Assembly: GCF_014204755.1 (NCBI RefSeq)
Contig: NZ_JACHLZ010000001.1
Coordinates: forward strand, 1,984,001-2,048,000
Source of the DNA: Brachybacterium aquaticum
GTDB taxonomy: Bacteria > Actinomycetota > Actinomycetes > Actinomycetales > Dermabacteraceae
Length of the DNA stretch: 64,000 nucleotides
Reading direction: 5' to 3'
Positions 1 to 64,000 of this stretch are shown in pieces (within the stretch, counting starts at the first letter, position 1; every line of letters starts with the position of its first letter). Under the pieces are notes generated by a model. That model searched no databases. It had not been told where the DNA came from and worked only from the letters and a program-made list of their open reading frames with translations. Both the position numbers and the translations under genes were made by a program.

Positions 1-1113
1 CACATCCGCGCGCAGGACCCCGGCGACGAGGCCCGCACCAAGGCGGACATCAAGCAGGTCGTCTACCGCGCCCACCAGCTCGACAAGATCGAGGTGATGG
101 CCCGCATCCTGCAGGCCCGCGGGCGCGGCCTGACCATCATCTTCATGCGCACCAAGCGCCAGGCGGACCGGGTGGCCGGCGACCTCGCCGATCGCGGCTT
201 CGCCGCGGCCCCGCTGCACGGCGACCTCGGCCAGGGCGCCCGCGAGCAGGCACTGCGCGCCTTCCGCAACGGCAAGATCGACGTGCTGGTCGCCACCGAC
301 GTCGCCGCCCGCGGCATCGACGTCACCGACGTGACCCACGTGGTGAACTGGAACTGCCCCGACGATGACAAGACCTACCTCCACCGCACCGGCCGCACCG
401 GCCGCGCGGGCAAGAAGGGCACCGCGATCACGTTCGTGGACTGGGAGGACCTGGCGCGCTGGGCGCTGATCGCCCGCCAGCTGGGGCTGGAGTCCACCGA
501 GGCCGTGGAGACCTACTCCACCTCCGAACACCTGTTCACCGACCTCGACATCCCCACCGAGGCCAAGGGCACCCTGCCCAAGGACAAGCGCACCCGTCAG
601 GGCCTGGACGCAGAGGAGATCGAGGACCTGGGCGGTCCCGACTCGGCCTCCCGCCCCTCCCGCGAGGGCGGGCGCGGCGGCCGGGACGGCGGTCGTGGTG
701 GCCCCGGCGGTCGTGACGGCGGCCGTGGTGGCCGAGACGGCGGGCGCGGCGAGGGCCGTTCCCGGGGCGGGCGTCGCAGCCGGGACGAGGAGTCCCGCGG
801 CGAGAGCGGCGGCCGCTCCCGCCAGGACGCCCCTGCCCGGGACGAGGCCGACGGCGAGGCGGGCGAGACCCCGCGCCGCCAGCGCTCCCGTTCCCGCACC
901 CGCCGGGTGAACGGCGAGGTCGTCGCGGGCGAGAGCACCGGCTCCGACGCGCCGTCGACCGGCCCCGAGGACAAGAGCGGCTCCTCCGAGTCCGGCGGCT
1001 CCTCGACCCGTCGTCGACGCTCGCGCGGCGGCCGCGGTCGCAGCCGCGGCGGGTCCTCGAACGGCGGATCGTCGAACGCCGACAGCTCGACCGGCGGCGG
1101 CTCCGAGAGCTGA
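1..1113 (+). CDS. DEAD/DEAH-box RNA helicase, C-terminal part (5' end outside window)
   Basis: This is the C-terminal RecA-like lobe of an ATP-dependent RNA helicase; the reading frame is open from base 1, so the DEAD lobe lies upstream of the window. Visible helicase motifs are IIFMRTKRQADRVA (motif IV region), VLVATDVAARGIDV (motif V) and HRTGRTGRAGKKG (motif VI). After about residue 215 the protein becomes a long Arg/Gly/Asp/Ser-rich tail with repeated RGG and GGRD units, as in actinobacterial RhlE/DeaD-type helicases where such tails bind RNA. Role expected: unwinding of structured RNA in ribosome assembly or RNA decay. It ends at a strong hairpin shared with the convergent PHP gene. Confidence 0.9.
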   Translation, partial: HIRAQDPGDEARTKADIKQVVYRAHQLDKIEVMARILQARGRGLTIIFMRTKRQADRVAGDLADRGFAAAPLHGDLGQGAREQALRAFRNGKIDVLVATDVAARGIDVTDVTHVVNWNCPDDDKTYLHRTGRTGRAGKKGTAITFVDWEDLARWALIARQLGLESTEAVETYSTSEHLFTDLDIPTEAKGTLPKDKRTRQGLDAEEIEDLGGPDSASRPSREGGRGGRDGGRGGPGGRDGGRGGRDGGRGEGRSRGGRRSRDEESRGESGGRSRQDAPARDEADGEAGETPRRQRSRSRTRRVNGEVVAGESTGSDAPSTGPEDKSGSSESGGSSTRRRRSRGGRGRSRGGSSNGGSSNADSSTGGGSES

Positions 1114-1130
1114 TCCCCCGACCTGACCCG

Positions 1131-1160
1131 CGGGCCCCGACGAAATCGCGTCGGGGCCCG
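1131..1160. terminator. Bidirectional hairpin terminator between helicase and PHP genes
   Basis: A perfect 12-bp stem (CGGGCCCCGACG at 1131-1142 pairing with 1149-1160) with a 6-nt loop lies between two convergent genes, 18 nt after the helicase stop and 14 nt before the PHP stop. There is no T-run, as is usual for actinobacterial terminators. Confidence 0.75.
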
Positions 1161-1174
1161 TCGGCGTTCCGGGG

Positions 1175-2059
1175 TCAGGGCCGGATGACGCGGGTGCCGC
1201 TCGTGGCGCGGCGCTCGATCTCCGCGAGCACCTCCGGGGCGGTGAGGTTCTCACCGAGCACGTTCGGCTTGCCGGTGCCGTGGAAGTCGCTGCCGCCGGT
1301 GATCAGGAGGTCATGGGCGCGGGCGAAGGCGAGCAGGCGCTCGCGCTCCTCGGCCCCGTGCTCGCGGTGGTGCACCTCCACCCCGTCCAGGCCCGCCTCC
1401 ACCATCGCCTCCAGCAGCTCCAGCGGCAGGTCGTCGTCGCGGGTGACCGAGCCGGGATGGGCGATCACCGACACCCCGCCGGCCTCCCGGATCGCGACCA
1501 GCGCCTCCAGCGGCGAGGGGGCGTAGTAGGGGACGTAGTACGGCCCGGACGGGCGCAGCAGCTCCCCGAAGGCCGCCGAGCGGTCCGCCACCACCCCCGC
1601 GGCGACCAGCGCATCGGCGATGTGGGGGCGGCCGATGACGGTCTCCTCCCCCGCCACCTGCTCCCGCACCCCGTCCCATGTGATCGAAAAGTCCTCCCCC
1701 AGCAGCTCGACCATCCGCCGGGCCCGCTCGATGCGGGAGGAGCGCGCCTCGCCCATCTCGGCGGCGAGCGCCGTCTCCGGTGAGGGGTCCACGAGCAGGG
1801 CGAGCAGGTGCACGCTGCGATGCTGCAGCTCCGAGGACACCTCGATGCCCGGCACCGCGGCGACACCGCTCGCGGCGACGGCGTCCGGCAGCTCCGGCCA
1901 GCCCTGCACGGTGTCGTGGTCGGTCAGCGCCAGGACGTCCAGGCCCGTGGCCGCCGCCTGCGCGAACAGCTCGGCCACCGACGTGGTCCCGTCGGAGCAG
2001 GAGGTGTGCGCGTGCAGATCGATGCGCTGCTCCGCGCCGGAGTCGGTCCGCTCACTCAT
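1175..2059 (-). CDS. PHP-domain metal-dependent phosphoesterase (TrpH/YciV-like)
   Basis: A 294-residue PHP-family phosphoesterase. Metal-binding motifs in order are DLHAHTSCSDGT near the N-terminus, ALTDHDTVQG, PGIEVSSE, VIAHPGSV and GGSDFHG near the C-terminus. Characterised relatives are E. coli YciV/TrpH (RNase AM, a 5'-3' exoribonuclease) and 3',5'-nucleotide bisphosphate phosphatases, so the substrate is probably a short RNA or nucleotide. The ATG at 2059 (MSERTDSGAEQ) is preferred over an upstream in-frame ATG because the family begins just before the DLHAHT motif and the longer form would run into the divergent pepP gene. The two starts are 37 nt apart, so this and aminopeptidase P probably share a promoter region. 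Confidence 0.85.
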   Translation of the reverse strand: MSERTDSGAEQRIDLHAHTSCSDGTTSVAELFAQAAATGLDVLALTDHDTVQGWPELPDAVAASGVAAVPGIEVSSELQHRSVHLLALLVDPSPETALAAEMGEARSSRIERARRMVELLGEDFSITWDGVREQVAGEETVIGRPHIADALVAAGVVADRSAAFGELLRPSGPYYVPYYAPSPLEALVAIREAGGVSVIAHPGSVTRDDDLPLELLEAMVEAGLDGVEVHHREHGAEERERLLAFARAHDLLITGGSDFHGTGKPNVLGENLTAPEVLAEIERRATSGTRVIRP

Positions 2060-2096
2060 GCGCCCAGGGTAGACCGAGGCGTGAGAAACTCGTGGA

Positions 2097-3641
2097 GTGA
2101 GCACCGAGAACACCGAGACCAGCACCGAAGCCACCACCAGCGGCGAGCGGATGAAGGACCTCGCCTTCCGGGGGGATTCCCGCTCGCAGCGTCCGAACAA
2201 CGCCGCCTTCCGCGAGTTCATCTCCTCCGGCTGGGACGAGACCGTCCCCGACGCCGAGCGCCGCGAGTCCGCGGACTTCACCCCCGCGCGCCGCGACGCC
2301 CTCGTGCGCCGACTGCCCGCGACCCGGCTCGTGCTCCCCGCCGGCGTGCTGAAGGTCCGCTCCAACGACACCGACTACCCCTTCCGCCCCGACACCGCCT
2401 TCGCGTACTACTCGGGGCTCGGGACGGACGAGGAGCCCGACAGCGTGCTCGTGGTGGAGCCGTCGGCCGACGATCCCCGCGCAGCCGTCGCGACCTACTT
2501 CTTCCGCCCCCGCGCCGGCTTCGACACCTCCGAGTTCTACGCCGACTCCCGCTACGGCGAGATGTGGGTGGGCCGGCGCCCCACCGTCACCGAGGCCGCC
2601 CAGCGGATCGGCATCGAGGTGCGCCACATCGACGAGCTGCGCGACCACCTCGCCAAGGACGTCGGCGCCCAGCTGTCCCTGACCGTCATGCCCGGCGTGG
2701 ACGCCGGCGTCGAGGCGATGGTGGAGGAGATCCGCGCGCAGAACGGCCTGCCGGACGGGGACGCCGCCGCCGCGGAGCAGGCCGCCCTGAAGGAGGCCGC
2801 GAGCGAGGCGCGCCTGGTCAAGGACGAGTACGAGGTCCGCCAGATGCGCGAGGCCGTCGCCGCGACCCTGCGCGGCTTCGAGGACGTCATCCGCCACCTG
2901 CCCGAGGCCGTCGGCCACCCCCGCGGCGAGCGGGTCATCGAGGGCGTCTTCGCCGCGACCGCGCGGGCCGACGGCAACGGCGTCGGCTACGACACGATCG
3001 CCGCCGCCGGCGACCACGCCTGCACCCTGCACTGGACCCGCAACGACGGGACCGTCCGGGGCGACGAGCTCGTGCTCATCGATGCGGGCGTCGAGATCGA
3101 CTCGCTCTACACTGCGGACGTCACCCGCACCCTGCCCGTCGGCGGCACCTTCAGCGAGGTCCAGCGCCGCGTCTACGACGCCGTGCTCGAAGCCTCCGAG
3201 GCCGCCTTCGCCGTCGCCCGCCCGGGGCTGAGGTTCCGCGACCTGCACACCGCCGCGATGGAGGTGCTCGCCCGCCGCCTCGAGGAGTGGGGGCTGCTGC
3301 CCGGCACCGCCGAGGAGTCCCTCGCCCCCGAGGGCCAGTGGCACCGCCGCTGGATGCCCCACGGCACCAGCCACCACCTCGGCATGGACGTGCACGACTG
3401 CGCCCAGGCGCGCCGCGAGATGTACCTCGACGCGGAGCTCGTGCCCGGGATGGTGTTCACCATCGAGCCGGGCCTGTACTTCAAGGAGAACGATCTGCTG
3501 GTGCCCGAGGAGCTGCGCGGCATCGGCGTGCGCATCGAGGACGACGTGCTCGTCACCGAGGACGGGGTCGAGAACCTCTCCGCGGCCGCCCCGCGCCGCG
3601 CCGAGGACGTCGAGGCCTGGATGGCCGGGCTGCGGCAGTGA
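2097..3641 (+). CDS. pepP: Xaa-Pro aminopeptidase (aminopeptidase P, M24B)
   Basis: A 514-residue aminopeptidase P, which releases N-terminal residues preceding proline. An AMP_N domain occupies roughly residues 40-180; the pita-bread metallopeptidase fold follows. The five metal ligands are visible: the two Asp in LIDAGVEIDSLYTADVTRT, the His in HGTSHHLGMDVHD, the Glu in FTIEPGLYF and the Glu in GVRIEDDVLVTEDG. Start is GTG at 2097. It begins a tightly packed operon: the next gene starts on the GTG that overlaps this stop by 4 nt. Size and domain order are normal for the family. Confidence 0.93.
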   Translation: MSTENTETSTEATTSGERMKDLAFRGDSRSQRPNNAAFREFISSGWDETVPDAERRESADFTPARRDALVRRLPATRLVLPAGVLKVRSNDTDYPFRPDTAFAYYSGLGTDEEPDSVLVVEPSADDPRAAVATYFFRPRAGFDTSEFYADSRYGEMWVGRRPTVTEAAQRIGIEVRHIDELRDHLAKDVGAQLSLTVMPGVDAGVEAMVEEIRAQNGLPDGDAAAAEQAALKEAASEARLVKDEYEVRQMREAVAATLRGFEDVIRHLPEAVGHPRGERVIEGVFAATARADGNGVGYDTIAAAGDHACTLHWTRNDGTVRGDELVLIDAGVEIDSLYTADVTRTLPVGGTFSEVQRRVYDAVLEASEAAFAVARPGLRFRDLHTAAMEVLARRLEEWGLLPGTAEESLAPEGQWHRRWMPHGTSHHLGMDVHDCAQARREMYLDAELVPGMVFTIEPGLYFKENDLLVPEELRGIGVRIEDDVLVTEDGVENLSAAAPRRAEDVEAWMAGLRQ

Positions 3642-4966
3642 GCAGCACCGCCCAGCCCCGCTTCTACGCGGCCCGCCTCGCCGGCACCACCGTCTTCGAC
3701 CCGATCGGGGACGCGGTGGCGACGGTGCGGGACGTGGTCGTCGTCCCCCAGACCCGCACCAGCGCCCGCGCGGTCGGGTTCGTGGTCGAGGTCTCCGCCA
3801 AGCGCCGCGTGTTCCTGCCGATCACTCGCGTCACCTCCATCTCCCCGGGCCAGGTCATCTCCACCGGCGTGCTGAACGTGCGCCGCTTCGAGAAGCGCCG
3901 CGGCGAGCTGCTGGTGATCGGCGACCTGCTGGACCGCGTGGTGACCCTCACCGACGGCAGCGGCGAGGCGACGGTGCTGGACATCGCCCTGGACCAGAAC
4001 CGCCACCGCGACTGGATGGTCTCGCGCCTGCACCTGCGCCGTCGCCGCGGCGGCGGCTCGCTCAGCCGGCTCGTCTCCCGCGGGGAGACCCTCACCGTGG
4101 AGCTGTACCAGGTCAACGGCCTGTACGGCACGCAGGCGGAGCAGTCCGCGCACCTGCTGGCCGCCTCCTACCAGGACCTCAACCCCGCCGACCTCGCCGA
4201 GATCATCCAGGAGCTGGAGACCAAGCGGCGCATCGAGCTGGCCGGGGAGCTGGCCGACGAGCGCCTCGCCGACGTGCTCGAGGAGCTGCCCGAGGACATC
4301 CGCGTCGAGGTGGTCACGGGACTGGACGCCAAGCGCGCCGCGGACATCCTGGACGCGATGGACCCCGACGACGCCGCGGACCTCGTCCAGGAGCTGCCCG
4401 AGGCCGTGGCCTCCGAGCTGCTGGACCTCATGGAGCCCGAGGAAGCCGAGGACGTCCGCCGCCTGCTCGCCTACGACGAGTACACCGCCGGCGGTATGAT
4501 GACCACCGAGCCGCTGATCGTCGCCCCGGAGACGCCGGTGGCGCACTGCCTGGCGATGATCAGCCGCGAGGCCGTGCACGCCGCGCTCGCCTCGACCGTG
4601 CACGTGTGCCGCTCGCCGCTGGAGACCCCGACCGGGCGCCTGCTGGGCATCGTCCACTTCCAGCAGCTGCTGCGGGAGCGGCCCGACCGCGCCGTCGGCG
4701 AGATCATCGACCAGGACAAGGTCGCCGTGCCCCCGTCGGCCCCGCTGTCCACCGTGACCCGCGAGATGGCGACCTACAACCTCGTCTCCATCCCCGTGAT
4801 CGACGAGGACGGGCGTCTGCTCGGCGCGGTCACGGTCGACGACGTGCTCGACCACGTGCTGCCCGACGACTGGCGCGAGCAGGACGAGCCCCGGCCCACC
4901 ACCGGGCAGATCGACCTGTCCGAGATCGCCCGGGCCACGGCCCGTGACGCGGCGGAGGAGGGCTGA
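3638..4966 (+). CDS. MgtE N-domain / CBS-pair cytoplasmic protein
   Basis: A 442-residue soluble protein beginning at a GTG that overlaps the pepP stop (GTGA). The first 140 residues resemble a PRC-barrel-like repeat, with FYAARLAGTTVFDPIGDAVATV repeating in spirit as VVTLTDGSGEATVLDIALDQ (each quoted over a few residues only). Residues about 168-280 are a MgtE_N superhelix rich in Leu/Glu/Asp (DLAEIIQELE, ADILDAMDPDDAADLVQEL). From about residue 282 (YTAGGMMTTEP) a CBS pair follows. The membrane channel domain of true MgtE is absent, so a magnesium or nucleotide sensing role, perhaps with the DUF1003 membrane protein next door, is inference. The same order (this gene, DUF1003, Mrp) recurs in actinobacteria. 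Confidence 0.85.
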   Translation: MSSTAQPRFYAARLAGTTVFDPIGDAVATVRDVVVVPQTRTSARAVGFVVEVSAKRRVFLPITRVTSISPGQVISTGVLNVRRFEKRRGELLVIGDLLDRVVTLTDGSGEATVLDIALDQNRHRDWMVSRLHLRRRRGGGSLSRLVSRGETLTVELYQVNGLYGTQAEQSAHLLAASYQDLNPADLAEIIQELETKRRIELAGELADERLADVLEELPEDIRVEVVTGLDAKRAADILDAMDPDDAADLVQELPEAVASELLDLMEPEEAEDVRRLLAYDEYTAGGMMTTEPLIVAPETPVAHCLAMISREAVHAALASTVHVCRSPLETPTGRLLGIVHFQQLLRERPDRAVGEIIDQDKVAVPPSAPLSTVTREMATYNLVSIPVIDEDGRLLGAVTVDDVLDHVLPDDWREQDEPRPTTGQIDLSEIARATARDAAEEG

Positions 4967-4968
4967 GC

Positions 4969-5763
4969 ATGGCGGAGCAGAAGCCCGACGCCCTCGACGA
5001 CCCGGCGCCCCGCCGCGGCCGGCTGCGCAACCCCTTCAGCGGAGACGCCTTCGGCCGCGCCGCCGAGGGCTTCGCGCGCATGATGGGCACGCCCGCCTTC
5101 CTGGTGGGCATGACCCTGTTCTGCGCGATCTGGCTGACGTGGAACTCGCTGGCCCCGGAGTCGGCCCAGTTCGACCCCCGCGCGCTGAACTTCACCCTGC
5201 TGACCCTGATCCTGTCGCTGCAGGCCTCATACGCCGCGCCGCTGCTGCTGCTCGCGCAGAACCGGCAGGACGACCGCGACCGCGTGCAGAACGAGCAGGA
5301 CCGCCAGTCCAACGAGCGCAACCACGCCACCACCGACTTCATCACCCGCGAGATCGCCTCGCTGCGCCTGGCCCTGAACGACGTCGCCACGCGCGACTTC
5401 GTGCGCGGCGAGCTGCGGGACCTGCTCGAGGACCTCGAGGAGGCCCGGCAGCAGGACGCGGAGGCCGCGCAGGCGGAGGCCGCGCAGCTGGAGGCTGCGC
5501 AGGCGGGCGGGTCGGAGTCCCTGTCCCTGCCCTCCTCCTCGCGCGGTGCCCAGGCCCGCGAGGCGCAGGAGGCGCAGGGGTCCCAGCAGGCACCCGCCCC
5601 GTCGCTCGAGGTCGAGGCATTGCGCGCGCTGCTGCGCGAGGAGGTCGAGGCGGCGCTGGACCGTCGCGAGCGCCGCGGCCCCGCCGAGGGCATCCGTTCC
5701 GAGCAGCACACCGAGCCTCACCCCACCGAGCATCACCACGTGAAGGAGCAGGACCCGCAGTGA
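4969..5763 (+). CDS. DUF1003 membrane protein
   Basis: A 264-residue DUF1003 protein. Two membrane helices are visible at about residues 44-59 (AFLVGMTLFCAIWLTW) and 74-94, followed by the family's conserved NRQDDRDR stretch and a long charged Glu/Ala/Arg coiled-coil tail (residues 130-250) ending in His/Glu-rich sequence. It starts 2 nt after the CBS-domain gene stop and its own stop overlaps the mrp start by 4 nt, so translation is probably coupled. The biochemical role of DUF1003 is not established; its conserved place after the MgtE_N/CBS protein suggests the two cooperate in the membrane. Confidence 0.85.
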   Translation: MAEQKPDALDDPAPRRGRLRNPFSGDAFGRAAEGFARMMGTPAFLVGMTLFCAIWLTWNSLAPESAQFDPRALNFTLLTLILSLQASYAAPLLLLAQNRQDDRDRVQNEQDRQSNERNHATTDFITREIASLRLALNDVATRDFVRGELRDLLEDLEEARQQDAEAAQAEAAQLEAAQAGGSESLSLPSSSRGAQAREAQEAQGSQQAPAPSLEVEALRALLREEVEAALDRRERRGPAEGIRSEQHTEPHPTEHHHVKEQDPQ

Positions 5764-6950
5764 CCCCGTCGGACCCGTCCCCCACCCAGGCCGACGCCGC
5801 CCCGCCGGGCACGGCTCCGGCAGACGGTGACGAGCGCGTCGCCCGCATCCACGAGGCCCTCGCGGGGGTGATCGACCCCGAGATCCACCGCCCCATCACG
5901 GAGCTGGGGATGGTCGACTCGGTGAGCGTGGACGCCGAAGGCACCGCCCGGGTGCAGGTGCTGGTCACCATCGAGGGCTGCCCCATGCGGGACCGGATCG
6001 AGCGCGACACCGCCGAGGCCGCCGCGACCGTGCCGGGCCTGTCCCGCGTCGAGGTCACCACCTCCGCGATGACCGAGGAGCAGCGCCGCGAGCTCACCGC
6101 CCGCCTGCGCCAGGGCCGCCGTCAGATCCCCTTCAACCAGCCCGGCTCCCTCACTCGGATCTTCGCGATCTCCTCGGGCAAGGGCGGGGTCGGCAAGTCG
6201 ACCGTGACGGCGAACCTCGCCGCCGCGATGGCGGCCGACGGGATGCGCGTGGGCGTCATCGACGCGGACATCCACGGCTTCTCGATGCCGGGCATGTTCG
6301 GGATCTCCGAGCAGCCCACGAAGGTCTCCGACCTGCTCATGCCCCCTCAGGCCCATGGCGTGAAGGTCATGAGCATCGGCATGTTCGTGCCCAAGGGGCA
6401 GGCCGTGGTGTGGCGCGGTCCCAAGATGCATCGCGCCATCGAGCAGTTCGCCTCCGACGTGTTCTGGGGCGACCTCGACGTGCTGCTGCTGGACCTGCCG
6501 CCCGGCACCGGCGACGTCGCGATCTCCGTGGCGCAGCTCCTGCCCGGCGCGCGGATGGTCGTGGTCACCACTCCGCAGCAGTCCGCCGCCTCGGTCGCCG
6601 AGCGCGTCGGCTCCCTCGCCGCCTCCACCGAGCAGCAGATCGCCGGGGTCGTGGAGAACATGGCCGGGCTCACCCTCCCCGACGGCAGCGTCATGGACGT
6701 GTTCGGCAGCGGCGGCGGCGACCGCGTCGCGGCCACCCTCGCGGACGCCGTGGACTCCGAGGTGCCGGTGCTCGGCCGGATCGGCCTGGACCCCGCACTG
6801 CGCGAGGGCGCGGACAAGGGCGTGCCGCTGGTGGTCTCCGACCCCGACTCCCCCACCGCCGCCGCGCTGCGGGACGTGGCCCGGAGCCTCGTGCACACTC
6901 CGCGCGGGCTCGGCGGGATGAAGCTGCCCCTGTCCGTCAGCCGCCGCTGA
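5760..6950 (+). CDS. mrp: Mrp/NBP35-family P-loop ATPase (Fe-S cluster carrier)
   Basis: A 396-residue protein with an N-terminal DUF59/MIP18 domain (about residues 20-100, VIDPEIHRPITELGMV) and a deviant-Walker P-loop ATPase (SSGKGGVGKST near residue 138; DADIHGFSMPGMFG; LLLDLPPGTGD). Mrp proteins carry and transfer iron-sulfur clusters. The C-terminal CxxC that binds the cluster in many homologues is missing: the region after VVENMAGL reads TLPDGSVMDVFGSGGG with no cysteine. The same replacement is common in actinobacterial Mrp, so this is probably lineage-typical and not damage, but cluster binding then needs other residues. Start is GTG at 5760 overlapping the DUF1003 stop. The 3' end overlaps the convergent island gene by 14 nt. 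Confidence 0.92.
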   Translation: MTPSDPSPTQADAAPPGTAPADGDERVARIHEALAGVIDPEIHRPITELGMVDSVSVDAEGTARVQVLVTIEGCPMRDRIERDTAEAAATVPGLSRVEVTTSAMTEEQRRELTARLRQGRRQIPFNQPGSLTRIFAISSGKGGVGKSTVTANLAAAMAADGMRVGVIDADIHGFSMPGMFGISEQPTKVSDLLMPPQAHGVKVMSIGMFVPKGQAVVWRGPKMHRAIEQFASDVFWGDLDVLLLDLPPGTGDVAISVAQLLPGARMVVVTTPQQSAASVAERVGSLAASTEQQIAGVVENMAGLTLPDGSVMDVFGSGGGDRVAATLADAVDSEVPVLGRIGLDPALREGADKGVPLVVSDPDSPTAAALRDVARSLVHTPRGLGGMKLPLSVSRR

Positions 6951-7386
6951 CCCGGCGGCGGTCGCGCGTGCATTCACGGGCGGAATACGGCGACGCTCGC
7001 GCGTATGCGAGCTGCGCCTCCATGTAGCGCCAGTAAAGTTCTGGATACTCGTACGGGTCCCAATTGACAACAACGGAGTCGCCCACGCCGTTCCATGTCA
7101 CGGTTACCGTGCTCTCATTGCTGGCCTTGGGGACACCCGCCTTAAGTGCCTCGATCGTTTGGGTGGGCGTGGCCGGATTCGCAGGCTCGCTGGGTGTGGA
7201 CTTCTGTGCCGATTGCTTGGTGATCCACGGTGGCTCTATGGGTGCAAAAATTCGAATATCCGACAGTCCGGTGAAGTCAATGAGAACAAGTGCGCCGAAG
7301 AGCGAGAGGAGGTTTTTGGCTACCCTCTTAACAAGTTTAGGCCACGCGAGTCTATTCTCTCCTTGCGTATCGTCTCGTTCGACCAC
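6937..7386 (-). CDS. Hypothetical protein with one membrane segment (island gene)
   Basis: A 149-residue protein of unknown function starting at GTG 7386. An N-terminal basic stretch (KLVKRVAKNLL) precedes a hydrophobic segment (LSLFGALVLIDFTG, about residues 28-41). A Ser/Pro/Thr/Ala linker follows, then a possible small globular domain (TVTVTWNGVGDSVVVNW) and an aromatic-rich end (YEYPELYWRYMEAQLAYA). This suggests a membrane-anchored exported domain. Its base composition is visibly lower in G+C than the flanks and its 3' end runs 14 nt into mrp on the other strand, so its present stop was probably created at an insertion junction. I do not recognise the family. Confidence 0.55.
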   Translation of the reverse strand: MVERDDTQGENRLAWPKLVKRVAKNLLSLFGALVLIDFTGLSDIRIFAPIEPPWITKQSAQKSTPSEPANPATPTQTIEALKAGVPKASNESTVTVTWNGVGDSVVVNWDPYEYPELYWRYMEAQLAYARASPYSARECTRDRRRVSGG

Positions 7387-7423
7387 CTGTCACCGCCGTC
7401 TCATTATCACTTGGCCACGCCAA

Positions 7424-8533
7424 CTACCCCAGCCCCGTAGGCGCTGCGCCCACGCTCGTCCCGAGCTGTAGGAATTCCGTCAGTGCCTCCCGGATCTCTG
7501 TGGGACTGGCGGACAGATCGATCTGTCGCACTGAGTACGCAGTCCCGTCGATCGTGAAGTCGAGGTCGCGGCCCCGGGAGCCGTCGACGAGAGCTCCCAG
7601 CAGGAGTGCCCGCGTTTCTCCCGCGAACGCGCCGCGAAACACCGAGGCGTAGGAGATCAGCTGGCGCACGTGATCTGGGTTGATCATCGTTTTGCTTTCG
7701 TGCTGGGTGAAGATCGGCGCGAACTTGCACTCGATGACGACCTGCACGCCGTGGCCGCGTACGACGACGTCGGCGTTAAGCCGGGGCAGGAAGGCGAGAT
7801 CCGTGGGCTCGCCGGTCGCTGGCCAAGCGCGGCTCTCGGACTTCACGGTGTACCCCCGTGGCCCAAGATGATGGTGGTAAAAGCCGCGGACGGCCCGCTC
7901 GAAGAGCCTCCGCAGCGCGCCCTCGCTCCGCAGGATCTTCGGCAGCTCACTGTCACCTGGGGCATGCTCGGGCGCGCACATGTCTCGCACCAGCGCGCTG
8001 AGCGCCAGGAGCGTCCTGTCCTCGGCGTCGAAGTGCCCGAACTGCTCCATGGACAGTTGGGCAGCGGTCGGGTCCACGGGCGTGACGCCGGAGCGCTCGA
8101 GCATCTGCGCCGTGGTCAGGCAGCGCCGGCGTACGTCTGCGGAGATTGCACGCCGCGCTGCGCGGCGCAGTGTGACCAGCATCGATCGGTATCGCGGCAG
8201 ATCGACGGTCTGCTCGTCGTAGCGGCACAGGATGCGTCCGGACTTCATCAGATGGCCGCGGGCGGTCCCGAGATGGTCGATGCGTCCGCGCACCCGCGTC
8301 AGCGGCTCGATCCGGCGCCGGTAGCTGCGTGCGAGCATGGTCCGGATCCGGCGGTCGACGCGGGCGGCGAGGACGTCTGCCAGCGCGTCGAGCAGGTCGT
8401 TGTCGCGTTCGCCTCGCAGCAGACGCTCCCGGTCCTCACCGGTGAGCTTTTCGAGCAGGTCCGATGCGTAGAGCAGCAGGAACCACACGCTGCGCACGTC
8501 AATGCGAGTGGATCCCTCGCCGGCGACGAACAC
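7424..8533 (-). CDS. mcrC: McrC-type subunit of a McrBC-like restriction system
   Basis: A 369-residue McrC-family protein. The N-terminal region has the family's WFLLLYASDLL segment. The C-terminal third carries a PD-(D/E)xK nuclease core: the Asp in LNADVVVRG followed by VVIECKFAPI. In McrBC systems McrC is the endonuclease and activator of the McrB GTPase motor, which translocates DNA bearing methylated cytosines. The GTG at 8533 is chosen because it starts one base after the stop of the mcrB fragment (TGA-G-GTG), the usual coupled arrangement; upstream residues in this frame are antisense to nothing sensible. The partner McrB is truncated, so this McrC is probably inactive as a restriction system although its own frame is intact. 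Confidence 0.85.
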   Translation of the reverse strand: MFVAGEGSTRIDVRSVWFLLLYASDLLEKLTGEDRERLLRGERDNDLLDALADVLAARVDRRIRTMLARSYRRRIEPLTRVRGRIDHLGTARGHLMKSGRILCRYDEQTVDLPRYRSMLVTLRRAARRAISADVRRRCLTTAQMLERSGVTPVDPTAAQLSMEQFGHFDAEDRTLLALSALVRDMCAPEHAPGDSELPKILRSEGALRRLFERAVRGFYHHHLGPRGYTVKSESRAWPATGEPTDLAFLPRLNADVVVRGHGVQVVIECKFAPIFTQHESKTMINPDHVRQLISYASVFRGAFAGETRALLLGALVDGSRGRDLDFTIDGTAYSVRQIDLSASPTEIREALTEFLQLGTSVGAAPTGLG

Positions 8534-8534
8534 C

Positions 8535-8990
8535 TCAGAGCTCCGCGAGCAGTTGCTCAACGATGAGATCGACGGTCTCGGGTCGGTCATGCCAGTACTC
8601 GCGCAGCTGCGGAGCCACGGACGTCTCCACCACCGCTCGATGCCAGGGGTCAAGCTCGCTGACTTCGGTCTCGGGAGTGAAGTACGAGTGGCCGATCCGG
8701 AACGATGCCCCAAGGCTCGGGTCGGCCGCGATCTGGTCGTTCATCGCAGCGATGCGGCGGGCGAGCTCGTCGATGTGCGACGCCGGAGCGGTGCGGAACT
8801 TGTCGCTCAGGTGCTTCTTCCAGGCGTCGTTGAAGCGGGGATCGAGCTCGAAGAACGCGAAGCGCCGGCGCAGCGCGAAGTCGACCAGCGCGAGGGAGCG
8901 GTCGGCGGTGTTCATCGTGCCGATGACGTAGAGGTTCTCCGGTAGATGGAACCGCTCCTCGGCGTCGTGCTTGTAAGTCAGCTCGAACCG
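8535..8990 (-). pseudogene. mcrB: McrB C-terminal fragment (5' end deleted)
   Basis: About 152 codons of a McrB-type AAA+ GTPase. The piece LPENLYVIGTMNTADRSLAL contains sensor 1 (GTMNTADRS) and is followed by ALRRRFAFFEL, both hallmark McrB motifs, and the natural C-terminus is present. Walker A, Walker B and the whole N-terminal DNA-binding part are missing. Upstream of about 8990 the sequence changes abruptly to the antisense of an IS3-type transposase end. The open frame continues to an ATG at 9053 only by chance, giving a chimeric N-terminus. It cannot bind GTP, so it is called a pseudogene. Confidence 0.85.
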
Positions 8991-8991
8991 C

Positions 8992-9186
8992 GGGCCCTGG
9001 AAGAACATCGACGACCTCGAGATCGCGACCGCGGAATACATCGACTGGTTCAATCACCGGCGACTTCACGGCGAGATCGGCATGATCCCGCCCGTCGAGC
9101 TCGAGGACACCTACCATCACAACCACCCCGCACCGGCACCCGCCGACACGGCACTTGCGAGCCTCTAACAAACCCGGGGCGATTCA
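8992..9186 (+). mobile_element. IS3-family remnant: transposase C-terminus and right end
   Basis: The plus strand reads GPWKNIDDLEIATAEYIDWF, then NHRRLHGEIGMIPPVELED, ending in a TAA at 9166-9168. This is the last part of the integrase core of IS3-family OrfB transposases, where YIDWFNHRRLHG precedes the end. About 18 nt beyond the stop lies AACCCGGGGCGATTCA (ending at 9186), which looks like an IS3-type right terminal repeat because such elements end in TCA. The left end, orfA and most of orfB are gone. The element abuts mcrB at its broken side, so an insertion followed by a deletion removed the front of mcrB together with the left part of the element. Confidence 0.75.
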
Positions 9187-9206
9187 GCCGCGGCCGACCG
9201 GGGGCG

Positions 9207-10442
9207 TCACCGCAGGCGCAGCGGGGCCGTGGCGAAGCCGCCGACGGGTGGCAGCTCACGGTCCCGCGGGCGACCGGGATCGGGCTCGATCGCGGCCGTC
9301 GCGTCGAGGACGGCGCGGGTCAGGGCCCGCAGCTCCAGGGTCGCCAGCGGGCGTCCGGGACACACGTGCTTCCCGATCCCCCAGACCAGGTTGTATGGGG
9401 CGTTGCCGTCCGGGTCGAACGCCTCCGGCTCAGCGAACATTTGCGGGTCACGGTTCGCGGAGACCCAGTTCAGGAAGACCCGGTCCCCGGCCGCGAACGC
9501 GCGCCCACCGACCGTGACGGGTTCGGTGGTGATGCGGCGGTTGGCCACGAACGGGTCATCGATCCGCAGGATCTCGTCGAGGATCGCGTTGAACTCTCGG
9601 TCGGAGACCTCGGAGCGCAGCCGGGCCTGCAGGTCGGGGTGGTCGGCGAGGTAGGTGAGCACCACCCCGGCACACAGCGCCATCGAGCCCAGGTCGCCGC
9701 CCGTCCAGTTGCGCAGGATCGAGACGATCTCCTCATCGGTGAGCTCGCGGCCGTCGACGTGGTCACGCACGAGCTCGGTGGTGACGTCGTCAGGCGCGTC
9801 GTCGCCGGCCCCGCGGCGAGCGTCGGTCAGCGACCGGATGATGGAGTCGAACCGCTGGGCGACCTCCGCGGTGCGCGCACGGTCCCGCGAACGCGTGGCG
9901 GCATGGTTGTCCGCCATCCACCGCAGCAGGTCGTCCTCGAGGTCCGCGGGCCACCCCAGCCAGGCGCTCTGCGCCCGCACCGCGAAACGGGCGCCGAGCT
10001 CGACGGCGTCGACCGGCCCGGGGATCTCGACCTGCCTCATCACACCGGCTGCGACGCCTTGCACCGAGGGTTCGAGAGCGGTCATCCGCTCCCGTGTGAA
10101 GTAACGGTCCACGAGGGCGCGGAAGGCGGTGTGCATGGAACCGTCGAGGCCGTTGGGGACCTGGAGGTGGCGGGAGACCGCATTGGCGAAGGTCTGGTGG
10201 TCGAGGGCGGCAGCGGTGACGTCGGCGTGCGAGAACAGCGTCCATGCGCCGCTTGCGCCACGGGCGACCGGACAGCGCGACCGCATCTCGTCGTAGGCGG
10301 CCACCGGGTCGCGACGGACCCGCGGGCCCCGCGGGTTCCAGTCTGGCGGGATGGGATCCGTGGCCGGCTGCGGTGCTGCGGCGCGGTCGCTGCTCGGGCG
10401 CGTGCTAGCTGTGATTTCGTCGGTCGGCACGTGTTCGGTCAT
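9207..10442 (-). CDS. Cytochrome P450 monooxygenase
   Basis: A 411-residue soluble bacterial class-I P450. The haem-thiolate loop WGIGKHVCPG holds the proximal Cys at residue 361; the K-helix ExxR is EILR; the I-helix reads WTGGDLGSM, where the usual conserved Thr of the (A/G)GxD/ET motif is replaced by Gly-Ser, so proton delivery may differ from standard hydroxylases. No ferredoxin or ferredoxin reductase gene is adjacent, so electron partners must be encoded elsewhere; fdxA at 31.3 kb is one conceivable donor. The gene stands alone between the IS remnant and tatB, and is probably part of the acquired island. Substrate cannot be predicted. Confidence 0.92.
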   Translation of the reverse strand: MTEHVPTDEITASTRPSSDRAAAPQPATDPIPPDWNPRGPRVRRDPVAAYDEMRSRCPVARGASGAWTLFSHADVTAAALDHQTFANAVSRHLQVPNGLDGSMHTAFRALVDRYFTRERMTALEPSVQGVAAGVMRQVEIPGPVDAVELGARFAVRAQSAWLGWPADLEDDLLRWMADNHAATRSRDRARTAEVAQRFDSIIRSLTDARRGAGDDAPDDVTTELVRDHVDGRELTDEEIVSILRNWTGGDLGSMALCAGVVLTYLADHPDLQARLRSEVSDREFNAILDEILRIDDPFVANRRITTEPVTVGGRAFAAGDRVFLNWVSANRDPQMFAEPEAFDPDGNAPYNLVWGIGKHVCPGRPLATLELRALTRAVLDATAAIEPDPGRPRDRELPPVGGFATAPLRLR

Positions 10443-10726
10443 GTATCCATCTTGTCATTCTGCTGTCGGGACAGCGGGAAGGTCTCGCTGGTAATGGACA
10501 CTCGCGGCGGTTGCTCGGGCACGGACATGGGAGGTCTTGCCCCAGCGTGGAGTCGTCCCTGTGCACGATCGGCTAACGGAACTTCAGCGACCAGAGCTCG
10601 TCGGCATCACCCCGCGGAAGCAGCCCGCTAAGAAGCATCGACAGAAGCCCGACAGTAATCGCCATAGCGCCCCTGAATTCCGCGCCGAGGTCGGCTCCCC
10701 ACCGCTCAACCCGCCCCGGGAACGCG
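10443..10726. other. Non-coding island edge with a possible gene scrap
   Basis: The stretch between the P450 start and the tatB terminator has no credible complete gene. The minus strand carries a 30-codon open piece ending at 10573 with hydrophobic sequence (MAITVGLLSMLLSGLL) that could be the tail of a lost membrane protein. The composition is mixed and no inverted or direct repeats are obvious. The right boundary of the island is most likely inside this stretch. Confidence 0.35.
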
Positions 10727-10752
10727 AAGGAGGCGCCCCCGTGGGGACGCCT
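10727..10752 (-). terminator. Hairpin terminator after tatB
   Basis: GGAGGCGCCCC and GGGGACGCCTCC form an 11-bp stem with one mismatch or bulge and a GT tip. It lies about 50 nt beyond the tatB stop in the direction of tatB transcription. Confidence 0.6.
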
Positions 10753-10802
10753 CCGGTGAGGTGTGCAACGGCAGGAACAGGTCCTACCTGCGAGCCGAGG
10801 GC

Positions 10803-11225
10803 TCAGGTGGCCTCGTCGTCGAACGGGGCGCGCTTCGGGCCGTCGTTCTTCGCGGAGGAGCCGGAGCGCTTCTTGGTGCCCTTGGCCGCGGCGGCGGTGC
10901 CTGCGGCGCCGGCACCGGCGGCGATCGACATGGACTCCTTGCTGGGCAGGAGCTCGTCGAGATCGGTCTCGCCCCAGGCCTCGCGGATGATGCGGCGGGG
11001 GTCGTACTGGCGCGGGTCGTACTTCTTGAGGTCCTCGATGGCGATGCCCATCTCGTCCTCGACGGTGCTGCGGGACTCGTCCACCCAGCGCCGCGCCTGG
11101 CGCACCCACTGCATGAGCTGCCGGGTGACCTCCGGGAGCCGCTGCGGGCCCACGACCACCAGGAACACGATGAGCAGGACGACGACCTCCCACCCACCGA
11201 GGCCCATGAATCCGGTGCCGCCCAT
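10803..11225 (-). CDS. tatB: Sec-independent protein translocase TatB
   Basis: A 140-residue TatB/TatA-type protein: a single N-terminal membrane helix (WEVVVLLIVFLVVVGPQRLP), the glycine/proline hinge, an amphipathic helix (QLMQWVRQARRWVDE) and a polar Ala/Lys/Ser tail. TatB receives twin-arginine signal peptides together with TatC; tatA and tatC are not in the window, as is usual in actinobacteria where tatB sits alone near mrp. The ATG at 11225 places the helix at residues 9-30. In many relatives a sigma factor gene precedes tatB and the methyltransferase next door; here the 165-nt divergent gap contains none. Confidence 0.88.
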   Translation of the reverse strand: MGGTGFMGLGGWEVVVLLIVFLVVVGPQRLPEVTRQLMQWVRQARRWVDESRSTVEDEMGIAIEDLKKYDPRQYDPRRIIREAWGETDLDELLPSKESMSIAAGAGAAGTAAAAKGTKKRSGSSAKNDGPKRAPFDDEAT

Positions 11226-11390
11226 TGTCCACCTGTACGTCTCGAGGTCCGCTGATGCGGGCCCATTATTGCATCGCGGCCCCGTGCGGCGGCTCACAGA
11301 CTGCTGTGGGTCCTCCGGGAGCGGCCCGGCGCAGGCGGGCCCTGCCGTAGGATCGGCCCGATCACACCGGTGCGCGGGAAGGACGTGGAG

Positions 11391-12053
11391 ATGTCGTCGG
11401 GAAAGGTGGCCGGCTGGGCCCACGGCGAGGAGTTCGTCGACGAGTCGACCCTCTTCGCGGACGACGGCGTCCTCGCCCGGGCGCGCGAGCGCGGTAGCGA
11501 GCTCGGCGCGACGCCGGTGCTGCCCGGTGCCGGGGCGCTCATGCGGGTGCTCGCCGCGGCCGTGCAGGCACGCTCCGCGGTGGAGATCGGCACCGGCAGC
11601 GGCGTCGGTTCCCTGTACCTCCTGGCCGGCATGCACCCGGACGGGGTGCTGACCACCATCGACCCCGAGGTCGAGAACCAGCGCGCCGCCCGCGAGGCCT
11701 TCGCCGAGGCGCGGATCCGCGCGCCGCGCGTGCGGACCATCGCCGGCCGGCCCCGCGACGTCGTCGGCCGACTCACCGACCACGCCTACGACCTGGTGAG
11801 CTTCCCGGCCCACGACCCCCACGCCCTGGACCTGCTCGAGCACGCGCGGCGCCTGCTGCGCCCGGGCGGCGTGCTGGTCATCCCCCACGCCCTCTTCCAC
11901 GACCGCGTCGCGGACCCGACCGCGCGCGATGCGACCACGCAGGCCGTGCGGGCGCTGCTGCGCGCCGTCTCCGACGCCGACGACCTCGTGCCCGCCCTCA
12001 CCGGCAGCGGCGACGGGGTGCTCGCCGCGGTGCTCCGCCCCGCTCGGTCCTGA
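11391..12053 (+). CDS. O-methyltransferase-like SAM-dependent methyltransferase
   Basis: A 220-residue class-I SAM-dependent methyltransferase. Motif I is VEIGTGSGVGSLYLL and the acidic end of strand 2 is LTTIDPEVENQ; the order resembles the catechol O-methyltransferase family (Methyltransf_3). The usual metal-binding Asp of that family (YD.v..D) appears as YDLVSFPAHDP, so the catalytic site is not textbook. The ATG at 11391 follows GGAAGGAcgtggag. It is transcribed divergently from tatB, a pairing conserved in actinobacteria. Substrate unknown. Confidence 0.8.
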   Translation: MSSGKVAGWAHGEEFVDESTLFADDGVLARARERGSELGATPVLPGAGALMRVLAAAVQARSAVEIGTGSGVGSLYLLAGMHPDGVLTTIDPEVENQRAAREAFAEARIRAPRVRTIAGRPRDVVGRLTDHAYDLVSFPAHDPHALDLLEHARRLLRPGGVLVIPHALFHDRVADPTARDATTQAVRALLRAVSDADDLVPALTGSGDGVLAAVLRPARS

Positions 12054-12141
12054 ACGCGCACCTCGACACAACACAGCTCTGAACGCGGCGCCGGGCTGAG
12101 CATGGCCGGCCTGCACACCACTCCCCAGCTCCCGGGCATGC

Positions 12142-12178
12142 CTCCGGCCCCGCACCCTTGGCGGGTGCGGGGCCGGAG
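12142..12178. terminator. Strong bidirectional terminator
   Basis: A perfect 16-bp stem (CTCCGGCCCCGCACCC, 12142-12157, with 12163-12178) and 5-nt loop separates the convergent methyltransferase and DUF3117 genes. Confidence 0.8.
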
Positions 12179-12195
12179 CGGCGACGAAGCGGGTG

Positions 12196-12363
12196 CTACT
12201 TGATGACGCCCTCGAGGGCGTCTCGCAGCTCCACGGCCTCCGAAGCGGCGATCTCGACGACCAGGCGGCCGCCCCCCTCGAGCGGGACCCGCATGATGAT
12301 GCTGCGCCCCTCCTCCACGACCTCGAGCGGACCGTCCCCGGTGCGCGGCTTCATAGCAGCCAT
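12196..12363 (-). CDS. DUF3117 small protein
   Basis: A 55-residue protein (MAAMKPRTGDGPLEVVEEGR at the N-terminus, ending in LRDALEGVIK) that matches the nearly invariant actinobacterial DUF3117 family in length and sequence pattern. The ribosome-binding site AAGGAGG lies 6 nt before the ATG, one of the best in the window, which suggests strong expression. Function is unknown; in the family it is an abundant small protein with a beta-strand core and a C-terminal helix. It is monocistronic or the last gene of the run beginning at dapE. Confidence 0.9.
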   Translation of the reverse strand: MAAMKPRTGDGPLEVVEEGRSIIMRVPLEGGGRLVVEIAASEAVELRDALEGVIK

Positions 12364-12442
12364 GGAATGCCTCCTTGATGGTGTCGCTGCCCCTGAGTGG
12401 CTCCCCCGGACGGGGCCTCGGACAGCGCGCGTGCGGTGTCCA

Positions 12443-12616
12443 TTATCTCAGGTCCCGGGACCTGCTGGCACGCCGGGCGCGTCGGCGGGGCCGACGGGGC
12501 CTCTCGGGCAGTCCGATCCCGGCGCCGAACCGGCCGGTCGCGACCCCCACCATCGCCACCGCCACGACGAGCGCGGCGAGCAGCAGCAGGACCACCATCG
12601 GCGAGACGGCGCTCAT
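12443..12616 (-). CDS. Small single-pass membrane protein
   Basis: A 57-residue protein: MSAVSPMVVLLLLAALVVAV gives one membrane helix (about residues 7-28), followed by a very basic tail (RPRRPRRRARRASRSR). The ATG overlaps the stop of the LOG-family gene by 4 nt (ATGA), which supports real, coupled translation. In related genomes a small membrane or DivIVA-like protein often sits at this place. Function unknown. Confidence 0.65.
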   Translation of the reverse strand: MSAVSPMVVLLLLAALVVAVAMVGVATGRFGAGIGLPERPRRPRRRARRASRSRDLR

Positions 12617-13428
12617 GGACGCAGGGCCGTCTCCTCGTCGGCCGCGCCCACGCCGAGCGCCGCGCCGTCGGCCGCCTGCTCCTCGGCCTCCTCGCTGCGC
12701 ATCGCCTCGCGCAGCGCGGCGAGGGCCTCCTCGGCGCTGTCCACGACGCGGACCAGGTCGAGGTCGGAGGCGTTGACCATGCCGCGCGCCACGGCGGCGG
12801 AGCGCATCCAGTCCAGCAGCCCCTGCCAGTAGTCGCGGCCCACGAGGATCACGGGGAACAGGTCGATCTTGTGGGTCTGCATGAGGCACAGCGCCTCGAA
12901 CAGCTCGTCGAAGGTGCCGAAGCCGCCGGGCATGACCACGAAGCCGCTGGAGTACTTCACGAACATGGTCTTGCGGGCGAAGAAGTAGCGGAAGTCGACG
13001 CCGAGGTCGACGTAGGGGTTCATGCCCTGCTCGTGCGGCAGCTCGATGCCGAGGCCCACGGACACGCCGCCGGCCTCCTGGGCGCCGCGGTTGCCGGCCT
13101 CCATGATCCCCGGGCCGCCGCCGGTGATCACCGCGTACCCGGCGCGGGCGATGCCGGCGGCGATCTCGCGGGCGCACTGGTAGTCGGGGTCGGTCTCGGG
13201 CAGGCGGGCGGAGCCGAAGATGGAGATGGCCGGGCCGAGCTCGGCCAGGGCCCCGAAGCCCTCGACGAACTCCGACTGGATGCGCAGCACCCGCCACGGG
13301 TCCGAGTGCACCCACGCGCCGGTGCCGGCCCCCTCCAGGAGGCGCTGGTCTGTGGTGCGGTCGGGGCGGAGGGCCCCGCGCAGCGTGACAGGTCCCTTGC
13401 GGTGGTGCTCGCGTTCCTCTGGCGTCAT
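12613..13428 (-). CDS. LOG-family (TIGR00730) Rossmann-fold protein
   Basis: A 271-residue member of the TIGR00730/LOG family, whose characterised members are nucleotide 5'-monophosphate phosphoribohydrolases (cytokinin riboside 5'-monophosphate phosphoribohydrolase LOG and PpnN-like enzymes). Hallmarks are the Rossmann start AISIFGSARL, VITGGGPGIMEAGNRGA and the catalytic PGGxGTxxE as MPGGFGTFDELFE. The N-terminal 60 residues and Glu-rich tail are actinobacterial additions. Start is ATG 13428. It lies 77 nt after dapE in the same direction and probably shares its transcript, a neighbourhood (dapE-LOG) common in actinobacteria. Confidence 0.9.
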   Translation of the reverse strand: MTPEEREHHRKGPVTLRGALRPDRTTDQRLLEGAGTGAWVHSDPWRVLRIQSEFVEGFGALAELGPAISIFGSARLPETDPDYQCAREIAAGIARAGYAVITGGGPGIMEAGNRGAQEAGGVSVGLGIELPHEQGMNPYVDLGVDFRYFFARKTMFVKYSSGFVVMPGGFGTFDELFEALCLMQTHKIDLFPVILVGRDYWQGLLDWMRSAAVARGMVNASDLDLVRVVDSAEEALAALREAMRSEEAEEQAADGAALGVGAADEETALRP

Positions 13429-13505
13429 GGGGCAGATCGTAACGGCCCCGGGTGACGGCTCAGGTGAACACCGGTGATCGCAGCCTTCGCGGGCGCTCCC
13501 CCGGC

Positions 13506-14609
13506 TCAGGCGGTGAGGAAGCGGCGCAGCCCTTCGAGCGCGGTCCGCAGGTCCGCGAGCGGCACGTGCTCGTCGTCGGTGTGGGCGAGCAGCGGGTCGC
13601 CGGGGCCGAAGTTCACCGCCGGGGTGCCGAGCGCGGAGAAGCGGGCCACGTCGGTCCAGCCCTGCTTCGCGGCGACGGTGACCTCGTCCCCGAGCGCGGC
13701 GAGGAACTCGCGGGCAGCGGGGGTGTCCAGGCCCGGCAGTGCGCCGGGCGCGGAGTCGGTCACCTCGATCTCGAGGTCGAGGCCCGCGAGCACCTCGCGC
13801 ACGTGCGCCTCGGCCTGCGCCTCGGTGGTGTCCGGGGCGAAGCGGTAGTTCAGGGTGGCGCTCGCGCGGTCGGGGATCACGTTGCCGGCGATGCCGCCGG
13901 AGATCGCGACGGCGTTGAAGCACTCGCGGTACTCGAGCCCGTCGATCACGGCGCGGCGCGCCTCGTAGGCGGAAAGGCGCTCGAGCACCGGGGCGAGGTG
14001 GTGGATCGCGTTGTCCCCCACCCAGTCGCGGGCGGAGTGGGCGGCGATGCCGCGGGCGGTGACCTCGAGCTTCATGGTGCCCTTGCAACCGCCCTCGACC
14101 CCGGCGGAGGTGGGCTCGCCGAGGATCGCGAAGTCGGCCTCGAGCAGCTCGGGCCGCTCGGCGGCGAGGCGGGTGAGGGAGTTGTCCGCCGCGGCGACCT
14201 CCTCGTGGTCGTAGAAGATCCAGGTGAGGTCCATGGGGGCGGCGTCGGCCTCGACGGCGAGCTTGAGCAGCACGGCGACCCCGCCCTTCATGTCACAGGT
14301 GCCGCGGCCCACGAGCTCCTCGCGGCCCTCGTGGGTGCGGCGGGAGGAGGGGAGGTTGTCGGCGACGGGGACGGTGTCGAGGTGGCCGGCGAGCAGCACC
14401 CGGCGGTCCAGGCCGCGCGCGGTGCGGGCGATGACGGTGTCGCCGTCGCGCAGCACCTCCAGGTGCGGGGCGTGCGCGCGCAGGGTCTGCTCGACCGCGT
14501 CCGCGAGCGCCCTCTCGTTCCCGGAGACCGATTCGATGTCGACGATCGCGGCGGTGAGGTCGACGATGTCGGCCGACGGGTCCAGGGCGGGCGCAGCGTG
14601 GGAGGTCAT
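13506..14609 (-). CDS. dapE: Succinyl-diaminopimelate desuccinylase
   Basis: A 367-residue M20-family dinuclear zinc hydrolase that removes succinate from N-succinyl-LL-2,6-diaminopimelate in lysine and peptidoglycan precursor synthesis. Visible ligands and catalytic residues: His and Asp in LLAGHLDTVPV, Asp in GRGTCDMKGG, the Glu pair in FYDHEEVAA and GEPTSAGVEGGCKGT; the closing zinc His is in LLAHTDDEHV. Two in-frame ATGs three codons apart (14618 and 14609) are possible; neither has a strong Shine-Dalgarno sequence. The other succinylase-branch genes dapD (23.1 kb) and dapC (31.2 kb) are also in the window. Confidence 0.92.
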   Translation of the reverse strand: MTSHAAPALDPSADIVDLTAAIVDIESVSGNERALADAVEQTLRAHAPHLEVLRDGDTVIARTARGLDRRVLLAGHLDTVPVADNLPSSRRTHEGREELVGRGTCDMKGGVAVLLKLAVEADAAPMDLTWIFYDHEEVAAADNSLTRLAAERPELLEADFAILGEPTSAGVEGGCKGTMKLEVTARGIAAHSARDWVGDNAIHHLAPVLERLSAYEARRAVIDGLEYRECFNAVAISGGIAGNVIPDRASATLNYRFAPDTTEAQAEAHVREVLAGLDLEIEVTDSAPGALPGLDTPAAREFLAALGDEVTVAAKQGWTDVARFSALGTPAVNFGPGDPLLAHTDDEHVPLADLRTALEGLRRFLTA

Positions 14610-14762
14610 GCCCGCCATCGTGCCACGACGGGGCGGGCGGTGCGGGAACCGGCCGACGGGGCATGGCAGGATCGTCAGGACCTCCGGGGCGGCGCAGGCC
14701 TCTGCGCGAGGACCGGGGCGACCCCCGGACCATGCGAGCCCCGGACCGTTCGAGCCCAGATC

Positions 14763-15617
14763 ATGCCCACGCACGAGCACGAGGACCAGGACGACGACAC
14801 GATGACCATGCCGCACGAGGACGATCCGACCGCACGGGCGCGCCGCGACGGCGAGACACTCGCCGCCACGCTCACCGAGGAGCAGCGCCGACGCGCCGCC
14901 GGCACAGCGGACCGCACGATCGCCGCGGACCGGCTCGCCGAGGAGCGGCTCGCGGTGCTGCAGGCAGGGCCGGAGCCGAGCGAGGAGGAGTACGCCTCCG
15001 CGCTCGCGGTCCTGGAGACCCATGCCACCCACCGCCGCTGGGACAGCATCACGCAGGGAGCGGAGTGCGGGGTCATCGCCATCGGCACCGTGTTCCTCGT
15101 CGCGGGCGGGCTCGGTCTGCTGCTGAGCTCGGACATCCTGCTCGGTGTCGGGGCGATCGCGCTGGTGGTCGCCACCTTCCTCCTCGGTGTGCAGTCCCTC
15201 GCCGGACGGCGCTCCCTCGCGTCGGCGCGCGAGGCGCTCGTGGACTGGGCGAGCGATCGCCCCGGGCAGTTCGCGCGCGGACTGCCCGTCGCCGGCATCC
15301 CCGCCACCGGCTCCGACGGACGCCTCGGCCTGCCCGTCGTGCTCGGGGCGACCCTCGGGCTCCTCGTGACGGCAATCGGGGTCGGGCTCGTGCTGGACGG
15401 CGGGAGCGCGGTGACCCTCGTGGTCGGCGGGGTCGTGCTCCTGGGCACGCTCGCTCTCCTTCTCGCGCGCCGACGGGCCGGCCGACGGGATCAGGCCCTC
15501 GCCTCCGCCCTGGAATGGCTGCCGACGTCGCTGAGCGATGAGGACGAAGACGACCCGGACGGTGAGGACGGGAACGTCGAAGACGGCGGGGAGGACGGAC
15601 AGGACGCGCCCCGATGA
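14763..15617 (+). CDS. Four-helix membrane protein, paralogue of the 20855-21739 gene
   Basis: A 284-residue protein of unknown function. A charged N-terminal half (residues 1-95, rich in Glu/Asp/Arg, probably helical) precedes two pairs of membrane helices (about 100-145 and 195-240), then an acidic tail made mostly of Asp, Glu and Gly. Between the helix pairs it has LVDWASDRPGQFARGLPVAG. The same arrangement and motif (LLDWAVSRPGQLGRGLPV) occur in the protein at 20855, so the two are paralogues on either side of the oxidase/symporter operon. Start ATG 14763 (MPTHEHEDQDDD) is a choice among several; ATG 14802 is also possible. Confidence 0.65.
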   Translation: MPTHEHEDQDDDTMTMPHEDDPTARARRDGETLAATLTEEQRRRAAGTADRTIAADRLAEERLAVLQAGPEPSEEEYASALAVLETHATHRRWDSITQGAECGVIAIGTVFLVAGGLGLLLSSDILLGVGAIALVVATFLLGVQSLAGRRSLASAREALVDWASDRPGQFARGLPVAGIPATGSDGRLGLPVVLGATLGLLVTAIGVGLVLDGGSAVTLVVGGVVLLGTLALLLARRRAGRRDQALASALEWLPTSLSDEDEDDPDGEDGNVEDGGEDGQDAPR

Positions 15618-15641
15618 GCAGGCCGGCTCTGCCGGCCGACC

Positions 15642-17402
15642 TCACTCCCCGGCCAGCGCGCCTCCGGCCCGGGCCAGGCGCACCGCGACCGCCTCGGCGT
15701 GGCGCAGCAGCTGCGGGGAGGTGCCGGGCTCGGCGGTGATCGCGGAGCCGGGCTGAGCGGTGGAGACGGGAACGCCCACCATGAGGCGCCGCTCGTAGAC
15801 GGTGCCGTCCGCGCCGATCGGGGCGTACAGGCCGTCCACGGCGATGGAGCCGGTGAGCATGCGGTGCCGGGAGCCGCGGGAGGCCCAGTGGTCCTTCTGC
15901 ACCTCGCCGCGCTCCCGCCAGGCGCCCAGCAGCGCGCTGCGGTAGGCGGTCAGGTCCACGCCCGGCAGGTGCGCCTCGAGCACCCCGTCGCAGTGGGCCA
16001 CGAGACCCTCACCGCCGTGGACGGCGTAGCGGCCGGCCTCCTCGTCGATGTCGATGTGCATGCGGGGGCCGACGAAGCGCACGAGCCCCGCCTCCTCGAG
16101 GGCGAGCACCTGCCGGGCCCGCAGCACGGGCGGTCCGGAGGCCCAGGAGGCGAAGGCGTTGCGAAGGTGGCCGTCGATGTCCCGGCGCACCGACTCGGTG
16201 GTGTACGCGCCGAGGTCGGTGAGGCGGTTGACCTGGATGCGCAGCGCGATGAGCACACGGAAGGCGAGCACCCAGGCGGGGTCGGGGGCGGTGGCGGCCT
16301 CGAGCGCGCCGCGCAGCACGTCGCGGGTGCGGCGGTGGGCGTCCTGGCTCTCCCCGCCGCGCCGGCCGAAGGGGAACAGCAAGCGGATCAGCGCCTCGTC
16401 GGTGGCCATGTCCGCGTGGCCGGCGGCGCGCAGGGCGCGGCGCAGCTCGGCCAGCAGCAGCGGCATGACCTCCTTCTCGTGGTCCACGCCCGCCGAGCGC
16501 ACGGCCAGCTCGAGCACGCGCTCGCTGGTGAGCACCTCGAGCGGGTAGGGGCGCAGCTGCTCGATGGGGAGGTCGGGCTTGGGGCGGTAGACCATCCCGG
16601 AGCGGGAGCCGACCACGAGCAGCGGCTCCCCGCCGCCGCGCACGTACCGCAGCCCCGAGGGTGCCGAGGGGTCGGGCTCGAAGCGGCCGCCCGCGACGGT
16701 GGTCAGCATCCCCACCGCGTCGTAGAAGTTCAGGCCCATCCCCTGCACGGCCACGGCCTCGCGCCCCAGGAGCGAGGCGTAGTCGACCTCGAGCGGGTTG
16801 GCGGGGCCGAGGTGGACGAGACCGTGGCGCTCGGCCGCGTCGGCCAGCTGCTGGGAGCGGGGGCTGAGCGCGGTGGCGAGGTGCCCGAGGGCGAGCGCGA
16901 CCGCGTCGGCCCGCAGCACGCGCCCGTCGGAGAGCCGGACCCGCTGGGGCCCGTCGGCCGGACCCGTCACGTCCACCGCCTCGGCGGGGTGCAGCACGAT
17001 CCGCAGCCGGGCCGGGTCCGCGTCGGCCATCGCGCTCTCGAGCACGTGGGCGAGGTAGCGGCCGTGGGCGGCGCGGGAGGCGTAGTCGGACGGGCCGAGA
17101 CCCTCGCCGGCCAGGTGGTCGGCGAGGGTCTCGGTGCGCGGCACCGGCAGGGTCGCGTGGCACGACTCGTCCGGGTACATCGTGGTCTGGCAGGTGGTGG
17201 TGTTCATCAGCAGCACGTCCGGCTGGTCATGCCGCCACACCGCCCCGCCGAGCCCGACCTGCGGGTCGACGAGGTGCACCGTGAGCGCGCCGTCCCACGC
17301 CGCGGTGCGGGAGGCCGCCACCAGCCGCTCCACGATCGCGGTGCCCCGGGGCCCGGCCCCGATGACGACGACGGTGCGGACGGGGTCGGCGGCGTGGGTC
17401 AT
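15642..17402 (-). CDS. FAD/NAD(P)-binding protein (PF13454-type)
   Basis: A 586-residue flavoprotein-like protein with an N-terminal dinucleotide-binding loop (VVVIGAGPRGTAIVERL) and the conserved LLMNTTTCQTTMYPD block typical of the FAD-NAD(P)-binding (PF13454) family, which includes HcaD-like and uncharacterised monooxygenase-like proteins. The C-terminal third (about 300-586) is family-specific and ends in a stretch with YAPIGADGTVYERRLMVGVP. It starts 22 nt after the symporter stop on the same strand, so it is the last gene of a gntR-oxidase-symporter-FAD operon. Its reaction is unknown; a role in processing the transported substrate is inference. Confidence 0.8.
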   Translation of the reverse strand: MTHAADPVRTVVVIGAGPRGTAIVERLVAASRTAAWDGALTVHLVDPQVGLGGAVWRHDQPDVLLMNTTTCQTTMYPDESCHATLPVPRTETLADHLAGEGLGPSDYASRAAHGRYLAHVLESAMADADPARLRIVLHPAEAVDVTGPADGPQRVRLSDGRVLRADAVALALGHLATALSPRSQQLADAAERHGLVHLGPANPLEVDYASLLGREAVAVQGMGLNFYDAVGMLTTVAGGRFEPDPSAPSGLRYVRGGGEPLLVVGSRSGMVYRPKPDLPIEQLRPYPLEVLTSERVLELAVRSAGVDHEKEVMPLLLAELRRALRAAGHADMATDEALIRLLFPFGRRGGESQDAHRRTRDVLRGALEAATAPDPAWVLAFRVLIALRIQVNRLTDLGAYTTESVRRDIDGHLRNAFASWASGPPVLRARQVLALEEAGLVRFVGPRMHIDIDEEAGRYAVHGGEGLVAHCDGVLEAHLPGVDLTAYRSALLGAWRERGEVQKDHWASRGSRHRMLTGSIAVDGLYAPIGADGTVYERRLMVGVPVSTAQPGSAITAEPGTSPQLLRHAEAVAVRLARAGGALAGE

Positions 17403-17424
17403 CCTCCCAGTATGGCGCGGCGGG

Positions 17425-18852
17425 TCAGGCCACCGTGACAGGCTCCTTCTGCCGCACGACGATCAGGGCGACCACGTAGCCGAGGATGCTGGCGAGGATT
17501 CCGAAGATCGCGTACGGGATCGGTGTGCCGATCAGGTGCGCGCCGGCGCAGCCGACGAGACCCGCGATCATCGAGCTGAGCGCCACCGCGGCGGGGGCCG
17601 GGGCGGACTTGCGGCGAAGCATCGCGGCGATCAGCGGGACGGCGAGGATCGAGGCCGAGTAGGCGTAGGTCGCCACCAGCCAGTCCAGCGCCCGCGGGAA
17701 CACGATCGCGAGGGCTGCGGCGGCGAGGGTCACGATGACCGTTGCCCAGCGGGAGACGCTCACCATGGAGATCTTCGCCTGGCGCTGCTCGGACATGAAG
17801 TTGCGGCGCAGGTCGAAGACCATGTTCGCGACGACGGACTGCAGGGCGGAGCCGGTGGTGGACACGATGGTGGCCATGAGGAACGCGCCGTACAGAGCCA
17901 GCAGCCACGGCGGCAGCAGGGTGAGGAACCAGCCGGCCGCGCCCTCGCGCCCGTCCACGCCGAGATTCGGGTTCATGGAGCGGACGGCGAGGCCGATGGC
18001 CAGGGCGTAGAAGCCGGCGAAGATGATCATCGCGGCGCTGAAGTAGATGCCCACGCGGGCCTCCTTCGCGGTGCGTGCCGCGAAGATGCGCTGGTAGTAC
18101 ATCTGGTTGGTGAGGGTACCGGGCAGGATCGAGAAGGCCCACAGCAGGATGGTCATCGCGCCCGCCGCGCCGAAGCCCTCAGGGATGGAGATGATGTCCG
18201 AAGGCACGTTCGCGGCGATCTGGCCGAACCCGCCGGCCGTGTGGATCGCGTAGGCGCCGATGACGACCGAGATCACGATCATGAACACGCCGAACAAGAA
18301 GTCCGACCAAGCGACCGAGGCGAGGCCGCCGGGGAGGACGACCACCAGGCTGATCAGTGCCATGGCGAGGATCAGCGGAGTCTGCGGGATGCCGGTGACC
18401 TCGGAGAACAGGCCCGCGAAGGCGACGAACTGGGTGGCGAGCCAGCCGAAGGGCACCACGATCACGGCGATCGCGGCGAGCAGCAGCAGGAGCTTGCTGT
18501 TCCCGAAGCTGCGCCCGATGATCTCGGGGATCGTGGAGAACTTGGCCTTGTGGAGCCGGCCGGCGAAGGCGGCGATGGCGAGCATGCCGATCGCGACGAA
18601 CAGCTCGTACCAGAAGACCGACAGGCCCCAGGCGTAGGAGATGCCGACGTGGGCGACGAGAACGCCGCCGCCGACGGCGGTCGCGTACTGGGTGAAGGCG
18701 ATGACGTAGAGCGGGAGCTTGCGCCCGCCGACCATCCAGTCCTCGTCGGTGTTCTGCTTCTTGCCGATGTAGAAGGAGATCCCGGCGCCGATGGCCAGGA
18801 TGATGAAGGCGAAGATCGCGATCAGGACGGTGGTGCCGATGTTGACGTTCAT
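17425..18852 (-). CDS. Sodium:solute symporter (SSS family)
   Basis: A 475-residue polytopic membrane protein with about 13 hydrophobic segments. It has the SSS/LeuT-fold features: an N-terminal helix, then EDWMVGGRKLPLYVIAFTQYATAVGGG (quoted over its start), the family's typical functional stretch after helix 1, and the Gly/Ser-rich MATIVSTTGSALQSVV in the sodium-site region. Start ATG 18852 overlaps the stop of the upstream oxidase gene (ATGA), so the two are translationally coupled. Substrate is unknown; coupling to an MSOX-like amine oxidase suggests an N-methylated amino acid, proline-like compound or related amine. Confidence 0.88.
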   Translation of the reverse strand: MNVNIGTTVLIAIFAFIILAIGAGISFYIGKKQNTDEDWMVGGRKLPLYVIAFTQYATAVGGGVLVAHVGISYAWGLSVFWYELFVAIGMLAIAAFAGRLHKAKFSTIPEIIGRSFGNSKLLLLLAAIAVIVVPFGWLATQFVAFAGLFSEVTGIPQTPLILAMALISLVVVLPGGLASVAWSDFLFGVFMIVISVVIGAYAIHTAGGFGQIAANVPSDIISIPEGFGAAGAMTILLWAFSILPGTLTNQMYYQRIFAARTAKEARVGIYFSAAMIIFAGFYALAIGLAVRSMNPNLGVDGREGAAGWFLTLLPPWLLALYGAFLMATIVSTTGSALQSVVANMVFDLRRNFMSEQRQAKISMVSVSRWATVIVTLAAAALAIVFPRALDWLVATYAYSASILAVPLIAAMLRRKSAPAPAAVALSSMIAGLVGCAGAHLIGTPIPYAIFGILASILGYVVALIVVRQKEPVTVA

Positions 18853-20000
18853 GCGGCACCGCCCTGCAGGCGCGCGACGTCGAACAGATCGATGGTGTCG
18901 GCGCTGGCGCCGTCGGTGACGTAGTCCGCGGCGATGGAGCCGAGCATGGGGGCCAGCTTGAAGCCCTGCCCGGACATGCCCACGGCCAGCGTGATGCGGG
19001 GGTCGAGCGACGAGGGACCCATGAGCGGGGCACCGTCGGGGCTGACGCCCTCGATCCAGCTCGACACGCGCAGCGCCGAGGGGTCCAGGCCCGGCAGGAG
19101 TCGCTCGACGGCGCGCTCGATGGCGCGCACGAACTCGGGCTCGATGAGGCGAGGGAGGTCCTCGGGCTCATCGAGCGGCAGCCAGGGAAGGTGGTGCGGG
19201 AGGATCTTCACCGCGACGCCGTCGACGGCGGGGAAGCAGGAGAAGCCCGCCTCATCGTGGCGGCGGATGGAGATGGGCATGCGGTCCGGGCTGTGCAGCG
19301 GCACGTCCTCCGCCGCGAACCAGCCGGCGACCAGTCGCGCGGGGTGGACCTGCTGGCGGGTGACCCCGGCCAACCTGTGCGCCCAGGGTCCGGTGGCGAC
19401 GACGACCTTGTCGTACGCGACAGCGTCGTCCGCGGTGTCGACCATGATCCGCTCGGCGAGGGGGCGGATGTTGAGCACCGGGGTGTAGGGGCGGTACTCG
19501 GCGCCATGGCGCACGGACTCGTCGCGCGCGGCAATGACAGCGAGCTCGGGCCGGAAGATGCCCGAAGCGGGGTCGAACACGCCGATCTCGTCGGGGTCGA
19601 GGGCGAACTGGGGGTACTCGCGGGCCATCTCGGTGGCGTCGAGGATGCGGTGCTCGAGGTCGTGGTCGACGGCGGTGCCGATCACGGTCTCGACGTCGGG
19701 GTGGTCGGGGCGGCCGAGGGTGAGGCCGCCGCACATGTCCAGGACCTTCCGGCCGGAGGACTGCTCCAGCTCGTCCCACTTCTCGAGGGAGGCGCGCAGC
19801 AGCGGGATGTAGTCACCGCCCTCCTTGTAGGCGGTGCGGAAGATGCGGGACTCCCCCGCCGAGGCGCCACGGTCGTTGGGGACGTTCCACTGGTCATAGA
19901 CGGTGACCTGATGGCCGCGCGCGGCGAGCTGCCAGGCGGTCATGGTGCCGATGATCCCGGCGCCGATGACGGCGACGCGGGATGTACTGCGCTCAGACAT
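18849..20000 (-). CDS. FAD-dependent oxidoreductase, MSOX/SolA-like amine oxidase
   Basis: A 383-residue DAO-fold flavoprotein of the monomeric sarcosine oxidase / N-methyltryptophan oxidase type: VAVIGAGIIGTMTAWQLA binds ADP of FAD, and the family's ASAGESRIFRTAY follows (residues about 46-58). The C-terminal GMSGQGFKLAPMLG is the second FAD contact. In MSOX the flavin is covalently bound by a Cys in a CxYT..PD motif; here the equivalent region is SSWIEGVSPDGAPLMG with no cysteine, so FAD is probably non-covalent and the enzyme differs from true sarcosine oxidase. Expected reaction: oxidation of a secondary amine with hydrogen peroxide release. Second gene of the gntR operon. Confidence 0.85.
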   Translation of the reverse strand: MSERSTSRVAVIGAGIIGTMTAWQLAARGHQVTVYDQWNVPNDRGASAGESRIFRTAYKEGGDYIPLLRASLEKWDELEQSSGRKVLDMCGGLTLGRPDHPDVETVIGTAVDHDLEHRILDATEMAREYPQFALDPDEIGVFDPASGIFRPELAVIAARDESVRHGAEYRPYTPVLNIRPLAERIMVDTADDAVAYDKVVVATGPWAHRLAGVTRQQVHPARLVAGWFAAEDVPLHSPDRMPISIRRHDEAGFSCFPAVDGVAVKILPHHLPWLPLDEPEDLPRLIEPEFVRAIERAVERLLPGLDPSALRVSSWIEGVSPDGAPLMGPSSLDPRITLAVGMSGQGFKLAPMLGSIAADYVTDGASADTIDLFDVARLQGGAA

Positions 20001-20697
20001 GTCGGGTGATCTCCATGAGTTGGTTGGTGGGATGCATGTGGAAGTAGGCCGTCTCGTACGGGACGTCGCCCGCGCCGATCACGGTGCGGTGCTGGCGGAT
20101 GACAGGGACGGTGGGGTCGATCTCCAGGTGCGCGGCATCCCCGGGGTTCAGGAGCTGCGCGGACAGGTGGTTGGTCAGGGTCCTCACCGACAGCCCTATG
20201 CGGGTGAAGTGGTCCTGCGTGGAGAGCGTCTCGAGGTCCTGATCGAGGATCTCCGGGACGTGGACGAGGCTGATCACGGCCTGCTCCAGGGCGATGGGAC
20301 GGCCGGTCGTGTGGACCTTGAGCCGGGTGAGGACGGCGACCGGATGCTGCGGGCCGAACACCGTGGCCGTCCACTCCAGGGCCGCGGCGCTCGTGGTGCG
20401 AGTCGCGAGGACGCGGTAGGAGGTGTGCTCGGCCGGTTGCTCCTGCTCCCCGGCGAGCGCGCTGCGCACGTCGGTGCGCAGGCCCCACACGGAGACGAAG
20501 GTGCCGGCGCCCGGCCTGCGAACCACGACCCCGTTGAGCTCAAGGGCCCGCATGGCCTGCTGCACGGGCGCCCGACTGACCCCGAACTGCGCCATGAGGG
20601 CCTGCTCGGTGGGCAGCTGATCGCCCTCCACGTAGTGGCCCTGACGGATCTCGTCCTGGATCCACTCACGGATCTGCTCGTGCTTCTTCGCTGCCAT
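19993..20697 (-). CDS. GntR-family (HutC/UTRA-type) transcriptional regulator
   Basis: A 234-residue regulator with an N-terminal winged helix-turn-helix (LPTEQALMAQFGVSRAPVQQ, about residues 28-50) and a C-terminal UTRA ligand domain (YRVLATRTTSAAALEW to the end). It overlaps the oxidase start by 8 nt and is the first gene of a four-gene operon, which it probably controls in response to the pathway's substrate. Start ATG 20697 fits the family best; ATGs at 20706 and 20724 are in frame and cannot be excluded. The upstream region contains GGTGGTGTG, a possible half-site, not proven. Confidence 0.85.
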   Translation of the reverse strand: MAAKKHEQIREWIQDEIRQGHYVEGDQLPTEQALMAQFGVSRAPVQQAMRALELNGVVVRRPGAGTFVSVWGLRTDVRSALAGEQEQPAEHTSYRVLATRTTSAAALEWTATVFGPQHPVAVLTRLKVHTTGRPIALEQAVISLVHVPEILDQDLETLSTQDHFTRIGLSVRTLTNHLSAQLLNPGDAAHLEIDPTVPVIRQHRTVIGAGDVPYETAYFHMHPTNQLMEITRHV

Positions 20698-20854
20698 GGC
20701 GTGCATCACACCACCAAATGTCATGACGTTGAGCCATCGGACCGATCCTTTATCGAAAAGTGATAACGAAACCGGACAAGAAGCCGCGCCCCGGGATTCG
20801 ATCTCCCCCGCCCCGCACACCCCGCCCGGCCCCGCCGTCTGGGACCATGTGCGC

Positions 20855-21739
20855 ATGTCGACACCGCTGCCGCCGCCGCGTCACCTCCCCCACCGGGACG
20901 GGGCGGGCCCCGCGGGCCTGCGCTTCGGCCGCCAGGCCGCCCGGATCCGCGCGATCGTCAACGCGGACCTGCTGCCCGAGGAGCGGGCGGAGGCCGACGC
21001 GCTCGTGCTCACCGCCTGGCTCACCACCGCGCAGCGTGAGCGGTACGCGCCGACGCTGCGCGCGGGCCATCAGGTGGACGAGTTCGCCCAGCGCCTGGCC
21101 GACGAGCGCCGCGTGGTGCTCGAGGAGGGCACCGACCCCGTCGCCGACGAGGCGGACTCGGTCGCGGCGGCCGAGCGCGCGGCCCGGCAGGTGCCGCTGC
21201 GGATCGTGGAGGCGGTGCTGCTGCTGGTGGCGGCCGCTTGCTTCGCGCTGACGGTGGCGTCGACCTTCCGCACGTCCGACCGCTCGATCCCGCAGGACGC
21301 GGGACCGCTGCTGGCGACCCTGCTGGTCGCGGCGCTGCTCGCTGCCGCGGTGGGCATGCTCGCCACTAGCCGCCGCGACCGGATGCTGCTGGACTGGGCC
21401 GTGTCGCGCCCGGGCCAGCTGGGTCGCGGATTGCCCGTGCGCCGCCCCCTGCAGAGCGACTCGGCCGGTCCCGCGATCGTGCGCTCGCTCGGCCCGGCGC
21501 TGCTGCTGGGGCTCGGGATCATCTCGATCGTGGCGGGCTCGGCGATCCTGCTCATCTCGCTCATGGTGCGCATCGAGGTGATCGCCACAGACCTTGCCCC
21601 GGTGTTCCTGATCGGCGGGGTGGTATGCCTGGTCACCGCGGTGGTGCTCGTGCACCTGAACGGCCGACGGGTCGAGCGCGTGGTGCGCCGGGCGCGGGCG
21701 ATCGAGTGGATCGGCCCGGAGTCGGGTCTCGAGGACTGA
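20855..21739 (+). CDS. Four-helix membrane protein, paralogue of the 14763-15617 gene
   Basis: A 294-residue protein. The first 125 residues are charged and probably helical (ARIRAIVNADLLPEERAEAD). Two membrane-helix pairs follow (about 128-180 and 215-275), separated by LLDWAVSRPGQLGRGLPVRR, which matches the paralogue at 14763. No enzymatic motif is visible. It is divergent from the gntR operon. Start ATG 20855 (MSTPLPPPRHL) has only a weak GGGAC upstream; a GTG at 20849 is possible. Confidence 0.7.
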   Translation: MSTPLPPPRHLPHRDGAGPAGLRFGRQAARIRAIVNADLLPEERAEADALVLTAWLTTAQRERYAPTLRAGHQVDEFAQRLADERRVVLEEGTDPVADEADSVAAAERAARQVPLRIVEAVLLLVAAACFALTVASTFRTSDRSIPQDAGPLLATLLVAALLAAAVGMLATSRRDRMLLDWAVSRPGQLGRGLPVRRPLQSDSAGPAIVRSLGPALLLGLGIISIVAGSAILLISLMVRIEVIATDLAPVFLIGGVVCLVTAVVLVHLNGRRVERVVRRARAIEWIGPESGLED

Positions 21740-21769
21740 GCGCCGGGCACGCCCGGTCGGAGCAGCGGC

Positions 21770-22114
21770 TCAGCGCACCGCGTGCACGCCCGAGCGCAGC
21801 ATGTGGTCCAGCGCGTACTGCTGGTGTCGCTCCCGCTGCTGCCGGCGCGCCTGTTCCCGCAGTGCGCGTTCGGCGCGCTCCCCCGGCAGCGTCGCGCCGT
21901 TCCCCCAGCGCCGCCACCACGGCCGGTGCGCCGCGTGGAGCTCCTCGGTGAGGGCGTCGAGGCGGTCTCGCAGGGCGCGGACCTGGGCGAGCAGCTCGGC
22001 GGCCGACGGGTCGGCGCCGGTCACCGCAGCCGACGCTGCGCCGGTCACTGCTGCGGTCGTCAGGGGCGCGAGCGGTGCGGTCTGCGGGGTCCCGATGTGC
22101 GCTGCGGTGACCAT
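21770..22114 (-). CDS. Hypothetical protein, 114 aa, with a charged coiled-coil segment
   Basis: An alanine/threonine-rich N-terminus (residues 1-35) is followed by a helical Leu/Arg/Glu segment (LLAQVRALRDRLDALTEEL) that looks like a short coiled coil, then a Trp/Arg patch (HRPWWRRWGN) and a basic Gln/Arg tail. Start ATG 22114 is supported by GAGGAG 6 nt upstream. It is divergent from the ArsR-type regulator across a region with palindromes and a 13-bp tandem repeat, so it may be that regulator's target. I do not recognise a family. Confidence 0.65.
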   Translation of the reverse strand: MVTAAHIGTPQTAPLAPLTTAAVTGAASAAVTGADPSAAELLAQVRALRDRLDALTEELHAAHRPWWRRWGNGATLPGERAERALREQARRQQRERHQQYALDHMLRSGVHAVR

Positions 22115-22132
22115 GGTGCTCTCCTCGATGCT

Positions 22133-22184
22133 GCGTGGTGATCCTGTGTGGTGATCCCGTGTGGTGATCCCGTGCCGTGATCCT
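22133..22184. repeat. Four tandem 13-bp repeats in the 5' leader of the 114-aa gene
   Basis: Four head-to-tail 13-mers: GCGTGGTGATCCT, GTGTGGTGATCCC, GTGTGGTGATCCC and GTGCCGTGATCCT. Units 2 and 3 are identical; units 1 and 4 differ by two or three bases. They lie 18 nt upstream of the start of the minus-strand gene, where they would be transcribed as its leader or act as operator sites. Confidence 0.85.
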
Positions 22185-22248
22185 GCGGCCGGACGGTGCG
22201 CCTGCTCCCGGGAGGCCGGGGCTCAGCGTCCTCGGCCCAGCGTAGATC

Positions 22249-22292
22249 CGCACCACTAGTTGCGCAATAGATGTTGCGCATCTACTGGTGCG
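22249..22292. promoter_or_regulatory. Nested palindromes in the divergent promoter region
   Basis: Outer arms CGCACCACTAG (22249-22259) and CTACTGGTGCG (22282-22292) form an imperfect inverted repeat (one mismatch). Inside are TTGCGCAA (22260-22267) and TAGATG-ttgcg-CATCTA (22268-22284). This A+T-richer patch sits between two divergent genes, one encoding an ArsR-type regulator, and is the likely operator and promoter region for both. Confidence 0.65.
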
Positions 22293-22343
22293 TAATGTCG
22301 TGTCGGGCCTCCCCGTCGGTCGCCCGGCTCATAGGATCCGAGG

Positions 22344-23072
22344 ATGAGCACCGCAGAGGAGACGGGCGACGACCGGGCGGACCCCGCCCGCGCGCCCCAC
22401 GAGGGCGAGATGCACTACGCGACCCGCGACCAGCTGCGCGCGATGGCGCATCCCGTGCGCATGCAGATCGTGGACCGGGTGGGACGGCGCGGCACCGCCC
22501 GCGCGGCGGACATCGCCGAGGACCTCGACCTGCCCGCCAACTCCGTGAGCTACCACCTGCGCACCCTCGCCCGCGGCGGCGTGATCGTCGAGGCGCCCGA
22601 GGCCGCCCGGGACCGCCGCGACCGGGTGTGGAAGCTCGCCCGCACCAGCTTCATGCACGCCCCGGGTGCGGACGGCGAGGGGGACGGCGACCCCGAGGTC
22701 ACGGTCGACGAGGAGTACGTCACCGCCTCCGGGGCGACCACGATGGCGGCGCTGGAGTGGATCCGCGCCGGCTGGGTGAGCGAGATCGCCCAGCGCACCG
22801 CGAACTTCCCCGAGGCCCGCGAGCAGCAGCCGCCCGCCATGCTGTTCTCCACCCCCATGCGCCTGTCCCGTGCTCAGGCGCGGGAGCTGTTCGAGGCGGT
22901 GGAGGAGAAGCTGCTGGAGTACAACCGGATCAACCGCGACGCGCAGGGCGCGGACCTGCCTGGCGATCCGGACTCCGACGGCGAGGCGCAGGACGTGCGG
23001 GTGCTGTTCTCCCTGCTCGGCGAGCGCCCGCATCCCGCGTCGCCCGTGCGGCGCCCAGGCGAGTCTTCGTAG
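22344..23072 (+). CDS. ArsR-type winged-helix transcriptional regulator
   Basis: A 242-residue regulator. The helix-turn-helix is [20 protein letters not shown] (about residues 53-72), preceded by [20 protein letters not shown] and followed by a wing ([21 protein letters not shown]), the HTH_20/ArsR pattern. The C-terminal half is longer than in metal-sensing ArsR proteins and has no Cys pair, so a metal effector is unlikely. It is 10 nt upstream of dapD and may be cotranscribed with it. The palindromes upstream suggest autoregulation. Confidence 0.82.
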
Positions 23073-23082
23073 ACTCCCTGTC

Positions 23083-24057
23083 ATGACTTCCACGACCACG
23101 GACACCTCTCCCACCCGCGCCTGGGGCATCGGCCTGGCCACCCTCGCCGCCGACGGCTCCACCCTCGACGTCTGGTACCCCGCCCCGCAGCTGGGCGAGG
23201 CCCCGGCCGACGCGCAGTCCCAGCCCCTGCACGCCCAGCTCGCGGCCGCCGCCCGCGCCGACGAGGTCCGCGCCACGACCCAGGAGGTCGTGGTGCGCGC
23301 GATCGAGCTCGCGACCGCGCCGGCCGACGCCGCCGACGCGTACCTGCGCCTGCACCTGCTCTCCCACCGCCTCGTCCAGCCCAACGTCCAGAACCTCGAC
23401 GGCCTGTTCGCGCAGCTCACGAACGTGGTGTGGACCTCCGAGGGTCCCTGCGCCGTGGCCGGCTTCGAGGAGACCCGTCTGCGCCTGATCGCCGCGGGCC
23501 GCACCCCGACCGTGTTCAGCGTCGACAAGTTCCCGCGCATGGTCGACTACGTGCTGCCCACCGGGGTGCGCATCGGTGACGCGGACCGGGTGCGCCTGGG
23601 CGCGCACCTCGCCGAGGGCACCACCGTCATGCACGAGGGCTTCGTGAACTTCAACGCCGGCACCCTCGGCACCTCGATGATCGAGGGCCGCATCTCCCAG
23701 GGCGTCGTGGTCGGCGACGGCTCCGACGTGGGCGGCGGCGCCTCCACCATGGGCACCCTCTCCGGCGGCGGCACCGAGCGGGTCCGCATCGGCGAGCGCT
23801 CCCTCGTGGGCGCCGAGGCGGGCGTGGGCATCGCCCTGGGCGACGACTGCGTGGTCGAGGCGGGGCTGTACGTCACCGCCGGCACCAAGGTGGAGCTCGT
23901 CGGCGAGCAGGGCACGGAGCCTCACGTCGTGAAGGCGCGCGAGCTCTCGGGCGTGCCGAACCTGCTCTTCCGCCGCAACTCCCTCACCGGTGCGGTGCAG
24001 GCGGTGGCCCGCGCGGGCCAGACCGTCGCGCTGAACGCCGCGCTGCACGCGAACTGA
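23083..24057 (+). CDS. dapD: Tetrahydrodipicolinate N-succinyltransferase (actinobacterial DapD)
   Basis: A 324-residue acyltransferase that succinylates tetrahydrodipicolinate in the lysine/meso-DAP pathway. The C-terminal half is a left-handed beta-helix with repeated hexapeptides ([20 protein letters not shown], then [15 protein letters not shown] and [15 protein letters not shown]), and [16 protein letters not shown] contains the catalytic Glu region of the mycobacterial-type enzyme. Length agrees with actinobacterial DapD. ATG 23083 lies 10 nt after the regulator stop. Confidence 0.93.
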
Positions 24058-24077
24058 CCGGGCGGGGACCGCGGGAG

Positions 24078-25092
24078 ATGGCAGGAGGCACCCGTGCGCG
24101 CCAGGGCGCCTCACGCGGCAGTTCCGCGCGCGCGGGCGCCTCGCACGGCGGCGCCTCGCAAGGCGGCGCCTCGCGCGGCGGGCGCAGTCTCGGCCGTCAT
24201 CTCGCGGTCCCGCTGGCCATGGTCCTCGTGTTCGGCGGGATCGCGGGCGGCAGCTATGTCGCCCTGCAGCGCTACGGCTCCCCCGCCCATGAGGGCACGT
24301 GCGTGGCCGCCGGGCTCGGCACCACGCACCGCTACACCACCGACCGGGTCGCCAACGCCGCGCTGATCAGCGCCGTCGCCGTGGACCGGGAGCTGCCGCC
24401 GAGGGCGGCGTCGATCGCGCTTGCTACCGCGTACCAGGAGTCGCAGCTGCGCAACATCGACTACGGCGACCGGGACTCGCTGGGCTTGTTCCAGCAGCGG
24501 CCCTCGCAGGGCTGGGGCACCGCGGCCCAGATCATGGACCCGATCCACGCCACCAACGCGTTCTACGACGCGCTGGTCGCGATCGACGGGTACGAGAGCA
24601 CGGACATCAACGACGTCGCCCAGCAGGTCCAGCGCAGCGGCCATCCCGAGGCGTACCGGGACCACGAGACCGAGACGGCTGTACGCCTCGGCCCTGACCG
24701 GGCAGTCGGGCGCGAACCTCGTGTGCACGCTCGAGGCGGTCGGCTCGACCGCCTCCCCCGAAGAGGTCCGGGCCGAGCTCGAGCGGCAGTTCCCGCGGGC
24801 GCTGGAGAGCGGACGGATCACCGCCTCGCTGGACTCCGCCGCCGGGGTCGCCCCGCAGGTGCCGAACGGCGCCGGGGCGACGGCGCTCGTGATCGATCCG
24901 GGCGGGGACCGCACCCTCGGCTGGGCACTCGCGAACTGGGCCGTGGCGCGCGCGGCCGAGGACGGCGTGGTGCAGGTCAGCTACCAGGGCCGGGTGTGGG
25001 ACCGGGCGCTGCGCGGCGACGAGGCGGATCTGTGGGGCACGGTCGAGGCCGGTGACCCGGAGCGGGTGGTCGTCCTGGTCAGTGGACGGTGA
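24078..25092 (+). pseudogene. Secreted/membrane-anchored lysozyme-like protein, split by a frameshift
   Basis: Two frames together give one protein of about 337 residues. The first frame has a Gly/Ala/Ser-rich N-terminus with three GAS(H/Q/R)GG repeats, one membrane anchor (AVPLAMVLVFGGIAGGSYVAL) and a lysozyme/transglycosylase-like domain (AVAVDRELPPRAASIALATA, YQESQLRNIDYGDRDSLGLF, then QQRPSQGWG). Near 24675 the coding continues one base later: after the Glu of HETE the other frame reads RLYASALTGQSG and runs to the TGA at 25090-25092. An extra base there would explain it. It is either a sequencing error or a true mutation; as written, the first frame ends early with nonsense sequence. Extracellular cell-wall or unknown function. 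The 3' end overlaps convergent pflA by 14 nt. Confidence 0.75.
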
Positions 25093-25930
25093 GCCCCCGG
25101 GCCCGGAACTGCTCGCGCACCCGCTCGACGACCTCCTTGGAGGGAGGCTGGGCGTCGCGCAGCCTGTACTCCATCCCGAGGGAGTCCCACTTGTCCTGGC
25201 CCATGTTGTGGAAGGGCAGCACCTCGACCCGCTCGACCACGTCGCGCCAGCGCTCGACGATGTCGGCGACCTTCTCGACGTTGTCCTCCGCGTCGGTCCA
25301 CTCCGGGACCACCACGAAGCGGATCCAGATCGCGGTGCCGCTGCGGGCGAGCCGGTCGCCGAAGTCGATCGTGGGCTGCAGCTCGCGGCCGGTGAGCTTC
25401 TTGTAGACCTCCTCGGAGCCGGACTTCACGTCTAGCAGCACGAGGTCGACGTCCTCGAGGAAGGCGTCGTTCGCGACCGCGCCGAGGTAGCCGGAGGTGT
25501 CGATCGCGGTGTGGATCCCGAGCTCCTTGGCGGCATGGAGCACCTTCCGGGCGAAGGCGGGCTGCATGAGCACCTCCCCGCCGGAGAGGGTGATGCCGCC
25601 GCCGGTGGCAGTGAACACCTTCCGGTAGCGGCGCAGCAGGCGGAGGATCTCGTCGAGCTCCACGTCCTTCCCGCGCCGCATCTCCATGGTGTCGGGATTG
25701 TGGCAGTACACGCAGCGCAGCGGGCACCCGGCGAAGAAGATGGTCAGCCGGGTGCCGGGGCCGTCGACCGCCGTCACCAGCTCCCAGGAGTGGACCGAGG
25801 CGAGCCGGCCCTCCCTGATCGCGGTGAGGCGGTCGGAGCGGCCCAGCTCTGCCTCGGCCATGCCCTCCGTCCCGGCGCCGACGCGCCGGTTCTCGGTGGG
25901 CCTGCCCAGCAGGTCGATGCTCTGCGTCAT
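25079..25930 (-). CDS. pflA: Pyruvate formate-lyase activating enzyme (radical SAM)
   Basis: A 283-residue radical SAM enzyme that generates the glycyl radical on pyruvate formate-lyase. The CxxxCxxC cluster motif is AGCPLRCVYCHNPD (Cys69, Cys73, Cys76), followed by GGGITLSGGEVLMQP (SAM contact), as in PflA. It is the last gene of a pflB-grcA-pflA operon, 35 nt after grcA. Length and motifs indicate a functional enzyme without extra ferredoxin domain, the true PFL-activase type. Confidence 0.93.
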   Translation of the reverse strand: MTQSIDLLGRPTENRRVGAGTEGMAEAELGRSDRLTAIREGRLASVHSWELVTAVDGPGTRLTIFFAGCPLRCVYCHNPDTMEMRRGKDVELDEILRLLRRYRKVFTATGGGITLSGGEVLMQPAFARKVLHAAKELGIHTAIDTSGYLGAVANDAFLEDVDLVLLDVKSGSEEVYKKLTGRELQPTIDFGDRLARSGTAIWIRFVVVPEWTDAEDNVEKVADIVERWRDVVERVEVLPFHNMGQDKWDSLGMEYRLRDAQPPSKEVVERVREQFRARGLTVH

Positions 25931-25965
25931 CTGCGAGGTGATCCTGTGCTCTCTCGTCGCGGGGC

Positions 25966-26217
25966 TCAGGCGCCCTGGTGGAACGTGCGGTCGAGCACGT
26001 CGAGCTGCTGCTCGCGGGTGAGCTTGACGAAGTTCACCGCGTAGCCGGAGACGCGCACGGTGAGGTTCGGGTAGTTCTCCGGGTGCTCCATCGCGTCGAC
26101 CAGCGTGTCCTTGTTGAGCACGTTGATGTTGGCGTGGAACAGACCGGACTCCATGTTGTGCTCGGCGCGGTTCGCCTTCATCGAGGCGAGCCGATCGTCG
26201 AAGGTCTTCGCGGCCAT
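25966..26217 (-). CDS. grcA: Glycyl-radical domain protein (GrcA/YfiD-like small PFL subunit)
   Basis: An 83-residue protein equivalent to the C-terminal end of pyruvate formate-lyase. The radical site is VRVSGYAV with Gly58, followed by the family's [16 protein letters not shown]. Upstream, [19 protein letters not shown] matches the segment preceding the radical loop in standard PFL. In E. coli the similar YfiD/GrcA is a spare part for oxygen-damaged PFL; here the large subunit lacks this domain altogether, so the protein must supply the essential radical. It lies 59 nt after pflB and 35 nt before pflA. Start ATG 26217 has AAGGAGAAC upstream. Confidence 0.92.
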
Positions 26218-26276
26218 GATGTTCTCCTTCGAGGGTGGTGGGGTGTGTCGGTTCTGGTGGGGGTGGGGGCGGCGGG

Positions 26277-28418
26277 TCAGGACTCGGCCGACGGCGCCGG
26301 GCAGGCCTCGTCATCCATGACGAACCCGGCGTCCAGGATGCCGACGAGGTTCGTGACCTGCTCGTCCCTGGTGCGGCCGAGGCCCTGCGGGGTGATCGTG
26401 TTGGTCAGCGAGATGCCGTCCAGTGCGTCGTTGTAGTCGAGCTTGCCGACCGACAGCATGGAGGCGACCATGCCGTGGGTGTCGGCCCCGTTCTCCGGGT
26501 TCGCGCCCGGGGCGAAGGGGGTGCCGGCCTGGTGGCCGGAGGGGAACGCGCCCGTCGCCCGGCCGTAGACCACGTTCGAGGTGATCGTGAGCACCGACTG
26601 GGTCGGGATCGCGTCCCGGTACAGCGGGATCTCCTTGATCTTCTGCATCACCGTGTGCACGATCGTGGCCGCGATGTCGTCGGCGCGGTCGTCGTCGTTG
26701 CCGTAGCGAGGGAAGTCGCCCTCGGTGAGGTAGTCGACCACGAGGCCGGTCTCGTCGCGCACCGGGGTGACGGTCGCGTACCGGATCGCGGAGAGCGAGT
26801 CGGCCACGATCGACAGGCCCGCGATGCCGCAGCCCATGGTCCGCACGATCTCGCTGTCGTGCAGCGCCATCTCGATGGACTCGTAGGCGTAGCGGTCGTG
26901 GCTGTAGTGGATGATGTTCAGCGCCTCGACGTAGGTGCCCACCACCCAGTCCAGCATCTCCTCGTAGCGCTGCCAGACCTCGTCGAAGTCCAGCGGGCCC
27001 TCACCGGTGATCGGGGCGAAGTCGCCCGCCTTGGTGATCTGCTTGCCGCTCACCTCGTCGCGGCCGCCGTTGATGGCGTACAGCAGGGCCTTGGCGGCGT
27101 TGACGCGGGCGCCGAAGAACTGCATCTGCTTGCCCACCCGCATCGGGGAGACACAGCAGGCGATCGCGGCGTCGTCGCCCCAGCGGTCGCGGATCTGCTC
27201 GTCGGACTCGTACTGGATCGAGGAGGTCTCGATCGAGATCGCGGAGCAGAACTCCTTGTAGCCCGCCGGCAGCGCCGGGTCCCAGAAGATGGTGATGTTC
27301 GGCTCCGGGGCGGGGCCGAGGTTGCGCAGGGTCTGCAGCAGGCGGAACGAGGTCTTGGTGACCAGCGAGCGGCCGTCCTCGGAGAAGCCGGCATCGGACC
27401 AGGTGGCCCAATACGGGTCGCCGGAGAAGATCTGGTCGTAGTCCTCGGTGCGCAGGAAGCGCACGATCCGCAGCTTGATCACGAGCGCGTCGATGATCTC
27501 CTGCGCCTCGGACTCGGTGAGCGTGCCTGCGGCGAGGTCCCGCTCGAAGTACACGTCCAGGAAGCCGGAGAGGCGGCCGATGGACATCGCGGCGCCGTCC
27601 TGGCTCTTCACCGAGGCGAGGTAGGCCATGTACGTCCACTGCACCGCCTCCTGGGCGGTGGCGGCGGGACGGCGCAGGTCCAGGCTGTAGGCCTCGCCCA
27701 GGCGCACCAGCTTCTGCAGGGCCTTGATCTGCTCGGAGTGCTCCTCGCGGTAGCGGGCCCAGTGCTCGGAGAAGCCCTGGTCCGCCACGGCGTCCTTGGC
27801 GCGCTTCTTGTCGGCGATGAGGAAGTCCGCACCGTACAGGGCCAGCCGCCGGTAGTCGCCGATGATGCGGCCGCGGCCGTAGGCGTCGGGCAGGCCGGTG
27901 ATGATGTGGCTGGAGCGGGCGGCGCGGATGCGCGGGGTGTAGATGTCGAAGACGGCGTCGTTGTGGGTCTTGCGGTACTGCGTGAAGATCTTCTTGACGT
28001 CCTCGTCGACCTCCTTGCCGGCCTCCGTGATGGCGGTCTCGACCATGCGCCAGCCGCCGTTGGGCATCATGGCGCGCTTGAGGGGGACGTCGGTCTGGAG
28101 GCCCACGACCACGTCGTCGTCCTCGCTGATGTAGCCCGCGGGGAAGGCGTCGATGTCCGCGGGGGTGTGGGTGTCCACGTCGTAGACGCGGCGGCGGCGC
28201 TCCTCGGAGAGGTAGTTGCGCTCCAGGTGGTCCCACACGCGCAGGGTCTTCTCGGTGGGGCCGGCGAGGAACGAGGCGTCGCCGTCGTAGGGGGTGTAGT
28301 TGCGCTGGATGAAGTCGCGCACGTCCACGGCGTCCTGCCACGGACCGGCGGCGAATCCCTTCCAGGCCTCACCTCCCGCGGCCTCGGTGCCGGGGCGATC
28401 GGTGGTGGCAGTGCTCAT
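26277..28418 (-). CDS. pflB: Formate C-acetyltransferase large part, lacking the glycyl-radical domain
   Basis: A 713-residue PFL that converts pyruvate and CoA to acetyl-CoA and formate. The catalytic Cys pair is present ([14 protein letters not shown], Cys421-Cys422), as are [20 protein letters not shown] and the [13 protein letters not shown] region. In the E. coli enzyme (760 residues) about 60 more residues follow, including the RVSGYAV radical loop; here the chain stops at [13 protein letters not shown]. The missing part is encoded by the next gene. A long unstructured N-terminus precedes [10 protein letters not shown]. First gene of the operon; activity expected only under low oxygen. 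Confidence 0.94.
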
Positions 28419-28593
28419 GGGACCCTCCTCCAGGGACGGAAGGGCCCGACCGGACCGAGCCCTTCGCGGATGTGTCCAGGCTAGGTCGCGCCGTCGGCGG
28501 TGACCCGGGCGGAAGGTCCTGATGGGCCATGCGCGGCACTGCGATCCCCGTCACGCCGATGGCGGCCCGAGCGCGCCGGGGTCGAGAACGAGA

Positions 28594-28646
28594 ACAGCCC
28601 GATCCTGCGCCCGGATCACTGGGATCCGGGAACGGGATCGGGCTGT
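28594..28646 (-). terminator. Large two-tier hairpin after gltA
   Basis: Outer arms ACAGCCCGATCC and GGATCGGGCTGT enclose a second stem CCCGGATC/GATCCGGG. It lies about 55 nt beyond the citrate synthase stop, in its direction of transcription, and upstream of pflB. Confidence 0.75.
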
Positions 28647-28702
28647 CTCGGAGAGCTCTCCGCGCGCTGCGGCGCGGGGTCCGACATCGCCGCTGCGAGT
28701 GC

Positions 28703-30055
<1,353 letters not shown>

Positions 30056-30107
30056 GGGCTCTCCGTTGTGCGTGGTCGGATCGGGGTCCCGGCGCGGGAC
30101 CGGAGGG

Positions 30108-31250
30108 TCAGAGGCGCTGAAGGCGCTGGGCGGCGGCGGCGATCCGCTCGTCGGTCGCGGTGAGAGCGACCCGGACGTGCTGCGCGCCTCCCTCACCATA
30201 GAACATCCCCGGGGCCACCAGCACACCGTGGTCGGCCAGGCCCTCCACGGAGTCCATCGCGGGCTCCCCGAAGGTGGTCCACAGGTACAGGCCGGCCTGG
30301 GAGCCGGTGATCTCTCCCCCGGCGGCGCGCAGCGCGGGCTCGAGCAGGGCGCGACGGGCGCGGTAGATCTCGCGCTGCGCGGCGGGGGCCTCGTCGTCGC
30401 CGAGCGCCGCGGTCATCGCGACCTGGACCGGGCCGGGAAGCATCATGCCGGCCTGCTTGCGCACCGCGACCAGCTCCCCCACCAGGGCCGGGTCGCCGGC
30501 CACGAAGGCGGCGCGGTAGCCGGCGAGGTTGGACTGCTTGGACAGCGAGTACACGCACAGCACGTTCTCGAGGGAACCGCCGTTGACGCGCGGGTCCAGG
30601 ATCGAGGGGACCTCGTCCACGGTCCAGGGCAGCAAGGCGTAGCACTCGTCGGAGGCGACGACGATCCCGCGCCTCCGGGCCCAGGCGAGGACCGCGGCGA
30701 GCTGCGCGGCGTCCATCACCTCGCCGGTGGGGTTGGACGGGGAGTTCAGCCACAGCAGGCCGATGCGGTCGGCGGCCGACGGGTCCGGCAGCGCCGCGTC
30801 GCCCTCGGCGGCCAGGCGCGCCATGTCCACGGGCAGCGACTCGGCGCCCACGAAGCGGGCGCCCATGTCGTAGGTGGGGTAGGCGATGTGGGGGAAGGCG
30901 ATGACGTCGCCCGCGCCGAGACCCAGCTGGAAGGGCAGGTGGGCGACCAGCTCCTTGGAGCCGACGGTGGGCAGCACGGCCTCGACGCCGAGCTCCGGGC
31001 TCGCACCGCGGTGGCGGATCACGAAGTCGACCAGCGCCTCCCGCAGGGCAGGGGTGCCGATGGTGGTCGGGTAGCCGGGGCTGTCCGCGGCATCCGCCAG
31101 GGCGCGCTGCACTGAGGCGGGGGTCGGGTCCACGGGGGTGCCGACGGAGAGGTCGACGATGCCGTCCTCATGAGTGCGGGCGCGGTCTCCGGCCGCGGCG
31201 ATCGCGTCCCAGGGGAAGGCGGGCAGGCGTCCGGCGAGGGAGTCGCGCAC
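30108..31250 (-). CDS. dapC: Succinyldiaminopimelate transaminase
   Basis: A 380-residue fold-type I PLP aminotransferase of the actinobacterial DapC family, which makes N-succinyl-LL-DAP. PLP contacts are visible: SPSNPTGEVMD, VVASDECYALLPW and the Schiff-base Lys in YSLSKQSNLAGYRAAF. Start GTG 31250 (MRDSLAGRLPAFPWD) is 3 nt after the fdxA stop, so the genes are cotranscribed. The ferredoxin-DapC pairing is a strong family marker. Confidence 0.93.
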   Translation of the reverse strand: MRDSLAGRLPAFPWDAIAAAGDRARTHEDGIVDLSVGTPVDPTPASVQRALADAADSPGYPTTIGTPALREALVDFVIRHRGASPELGVEAVLPTVGSKELVAHLPFQLGLGAGDVIAFPHIAYPTYDMGARFVGAESLPVDMARLAAEGDAALPDPSAADRIGLLWLNSPSNPTGEVMDAAQLAAVLAWARRRGIVVASDECYALLPWTVDEVPSILDPRVNGGSLENVLCVYSLSKQSNLAGYRAAFVAGDPALVGELVAVRKQAGMMLPGPVQVAMTAALGDDEAPAAQREIYRARRALLEPALRAAGGEITGSQAGLYLWTTFGEPAMDSVEGLADHGVLVAPGMFYGEGGAQHVRVALTATDERIAAAAQRLQRL

Positions 31251-31253
31251 GGG

Positions 31254-31583
31254 TCAGTCCAGGGGGTTCGACTGCGGGGGCAGGGCGGCGATGAGGGGGT
31301 GGTCCTTCTCGATCACGCCCATCTTCGCGGCGCCGCCGGGCGCGCCGAGGTCGTCGAAGAACTCGACGTTGGCCTTGTAGTAGTCCGCCCACTGGTCGGG
31401 CAGGTCGTCCTCGTAGTAGATCGCCTCGACGGGGCACACGGGCTCGCAGGCGCCGCAGTCCACGCACTCGTCCGGCTGGATGTAGAGCGACCGGCTGCCC
31501 TCGTAGATGCAGTCCACGGGGCACTCGTCGACGCAGGCACGGTCCTTCACGTCGACGCAGGGCAGGGCGATAACGTACGTCAT
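31254..31583 (-). CDS. fdxA: 7Fe ferredoxin FdxA
   Basis: A 109-residue ferredoxin of the mycobacterial FdxA / 7Fe type. Eight cysteines are at residues 9, 17, 21, 25, 40, 43, 46 and 50: the first group ([17 protein letters not shown]) is the [3Fe-4S]/[4Fe-4S] arrangement and the second is [12 protein letters not shown]. Start ATG 31583 follows GGAAGGA with 7 nt spacing. It is first in fdxA-dapC(-gltA) and could serve as an electron donor for P450 enzymes, which is only inference. Confidence 0.94.
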
Positions 31584-31782
31584 GTGCGACTTCCTTCCGT
31601 CGGAGACGTCCTCCATCATCTCATCCCCGTCCGGTCCGTGAGGGCCGCGGGGCGGCCTCGCCGCAGGAGGTGACAGGACCCACAGGGCTCCCCCGCCGGC
31701 CCGAGCGTCGCGAGCGCCGTCGACCGGGCGGGCCCGCCGGCCGGACCGAGCGCGACGCGAGCCGGAGGGATAGCCTTCCGGG

Positions 31783-32088
31783 ATGGCTCTCCCCGATCCT
31801 TCCCCCTCCCCCGCCGGCGCTCCCCCGCCTGACGCGCACCGCGTCCGGCCCGGCTGGGCGCCGTTCCTCGAGGTGGGACGGCGGGTGGTGCTGCGCTATG
31901 CGATCGACCGCAGCTCCACTCCGCACGGCGAGTCGATGACCGATGCGCTCGGCACGATCCTCGGCGTCGACGACGCGGCCGTGCGGGTGATGACGCGGCG
32001 CGGCGAGGTGTCGGTGCCGCGCGCGCTGGTCATCGCTGCGAAGGAGGTGCCTCCGCCGCCTCGGCGGCCGGAGCGCGTCGCGCCCTGA
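31783..32088 (+). CDS. Small SH3-like domain protein related to the N-terminus of CG3035-type GNAT proteins
   Basis: A 101-residue protein with a Pro/Ser-rich start and a core [20 protein letters not shown], then [20 protein letters not shown] and [20 protein letters not shown]. This pattern resembles the beta-barrel N-terminal domain that precedes the acetyltransferase domain in the actinobacterial CG3035/Rv0428c family; here no GNAT domain follows. It is transcribed opposite to fdxA and its end overlaps the convergent phosphotransferase gene by 59 nt. Function unknown. Confidence 0.65.
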
Positions 32089-32608
32089 GGATGTAGCCGG
32101 CGCCCGAGAGGGCGTGCATGACGACACCGATCCAGAACAGGATCTGCGCGGGGCGGATCAGGCCGGGCGCCCACGCCGCGGCGGCGACCAGCAGGAACAC
32201 CGAGGTCATGAGCACGAAGGTGCGCACCTTGCCCAGCCACGACACGGAGATTCGCCCGCCGAGGGCGGCGGAGGTGGCCAGCAGCGCCGTGGCCAGGTCC
32301 ACCACCACGATGATCACGAGCCCCGCCCAGGGGATGAGGTCCATCGCGGCGAGGGTGAGCACGATCGCCGCCAGGCCCAGCCGGTCGGCGATCGGGTCGA
32401 TGATCGCGCCGGTGCGGCTGGTCTGATCCAGGGCCCGGGCGAGCATGCCGTCGACCCAGTCGGTCGAGGCCCACACCAGCAGCAGCACCACCGCGAGGGT
32501 GACCGGGCCGTCCAGCAGCAGCAGGCACACCGGCAGCAGCAGGACGAAGCGGACGAGGGTGACGAGGTTCGGGAGCGTCGCCCAGTCGGGGCGGGTCGAG
32601 GCGGCCAT
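32030..32608 (-). CDS. CDP-alcohol phosphatidyltransferase family protein
   Basis: A 192-residue integral membrane enzyme with about five or six helices. The family signature D-x2-DG-x2-AR-x8-G-x3-D-x3-D is complete in TDWVDGMLARALDQTSRTGA and the following IIDPIADR. Such enzymes transfer a phosphatidyl group from CDP-diacylglycerol to glycerol phosphate, inositol phosphate or another phospholipid; the exact acceptor is not readable. It starts 4 nt after the next upstream gene's stop and belongs to a typA operon. Confidence 0.88.
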   Translation of the reverse strand: MAASTRPDWATLPNLVTLVRFVLLLPVCLLLLDGPVTLAVVLLLVWASTDWVDGMLARALDQTSRTGAIIDPIADRLGLAAIVLTLAAMDLIPWAGLVIIVVVDLATALLATSAALGGRISVSWLGKVRTFVLMTSVFLLVAAAAWAPGLIRPAQILFWIGVVMHALSGAGYILRARRAPAAEAAEAPPSQR

Positions 32609-32612
32609 GCGC

Positions 32613-33053
32613 TCAGCGTGCCCGACGACGGGACCTGGGGGCCAGCGTGATCACGAGCGCGGTGAGGAAGGGGATCCCCACCCCGAGGCCCTGCACGATC
32701 CAGCCGGAGAACTGCGCCTGACCGGCGATCTCGGCAGGCATGAGCACCCCGCCGCCCGCACCCTCGCCGAGGAAGGGGGTGGCGAGGATGCCCCACAGGG
32801 AACCCAGCACGAGCAGCGGGAACCGGGTGCCGGTCGCGGCCCACAGGAACACGCTGATCACGACCTGGAGCACCGCGCCGAGGACGAGCCCGGCCGGGAG
32901 GTCGATCCCGGCCAGGGTCACCTCGGCGCGGTGGGTGGCGACCATGAGCAGCACCGAGACGATGGCGAGGACGATCGCCATCGCGGCCTGGCCGAGCCGG
33001 GCCCCGAGCGAAGTCGTGTCGACCCCGGCCCGCGGGTGCTGCGCGCTGGTCAC
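32613..33053 (-). CDS. Hypothetical membrane protein downstream of typA
   Basis: A 146-residue protein with four hydrophobic segments (AAMAIVLAIVSVLLMV, PAGLVLGAVLQVVISVFLW, FPLLVLGSLWGILATPF and GLGVGIPFLTALVITLA). Start is GTG 33053, 6 nt after the typA stop, so translation is probably coupled. No catalytic motif is visible. Similar unnamed four-helix proteins lie next to typA in related actinobacteria, a statement from memory. Confidence 0.7.
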   Translation of the reverse strand: MTSAQHPRAGVDTTSLGARLGQAAMAIVLAIVSVLLMVATHRAEVTLAGIDLPAGLVLGAVLQVVISVFLWAATGTRFPLLVLGSLWGILATPFLGEGAGGGVLMPAEIAGQAQFSGWIVQGLGVGIPFLTALVITLAPRSRRRAR

Positions 33054-33059
33054 CTCACA

Positions 33060-34982
<1,923 letters not shown>

Positions 34983-35129
34983 ACGCAGGTGCTCGTTTCA
35001 GGTAGCGCGTCTAGGCGAGGACCGAGCAGCGCCCGGTCGCACGGCGGGTGCGACCCGCTCCAGGGCCCTGGCGAGTCTAACCGCCGCGCGGCCTCCCACC
35101 AGGGGGTCGGGAGTGAGACGTTCGACGCG

Positions 35130-35168
35130 CCGGGGCCCGCGGCGTCGTGATGACGTCGCGGGCCCCGG
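35130..35168 (-). terminator. Strong terminator after the peptide ABC operon
   Basis: A long stem, CCGGGGCCCGCG plus CGTC pairing with GACG plus CGCGGGCCCCGG, with one unpaired base per arm and a GTGAT-type loop. It lies just beyond the ATPase gene stop. Confidence 0.75.
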
Positions 35169-35204
35169 GGTGCGGGCGGTGCTCCTGCGCGGTGGCGCGA
35201 CCGC

Positions 35205-37105
<1,901 letters not shown>

Positions 37106-37109
<4 letters not shown>

Positions 37110-38062
37110 CGCTTCCTCGCCTTCGGGTCCAGGGCGTCGCGCACCGCGTCGCCGAGCATGATGAAGCTCAGCACGGTGATGGCCAGCGCCATGGAGGGGT
37201 AGAACAGCATCATCGGCTGGGTGCGCAGCGCGTTCTGCGCCGCGGAGATGTCGCGTCCCCAGGAGACCGCGCTGGTGGGCAGGCCGACGCCGAGGAAGGA
37301 CAGGGTCGCCTCGGCGACGATGAACACGCCGAGGTTCACGGTGGCGGTGACGATCACCGGGGCGATCGCGTTGGGGATGACGTGCTTGAGCAGCACGCTG
37401 CCCTTGGCGGCGCCGAGCGCGGTCGAGGCGGTGACGAAGTCCTGGGACTTCGTGGAGATCACGGAGCCGCGCATGATGCGGGCGACGTTGGTCCAGCCGA
37501 AGACGCTCAGCACCAGCACCACGGTCCACATGTTCATGTGTCCCAGGCGGGTGGCGATCACGATCGCGCCGAGGATCATCGGGATCGCGAAGAAGACGTC
37601 GGTGACGCGGGAGATCAGCTCGTCGAACCAGCCGCCGATGTACCCGGCGAGCGCACCGATGGTGCCGCCGAGCAGGGTCGAGCCGATCATGGTGAAGAAG
37701 CCGATCAGCACCGAGGTGCGGGTGCCCCACACGGTGCGGGCGAGGATGTCGTAGCCCTGCACGGTGGTGCCGAAGACGTGCTCGGCGCTGGGGGGCTTGG
37801 AGCCCTGGGTGATGTTGCCGTAGCGCGGGTCCTGGTCGGTGAAGACACCGGGGAAGGCCGCGACGAACAGCACGAAGAGGATCAGCAGCGCCGACAGGAT
37901 GAACACGGGGTTCCGCACCAGGTTGTGGGCGGCCTCGGCCCACAGGGAGCGGGGCGAGCTCGAGGTGTCGGCGGCGTCGACCGCCTGCAGCGGGGTCTCG
38001 TCGAGCGGGGCGACCCAGTGCTCGGAGCGCGGGCGCCGCGGGGAGCGGGTGTCACTTGGCAT
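37106..38062 (-). CDS. Peptide ABC transporter permease (DppC type)
   Basis: A 318-residue permease with an OppC N-terminal segment (SLWAEAAHNLVRNPVFILSA) and a binding-protein-dependent transport domain of five further helices. The EAA coupling loop is ALGAAKGSVLLKHVIPNA. A long charged N-terminus (about 35 residues) is unusual but common in actinobacterial homologues. Start ATG 38062 overlaps the DppB gene by 11 nt. It pairs with the upstream permease to form the membrane channel. Confidence 0.93.
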
Positions 38063-38981
38063 AGCGGATCCTCGGGTCGAGCACGGCGTAGAGCAGGTCC
38101 ACGACGAGGTTGGAGAGCAGGAAGATGATCACGAGCAGCGTCACCAGCGCAACGATCATCGGGGCCTCGCCGTCGTTGATCGAGCGGAACAGGAGCGTGC
38201 CGACGCCGGGGATGTTGAAGATCCGCTCGGTGACGATCGCACCGCCCATGAGCGCGCCGAGGTCGGCGCCGATGAAGGTGACCACCGGGATGAGCGAGTT
38301 GCGCAGGATGTGCTTGCCGATCACGCCGCCGCGGGAGAGGCCCTTCGCGGTGGCGGTGCGCACGTGGTCGGCGGTGGCGGTCTCGGCGATCGACGTGCGC
38401 GTCAGGCGCAGCACGTAGGCGAAGGAGACCGCACCGAGCACGATGCCGGGCAGCAGGAGGTTGCGGAAGCTGGGATCGCGGCCCACGTTGATCTCCGCGA
38501 TCCCGAGCTGCACGCCGAGCACGAACTGGGCGACGAAGCCGATCACGAAGGTCGGCACCGCGATCAGGGTCAGCGACAGCAGCAGCAGCGTGGTGTCGAT
38601 CCAGGTGCCCTTGCGCAGGCCGGAGATCACGCCCGCGACGATGCCGAACACGGTCTCGACGGCCACGGCGATGAGGGCGAGCTTGATCGTGGTCGGGAAG
38701 GCGGCGGCGATCTGGTCGATCAGCGGGCGGCCGTTGAAGCCGACGCCGAGGTCGAAGGTCAGCACGTTGCCGAGGAAGATCAGCCACTGCACGAGCACGG
38801 GCTTGTCGAGGTTGTACTGCTCGCGCAGCTGCTGCTCGACGGCGGGGGAGATCGGCTTGTCACCGGCGAGGGTGAGGATCGGGTCGCCGGAGGCCGCGAA
38901 GGCCAGGAGGTACACGATCAGTGTGGCGCCGAGGAAGACGGGGATCATCTGCAGCAGGCGCCGCCCGATGTACCAGAGCAC
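38052..38981 (-). CDS. Peptide ABC transporter permease (DppB type)
   Basis: A 309-residue DppB/OppB permease: YIGRRLLQMIPVFLGATLIV is the typical first helix, the EAA loop is TAKGLSRGGVIGKHILRNSL and the C-terminus ends VLDPRIRYAK. GTG 38981 is selected because AGGGA lies 5 nt upstream and the protein then begins with the family's usual short N-terminus; an ATG 16 codons earlier gives an atypical extension. It follows the binding protein gene after a hairpin. Confidence 0.92.
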   Translation of the reverse strand: MLWYIGRRLLQMIPVFLGATLIVYLLAFAASGDPILTLAGDKPISPAVEQQLREQYNLDKPVLVQWLIFLGNVLTFDLGVGFNGRPLIDQIAAAFPTTIKLALIAVAVETVFGIVAGVISGLRKGTWIDTTLLLLSLTLIAVPTFVIGFVAQFVLGVQLGIAEINVGRDPSFRNLLLPGIVLGAVSFAYVLRLTRTSIAETATADHVRTATAKGLSRGGVIGKHILRNSLIPVVTFIGADLGALMGGAIVTERIFNIPGVGTLLFRSINDGEAPMIVALVTLLVIIFLLSNLVVDLLYAVLDPRIRYAK

Positions 38982-39050
38982 GTCGTTCCCTTTCGATGGT
39001 GGGGAGGGCCTTGCGGCCCGGTGGAACACCCCGGCCGGGGCCGGGCACGA

Positions 39051-39085
39051 GACAGCGGGAACCGGAGTGTCCGGTTCCCGCTGTC
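39051..39085 (-). terminator. Intercistronic hairpin after the binding protein gene
   Basis: A perfect 15-bp stem (GACAGCGGGAACCGG with CCGGTTCCCGCTGTC) and 5-nt loop lies 20 nt beyond the binding-protein stop and about 70 nt before the permease start. It probably acts as a partial terminator or mRNA stabiliser that lets the binding protein be made in excess. Confidence 0.75.
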
Positions 39086-39105
39086 ACGTGGGAGGGATCA
39101 GCGGA

Positions 39106-40767
39106 TCACTTGGTGATCTCGTGGTACAGCGGGACGGTGTCCCAGCCGTACTCGACATTGGAGACCAGGGTGGAGTAGCCGCCGATGGTGTTCTGGTACC
39201 ACAGCGGGACGACCGGCAGGTCGCGCATGAGCAGGGCCTCGGCCTCCTTCCACAGCGCGATCGCCTCGTCCTCGGTCTCCGCGGCGAGGCCGTCCGAGAG
39301 CAGCTGGTCGAACTCGGGGTTCTTGTAGTCGCCGTCGTTGGAGCCGTTGCCGTCGGCGGCCGCGGAGCCGTAGAGCGGGCCGAGGAAGTTGTAGGCCGAC
39401 GGGTAGTCCGCCTGCCAGCCCGAGCGCCAGGTGCCCTTCAGGGAGCGGGCGCGGACCTGCTCGCGCATCTCGCCGAAGGCCGGGAACGGGGTCGGGTTCG
39501 CCTCGATGCCCAGGGTGTTGGCCAGCGAGTTGCACACCGCCTCGACCCACTCGGCGTGGGGGCCGTCCGCGTTGTACGCGAGGGTGAGCGGGCCCTGGAA
39601 CGGGGTGAGTGCCTCGGCCTCGTCCCACAGCTTCTTCGCCTCGGCCTCGTCGTACTGGAGGACCTCGGCGCCGGGGATGTCGGTAGCGCCGCCGCCGGGG
39701 ATCACCGGGGAGACGAAGTCGGTGGCCGGGGTGCGGGTGCCGTAGAAGAGGCTGTCGCAGATCGACTGGCGGTCGATCGCGCGGGAGATCGCCTTGCGGC
39801 GCAGCGCACCGGCCTCGCCCTCGAAGTTGGGGTCGTAGCCCGGGAGGGTGATCGACTGGAAGACGGCGCCCGGGTCATTGACGGCGCGGTCGCCCAGCTC
39901 GTCCTCGAAGGTGGCCAGCGCCGAGTTCGGAAGCTGGTCGACGACGTCGACGTTGTCCGAGAGCAGGTCGTTGTACATGGTCTCGGGGTCGGCGTACACC
40001 GTGAAGGTGATGCCGGCGTTCTGCGTGGCGCGGGGACCGTCGTAGGACTCGTTCGGCACGAGCACGAGCTCCTGGTCATGGCTCCAGGAGTCGAGCTTGT
40101 AGGGGCCGTTGGCCAGCGGGTTCTCGCCGTACGCCTCGATGTCGTCGAAGGCGCTGGGGGGCAGCGGCATGTAGGCCGAGTAGCCCAGGCGGGTCGGGAA
40201 GTCCGACTGCGGGGAGACCAGGCGCACGGTGAAGGTGGTGTCGTCGACGACCTCGAGGCCGGACAGGGTCGCATCGGCGGCGACGCCCTCGGCGGAGAGG
40301 TCCGCGTAGCCCTCGATGGGCTCGAAGAAGTACTGGCCGAGCTGGGCGTTGGCGGCGTTCGCACCGAAGTTCCAGGCCGCGACGAAGTCGCCGGCGGTGA
40401 TCGGGGTGGAGCCGTCGGAGTAGGTCAGGCCCTCACGGATCTTGATGGTCCAGTTCTGGTTGTCCTCGGACTCGATGGACTCCGCGATGTCGTTCTCGGC
40501 CGAGCCGTCGGCCGTGTAGTACACCAGGCCCGCGAAGATCGTGGTGATGATGCGGCCGCCGCCGACCTCGCCTGTGTTGGTGGGGATGAGCGGGTTCTCC
40601 GGCTCGGTGGTGTTCGCGTAGATCGGCTCGCCGGAGCCGCCCGCGGCGCCGCCGTTGTCGCTGCCGCCGCCGCTGCCGGAATCGTCGCCGCCGCAGGCTG
40701 CGAGCGTGAGAGCTGCGGCGCCGCCGGCGGCGGTGCCCAGCATCATGGATCGACGAGAGAGGGCCAT
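39106..40767 (-). CDS. Peptide-binding lipoprotein of the ABC transporter (SBP_bac_5)
   Basis: A 553-residue solute-binding lipoprotein. The signal peptide MALSRRSMMLGTAAGGAAAL has a twin-arginine-free basic start and a lipobox LTLAACG, with Cys at residue 25. A Gly/Ser/Asp linker follows, then family 5 binding-protein sequence (NWTIKIREGLTYSDG, ALRRKAISRAIDRQSICDSL, GWQADYPSAYNFLGPLY). It captures oligopeptides outside the membrane for the permeases downstream. Start ATG 40767 has GGAGA at good spacing. First gene of the operon. Confidence 0.94.
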   Translation of the reverse strand: MALSRRSMMLGTAAGGAAALTLAACGGDDSGSGGGSDNGGAAGGSGEPIYANTTEPENPLIPTNTGEVGGGRIITTIFAGLVYYTADGSAENDIAESIESEDNQNWTIKIREGLTYSDGSTPITAGDFVAAWNFGANAANAQLGQYFFEPIEGYADLSAEGVAADATLSGLEVVDDTTFTVRLVSPQSDFPTRLGYSAYMPLPPSAFDDIEAYGENPLANGPYKLDSWSHDQELVLVPNESYDGPRATQNAGITFTVYADPETMYNDLLSDNVDVVDQLPNSALATFEDELGDRAVNDPGAVFQSITLPGYDPNFEGEAGALRRKAISRAIDRQSICDSLFYGTRTPATDFVSPVIPGGGATDIPGAEVLQYDEAEAKKLWDEAEALTPFQGPLTLAYNADGPHAEWVEAVCNSLANTLGIEANPTPFPAFGEMREQVRARSLKGTWRSGWQADYPSAYNFLGPLYGSAAADGNGSNDGDYKNPEFDQLLSDGLAAETEDEAIALWKEAEALLMRDLPVVPLWYQNTIGGYSTLVSNVEYGWDTVPLYHEITK

Positions 40768-40937
40768 GTGGTTCTCCTGAGGAAGTCTCGGCTTCGAGTC
40801 GCGCACCGTTGCGCACGACGTGGGCCCTAGTCTGCACCCTGGCATGTCAACTGTTGTCCACCCGTTGGTAACGCTTCGGTCTCGCCAGGCGGACCCTGCG
40901 CCTGACGTCGGGGCCCGCTGGGGTGTTCAATGGCCAT

Positions 40938-42632
40938 ATGACTGCATCGACCTCATCGTCCTCCCCCATCGACCCCACCTCGACCGACGCCTGGGGCGAA
41001 CTCGAGGCCCACAACCTCGACCTCGAGGGCTCCCTGCGCGAGTGGTTCGACGCGGACCCGCAGCGCGCCGAGACCTTCACGCACGACGCCGCGGACCTCC
41101 ACGTGGACCTCTCCAAGAACCTCATCACGCAGGAGACCCTCGACCTGCTGCTGCGCCTGGCGCGCGAGGTGGGCGTCGAGGAGCGCCGCGACGCGATGTT
41201 CGCGGGCGAGCACATCAACACCACCGAGGACCGCGCCGTGCTGCACACCGCGCTGCGCCGCCCCGCCGGCTCCTCCCCCGCCCTGGTCGTGGACGGGCAG
41301 AACGTGGACGAGGACGTGCGCGGCACCCTCCACCGCATCTACGAGTTCGCCGAGAAGGTCCGCTCGGGCGAGTGGACAGGCGTGACCGGCAAGCGCATCG
41401 AGACCGTGGTGAACATCGGCATCGGCGGCAGCGACCTCGGCCCCGTCATGGTCTACGAGGCCCTGAAGCCCCTGGCCCAGGACGGCCTCGAGGCCCGCTT
41501 CATCTCCAACATCGACCCCACCGACGCCTACGCGACCACGAAGGATCTCGACCCCGAGACCACCCTGGTCATCGTCGCCTCCAAGACCTTCACCACCCTG
41601 GAGACCCTCACCAACGCCCGCCTGGTGCGCCAGTGGCTGCTCTCCGGCCTGAAGGAGAGCGCCGGCCTGACCGCCGAGCAGGAGGGCGAGGCCGTCGCCA
41701 AGCACTTCGTGGCCGTCTCCACCGCGCTGGACAAGGTGGCGGAGTTCGGGATCGACGAGCGGAACGCCTTCGGCTTCTGGGACTGGGTGGGCGGCCGCTA
41801 CTCGGTGGACTCCGCGATCGGCACCGTGCTCGCCGTGGTGCTGGGCCCGGAGACCTTCGAGGAGCTGCTGGCCGGCTTCCATGCGATGGACGAGCACTTC
41901 CGCACCGCCCCGTCGGCCCAGAACGTGCCGCTGCTGATGGGCCTGCTGAACGTGTGGAACGTGAACTTCCTGGAGGCGGAGACCCACGCGGTGCTCCCCT
42001 ACTCGCAGTACCTCCACCGCTTCCCCGCCTACCTCCAGCAGCTCACCATGGAGTCCAACGGCAAGGGCGTGCGCTGGGACGGCTCGCTGGCCACCACCGA
42101 GACCGGAGAGGTGTTCTGGGGCGAGCCCGGCACCAACGGTCAGCACGCCTTCTACCAGCTGATCCACCAGGGCACGCGAGTGATCCCGGCGGACTTCATC
42201 GCCTTCGCCACCCCGGACCACGCCCTGACCGACGGGGAGCAGGACGTCCACGAGCTGTTCCTGGCGAACTTCTTCGCCCAGACGAAGGCGCTGGCCTTCG
42301 GCAAGACGGCCGAGGAGGTGCGGGCCGAGGGCACCGAGGGCCCGCTGGTGGCCGCCCGCGAGTTCTCCGGCGACCGCCCCACCACCTCGATCATGGCGCC
42401 GAAGCTCACCCCCTCTGTGCTGGGCCAGCTGATCGCGCTGTACGAGCACATCACCTTCGTGCAGGGCGCGGTGTGGGGCATCAACTCCTTCGACCAGTGG
42501 GGCGTGGAGCTCGGCAAGCAGCTGGCCAAGGACCTCGCCGGCGCCGTCGCGGGTGACGAGGAGAAGATCGCGGCCGAGGACTCCTCGACCTCCGGCCTCA
42601 TCCGCTACTACCGCGAGCACCGCGAGGGCTGA
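40938..42632 (+). CDS. pgi: Glucose-6-phosphate isomerase
   Basis: A 564-residue PGI interconverting glucose 6-phosphate and fructose 6-phosphate. Motifs: [19 protein letters not shown] (phosphate binding), [32 protein letters not shown], the catalytic Glu in [20 protein letters not shown] and the Lys near [18 protein letters not shown]. Start ATG 40938 is chosen over ATG 40923 because it gives the usual N-terminus. Typical full length; ends just before a strong terminator. Confidence 0.95.
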
Positions 42633-42657
42633 TCAGCCCCTGCAGTGACTGCGACGA

Positions 42658-42692
42658 CAGGAGGGCCGGTGCATCACTCACCGGCCCTCCTG
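42658..42692. terminator. Bidirectional terminator between pgi and the MFS gene
   Basis: A perfect 14-bp stem, CAGGAGGGCCGGTG with CACCGGCCCTCCTG, and a 7-nt loop. Confidence 0.8.
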
Positions 42693-42714
42693 CCATGTCC
42701 CGTCGGCCGAGCCG

Positions 42715-44061
42715 TCAGGCGAGGTAGTCGACGTCCTTGGTCTCCTTGCCCAGCGTGATCGACACCAGGGTGATGATCGCGGCGAGGGTGAGGTAGCCGC
42801 CCACGAGCCACAGCTGCCCGTCGCCGACGCCCCACAGGGCGATGAGCGCGTACGGCGCGGGGGCGGCGCCGATCACCGAGGCCATGTTGTAGCTGATGGC
42901 GCTGCCGGTGTAGCGCACGTCGGCCGTGAACATCTCGGGCAGGAACGAGGCCATCGGCCCGAAGGTGAGGCCCATGAGGGTGAAGCCGATGAGCAGCGCG
43001 GCCATCACGCCCGCGGTGCCGACGGACAGCAGCGGCTGGACGAGGAAGCCGTAGATCGCGATGCCGATCGTGACCCCGATGAGGTGGCGGCGTCGGCCGA
43101 GACGATCGGCCATCGGGCCGGAGGCGAGGGTGAAGATCCCGAAGAAGACCACGCCGATGATCAGCATCGTGAGGAAGGTGGCGCGGTCGTAGCCGAGGCC
43201 CGGCACGGCGGCGTCGGTCGGCGTGGTGCCGACGACCGTGAGGAACGCGGTCATCATGTAGAAGAGGACGTAGGTGGCGACCATGGCGAGCGTTGCGGCG
43301 ATCAGCGGCCGCCACGCGGTGCGGAACACGCGGGTCAGCGGCACCTCGGCGACGCGCTGCTCGTCGATGACCTTCTGGAAGGCCGGGGTCTCCATGAGCT
43401 TCATGCGCACCCACAGGCCCACGATCACCAGCGCCGCGGAGAGCAGGAACGGCACGCGCCAGCCCCACGCCATGAACTGCTCCTCGCTCAGGGTGAGGCT
43501 GAGGATCACGAACAGGACGTTGGCGAGGATGAAGCCGATCGGGGCGCCGAGCTGGGGGAACGTGCCGTACAGGGCGCGCTTGCCCGCGGGGGCGTTCTCG
43601 GTGGCCAGAAGCGCCGCGCCGGACCACTCGCCGCCCAGACCGATGCCCTGGCAGAAGCGCAGCAGCACGAGGATCGCGGGGGCGAGGACCGCCCAGCCGG
43701 GCGTCTCCGCGGCGGGCAGCAGTCCGATGAGGAAGGTGGCGATACCCATCACCAGCAGGCTCGCGACGAGGGTCTTCTTGCGGCCGACGCGGTCGCCGTA
43801 GTGCCCGAAGATGATCGAGCCGAGCGGGCGGGCGACGAATGCGACGCCGAAGACGGCGAAGGAGCTCAGCAGCTGGGTGGTGGTGTCCTCGTTCGGGAAG
43901 AAGAGGGCGGGGAAGACGAGCGAGGCGGCGGTCGCGTAGGCGTAGAAGTCGAAGAACTCGATCGTGGTGCCGATCATCGACGCGCCGATCACCCGTCCTC
44001 GGGTGTTCGCGGGCGCCGACTGCGGCGCGGAGGAGGGGGCGGGAGGGGTGGTCGTGCTCAT
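42715..44061 (-). CDS. MFS transporter, metabolite:H+ symporter (MHS) type
   Basis: A 448-residue 12-helix carrier. The N-terminal MIGTTIEFFDFYAYATAASL is the family signature of MHS carriers (ShiA, ProP, KgtP), and the loop 2-3 motif is GHYGDRVGRKKTL, repeated as GPMADRLGRRRHL in the second half. It probably imports an organic acid, shikimate-like compound or betaine by proton symport; the substrate cannot be told. ATG 44061 is favoured over one 9 codons upstream. The upstream region contains several GGATC-containing inverted repeats (44075-44125), a possible operator. Confidence 0.85.
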   Translation of the reverse strand: MSTTTPPAPSSAPQSAPANTRGRVIGASMIGTTIEFFDFYAYATAASLVFPALFFPNEDTTTQLLSSFAVFGVAFVARPLGSIIFGHYGDRVGRKKTLVASLLVMGIATFLIGLLPAAETPGWAVLAPAILVLLRFCQGIGLGGEWSGAALLATENAPAGKRALYGTFPQLGAPIGFILANVLFVILSLTLSEEQFMAWGWRVPFLLSAALVIVGLWVRMKLMETPAFQKVIDEQRVAEVPLTRVFRTAWRPLIAATLAMVATYVLFYMMTAFLTVVGTTPTDAAVPGLGYDRATFLTMLIIGVVFFGIFTLASGPMADRLGRRRHLIGVTIGIAIYGFLVQPLLSVGTAGVMAALLIGFTLMGLTFGPMASFLPEMFTADVRYTGSAISYNMASVIGAAPAPYALIALWGVGDGQLWLVGGYLTLAAIITLVSITLGKETKDVDYLA

Positions 44062-44246
44062 TCCCGCGACGCTACTCCCGGATCTCACGATTCGGGATCT
44101 ACTATCCGGATCCTGGGATCAGATCACAGGCGCGTCCCAGCTTCGGGCGCGGTTCGCCCCGACCGACTCGCACCTGGAAGGATGTGCGGGACATCTCGGC
44201 GCGCCACGTGGGTGCAGTGCGCCGTCACACCGTTCGAGGGGACTCC

Positions 44247-45776
44247 ATGGAAGCCTTGTTACCGATCATCGGCGTACTCGTCGTCGTCGCGATCGTCCTG
44301 CTGATCCTGCTGTTCATCATCCTGCGCAGCTACCGCATCGCCGCGCCCAACGAGGCGCTCATCATCACCGGCCGCAGCGCGAAGACCAGCCCCAACGGGG
44401 ACATCGACCTGGAGTCCGGGGGCGCCCGGGTCGTGATCGGCGGGCGCGCCATCGTACGCCCGATCGTGGACCGCGCCTTCGTGCTCAGCCTCAGCTCGCG
44501 CCAGATCCCCGTCGAGGTCGAGGGCTACTCGATGAACGGCATCTTCCTGCGCCTGCGCGGCGTCGCACAGGTGAAGGTGGGCGGCAACGTCGACGACGTG
44601 CGCAAGGCCTCCCAGCGCTTCCTCGATCAGCAGCAGCAGATCGACCACTACACCCAGGAGATCCTCTCGGGCACCCTGCGCGCCGTGGTCGGCACCCTCA
44701 CCGTGGAGCAGATCATCCGCGACCGCGCCTCCTTCGCCTCCCAGGTGCAGGCCGAGGCGGAGCACTCGATGAACAACCAGGGCCTGGTCATCGACACCTT
44801 CCAGATCTCCGCCATCGAGGACGACGGCTCGTACCTGCGCGACTGGGGCCGCCCGGAGGCGGCGCTGGTCGCCAAGCGCGCCGCGATCGCCGAGTCGGAC
44901 GCGAACCGCGAGTCGACGCAGGCCAAGAACCTCAACCTCCAGCGGGAGGCGGAGTCGAAGCAGGCCTTCGACATCCGCAACGCGGAGATCAAGGAGGAGA
45001 CCGACGCGCGCCAGGCCGTGGCCGACGCCTCCGGCCCGCTCGCCCGCGCCGCCCAGCAGCAGCGGATCATCGAGCAGGAGGAGCTCATCGCGGTCCGCAA
45101 CAACGACCTGCGCGAGAAGCAGCTGATCGCCGAGGTGCACAAGCCCGCCGAGGCGAAGCGCTACGCCGAGCAGCAGGACGCGGACTCGAAGAAGTACGCG
45201 CGCGTGGCCGAGTCGGAGGCGCAGCTGACCGACGAGCGCAACCGCGCCGAGTCCCGCAAGGTCACCGCGGACGCCGAGGCGCACGCGATCGAGGCCCGCG
45301 GTCGGGCCGAGGCCGAGGTCGAGCTGCAGCGCCGCTCGAAGGACGCGGAGGCGGTGCGCCTGGAGGGTCAGGCCGAGGCCGACTCGCTGCGCGCCAAGGG
45401 TGAGGCCGAGGCCGCGGCGATCCGCGCCAAGGGCGACGCCGAGGCGGAGACCACCCGCGCCCGCGCCGAGGCGTACAAGCAGTTCAACGACGCCGCGGTC
45501 CTCAACCAGGTGCTCGAGGTCCTGCCCCAGGTGGCCGGCGAGCTCGCCTCCCCGTACTCCAACATCGACAACCTCTCGGTGTTCTCCACCGACGGCGAGG
45601 CGAAGATCGGCCAGAACATCTCCGTCGGTCTCGCGCAGGTACTCGACATGGTCCGCTCCACCACCGGTGTGGACTTCCAGGAGACCCTGCAGCGCGCCGC
45701 CGACGGCGGCCGTGCGGTCCGCCACCAGCCGGAACAGTCCTCGCAGTCCGAGGCGTCGGCGACCGACGAGGCCTGA
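44247..45776 (+). CDS. Flotillin/SPFH-domain membrane scaffold protein
   Basis: A 509-residue flotillin-like protein. One N-terminal membrane segment (LLPIIGVLVVVAIVLLILLF) is followed by an SPFH domain (about 30-200, VEGYSMNGIFLRLRGVAQVK) and a long Ala/Glu/Arg coiled coil (about 200-430) with repeats such as AEADSLRAKGEAEAAAIRAK. Flotillins organise membrane microdomains. No NfeD partner is adjacent. ATG 44247 has GAGGGGA upstream. A hairpin terminator follows. Confidence 0.9.
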   Translation: MEALLPIIGVLVVVAIVLLILLFIILRSYRIAAPNEALIITGRSAKTSPNGDIDLESGGARVVIGGRAIVRPIVDRAFVLSLSSRQIPVEVEGYSMNGIFLRLRGVAQVKVGGNVDDVRKASQRFLDQQQQIDHYTQEILSGTLRAVVGTLTVEQIIRDRASFASQVQAEAEHSMNNQGLVIDTFQISAIEDDGSYLRDWGRPEAALVAKRAAIAESDANRESTQAKNLNLQREAESKQAFDIRNAEIKEETDARQAVADASGPLARAAQQQRIIEQEELIAVRNNDLREKQLIAEVHKPAEAKRYAEQQDADSKKYARVAESEAQLTDERNRAESRKVTADAEAHAIEARGRAEAEVELQRRSKDAEAVRLEGQAEADSLRAKGEAEAAAIRAKGDAEAETTRARAEAYKQFNDAAVLNQVLEVLPQVAGELASPYSNIDNLSVFSTDGEAKIGQNISVGLAQVLDMVRSTTGVDFQETLQRAADGGRAVRHQPEQSSQSEASATDEA

Positions 45777-45796
45777 CGGCCCCGCGGCACCGCTCG

Positions 45797-45836
45797 GAAG
45801 CGCCCCGCTCGCCCGCCGTGGGGAGCGGGACGCTTC
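45797..45836 (+). terminator. Terminator after the flotillin gene
   Basis: Arms GAAGCGCCCCGCTC and GAGCGGGACGCTTC pair over 14 positions with one mismatch and a 12-nt loop, 20 nt after the stop. Confidence 0.7.
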
Positions 45837-45967
45837 GCTGTCCGGGCACGGGACGGCCCGTCGTCCAGGGGCTGGACGGCCCGCCGCCCGAGCCCCGTCG
45901 GCGGGTCGTTTCTCCGCGTTCACTTGCGATTCATCGGGGGTACGGGCGGGACGGACGGCCCTGGAGG

Positions 45968-45990
45968 GAGCCCGCTGCGGGCTCTAAGGT
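45968..45990 (+). promoter_or_regulatory. Possible pfkA promoter with short palindrome
   Basis: GAGCCCG-CTG-CGGGCTC is directly followed by TAAGGT, a plausible -10 element, about 55 nt before the pfkA start. The palindrome may be an operator. No clear -35 is visible. Confidence 0.3.
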
Positions 45991-46044
45991 AGGTCCCGAA
46001 CGCCGCTGCTGCGACAGACCCGCGAGAGCTGAGGACACTCCCCC

Positions 46045-47073
46045 ATGAAGATCGGAATCCTGACCTCCGGAGGCGACTGCCCCGGCCTGAACGCCGTGAT
46101 CCGCGGAGCGGTGATCAAGGGCGACCGCCTGTTCGAGGACGAGTTCATCGGCTACCGCGACGGCTGGCGCGGCGTGATCGAGAACGACTGGATGACCCTG
46201 CCGCGGCGCCGGGTGCGCGGCATCGGCCGCGTGGGCGGCACGATCCTCGGCACCTCGCGCGCGAACCCCTTCCACGACGGGCAGGACGGCGCCGAGATCG
46301 TGCGCCGCCACCTCGACGAGAACGACATGGACGGCATCATCGCAATCGGCGGCGACGGCACCCTGTTCACCGCCAACCGCCTCCACGAGGCCGGCATCCC
46401 CGTGGTCGGCGTCCCGAAGACGGTCGACAACGACCTGGACGCCACCGACTACACCTTCGGCTTCAACACCGCCGTGGAGATCGCGACCGAGTCCCTGGAC
46501 CGGCTGCGGATGACGGGCGACTCCCACCACCGCTGCATGGTCGCCGAGGTGATGGGCCGCTCGGTGGGCTGGATCGCCCTGCACTCGGGCATGGCGGCAG
46601 GCGCGCACGTGATCTGCCTGCCCGAGTTCCCGCTGACGATCGACGAGATCTGCGCGCACGTCAAGAGCGCCTTCGACCGAGGCCGTGCGCCGCTGGTCGT
46701 CGTCGCCGAGGGCTTCGTGCCCAAGGACGCGCCGGAGGGCTTCATGGACTACGACCTGGACGAGTTCGGCCGTCCCCGCTTCGGCGGGATCGCCGAGGTG
46801 CTCGCGCCGGTGATCGAGGAGCGCCTGGGCATCGAGACCCGCTCGACTGTGCTCGGCCACATCCAGCGCGGCGGCGAGCCGACCGGCTACGACCGCGTGC
46901 TCGCCACGCGCCTGGGCACCGCCGCGCTGGACCTCGTCCACGCCGGGCGCTTCGGTCGGATGGTCGCGCTGCGCGGCACCGACATCGTCGACGTGCCCCT
47001 CACCGAGGCGATCGACTCGCTGAAGGCCGTGCCCGAGTCACGCTGGCGCGAGGCACAGGTCCTCTTCGGCTGA
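46045..47073 (+). CDS. pfkA: 6-phosphofructokinase (group III, ATP type predicted)
   Basis: A 342-residue phosphofructokinase. The N-terminal GILTSGGDCPGLNAVIRGAV binds nucleotide; the active-site regions are IAIGGDGTLFTA and VPKTVDNDLDATDYTFGF; RRGGEPTGYDR closes the substrate site. The Gly in GGDGT (where PPi enzymes have Asp) predicts ATP as phosphoryl donor, while the Lys in PKTVDND is typical of the mixed group III found in actinomycetes. This is a reading of two residues, so donor specificity is moderately sure. Together with pgi it gives the upper glycolytic steps in the window. Confidence 0.94.
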   Translation: MKIGILTSGGDCPGLNAVIRGAVIKGDRLFEDEFIGYRDGWRGVIENDWMTLPRRRVRGIGRVGGTILGTSRANPFHDGQDGAEIVRRHLDENDMDGIIAIGGDGTLFTANRLHEAGIPVVGVPKTVDNDLDATDYTFGFNTAVEIATESLDRLRMTGDSHHRCMVAEVMGRSVGWIALHSGMAAGAHVICLPEFPLTIDEICAHVKSAFDRGRAPLVVVAEGFVPKDAPEGFMDYDLDEFGRPRFGGIAEVLAPVIEERLGIETRSTVLGHIQRGGEPTGYDRVLATRLGTAALDLVHAGRFGRMVALRGTDIVDVPLTEAIDSLKAVPESRWREAQVLFG

Positions 47074-47096
47074 TCGGACGGCCGGTCTCTCGCGGC

Positions 47097-47115
47097 CGAC
47101 GGGTCGAGCCCGTCG
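47097..47115. terminator. Short hairpin between pfkA and the acyl-CoA dehydrogenase-like gene
   Basis: CGACGGG-TCGAG-CCCGTCG forms a 7-bp stem between convergent genes. One arm is part of a GGCCGACGGG copy (47094-47103). Confidence 0.5.
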
Positions 47116-47126
47116 CCCGCCGCCGG

Positions 47127-48320
47127 TCAGCGCTCGGCGCCGATCTCGCCCAGCAGGGCCTTGGCATAGCTGGCGTGCACGGACTCCTCGTCGGAGGGGT
47201 GGTACAACCCCGCGCGCACGTCCCGGGAGAGGCGCTCGAGCTCGCTGCGACGGAAGAACTGCGACCCGCCGCTGGCCCGCAGCACCTGGTCCACCGCCGC
47301 GATCGCCGCCTCGGTGGCGCGGGACTTCACCCCGGAGCACTGCAGGAACCAGCGCCCGCCGTGGTCGGTGATGCCGGGGCCCTGCTCGCCGGTGCCGAGC
47401 GCGTCCAGATCGACGAGCACCTTCTCGGTCTGCAGGATCGCGCCATCGATGCCGATCGCCGCATCGGCCAGGCGCCAGCGGATGTCGGGGTCGTCGGCGT
47501 GGACGATGCCCTTGGTCGCCGAGCGGCGGGCCGAGGCGACCTGCGCGCCGACGGCGAGCGCACGCTCGGCCACGCCCGTGTACACCGAGGCGATCAGCAG
47601 CTCGAAGGCGCCGAAGATGCCCATCACGAAGGCGTCGGGGTTGGGGCCGACGGGAGTGGTGGTGAGCACCCGCTCCGGAGCGACCCGTGCGCCGTCAAGG
47701 CGGGTGGTGCGGGACTGGGAGGCGCGCATGCCGTGGGTGTCCCAGTCGTCCAGCACCTCGACGCCGTCGCGCCCCTCGAGCACCCCGAAGAGCAGTCGCG
47801 GATCCGCCTCGGAGGGCTCGGCGATGCGGGCGTGGACGATGAGCCGGTCCCACACGGGGGCGAGCGAGGTGAAGATCTTGGTGCCGGTGACGGCGTAGGC
47901 GCCGTCCTCGCGGGTCTCGGCCCGGGTGGCGGAGTCGAAGAGCATCGCGTCGTTGCCGGCCTCGGAGATCCCGAAGGCGAACAGGTGGTCCGCGGCGGCG
48001 TCCTCGAGGATCGTGCGCACCGGCTGGACGCCGAGGCGGTGGGCGTGCAGGGCCGCGCCGGTGACCACCAGGTGCATGTTCATCGCGAGCGCCGTGCCGG
48101 GCGCGGCCTGGGCGAGACGGCGCTGGATGCGGCCCGCCTCGAGCAGGGAGGCGCCCGTGCCGCCGAGCTCGGTGGGGACCAGCAGGCGCAGGTAGCCGCG
48201 CTCGCGCAGGTCGGCGAGGTCCTGCTCGGGGAAGGTGTTCTCCCGGTCGTGGACGACCGCGCGCTCGCGGAAGGTGTCCAGCAGGGCATCGGGCAGCAGG
48301 TCCTCGGCGATGGTGCTCAT
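47127..48320 (-). CDS. Acyl-CoA dehydrogenase family protein (possible flavin monooxygenase-like)
   Basis: A 397-residue protein with the acyl-CoA dehydrogenase fold. N-terminal helical domain: RERGYLRLLVPTELGGTGAS; the beta domain is marked by LFAFGISEAGNDA, AYAVTGTKIFTSLAP and WDTHGMRASQS; FAD-binding C-terminal helices include QCSGVKSRATEAAI and SGGSQFFRRSELERLSRD. The usual catalytic Glu region is not obvious and the C-terminus lacks the canonical Y.GT..... motif, so it could be an oxygenase-type relative (DszC/SfnB-like). Monocistronic, convergent with pfkA. Confidence 0.8.
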   Translation of the reverse strand: MSTIAEDLLPDALLDTFRERAVVHDRENTFPEQDLADLRERGYLRLLVPTELGGTGASLLEAGRIQRRLAQAAPGTALAMNMHLVVTGAALHAHRLGVQPVRTILEDAAADHLFAFGISEAGNDAMLFDSATRAETREDGAYAVTGTKIFTSLAPVWDRLIVHARIAEPSEADPRLLFGVLEGRDGVEVLDDWDTHGMRASQSRTTRLDGARVAPERVLTTTPVGPNPDAFVMGIFGAFELLIASVYTGVAERALAVGAQVASARRSATKGIVHADDPDIRWRLADAAIGIDGAILQTEKVLVDLDALGTGEQGPGITDHGGRWFLQCSGVKSRATEAAIAAVDQVLRASGGSQFFRRSELERLSRDVRAGLYHPSDEESVHASYAKALLGEIGAER

Positions 48321-48365
48321 GAGGACAACGCTAATCCAGTCGCCGGCTCCCGGACCGCTCGCCGC

Positions 48366-49439
48366 TCAGGAGCGAGGGTCGAGGGTGGCGAGCACCGCAC
48401 GGTGGTCCGAGGAGCCGCGCGGGCCGACGCGGAGGTCGCGGACCTCGAGCGGGCCCCGCACCCACACCGAGTCGATCCTGCGCACCGGGAGCCGGGCGGG
48501 ATGGGTGGGCAGATCCGGGGCGGTGAGCAGGGCGGGCAGGGCCGCCGCAGGTCGCGCGCCGTGCAGGGCGCCCGCGGCGAGGCTGCGCAGGACAAGACCG
48601 GCGCGGCGGGCGCGGGAGGAGCGGCGAGCGCGGGAGGAGCGGCGAGAGACGAGTGCGGCGGCCTCGCGCCACCCGGTCGCGCCGAGGGCGGCGACCTCGG
48701 GTGCGGCGGGGTCGGCGTTCAGGTCGCCCAGGAGGACCGCGGGGACATCGGCCGACGGGGAGTCGCCGGTGGGCGTGAGCTCCTGCGTGTGCTGTGCGAG
48801 CTTCTGCGTGAGGTGCACGATCCCCTGCACCTGTGCGGTGCGGTGGAGGGGGCTCGCGTTGTCCAGGTGCGTGACCAGCACGTCGAGCGCGGTGCCGTCG
48901 GCCCGGCGCACGCGGGCGGCGAGAACCGCGCGGGTCTCTCCCGGCGGTGCGATGCCCGGGTGGGCGGGCAGGAGCCGATGCTGCACCTGCTCGAGGCGGT
49001 GCGGGGTCAGGAGGGCGACGCCATAGCGCCGGGGTGGGGCGCCGTTCCGCGTCGGCCGGTGTTCGAGCGCGGCACCGAAGGCGACCTTCATCCCGAGCAG
49101 CGCGGCGAGGCGAGCGGCCTGGTCCTCGAAGGCGGACCGCTCCCCGAAGGTGACGTCGACCTCCTGCAGCCCGATCACGTCGAGCCCGCCCCCGTCGGCC
49201 GTGGACGCGCGGGGAGCGAGCCGACCGGCCTCGCGCCCGCCGGCCGCCAGCACGTCGGCCGCCAGCACGTCGGCCGCGAGCCCATCGGCCCCGAGCGCGA
49301 GGATCTCGCGCGCGGTCCGCGCGAGGTCGACGCGCCCGTCGGTCCCCAGGCCGTGGCGGATGTTCCACGTCGCCACCCGCCAGGGAGCGGACTGCCCCGG
49401 CGGGGTCGCCACCGAGGGCACCTCCCCCAGCGGGGTCAC
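48366..49439 (-). CDS. Endonuclease/exonuclease/phosphatase family protein
   Basis: A 357-residue EEP-fold hydrolase. Conserved catalytic elements are VATWNIRHG (Asn), VIGLQEVDVTFG (Glu), VLVTHLDNAS, VLLGDLNADPAA (Asp, Asn) and SSDHRAVLATL (Asp-His). Low-complexity insertions are visible: LAADVLAADVLAAG and [16 protein letters not shown]. No signal peptide. Start GTG 49439 overlaps the dnaE stop by 4 nt, so it is translationally coupled to the replicative polymerase gene; a role in nucleic acid or phosphoester metabolism is inference. Confidence 0.85.
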   Translation of the reverse strand: MTPLGEVPSVATPPGQSAPWRVATWNIRHGLGTDGRVDLARTAREILALGADGLAADVLAADVLAAGGREAGRLAPRASTADGGGLDVIGLQEVDVTFGERSAFEDQAARLAALLGMKVAFGAALEHRPTRNGAPPRRYGVALLTPHRLEQVQHRLLPAHPGIAPPGETRAVLAARVRRADGTALDVLVTHLDNASPLHRTAQVQGIVHLTQKLAQHTQELTPTGDSPSADVPAVLLGDLNADPAAPEVAALGATGWREAAALVSRRSSRARRSSRARRAGLVLRSLAAGALHGARPAAALPALLTAPDLPTHPARLPVRRIDSVWVRGPLEVRDLRVGPRGSSDHRAVLATLDPRS

Positions 49440-52400
49440 TGCAGGCAGCTCGGCCCCAGCAGCGCCTTCAGCGAGGCGTACAGCGCGGCCGACGGGGTCA
49501 CCGAGAGGCGCTTGTCCAGCTGCATGAGCGTGGTGCGGCCCGGCTCCTGCAGCCGCACCCGCACCTCGGAGGAGCCGGGGTTGTCCTCGAGCACGCCGCG
49601 CAGCTGCTCGGCGACGCGGGTGGTGGCGCGCATGGCCGGCAGGGCGATCACCACGGGGCCGTCGGGGCTGCCGCCGGTCTCGGGGATCGTCATCTCCATG
49701 ACGCGCAGCTCGGGCATGCCCTTGGACGTGTCCACGCGGCCTTTCATGGAGACCACGAGGTCCTCGGCGAGCTCGGAGGCGACGGTCATGTAGGTCGAGG
49801 GGAACATGAGGCAGTCGATCGAACCCTCGAGGTCCTCGACCGTGGCGATCGCCCACATGTCGCCCTTCTTGGTGGTCTTGCGCTGCAGGGTCGTGATGAG
49901 CCCCGCGATCGTGACCATGGCCCCGTCCTCGACGGCGCCGTCGTCGGCGAGCGCGCTGATCGACGTGGTCGAGTTCTGGGCGATGACGTGCTCGAGCCCG
50001 TACAGCGGATGGTCCGAGACGTACAGGCCCAGCATGTTGCGCTCGAAGGCGAGCTTCTCCTTGCGGTCCCACTCGGGCAGGTCCGGGATGGTGATGGTCG
50101 CCGCGGAGCCCGACGCCATCTGCTCGCCGTCGCCGCCGCCCGCGAACATATCCGCGAACAGGTCGTACTGGCCCTGGGCCTCCTTGCGCTTGACGTCCAC
50201 GACGGAGTCGACGGCGTCCTCGTGGATGAGCACGAGCGAGCGACGGTTGTGGCCGAGGGAGTCGAAGGCGCCGCCCTTGATGAGCGACTCGATGGTGCGC
50301 TTGTTGCACACGCTCAGCGGCACCTTGTCCAGGAAGTCGGTGAAGGAGGTGAAGGCGCCCTTCTCCTCGCGCGCCTTGATGATCTCCTCGACGACGTTCG
50401 CGCCGACGTTGCGGATCGCGGACAGGCCGAAGCGGATGTCGTCGCCGACGGCGGAGAAGTACAGGTCCGACTCGTTCACGTCCGGGGGCAGCACCGTGAT
50501 GCCGCGGTGGCGGCAGTCGCCGAGGTACAGGCCCAGGCGGTCGCGGTTCTCCTGCGTGGAGGTGAGCAGTGCGGCCATGTACTCGGTGGGGTGGTTGGCC
50601 TTGAGGTACGCGGTCCAGTAGGACACCACGCCGTACGCGGCGGAGTGGGACTTGTTGAACGCGTAGTCCGCGAAGGGCAGCAGCGTCTCCCACAGCGCCG
50701 CGACCGCGGCGTCGGAGTAGCCGCGCTCCTTCATGCCGGCCTCGAAGGAGACGTACTGCTTGTCCAGCTCCGCCTTCTTCTTCTTGCCCATGGCGCGGCG
50801 GAGGATGTCCGCCTCGCCGAGCGAGTAGCCCGCGACCTTCTGCGCGGTCTGCATGACCTGCTCCTGGTAGACCAGCACGCCGTAGGTCTCCCCCAGGATC
50901 TCCGCGAGCGGCTCCTCCAGCTCGGGGTGGATCGGGGTGATGGGCTGCAGGCCGTTCTTGCGCAGCGCGTAGTTGGTGTGCGAGCCCATGCCCATCGGGC
51001 CCGGGCGGTACAGCGCAGAGACGGCGGTGATGTCGCCGAACTTGTCCGGCTTCATCTGGCGCAGCAGGGTGCGCATGCCCGAGCCATCCAGCTGGAACAC
51101 GCCCAGCGTGTCGCCGCGCTGGAGCAGGTCGTAGGTCTTCTCGTCGTCGAACGGAAGGGTCTCCAGGTCCGGCGGGGTCTTCCCGTTGCGCTCCATGTTC
51201 AGCACCGCGTCGGAGAGCACGGTGAGGTTGCGCAGCCCCAGGAAGTCCATCTTCAGCAGACCGAGGGTCTCGCAGGTCGGGTACTCGAACTGGGTGATGA
51301 TCTGGCCGTCCGACGGGCGGCGCATCATCGGGATGATGTCGGTGAGGGTGTGGCTGGACATGATGACCGCGCAGGCGTGCACGCCCCAGCCGCGGGTCAG
51401 GCCCTCCACGCCCTTGGCGATCCCGACGACCTTCTGCATGTCGGGGTCCTCGTCGTGCATGCGACGGAACTCGGTCGCCTCCGCGTAGCGCTTGTGCTCC
51501 GGGTCGAAGATCCCGTTGATCGGGATGTCCTTGCCCATCACCGCGGGCGGCAGCGCCTTGGTGATCTTGTCCCCCATGGAGAAGGGGTAGTCGAGCACGC
51601 GCGCGGCGTCCTTGAGCGAGTTCTTGGTCTTCATGACGCCGTAGGTGACCACCTGGGCGACCTTGTCGTCGCCGTACTTTCGGGTCACGTACTCGATGAC
51701 CTCGCCGCGGCGGCGATCATCGAAGTCGACGTCGAAGTCCGGCATGGACACGCGGTCGGGGTTCAGGAACCGCTCGAACAGCAGGCCGTGCTCGATCGGG
51801 TCGAGGTCGGTGATGCGCATGGCGTAGGCGACCATGGAGCCCGCACCCGAGCCACGGCCCGGTCCCACGCGGATGCCCTGCTCCTTCGCCCACTTGATGT
51901 AGTCCGAGACGACCAGGAAGTAGCCCGGGAAGCCCATCTGCAGGATGATCCCGACCTCGTAGTCGGCGCGCTTCTGGACCTCGTCGGGGATCCCGGAGGG
52001 GTAGCGGTACTCGAGCCCGCCCTGGACCTCCTTGACGAACCAGGACTCCTCGTCCTCGCCGCCCGGGACCGGGAAGTGGGGCATGTAGTTCGCACCGTCG
52101 TCCGTGGTGGAGAAGGACACGTCGCACATCTCGGCGATCCGCAGGGTGTTGTCGCACGCCTCGGGGAACTCGCGGAACAGCTCGCGCATCTGCTGCGCGG
52201 ACTTCAGGAAGTAGCCGGAGCCGCCGAACTTGAAGCGATCGGGGTCGTTCAGTCGCGAGCCGGAGTTGATGCACAGCAGCACGTCCTGGATGGTGGCGTC
52301 CTGCTCGGTGACGTAGTGGAGGTCGTTCGTGGCCACAAGCGGCGCACCCACGGCCTTCGCGACCTCGAGCAGGTCCTTGGTGACCCGCTGCTCGATGTCG

Positions 52401-53005
52401 AGCCCGTGGTCCATCAGCTCGATGAAGTAGTTCTCCTTGCCGAACATGTCCTGGAACTCGCCGGCGGCCTTCACGGCCTCGTCGAACTGGCCCAGTCGCA
52501 GGCGGGTCTGCACCTCGCCCGAGGGGCAGCCGGAGGTGGCGATCAGGCCCGGCGCGTACTTCGCGAGGATCTCGCGGTCCATGCGGGGCCACTTGCCCAT
52601 CTGCCCGTCCAGGGACGCGGCCGAGCCGAGGCGGAAGAGGTTGTGCATGCCCTCGGTGGACTTCGACAGCAGCGTCATGTGGGTGTAGGCGCCGCGGGCG
52701 GAGACATCGTCGCCCGCCGCCTGCTGCTCCTTGGTCCCCCACTGCACGCGGGTGCGGTCATGACGGCTCGTCCCGGGAGTCACGTACGCCTCGATGCCGA
52801 TGATCGGCTTCACGCCCGCGCTCTTCGCGGTCCGGTAGAACTCGTAGGCGCCGAAGAGGTAGCCGTGGTCGGTGATCGCCACCGCCTGCTGGCCGAGGTT
52901 CACCGTCTCAGCGACGAGCTTGTCGATCTTCGCGGCCCCGTCCAGGAGCGAGTAGTCCGTGTGGACGTGGAGGTGGACGAAGTCATCGGTACCCGCAGAA
53001 GCCAT
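49436..53005 (-). CDS. dnaE: DNA polymerase III alpha subunit
   Basis: A 1189-residue replicative polymerase of DnaE1 type. The N-terminal PHP domain starts FVHLHVHTDYSLLDGAAKID and keeps the histidines and AITDHGYLFGAYEF, so PHP-exonuclease proofreading as in mycobacterial DnaE1 is possible. The polymerase active site has PDFDVDFDDRRRGEVIEYV with the paired Asp residues, preceded by GPGRGSGAGSMVAYA. Later come the HhH and OB-fold domains (VTIAGLITTLQRKTTKKGD). Full length. Start ATG 53005; followed by the EEP gene with overlap. Confidence 0.96.
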   Translation of the reverse strand: MASAGTDDFVHLHVHTDYSLLDGAAKIDKLVAETVNLGQQAVAITDHGYLFGAYEFYRTAKSAGVKPIIGIEAYVTPGTSRHDRTRVQWGTKEQQAAGDDVSARGAYTHMTLLSKSTEGMHNLFRLGSAASLDGQMGKWPRMDREILAKYAPGLIATSGCPSGEVQTRLRLGQFDEAVKAAGEFQDMFGKENYFIELMDHGLDIEQRVTKDLLEVAKAVGAPLVATNDLHYVTEQDATIQDVLLCINSGSRLNDPDRFKFGGSGYFLKSAQQMRELFREFPEACDNTLRIAEMCDVSFSTTDDGANYMPHFPVPGGEDEESWFVKEVQGGLEYRYPSGIPDEVQKRADYEVGIILQMGFPGYFLVVSDYIKWAKEQGIRVGPGRGSGAGSMVAYAMRITDLDPIEHGLLFERFLNPDRVSMPDFDVDFDDRRRGEVIEYVTRKYGDDKVAQVVTYGVMKTKNSLKDAARVLDYPFSMGDKITKALPPAVMGKDIPINGIFDPEHKRYAEATEFRRMHDEDPDMQKVVGIAKGVEGLTRGWGVHACAVIMSSHTLTDIIPMMRRPSDGQIITQFEYPTCETLGLLKMDFLGLRNLTVLSDAVLNMERNGKTPPDLETLPFDDEKTYDLLQRGDTLGVFQLDGSGMRTLLRQMKPDKFGDITAVSALYRPGPMGMGSHTNYALRKNGLQPITPIHPELEEPLAEILGETYGVLVYQEQVMQTAQKVAGYSLGEADILRRAMGKKKKAELDKQYVSFEAGMKERGYSDAAVAALWETLLPFADYAFNKSHSAAYGVVSYWTAYLKANHPTEYMAALLTSTQENRDRLGLYLGDCRHRGITVLPPDVNESDLYFSAVGDDIRFGLSAIRNVGANVVEEIIKAREEKGAFTSFTDFLDKVPLSVCNKRTIESLIKGGAFDSLGHNRRSLVLIHEDAVDSVVDVKRKEAQGQYDLFADMFAGGGDGEQMASGSAATITIPDLPEWDRKEKLAFERNMLGLYVSDHPLYGLEHVIAQNSTTSISALADDGAVEDGAMVTIAGLITTLQRKTTKKGDMWAIATVEDLEGSIDCLMFPSTYMTVASELAEDLVVSMKGRVDTSKGMPELRVMEMTIPETGGSPDGPVVIALPAMRATTRVAEQLRGVLEDNPGSSEVRVRLQEPGRTTLMQLDKRLSVTPSAALYASLKALLGPSCLQ

Positions 53006-53104
53006 GCGCTCCAGCGTAGTCCCGACGGGGCCTTTAGAGGGGCTCAGGAGGGGGTCGGAGAGGTCACCCCGGCGCGTCCGGCGTGTCGGGAATGCGGCGG
53101 GTCT

Positions 53105-54154
53105 TCAGCGGGGGTCGGCGACCTCGGCGTGGGTGGTGAGGATGCCCTCGGTGGTGCCCTCCGGGGCGCGGCCGATGCCGCACTCGGTGGCGACGCCGTA
53201 GCTCTGCCGCACGGCGCTGTTCGCGGCGGCGATGCGCCTGCGCGCACCCTCGGGGCCGTCCTCGCGGTGGACGAGGCCGAGGTACAGCTCAGGCACCCGG
53301 GCGAGCTCGGCGAGCGGGGCGAAGTACGCCTCGTCGTCGCGGGAGATCGGGACGGGCAGGTGCAGCCAGGACAGCTGCCGGGTCGCGGAGTCGACCAGCG
53401 CGTTGGCGAGGCGGACCAGGGTCGCGGTGTCGGTGGGCTCGACGAAATGCTTTTCGCCCGCATCGCCGTAGCAGAGGTGCACGCCGACCTCGACGTCCGT
53501 GGGCACGGCGTCGACCAGGGCGGCCAGGCGCGCGACGATCCCGCCGAGCACCTCCTCGCCCCACCAGCCGGTCATCGGGCTGCCGTAGCCGGCCGCGACC
53601 TCGAGGATCCCCAGCTCGCTGGCCACGTCCCACTGGATCGCGAGGTCCTCGTGCGGGATCGCCTCGAGGATCTGCTCGAGCTCGCCGAGCAGCGCGTCGG
53701 CGTAGACCGGCTCGATCGCGACGCGGTCGTCGCCGGAGAAGAAGGAGGAGATCACGGCGACGGGGGTGGGCAGGGAGACCTGGAAGCGGATCCCGGCGGG
53801 GATCGCGCCCTCCTCGCGCAGGCGGGTGAAGATCCCGTAGGAGGCGAGGGCGGCGTCGGCGTAGCCGAGCGGCGGCAGGGTGATCTCGGCGGCCTCGACC
53901 CCATCGGCCAGGCGCAGGGGGCGGGCGTCGAGCCCGGCCTTGAAGGGGATCGGCGCGTCCCCGACCCGCTCGATCCCGTCGGCCTCGCCGAGCACGTCGG
54001 GCTGGAACATGATCCAGTGGAACCTCTTGCCGACCTCGCCGTCGGGGATGCGGCCGACGTGGCGACCGAGGATGTCGGCGACCGTGCGCATGGTCTTCTC
54101 GGCGTCGTCGTAGTTCACGCTGCCCGTGAGGAGGGCGCCCCGTGGAGTCGTCAT
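53105..54154 (-). CDS. MetE-like zinc-binding TIM-barrel protein
   Basis: A 349-residue protein with the cobalamin-independent methionine synthase / UROD fold. It has HWIMFQPDVLG near the start, AIQWDVASELG in the middle, and the zinc ligand pattern of MetE: His and Cys in VGVHLCYGDAGE and a late Cys in ATECGIGRAPEG. The N-terminal half of true MetE is absent, so this is a stand-alone relative that may use another methyl or alkyl donor. ATG 54154 (MTTPRGALLTGS) fits the family start. Substrate unknown. Confidence 0.75.
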   Translation of the reverse strand: MTTPRGALLTGSVNYDDAEKTMRTVADILGRHVGRIPDGEVGKRFHWIMFQPDVLGEADGIERVGDAPIPFKAGLDARPLRLADGVEAAEITLPPLGYADAALASYGIFTRLREEGAIPAGIRFQVSLPTPVAVISSFFSGDDRVAIEPVYADALLGELEQILEAIPHEDLAIQWDVASELGILEVAAGYGSPMTGWWGEEVLGGIVARLAALVDAVPTDVEVGVHLCYGDAGEKHFVEPTDTATLVRLANALVDSATRQLSWLHLPVPISRDDEAYFAPLAELARVPELYLGLVHREDGPEGARRRIAAANSAVRQSYGVATECGIGRAPEGTTEGILTTHAEVADPR

Positions 54155-54300
54155 GCCCGCAGGGTACGGCGCGGCGGGCGCAAAGCGACCGGGCGATTCA
54201 CCATCCATCATCAATGCCTTCGCCGCGACCGTTTCCCCGTTGGACGGCCGGCGGCCGGGTGAGCCTCCTTCTATCTGCCCCTCTGCACTGGGAAGAGCCG

Positions 54301-55107
54301 ATGTCTCCGTTCGCGATCCCGACCATCCTGGCGCTCGACAGAACCCACGAAGCCGTCGCGCGAGTCGACGACTACTATTCGTCGCGCTTGGCCTTCACCC
54401 GACCGAAGAATTCCGAGGACCCGCGTCCCCTTCCGGATGAGTTCAGGAACTCGCGCAAGCTCCCCGACGGCGACTACGACGAGCCGACCGTTCCCTACTT
54501 CGCCGGATCGTGTTTCGACACCTTGGAACCCGAGAACAACACCTGGGATCAGATCACGTCATCCGATCTGGCCGCCCTGTCGTTGCTGAGCGTGCCGGTC
54601 GGGTCTGATGCGCTTGTGGAGTTCCTCCACCGTCGCAAGGACCGCATCAGTGAGCTCCTCAGAGCGATCCCCGAGGACGCGGTGCTGTGGGCGCCCGAGG
54701 ATTCACCGGACGATGGCCGGGCAGAGGCGATGTACCCCACTCTGATGGCTCACAGAGAGACGCCCGGCTGGCAGCTGTGGAACCTGCGTTCTGGAATCGA
54801 CGAGGGCGGGCGGAAGGTCGGGTTCGGTTCTACGCGCGTGAGCAAGCTGCTCCATCGAAAACGTCCGCACCTCTTCCCGATCTGGGACAGCAAGGTCGGT
54901 GAGGCGGTCGGAGCCGCGAACAGCAGAAGGTTCTGGGCGGATCTCGAACGGGCTCTCCGAGAGAACGGACTCCACGAGCAGCTCACGACGATCCGTGAGC
55001 GGAGCACGCACGGGAAGGATCTCTCCCTCCTCCGCGTCTTCGACGTCGCCGTGTGGCATGCGCAGAAGTACTCATCCGGCTGGGAGCCCGAGCGTACGGA
55101 GAGCTAG
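54301..55107 (+). CDS. Hypothetical protein (DUF6308-like)
   Basis: A 268-residue soluble protein without membrane segments or signal peptide. The most conserved-looking part is GFGSTRVSKLLHRKRPHLFP, then IWDSKVGEAVG, which resembles the DUF6308 group of actinobacterial unknowns; the name is from memory and not checked. Composition and codon use (more A/T at third positions, for example ATT, AGA, CGA) differ from its neighbours, which suggests recent transfer. ATG 54301 has GGGAAGAG upstream. It ends 15 nt from the convergent next gene. Confidence 0.65.
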   Translation: MSPFAIPTILALDRTHEAVARVDDYYSSRLAFTRPKNSEDPRPLPDEFRNSRKLPDGDYDEPTVPYFAGSCFDTLEPENNTWDQITSSDLAALSLLSVPVGSDALVEFLHRRKDRISELLRAIPEDAVLWAPEDSPDDGRAEAMYPTLMAHRETPGWQLWNLRSGIDEGGRKVGFGSTRVSKLLHRKRPHLFPIWDSKVGEAVGAANSRRFWADLERALRENGLHEQLTTIRERSTHGKDLSLLRVFDVAVWHAQKYSSGWEPERTES

Positions 55108-55122
55108 GCAGCGACGCCCCGC

Positions 55123-55956
55123 TCAGAGGTACTCCCACTCCTCCTGGATCGCAAGGTCCTCGAGGTTCAGAAGCATCTGCTCGCCGGGGAGGTACGCTCC
55201 GCGATTCCGCCGAAAGAAGTGCCACAGGCCGAAGCGCTCCATGCGTGCAGTGCGCTCCTGCCACCCGGCCCAGTCGGTCCGGGGATCGTCGTCCGGGTAC
55301 GGCGCTCGCCACTCGGCGCGGGGCGAGAACGCGATCATCTCGGAGAACCGGGTGCCATCTGTCCACGGTGCGCAGGTCGCCCACTCCCCCGCGTCCCGCC
55401 AGGCCTCGACCTCGACCCCGGCGGTCTCCAGCAGCAGGCGGAGCCCGGCGGCCTGGCGACGGCCTCCGCACTGCTCGAGCGCGGCGGCGAGCACCCCGAA
55501 CGCCAATCCGGTGTGGGAGCTGGAGGAGCTGCTCCCGAGTGATGCAGCGAGCACCGCGAGTTCCAGCGCCTCCGTCCGCTCGCCCTCGAGCAGCCGGTGC
55601 CGTGCGAGCAGCCCGGCCAGGAGCGCAGCGCCGGTGCTGCGCGCGAGGGCGTCGTGAAGGTGTTGTGCACCGAGGACGCGAAGGCCGAGCACCCGGGGGA
55701 AGTCGGGATGGTCGCGCAGAGGCGAATGCGGGGAGATCCCGCGCGGTGCTCCCAGCTCCTCGTCCAGGAGCGCATCGGCCAGGGCTGCGGCCAGCTCCTC
55801 GAGCCCAGACACGACCTGCCCCGGCGCATCCGGATCCACGACCCGGCATTCCGCGAGCAGCCGGGCGATCGACTGCTCCCCCGCCTCCTCGACGAGGTCG
55901 TAGAAGTCGTCCTCGGCCGAGCCGGTGGGCAGTGCGAGCAGGTCCCCGGTCGTCAT
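55123..55956 (-). CDS. Uncharacterised protein, paralogue A of a tandem pair
   Basis: A 277-residue, mostly helical soluble protein. It shares with the next upstream gene a SPLRDHPDFPRVLGLRVLGA block (the partner has SPLALDPDFPTGVGMALVGA), a following helical region and a late aromatic block with EAWRDAGEWATCAPW (partner: DLWRDDDPTLPDDSMAW). It has an extra C-terminal stretch (FGLWHFFRRNRGAYLPGEQ). No known domain is recognised. ATG 55956 is taken because it starts the region resembling the paralogue. Confidence 0.65.
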   Translation of the reverse strand: MTTGDLLALPTGSAEDDFYDLVEEAGEQSIARLLAECRVVDPDAPGQVVSGLEELAAALADALLDEELGAPRGISPHSPLRDHPDFPRVLGLRVLGAQHLHDALARSTGAALLAGLLARHRLLEGERTEALELAVLAASLGSSSSSSHTGLAFGVLAAALEQCGGRRQAAGLRLLLETAGVEVEAWRDAGEWATCAPWTDGTRFSEMIAFSPRAEWRAPYPDDDPRTDWAGWQERTARMERFGLWHFFRRNRGAYLPGEQMLLNLEDLAIQEEWEYL

Positions 55957-56028
55957 GCGGACACGGTACGGGCGGGGTCCGACACTCGACGAGGCATCAG
56001 GGTGGCGGGTCACCGCCCGCGCCCGGAG

Positions 56029-56760
56029 TCAGGCCCCGTCGTCCTCCGCCTGCTGCTCGCGCTCCATGTCCGCCAGGAGCGCATTCATGTAGTCGTGGAC
56101 GTCCTCGTAGCTGAGCGAGCGCTCGTCGCGGCGGGGCGGGATGCCGCCCACGAAGGCGCCGCCGTGCCAGGCCATGGAGTCGTCGGGCAGGGTCGGGTCG
56201 TCGTCGCGCCAGAGGTCCAGCGGGATGGAGTGGGCGGCGAGGTCGCGGGCGATCTCGTCGGCCCGGGCGCCGTCGCCGGTGCGCTGCAGCACGGCGACCA
56301 GCAGCGACTGGGCGGCCCAGGCGAGGGTGTCGGCCTCTGTGTCCTCGCCGGGGTCCACCGACTCCTGCACGAGCGCGATGTAGCTGGCGGCGAGCTCGTC
56401 GGCCCCGTCCTCGTGGTGGTCCTTCGCCACGCGCAGCGCGACCTTGGCGACGAGGTCGCGGGCGTCCCACAGCACCGCCGCACCAACCAGCGCCATGCCC
56501 ACCCCGGTCGGGAAGTCGGGGTCCAGGGCGAGCGGCGAGGCGGGGGTGCGCCCGGCACGGCGGTCGTCGTCGGCCGCGAGGAACTCCTCGACCGCGCCGG
56601 CGATCGCGGCGCGGGCCCGGTCGTCGTCGCGCAGCACCAGCTCGGCCTCGTCGGCCGGGACGCCGAGGCGCGCGGCGACCCGCGCGTACGGGAAGTCGGG
56701 GCGGGCCAGGGCTGCCTCGCGGGTGGGGGTCAGCGCGGTGGAGGGCTGCTCGTCGCTCAT
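56029..56760 (-). CDS. Uncharacterised protein, paralogue B of a tandem pair
   Basis: A 243-residue acidic helical protein (many Asp, Glu and Ala). The SPLALDPDFPTGVGMALVGA block and DLWRDDDPTLPDD region match the neighbour at 55123, though overall identity looks low. It ends in a charged tail (EREQQAEDDGA). It lies 72 nt before the paralogue on the same strand and 25 nt after the rluA-type gene, so it may be cotranscribed with lspA-rluA. The C-terminal sequence suggests a regulator or adaptor and not an enzyme, which is only inference. Confidence 0.7.
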   Translation of the reverse strand: MSDEQPSTALTPTREAALARPDFPYARVAARLGVPADEAELVLRDDDRARAAIAGAVEEFLAADDDRRAGRTPASPLALDPDFPTGVGMALVGAAVLWDARDLVAKVALRVAKDHHEDGADELAASYIALVQESVDPGEDTEADTLAWAAQSLLVAVLQRTGDGARADEIARDLAAHSIPLDLWRDDDPTLPDDSMAWHGGAFVGGIPPRRDERSLSYEDVHDYMNALLADMEREQQAEDDGA

Positions 56761-56785
56761 GCCACGACCGTATCGGGCGGGCGGT

Positions 56786-57712
56786 TCAGAGGGTGCGCAG
56801 CGCGTCCAGGGCGTCCTGCAGATCACGCGGGTACCGGGAGGTGAAGGTGACCTCCTGGCCGGTGACCGGGTGGAGGAATGTCAGCTCCATGGCGTGCAGC
56901 CACTGCCGGACGAGGCCCACGCGGGCGGCGAGGGTGGGGTCCGCGCCGTAGAGCGGGTCGCCGACCAGTGGGTGGTGGAGCGCGGCCATGTGCACGCGGA
57001 TCTGGTGGGTGCGGCCGGTCTCCAGCTTCACCCGCAGCAGGGTCGCGCCGTGGAGCGGCTCGAGGGTCGAGTAGTGGGTGACCGAGTGCTTGCCGTCGCG
57101 GCGCACCGCGAACTTGTAGTCGTGGTTCGGGGAGCGGCCGATGGGCGCCTCGATGGTGCCCTCGGGCTGATCGGGGGCGCCCTGGCAGACGGCGTGGTAG
57201 ACCTTGCCGACCTCGCGGGCGCGGAAGGCGTCCTTGAGGGTTGTGTAGGCGCGCTCGGTGCGGGCGACGACCATGAGGCCGCTGGTGCCCACGTCCAGGC
57301 GGGAGACGATGCCCTGCCGCTCGGGGTCGCCGCTGGTGCTGATGGAGACGCCGGCGGCGGCGAGGTGGCTGAGCACGGTGGGACCGGACCAGCCGGCGCT
57401 GGGGTGCGCGGCCACGCCCACGGGCTTGTCGATCACGACGATGTCGTCGTCCTGGTGGACGAGGCTCATGCCCTCGGCGATCTGGGGCCGCACCTGCACG
57501 GCGGGCTTCTCGTCGGGCAGCTCGACGTCCACCATCGCCCCGGGCTCGAGACGGGTGGAGCGGGCGGGCACCTGGCCGTCCACGAGCACGTGTCCGGCGC
57601 TGACCAGGTCCGCGGCGCGTGTGCGGGACAGGCCGAGCATGCGCGAGATGCCCACGTCGACCCGTTCTCCGGCGAGGCCGTCGGGGACCATGAGGGTGCG
57701 CGAGGAGCTCAT
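56786..57712 (-). CDS. RluA-family pseudouridine synthase
   Basis: A 308-residue RNA pseudouridine synthase. An S4 RNA-binding domain occupies about residues 15-70 (RVDVGISRMLGLSRTRAADL). The catalytic domain contains IVSRLDVGTSGLMVVAR with the nucleophilic Asp, GKVYHAVCQG and ETGRTHQIRVHMAALHHPLV. Target is most likely 23S rRNA, as for RluD/RluC, but specificity is not readable. Coupled to lspA by a 4-nt overlap, an order conserved in many bacteria. Confidence 0.93.
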   Translation of the reverse strand: MSSSRTLMVPDGLAGERVDVGISRMLGLSRTRAADLVSAGHVLVDGQVPARSTRLEPGAMVDVELPDEKPAVQVRPQIAEGMSLVHQDDDIVVIDKPVGVAAHPSAGWSGPTVLSHLAAAGVSISTSGDPERQGIVSRLDVGTSGLMVVARTERAYTTLKDAFRAREVGKVYHAVCQGAPDQPEGTIEAPIGRSPNHDYKFAVRRDGKHSVTHYSTLEPLHGATLLRVKLETGRTHQIRVHMAALHHPLVGDPLYGADPTLAARVGLVRQWLHAMELTFLHPVTGQEVTFTSRYPRDLQDALDALRTL

Positions 57713-58404
57713 CGCTCCTCCGGGCGATCGCTCTCGGCCGACGGGGCCTGCGGGGCGGCGGGCTCCTCGGCGGCGGCCTCGTCATCCGGCGCGGCGGCAG
57801 CCTCCGCGGCGGCGATCTCCCGGGCCTCGGCCTCCGCACGCGCGGGGTCCGCGTCCTGGCCGAGCAGGCCGAGCAGGATCACGAGGATCGCGCCGCCCAC
57901 CACGGCCATGTCGGCGATGTTGAACACGGGCCAGTCGTAGTTGATCACGGGGATGCGGCCGAACTGGAGGAAGTCGACCACGGCGCCGTGGAACGGACCG
58001 GGGGCCCGCAGCAGGCGGTCGTGGATGTTGCCGAGGGCGCCGCCCATGATCAGGCCGAGGGCGAGGGTGTACCAGGGCGAGCGCACGGAGCGGACCGCGA
58101 ACACGATCACGCCGATCACGATCGCGATCTGCAGGCAGGTCACGACCGGGGTGATCCCCTCACCCATCCCCCAGGCCGCGCCCGTGTTGTACAGCAGGGT
58201 CAGCTGGAGGAACTCGCCGAGGAAGGGCTGCGGCTCGAGCAGCGGCAGGTTCGCTTCGGCCCAGTTCTTGGTGACCTGGTCGACAACCAGCAGCACCACG
58301 GCGATCACCGCGATCGTGACGAGCACCGCGGTGCGGCTGAGACGGCGACGAGCGCCGGACCGCGAGGGTCCGGCGCTCGTCGGCGCGGAGGATTCGGCGC
58401 TCAC
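57709..58404 (-). CDS. lspA: Lipoprotein signal peptidase
   Basis: A 231-residue signal peptidase II that cleaves prolipoproteins such as the peptide-binding lipoprotein of this window. Four membrane helices and the catalytic Asp pair are visible in GGALGNIHDRLL and VFNIADMAVVGG; LLYNTGAAWGMG is the conserved substrate region. The C-terminal tail of about 45 residues is Ala/Glu-rich and cytoplasmic, longer than in E. coli but typical for actinobacteria. ATG 58404 overlaps the divIVA stop by 4 nt. Confidence 0.95.
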   Translation of the reverse strand: MSAESSAPTSAGPSRSGARRRLSRTAVLVTIAVIAVVLLVVDQVTKNWAEANLPLLEPQPFLGEFLQLTLLYNTGAAWGMGEGITPVVTCLQIAIVIGVIVFAVRSVRSPWYTLALGLIMGGALGNIHDRLLRAPGPFHGAVVDFLQFGRIPVINYDWPVFNIADMAVVGGAILVILLGLLGQDADPARAEAEAREIAAAEAAAAPDDEAAAEEPAAPQAPSAESDRPEER

Positions 58405-59120
58405 AGACCGGAGTTCGCCTGGGTCTCCTGCGTCTCGCTGGTGTCGAGATCGCGCAGCTGGTTCTCGAGGTAGTTGCGCAGACGGTTGCGGTAGTCGCGC
58501 TCGAAGTTTCGCAGGCCGTCGATGGTCTTCTCGAGCTCGGACTTCTTGGTCTCGAGGTCGGCGAGGGTGCTGCGGGACTTCTCCTCGGCCTCGCCGACGA
58601 TGCGCTTGTGCTCCTCGTTGGCCTCGCTGATGAGGCGGTCGCGCTCGTCCTCGCCGTTCTTGACGTACTCGTCGTGCAGACGGTTCGCCAGGGCGATGAT
58701 GCCAGCGGCGGACTGGTCCGGGGTCTCCTGGACCGGGGCGGCCGCGACGGGCGCGGGCTGCGGGGTGACCTCCTCCTCGACGACGGCCTGCGGAGCGGTC
58801 TCGTCGGCGGCCTCGACGTCATCGGCGGAGCCGGTGACGGGGACCGCGGAGGCGGTGGGAGCGTCGGCGTCGACCTCGTCACCGGCGGCCTCGGCCTCCT
58901 CGGCCGGGACGGCGGCGGGCGCGCCGGACTCGAGCTCGGCGATGCGGTTGTGGGCCTCCTCGAGCTCCTTCTTCAGGCGCTCGTTCTCGGAGATCAGTTC
59001 CTTCAGGCGGGGTTCGACCTCGTTGTCGAGGAAGTTGTCGACCTCGTCCATGTCGTAGCCCTCGGAGAACCGGACGGGGGTGAACCGCTGATTCATCAGG
59101 TCTTCGGGCATCAGAGCCAT
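58401..59120 (-). CDS. divIVA: DivIVA/Wag31 polar growth and septum-site protein
   Basis: A 239-residue DivIVA. The N-terminal membrane-curvature binding motif is FTPVRFSEGYDMDEVDNFLD, followed by a coiled coil (LKELISENERLKKELEEA). A Pro/Ala/Glu/Val linker (about residues 65-135) separates it from a second coiled coil (ANEEHKRIVGEAEEKSRSTL). In actinobacteria DivIVA marks cell poles and directs peptidoglycan synthesis. It starts the divIVA-lspA-rluA run downstream of the division cluster and is preceded by a terminator from yggT. Confidence 0.94.
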   Translation of the reverse strand: MALMPEDLMNQRFTPVRFSEGYDMDEVDNFLDNEVEPRLKELISENERLKKELEEAHNRIAELESGAPAAVPAEEAEAAGDEVDADAPTASAVPVTGSADDVEAADETAPQAVVEEEVTPQPAPVAAAPVQETPDQSAAGIIALANRLHDEYVKNGEDERDRLISEANEEHKRIVGEAEEKSRSTLADLETKKSELEKTIDGLRNFERDYRNRLRNYLENQLRDLDTSETQETQANSGL

Positions 59121-59250
59121 GGGTCACCTTTTCATCGTTCTGGAGACGGAGTCGCGCGGTGGCGCGGTGTCGACAGCCTAGCGGATGCCGGGCCGACGAC
59201 TGAATGCGAGCGGAGAACGGCGGAGGGATCACATCCGCGCCGAACGCGAC

Positions 59251-59278
59251 GGGGCCCGGCGCTGGTGCGCCGGGCCCC
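59251..59278 (-). terminator. Terminator after yggT
   Basis: A perfect 12-bp stem GGGGCCCGGCGC with GCGCCGGGCCCC and a TGGT loop, 46 nt beyond the yggT stop. It separates the division cluster from divIVA. Confidence 0.8.
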
Positions 59279-59323
59279 GAGGGCTCGTGGAGCGGCTGGG
59301 CTCACCCCGTGCCGCACGTCATG

Positions 59324-59614
59324 TCACATGGCGAGGGAGCCGAGCACCCGCAGTAGGATCCAGCCCACGATCAGCAGGATCATGAGGCTGAGGTCCAGGG
59401 CGATGGCCCCGAGCCGCAGCGGCGGGATGAGTCGGCGCAGCCCCTTCACCGGGGGGTCGGTCAGCGTGAACACGACCTCGAAGAGCACCAGCGCGAGACC
59501 CTTGGGCCGGTACTCGCGGGCGTAGCTCTGGATCCACTCGAGCACCAGCCGCGCGATGAGCAGCAGCAGGTAGACGAGTACCGCGAGGTAGAGGATTCCG
59601 GCGATGAGCTGCAC
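59324..59614 (-). CDS. YggT-family membrane protein
   Basis: A 96-residue YggT protein with two hydrophobic regions (ILYLAVLVYLLLLIARLVLE and LDLSLMILLIVGWILLRVL) and the family's central LTDPPVKGLRRLIPPLRLG. Start is GTG 59614, 6 nt after the sepF stop. In actinobacteria it always follows sepF in the division cluster; a role in envelope or osmotic homeostasis is suspected and not proven. Confidence 0.92.
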   Translation of the reverse strand: MQLIAGILYLAVLVYLLLLIARLVLEWIQSYAREYRPKGLALVLFEVVFTLTDPPVKGLRRLIPPLRLGAIALDLSLMILLIVGWILLRVLGSLAM

Positions 59615-59620
59615 AGGACC

Positions 59621-60106
59621 TCAGCTCTGGTTGTAGAAGCTGCCCTCGTCGGCCGAGGTGTCCCCGTCGACCTGGACGAACTCCGGGGAGAGCAGGAACA
59701 CCTTGGAGGTGACGCGCTCGATGGTGCCGCGCAGGCCGAAGACCAGGCCGGCGGAGAAGTCGACCATGCGCTTGGCGTCGCCGTCCTGCATGTCGGAGAG
59801 GTTCATGATGACCGGCACGCCGTCGCGGAAGGACTCGCCGATCGCCTTGGCGTCGTTGTAGGACCGCGGATGGATCGTGGTGATGCGCTGCATCGACTCC
59901 TCCACTGCCGGGGCCATCGCGACCACGTTGGAATGCTGGCGGATCGGGGTCACCTGGGCCTCCCGTTCGGCGGCGGGCTCGGGGCCACGCTCGGTGCGGC
60001 GGGACGAGGAAGTCTCCTCCTGGCGGTACCCCTCGTCCTCGTAGTACTCGTCGTCGACCTCGTTGGCGAGGCCGAGTGCGACCATGGCGTTGCGCCAGGT
60101 TCCCAT
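59621..60106 (-). CDS. sepF: Cell division protein SepF
   Basis: A 161-residue SepF, the membrane anchor for FtsZ in actinobacteria, which lack FtsA. The N-terminal amphipathic helix [16 protein letters not shown] binds membrane, a charged linker ([17 protein letters not shown]) follows, and the core dimer domain includes [19 protein letters not shown] and [23 protein letters not shown] 60106 gives the exact family N-terminus. A gap of about 175 nt to pgeF suggests it may have its own promoter. Confidence 0.95.
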
Positions 60107-60281
60107 CGCAGATCTCCCGGTTCCGTTGTTCACGCTGACCTGGGCCCCGGGGAAGCACGGGGAGTGCGCGGGGGCCCTGTGCGACGAACGTACCGCAGGG
60201 ATTCCGGCCTCACCGGGAGGCGCCCGGCGTGTCGTGCGTGTCGTGGCGACGCCGACGGAGGTCACATCGGCGGGTCGCGGC

Positions 60282-61016
60282 TCAGGCGCGGCGCAGCACT
60301 CCGGCGAAGCGCCCGGTGGTGGCGCTGCGGCGGTAGGAGAAGAACCGCTCGTCCTCGAGGGTGCAGGGGTGGTCGGCGTCGATCGCGTCCTGCGCGAACC
60401 CCTCCCCCTGCAGGATCGCGACCGCGCCGGCGCGCAGGTCGAGCGCGGGCGTGCCCCACGTCGTGGTCGAGGCGGTGGCGGGGATCCGGGCGGCGGCGTC
60501 GGCCCGCATGTCCTCCGGCACCTCGTAGCAGGCGCCGCAGATGGCCGGGCCGATGGAGGCGGTGAGGTCGCCGGGTCTCGCGCCGAGCTCGGTCATCGCC
60601 GCGACGGTCGCCTCGAGCACCCCGCCGAGCAGGCCCTTGCGGCCGGCGTGCGCGACGGCGATCACGCCGGAGACCGGATCGGAGAGCAGCACGGGCAGGC
60701 AGTCGGCGACCATGATCGCCAGCGCCACGTCCTCACGGCCGGTGACGATCGCGTCGGCCGTGACCACGGGCGCCTCGCCGGTGGCGGGAAGGACGTGCAC
60801 GTCGGCGGAGTGGACCTGGTCCACGAACACCAGCGGCGCACCGATCTCGGCGGCGAGCCGGGAGCGGTTCTCGATGACGGCCGCGTCGTCGTCGCGGACG
60901 TGGCGGGCGAGGTTCAGGCTCGCGTGGTCGCCGGTGCTGACGCCGCCGTCGCGGCCCGTGAACAGGGCACGGGCCCCGCGAAGTCGCGGGGCCCGTGCGC
61001 CGAGGGTGGAGGTCAC
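60282..61016 (-). CDS. pgeF: Peptidoglycan editing factor PgeF (laccase domain)
   Basis: A 244-residue protein of the YlmD/YfiH (DUF152) family, a zinc or copper enzyme that corrects misplaced L-Ser in peptidoglycan stems. Motifs: [44 protein letters not shown] and [15 protein letters not shown], then [12 protein letters not shown]. Start GTG 61016 gives the normal N-terminus; it lies 10 nt after the ftsZ stop. A strong hairpin lies inside codons 7-17. The usual YggS gene between pgeF and sepF is absent. Confidence 0.9.
60967..60998 (-). terminator. Terminator-like hairpin embedded in the pgeF 5' coding region
   Basis: GCACGGGCCCCGCG (60967-60980) and CGCGGGGCCCGTGC (60985-60998) form a perfect 14-bp stem with an AAGT loop, located 30-60 nt after the ftsZ stop and inside codons 7-17 of pgeF. 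It probably attenuates transcription or translation beyond ftsZ. Confidence 0.65.
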
Positions 61017-61026
61017 CGGGTGACCG

Positions 61027-62352
61027 TCACTTCAGGAAGGAGGGCAGGTCGAGGTCGTCGTCGTCCGCCGGGGGCTCCTCGATGTGCGGCGGGCGCGCGG
61101 CCTCGCGCTCGGGGGCGCGGGGCGCGGGCTGCGGGGCGACGCGCTGCTGGTCGTAGCCGCCGTCCTCGACGTCGGCCGGGTCGATGACCTCGGTCTCGGG
61201 CTCCGAGGCGCTCGGGCGCGACGGGGAGAACGCCTGCTGGGGCTGGCCCCAGGCGCCCGGGGCCGCGGCACCCTGCGCGGGACGCTGCTCCTGGGCGGGA
61301 CGCTGCTGGACCGCGGGGCGCTGCTGCACGGCCGGGCGGGCGGAGCCCTGCTCGGTGCGGGCGGCGGGGCGGTGCTGCGGGGCGAGGTCCTGGCGCGGCG
61401 AGGGGCCGCCGCCCTCGAAGCCCGCGGCGATGACGGTCACGCGGACCTCGTCGCCCAGGGCGTCGTCGATGACGGAGCCGAAGATGATGTTCGCGTCGGG
61501 GTGCGCGGCCTCCTGGACCAGGCGGGCCGCCTCGGACACCTCGTACAGTCCCAGGTCGCTGCCGCCCTGGATGGAGAGCAGCACGCCGTAGGCGCCGTCG
61601 ATCGAGGCCTCGAGCAGGGGGCTGGAGACGGCGAGCTCGGCGGCCTGGAGGGCGCGGTCGTCGCCGCGGGCGGAGCCGATGCCCATGAGGGCGCTACCGG
61701 CGCCCTGCATCACGGACTTCACGTCGGCGAAGTCGAGGTTGATCAGGCCCGGGGTGGTGATCAGGTCGGTGATGCCCTGGACACCGGAGAGGAGGACCTG
61801 GTCCGCGGACTTGAACGCGTCCAGCATCGAGACCTGCTTGTCCGCGATGGAGAGCAGGCGGTCGTTGGGGATGACGATGAGGGTGTCGACCTCGGCCTGG
61901 AGCGCGGCGATGCCGGACTCGGCCTGGGTGGAGCGGCGACGGCCCTCGAAGGTGAAGGGGCGGGTGACCACGCCGATGGTCAGGGCGCCGAGGCTGCGGG
62001 CGATCTTGGCGACCACGGGGGCGCCGCCGGTGCCGGTGCCGCCGCCCTCACCCGCGGTCACGAAGACCATGTCGGCCCCGCGCAGGACCTCCTCGATCTC
62101 CTCGGCGTGGTCCTCGGCGGCCTTCTTGCCGACCTCAGGATCCGCGCCGGCGCCGAGACCGCGGGTGATCTCCTTGCCGACGTCGAGCTTGACGTCCGCA
62201 TCGGACATCAGCAGCGCCTGGGCGTCGGTGTTGATCGCGATGAACTCGACGCCCTTCAGCCCCGACTCGATCATGCGGTTGACGGCGTTGACACCTCCGC
62301 CGCCGACACCGACGACCTTGATGACTGCGAGGGAGATCTGGGTTCCGGCCAC
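61027..62352 (-). CDS. ftsZ: Cell division GTPase FtsZ
   Basis: A 441-residue FtsZ forming the cytokinetic ring. GTP-binding tubulin signature [20 protein letters not shown], the N-terminal [19 protein letters not shown] and the T7 loop [15 protein letters not shown] with catalytic Asp are intact. The C-terminal linker (about 320-425) is Gln/Pro/Ala-rich with [18 protein letters not shown]-type repeats, and the protein ends with the conserved peptide [11 protein letters not shown] that binds SepF. Start is GTG 62352. An upstream leader of 225 nt holds a palindrome and promoter-like sequences. Confidence 0.97.
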
Positions 62353-62428
62353 GTTTGGTCCTTGCTCTTGGGTTTCCTCAGGGAGAGGGGCCAGCGTCGC
62401 GCCTGGTCGCGGTCCTCCGAAACCCTAG

Positions 62429-62443
62429 ACCTCGAGTTGAGGT
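62429..62443 (-). promoter_or_regulatory. Inverted repeat in the ftsZ leader/promoter region
   Basis: ACCTC-GAGTT-GAGGT is an inverted repeat in the 225-nt ftsQ-ftsZ gap, 77 nt before the ftsZ start; on the ftsZ strand it is followed by CTAGGGTTTC. Farther upstream on the same strand lies TTTGTGTTTGCGAACC. Actinobacterial ftsZ genes usually have their own promoters here; this repeat is a candidate operator. Confidence 0.4.
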
Positions 62444-62577
62444 TCGGACTTCGGGGCGCCTCTCCTTTCTGTCGACGCTAAGGACGTCGGGACCGGTTCG
62501 CAAACACAAAGGGCGCGTGTCGTGCCCGAGGCGGGACAGATCACCGCCGCACGGAGGTCGGAGGGTGGGGGTGCGCG

Positions 62578-63693
62578 TCAGCGGGTGACGGGCGCGACCG
62601 GGGAGGAGACGTCGATGACGGTCCCGGCCTGGCCCAGCAGCGCCTGGACCACCTCGCCCTTGAGCTCGGCGTCGGCGGAGTCGCCCCACACCACGGTCTT
62701 GGTGCCGCCGTCCTCGAGGGCGAGGGTGAGGGTCACGTCGCTGGGGCTCGAGGCGGTGATGTCGCGGACCGCGCCGCGCAGGGGGTCCGGGAGGCCCGCG
62801 AGGACCTCGCTCATGGCGGTCGCCGCGCCGTCGGGGTCGGCGGAGCCCGACTGCACGGCCAGCGGCACGAGGGTCGCTCCCTCGGCCGCGGCGGCGGGCA
62901 GCTCATGCCCCTCGGCGTCGAGCACGGCGACGGAGCCGTCGGTGCGGGTCAGCTGGGCGACCGGGGTCGCCTCCGTCACGCTGACGCGCATGCCGTCGGG
63001 CCAGGCGCGCTCGACCGTCGCGGAGGCGATGCCGGGGACCTCCTCGACCTGGGCCTCGATGTCGCCGGTGGGCAGCAGCAGCACGCTGTCGCCCTCGCGG
63101 CCGGCGACGGCGGCGCGCACGTCCTCCTGGGAGACGTAGCCGGTGCCCTCGATCGCGATGTCGCGGACCTGGAGCGCCGGGAGGAACACGGCGGTGACGA
63201 AGGCGGCGACGAGCACGACCACGGTGGCGAGGCCGCCCGCGATGATCGCGCGGCGGCGTCGCCGCCAGGGCCGGCCGCGCACGAGGTCGCGGAACCGGTC
63301 GGCGGCCTGGACGACGCGGCCGCCCTCCTGCTCCTCCGGGGGCGCCGCGGCGGGCGCCGGGCGACCGGCCTCCGTGGGCGCGGGGCGGCCGAGGCTGCGG
63401 GTGCGGTTGCGGGACGCGGGTGCGTCGGCGGCGCTCGCGGCGCTCGGGGCGCTCGCGGCCGACGAGCGCGCGGCAGGGGCGGCGGTGCGCTGCGGGGCGC
63501 GGTTCGCCGACGCGGCAGAGGCGGCCGACGGAGCCGGTGCGGCGGACGCCGCGGACGGTGCCGACGCGGCGGAGGGTGAGGACGCGGCGGAGGGGGCCGA
63601 CGGGGCCGACGCCGAGGAGGCGGCCGACGCGCCTGTCGCCGACGGGCGGGATGCGCCCGGGCGGGGGCGCGGTGCGGTGGGGCGGCGAGCCAT
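62578..63693 (-). CDS. ftsQ: Cell division protein FtsQ (FtsQ/DivIB)
   Basis: A 371-residue FtsQ with an unusually long cytoplasmic N-terminus: residues 1-110 are almost only Ala, Ser and Pro (ASAPSAPSAASSPSAASAPS). Arg-rich sequence (RGRPWRRRRR) precedes a single membrane helix (IIAGGLATVVVLVAAFVTAV). The POTRA domain follows (LQVRDIAIEGTGYVSQEDVR) and the FtsQ domain (VTEATPVAQLTRTDGSVAVL). FtsQ scaffolds the FtsQBL divisome complex. ATG 63693 overlaps the murC stop by one base. Confidence 0.92.
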   Translation of the reverse strand: MARRPTAPRPRPGASRPSATGASAASSASAPSAPSAASSPSAASAPSAASAAPAPSAASAASANRAPQRTAAPAARSSAASAPSAASAADAPASRNRTRSLGRPAPTEAGRPAPAAAPPEEQEGGRVVQAADRFRDLVRGRPWRRRRRAIIAGGLATVVVLVAAFVTAVFLPALQVRDIAIEGTGYVSQEDVRAAVAGREGDSVLLLPTGDIEAQVEEVPGIASATVERAWPDGMRVSVTEATPVAQLTRTDGSVAVLDAEGHELPAAAAEGATLVPLAVQSGSADPDGAATAMSEVLAGLPDPLRGAVRDITASSPSDVTLTLALEDGGTKTVVWGDSADAELKGEVVQALLGQAGTVIDVSSPVAPVTR

Positions 63694-64000
63694 CAGGCGC
63701 GGCCCCGGTCCGCCGTCCGCAGCGCCTCGAGGACGTCGGGGGTCGTCTCGACCACGTCGCCGGCGCCGAGCATCAGCAGCAGATCGCCGGTGCGGGCCTC
63801 GGCGAGGACCTGCCCGAGCACCTCGTCGTCCGCGTCGAGCGGGGTGACGGTGCCCCCGGCGAGGTCGGTGATGGTGCGGGCGGTGGTGCTGGGGTCCGGG
63901 TCCTCGCGGGCAGCATAGACGGGCATCACCCAAGCACGGTCGGCGGCCTCCAGCGCGGCGGCGAAGTCGCCGGCGAAGTCCCGGGTGCGGGAGAACAGGT
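63693..64000 (-). CDS. murC: UDP-N-acetylmuramate-L-alanine ligase, C-terminal end (5' part outside window)
   Basis: The minus strand is open from the window edge and reads LFSRTRDFAGDFAAALEAAD, then VMPVYAAREDPDP and LLLMLGAGDVVE, the C-terminal Mur ligase domain of MurC. About 102 codons are present. MurC adds L-Ala to UDP-MurNAc. Its place directly before ftsQ is the standard dcw order in actinobacteria. Confidence 0.9.
   Translation of the reverse strand, partial: LFSRTRDFAGDFAAALEAADRAWVMPVYAAREDPDPSTTARTITDLAGGTVTPLDADDEVLGQVLAEARTGDLLLMLGAGDVVETTPDVLEALRTADRGRA

Follow-up and report, generated by a model that had tools for sequence, protein, structure and literature searches.

How can a pyruvate formate-lyase (PFL) work when its radical glycine and its catalytic cysteines are encoded by different genes? 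This question is raised by a locus of Brachybacterium aquaticum located in a 64,000-nucleotide stretch of DNA, referred to here as the window, in which a gene for a large catalytic chain is followed by a gene for a short glycyl-radical chain and by pflA (Table 1). The initial annotation stated that the large protein stops before the radical loop and holds Cys421-Cys422, and that the next gene carries Gly58 and precedes pflA; reading of the open reading frames bears out both statements, and profile matches support them. We consider it very probable that the two genes encode an obligate two-chain PFL, composed of a catalytic body and a separate radical chain.

Table 1. Features of the split PFL locus (positions within the window)
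Feature	Position	Strand	Basis or remark
Large catalytic PFL subunit, 713 aa	26277..28418	(-)	TIGR01255 match; without glycyl-radical strand and loop
Codons of the catalytic pair Cys421-Cys422, in ACCVS	27153..27158	(-)	ACCVS string
Intergenic gap, 59 nt	26218..26276	(-)	Holds the interval from the stop of the large gene to the ATG of the small gene, with the small gene's own ribosome-binding site
Shine-Dalgarno sequence AAGGAG of the small gene	26224-26229	(-)	6 nt upstream of the ATG
Small glycyl-radical subunit, 83 aa, NCBI name GrcA2	25966..26217	(-)	NF008341 match
N-terminal extension of the small subunit, residues 4-18, T-[FY]-x-E-R-L-x-x-M-K-x-x-R	26164..26208	(-)	Conservation and helix in model
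Codon of the radical glycine Gly58, in RVSGYAV	26044..26046	(-)	RVSGY motif
pflA, radical-SAM PFL-activating enzyme, 283 aa, ATG at 25930	25079..25930	(-)	TIGR02493 match

The PFL model TIGR01255 (744 positions) is matched by the large chain at positions 1-679, with a score of 986 bits that falls just below the curated cut-off of 994.2; the match resumes in the small chain at positions 684-742. The Pfam Gly_radical domain is divided over both genes as well, with positions 1-65 on the large chain and 64-106 on the small one. The catalytic pair is kept in the alignment to E. coli PFL (AIACCVSPM), and the glycyl loop, which a one-chain PFL has in the same chain, is encoded by the second gene, in a different reading frame. 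The locus is not a one-chain PFL, yet should work like one. The small chain scores 167.3 bits against NF008341 (GrcA2; cut-off 145), and remains below the cut-offs of both TIGR04365, the GrcA/YfiD spare part (79 bits, cut-off 170), and NF038360 (GrcA3; 102.1 bits, cut-off 158), which leaves it outside the GrcA3 type described below. The adjoining pflA gives a product with 299.8 bits against TIGR02493 (cut-off 231.75). The nearest named relatives are Brachybacterium species, and the large chain is 92% identical to that of L050 (DNA, 85%). The small gene had been described as exactly the missing piece of a truncated PFL, and this holds in part: it carries the loop, but begins with about 22 residues that are absent from full-length PFL. 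The large chain, in turn, has a tail of ~14 residues absent from its full-length Sanguibacter relative, whose sequence crosses the junction directly and without the extension.

The genome of this strain, a single contig of 3.449 Mb with a completeness of 100, contains one PFL-like match. The initial annotation saw no complete PFL in the DNA at hand and took the small subunit to be obligatory; a full-length PFL sought across the whole genome was not found, and a Gly_radical search of the same genome gave no match beyond the two at the locus. TIGR01255 was also run on 61 genomes picked, from the family, order and class samples described below, for the split pattern or for three matches, so that the following counts are not a prevalence: the split pair was present at one place in 58 genomes, none of which had a second, full-length PFL, and of the remaining three, one had a full-length PFL and two had no PFL of this kind. 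With no full-length PFL in this genome or in the 58 split ones, the small protein must serve permanently as carrier of the radical, provided that the enzyme is functional, and it is obligatory in the sense of genome content.

In the alignments, the large chain covers E. coli PFL residues 9-693, and residues 21-81 of the small chain correspond to E. coli PFL residues 698-757 and YfiD residues 66-125; read in this way, the natural cut is between E. coli residues 693 and 698. A shortened E. coli PFL of residues 1-695 (tPFL) was built by Andorfer and colleagues to mimic further proteolysis at 690-695 (PMC8683613), and the cut in the window coincides with both this protease site and the construct. 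According to that paper, YfiD binding to tPFL was undetectable by calorimetry, radical loading of tPFL fell 32-fold, from 15.9 to 0.5 micromolar, and PFL residues 696-733 are required for YfiD binding; once loaded, tPFL:YfiD complexes had a kcat equal to that of PFL or above (PMC8683613). In addition, PMC12338860 describes that G734A PFL, which is unable to carry the radical, yields cellular formate only with GrcA present. The turnover of loaded tPFL:YfiD and the formate obtained from G734A PFL with GrcA indicate that a separate radical carrier is enough in principle. Judged by the alignment, the large subunit is a natural tPFL and, since tPFL pairs badly, the natural pair must have solved binding in another way. 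Because the truncated E. coli pair binds and activates badly, function at this locus would depend on a putative adaptation, suggested by the N-terminal motif of the small chain.

The E. coli system of PflB and YfiD/GrcA and the phage T4 protein Y06I share the PFL body, the glycyl domain and the activase family with the system of the window; according to PMC8683613, YfiD and Y06I are the only spare parts validated so far. For E. coli YfiD, a separate chain can carry the radical with full turnover, and the same is predicted for the system of the window. The systems differ in that E. coli has an intact PFL, for which GrcA serves in rescue, while the large chain of the window never has a counterpart of residues 696-733, and the small chain has a short conserved N-terminal motif in place of the 60-residue disordered N-terminus of YfiD.

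This motif is strongly conserved. An alignment of 53 distinct small chains shows that R9, M13 and R17 are invariant (53/53) and that T5, E8 and K14 rarely vary; the mean column entropy is 1.05 bits for residues 4-18, 2.17 bits for the linker (residues 19-24) and 0.40 bits for residues 25-83. The spacing of the invariant residues appears helix-like. Near the C-terminus, 55 of 57 split rows contain the pattern R[LMV]xxM[KRQ]xxR; of 57 joined rows, only that of L063, a re-joined gene presented below, has it. An AlphaFold2 fold was computed for L050 as a read-through single chain, with the inter-gene stop read as glycine, from 31 rows comprising 17 split-type sequences (the re-joined L063 included) and 14 full-length PFLs. 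In the resulting model (pLDDT 75.2, pTM 0.79; Gly loop of low confidence), small-chain residues 6-19 are helical. The model superimposes on E. coli PFL (2pfl) with a Z score of 46.4 and an rmsd of 2.7 angstrom over 735 residues (model residues 13-814), and since the overlay runs through residue 814, the small chain occupies the place of the PFL C-terminus in the model. The 14 full-length rows favour this PFL-like placement and the model leans on them; with the 17 split-type rows alone, no credible fold was obtained (pLDDT 47.7, pTM 0.39). A plain amphipathic helix with a greasy face was considered for the extension and rejected on its low hydrophobic moment (0.08). The N-terminal motif probably docks the small chain on the large one.

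We propose that the large chain folds as a PFL body with the Cys pair and without barrel strand 10, the Gly loop and the C-terminal helix, and that the small chain, for which translation is initiated separately within the cluster, would bring this strand, loop and helix. The conserved N-terminal helix of the small chain would aid docking and replace the peptide link. Once the small chain is docked, PflA would charge its Gly58 with the radical, which would move on to Cys421-Cys422 in the large chain for the conversion of pyruvate and CoA into formate and acetyl-CoA. Assembly, radical loading and catalysis of the pair are thus predicted steps.

A survey of relatives had been proposed as a check on the gene order, and the same split arrangement recurs in them. 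With the small protein, 80 named loci were fetched, and 79 of them could be parsed into 48 split and 31 joined loci. The split loci belong to the Corynebacteriaceae (17), Actinomycetaceae (17), Dermabacteraceae (5), Propionibacteriaceae (4), Cellulomonadaceae (3) and Micrococcaceae (1), and one has no listed family. In these 48 loci the small chain has 83 residues in 47 cases and 84 in one, RVSGYAV is always kept, ACCVSPM is kept in all 46 loci with a long enough large chain, and the intergenic gap has a median of 56.5 nt (range -7 to 213). The start of pflA lies at most 800 nt away in 44 of the 48; in L072 pflA touches the small gene, L071 stops at the contig end, and no pflA was seen downstream of the small gene within the stretch examined of L094 and L095. 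In a larger set, 116 of 157 loci were parsed, the others having a match on the opposite strand or one part missing; the 116 include several from the same or near-identical genomes.

At the family level (Dermabacteraceae, by the nearest named loci of the window), Gly_radical matches were found in 23 of 47 sampled genomes, and all 23 have the split pattern. Within the genus of the window, 23 of 38 sampled genomes have no Gly_radical match, which indicates that the system is dispensable in the genus. At the order level Gly_radical is present in 180 of 396 genomes, with some full-length and some split forms among the matches listed. In the genus of G747, which appears to be Corynebacterium from its nearest named loci, 102 of 201 genomes have a Gly_radical match, and none scores above 83 bits among the matches listed; full-length PFLs such as L019-L032 score 129-131 bits. 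Among the matches listed, fifteen of these 201 genomes have a further whole-domain match of 70-83 bits (L188-L197), in open reading frames of 713-786 residues and one of 192, and five genomes hold nothing else of the kind. GrcA2 is uncommon in even samples of the class and the phylum, with matches above cut-off in 3 of 394 and 2 of 296 genomes, respectively, the genome studied here included in both. Among phage records the small protein matched 1535 of 50,697, and among plasmid records 143 of 72,556; among the 20 matches listed from each set, the named features are mostly PFL or spare-part genes, and many of the matches are unannotated.

Some individual loci deserve mention. Actinomyces provencensis (L070:5001-7856) carries a partial second copy of the end of the small gene and a second pflA match downstream, which reflects either a tandem duplication or an assembly fault. 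A full-length PFL of an Oscillospiraceae (Bacillota), L099, groups with the actinobacterial ones, through either horizontal transfer or contamination. Varibaculum cambriense is described as having no PFL in PMC4177395, whereas the split arrangement is present in its relative V. vaginae (L077).

A tree of the large region unites the split forms in one clade that also includes eight full-length PFLs, among them those of Sanguibacter, Rarobacter, Tessaracoccus and Cellulomonas. The full-length PFLs of Sanguibacter, Rarobacter, Tessaracoccus and Cellulomonas citrea are the nearest to the window, 79-82% identical to its large chain in local matches; they differ from it in being one chain and in lacking the N-terminal motif. 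The careful tree contains 69 of 114 rows, near-identical rows and the majority of distant full-length ones being omitted; L038, L054 and L057 were left out of the trees for their short large chains. Constraining all split rows and L063 to one clade was not rejected by the AU test (p-AU 0.384, 69 rows), and a single fission may be enough for the GrcA2 type, followed by spread into several families. The branch order inside this clade is poorly resolved: the free trees place the near full-length relatives among the split ones, and Bifidobacterium groups weakly with these relatives in the 69-row tree. Alternatively to one simple origin, the split may have been lost by re-fusion in the full-length relatives. 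A joined gene is seen in Corynebacterium sp. Marseille-P4321 (L063:1720-4092), where a sense codon stands in place of the large gene's stop and a translated linker joins the frames; the joined gene still retains the ATG and the ribosome site of the small gene, and represents either a natural re-fusion or a single-base error.

A second kind of split was found in the phylum sample (296 genomes), where GrcA2 matched, with a weaker score, a short frame in each of 12 genomes from two other families. In all 12, TIGR01255 matches a large chain from position 1 to about 665-670 and a separate small one from about 659-665, and a full-length PFL sought with this model in the 12 genomes was found in none. 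These genomes measure 1.6-2.5 Mb, and nine of them have further PFL-model matches. The eight loci that were read have small chains of 83 to 91 residues, which start with the native PFL helix and have no N-terminal extension, and an activase match lies downstream in seven. The three small chains scanned belong to NCBI GrcA3 (NF038360; 167-168 bits, cut-off 158). As at the window, the PFL is encoded by two genes, the small chain has the Gly loop and there is no full-length PFL; however, the cut lies about 14-20 profile columns upstream of that of the window (large chain 1 to 665-670 and small chain 663 to 744, against 1-679 and 684-742), with a separate origin, and the small chain starts with the native helix, whereas that of the window has its extension. 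In a 48-row tree obtained by a quick search (20 GrcA2-type, 8 GrcA3-type and 20 full-length rows), forcing both split kinds into one clade cost 106 log-likelihood units and was rejected (p-AU 0.011). The rejection of a common clade and the different cut points make two independent fissions the best reading.

The tails of the GrcA3-type large chains (L223-L230) contain two or more cysteines (CDCC, CACC, CGCC and the like), possibly a metal or redox site. The chain of PDB entry 38lb aligns to the L223 large chain over residues 10-714 of 718, tail included, so that at least one GrcA3-type large subunit has, by sequence match, a solved structure. Another large subunit may be represented by PDB entry 38la, although its chain stops at the cut, so that it could also be a construct. 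The small chain of L223 matched 33 PDB sequences, the only short one being YfiD.

What the split is for is less certain than its existence. The radical may have moved to a small, disposable subunit at least twice, so that the body would be spared, a docking helix would hold the pair, the enzyme would restart after air by means of the 83-residue chain alone, and the supply of this chain could set the activity. This proposal, which we put forward tentatively and rate somewhat short of even, fits with the two fissions and with the separate ribosome site of the small gene. The presence of likely anaerobes among the GrcA3 carriers, as they appear to be, and the absence of the system from 23 of 38 genomes of the genus do not favour it. 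The initial annotation had argued that repair fits a facultative actinobacterium; this argument is weakened by the independent split in two other families, with further PFL-model matches in nine of 12 genomes and apparent anaerobes among them.

Neutral fission, an account that agrees on the anatomy of the locus and differs on its purpose, has close to an even chance of being right. By this account the chains assemble once and permanently, have no repair or regulatory role, and are kept apart because re-fusion is rare. The AU test, which does not reject one GrcA2-type origin, agrees with it, as does the occurrence of split and full-length forms side by side in one clade; L063, joined by stop loss, suggests that the joined form is tolerated. 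In addition, the ribosome sites of the small genes are no clearer than those of the large genes, with mean Shine-Dalgarno matches of 5.4 bases (56 loci) and 5.1 bases (14 loci), and these similar averages make no case for an excess of the small chain. However, the split form is present in at least six named families (48 loci) and a second, independent fission occurred in others. Each small gene has also retained its own start, preceded by at least 5 Shine-Dalgarno bases at 43 of 56 loci, which points to a benefit of a separate chain.

A very improbable explanation is that the large gene is a decaying copy and its neighbour encodes an ordinary spare part of the GrcA type, serving a complete PFL elsewhere. 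The small protein does bear the NCBI label 'autonomous glycyl radical cofactor GrcA2', and Rarobacter faecitabidus has a probable genuine spare part, close to the split forms, in which a glycyl domain stands alone behind an unrelated N-terminus (L115:4731-5207; 128.7 bits to GrcA2, cut-off 145); the same strain has the full-length PFL L102 elsewhere. The genome-wide PFL and Gly_radical searches refute this explanation for the genome studied here; complete PFLs are equally absent from the 58 split genomes, in which the large chain fits the model almost over its full length up to the cut. A short glycyl-domain frame also directly follows a full-length PFL, and is followed by a pflA match, in Silvimonas amylolytica (L105:5001-5457), probably as a spare part inside the operon.

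We give equally little credit to recoding, by which readthrough or frameshifting would join the two frames into one chain. Some relatives do have both genes in one frame with a short gap. Two Corynebacterium loci (L076:1256-3577 and L087:2928-5249) have an in-frame TAG and 12 nt to the small gene, and readthrough would join their chains. Nevertheless, the frames differ in the window, the relative frames are mixed among 58 parsed split loci (23, 20 and 15), all three stop codons are used, and the gaps of the 48 named loci run from -7 to 213 nt; from this variety of frames, gaps and stop codons, a shared recoding signal was judged unlikely. Finally, an assembly or sequencing error of this single genome, conceivable as a general possibility and already thought unlikely in the initial annotation, has a negligible chance, being refuted by the recurrence of the split in 23 of 23 positive family genomes and 58 of the 61 chosen ones, several of them single-contig assemblies, with the variety of frames, gaps and stop codons also against it.

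The small proteins are already known as families, GrcA2 and GrcA3, named autonomous cofactors or spare parts. Our literature search by titles and abstracts, in sources with few subscription papers and no bioRxiv, found no description of a natural obligate two-gene PFL, so that a prior description is possible; the terms 'GrcA2' and 'GrcA3' were not found as whole words in the literature searched. The obligate two-chain PFL proposed here would be a natural version of the reaction known in E. coli as emergency repair, cut where the laboratory-shortened E. coli enzyme paired poorly, and its comparison with tPFL would show what a separate radical chain needs for binding and activation. Two-part designs could also aid the building of oxygen-tolerant glycyl radical enzymes. 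An annotation pipeline may overlook the enzyme, since the large chain does not reach the model cut-off (986 of 994 bits in the window), and no TIGR01255 match over the cut-off was obtained in 32 of the 61 chosen genomes. Our results suggest that the GrcA2 and GrcA3 genes are essential subunits in many genomes.
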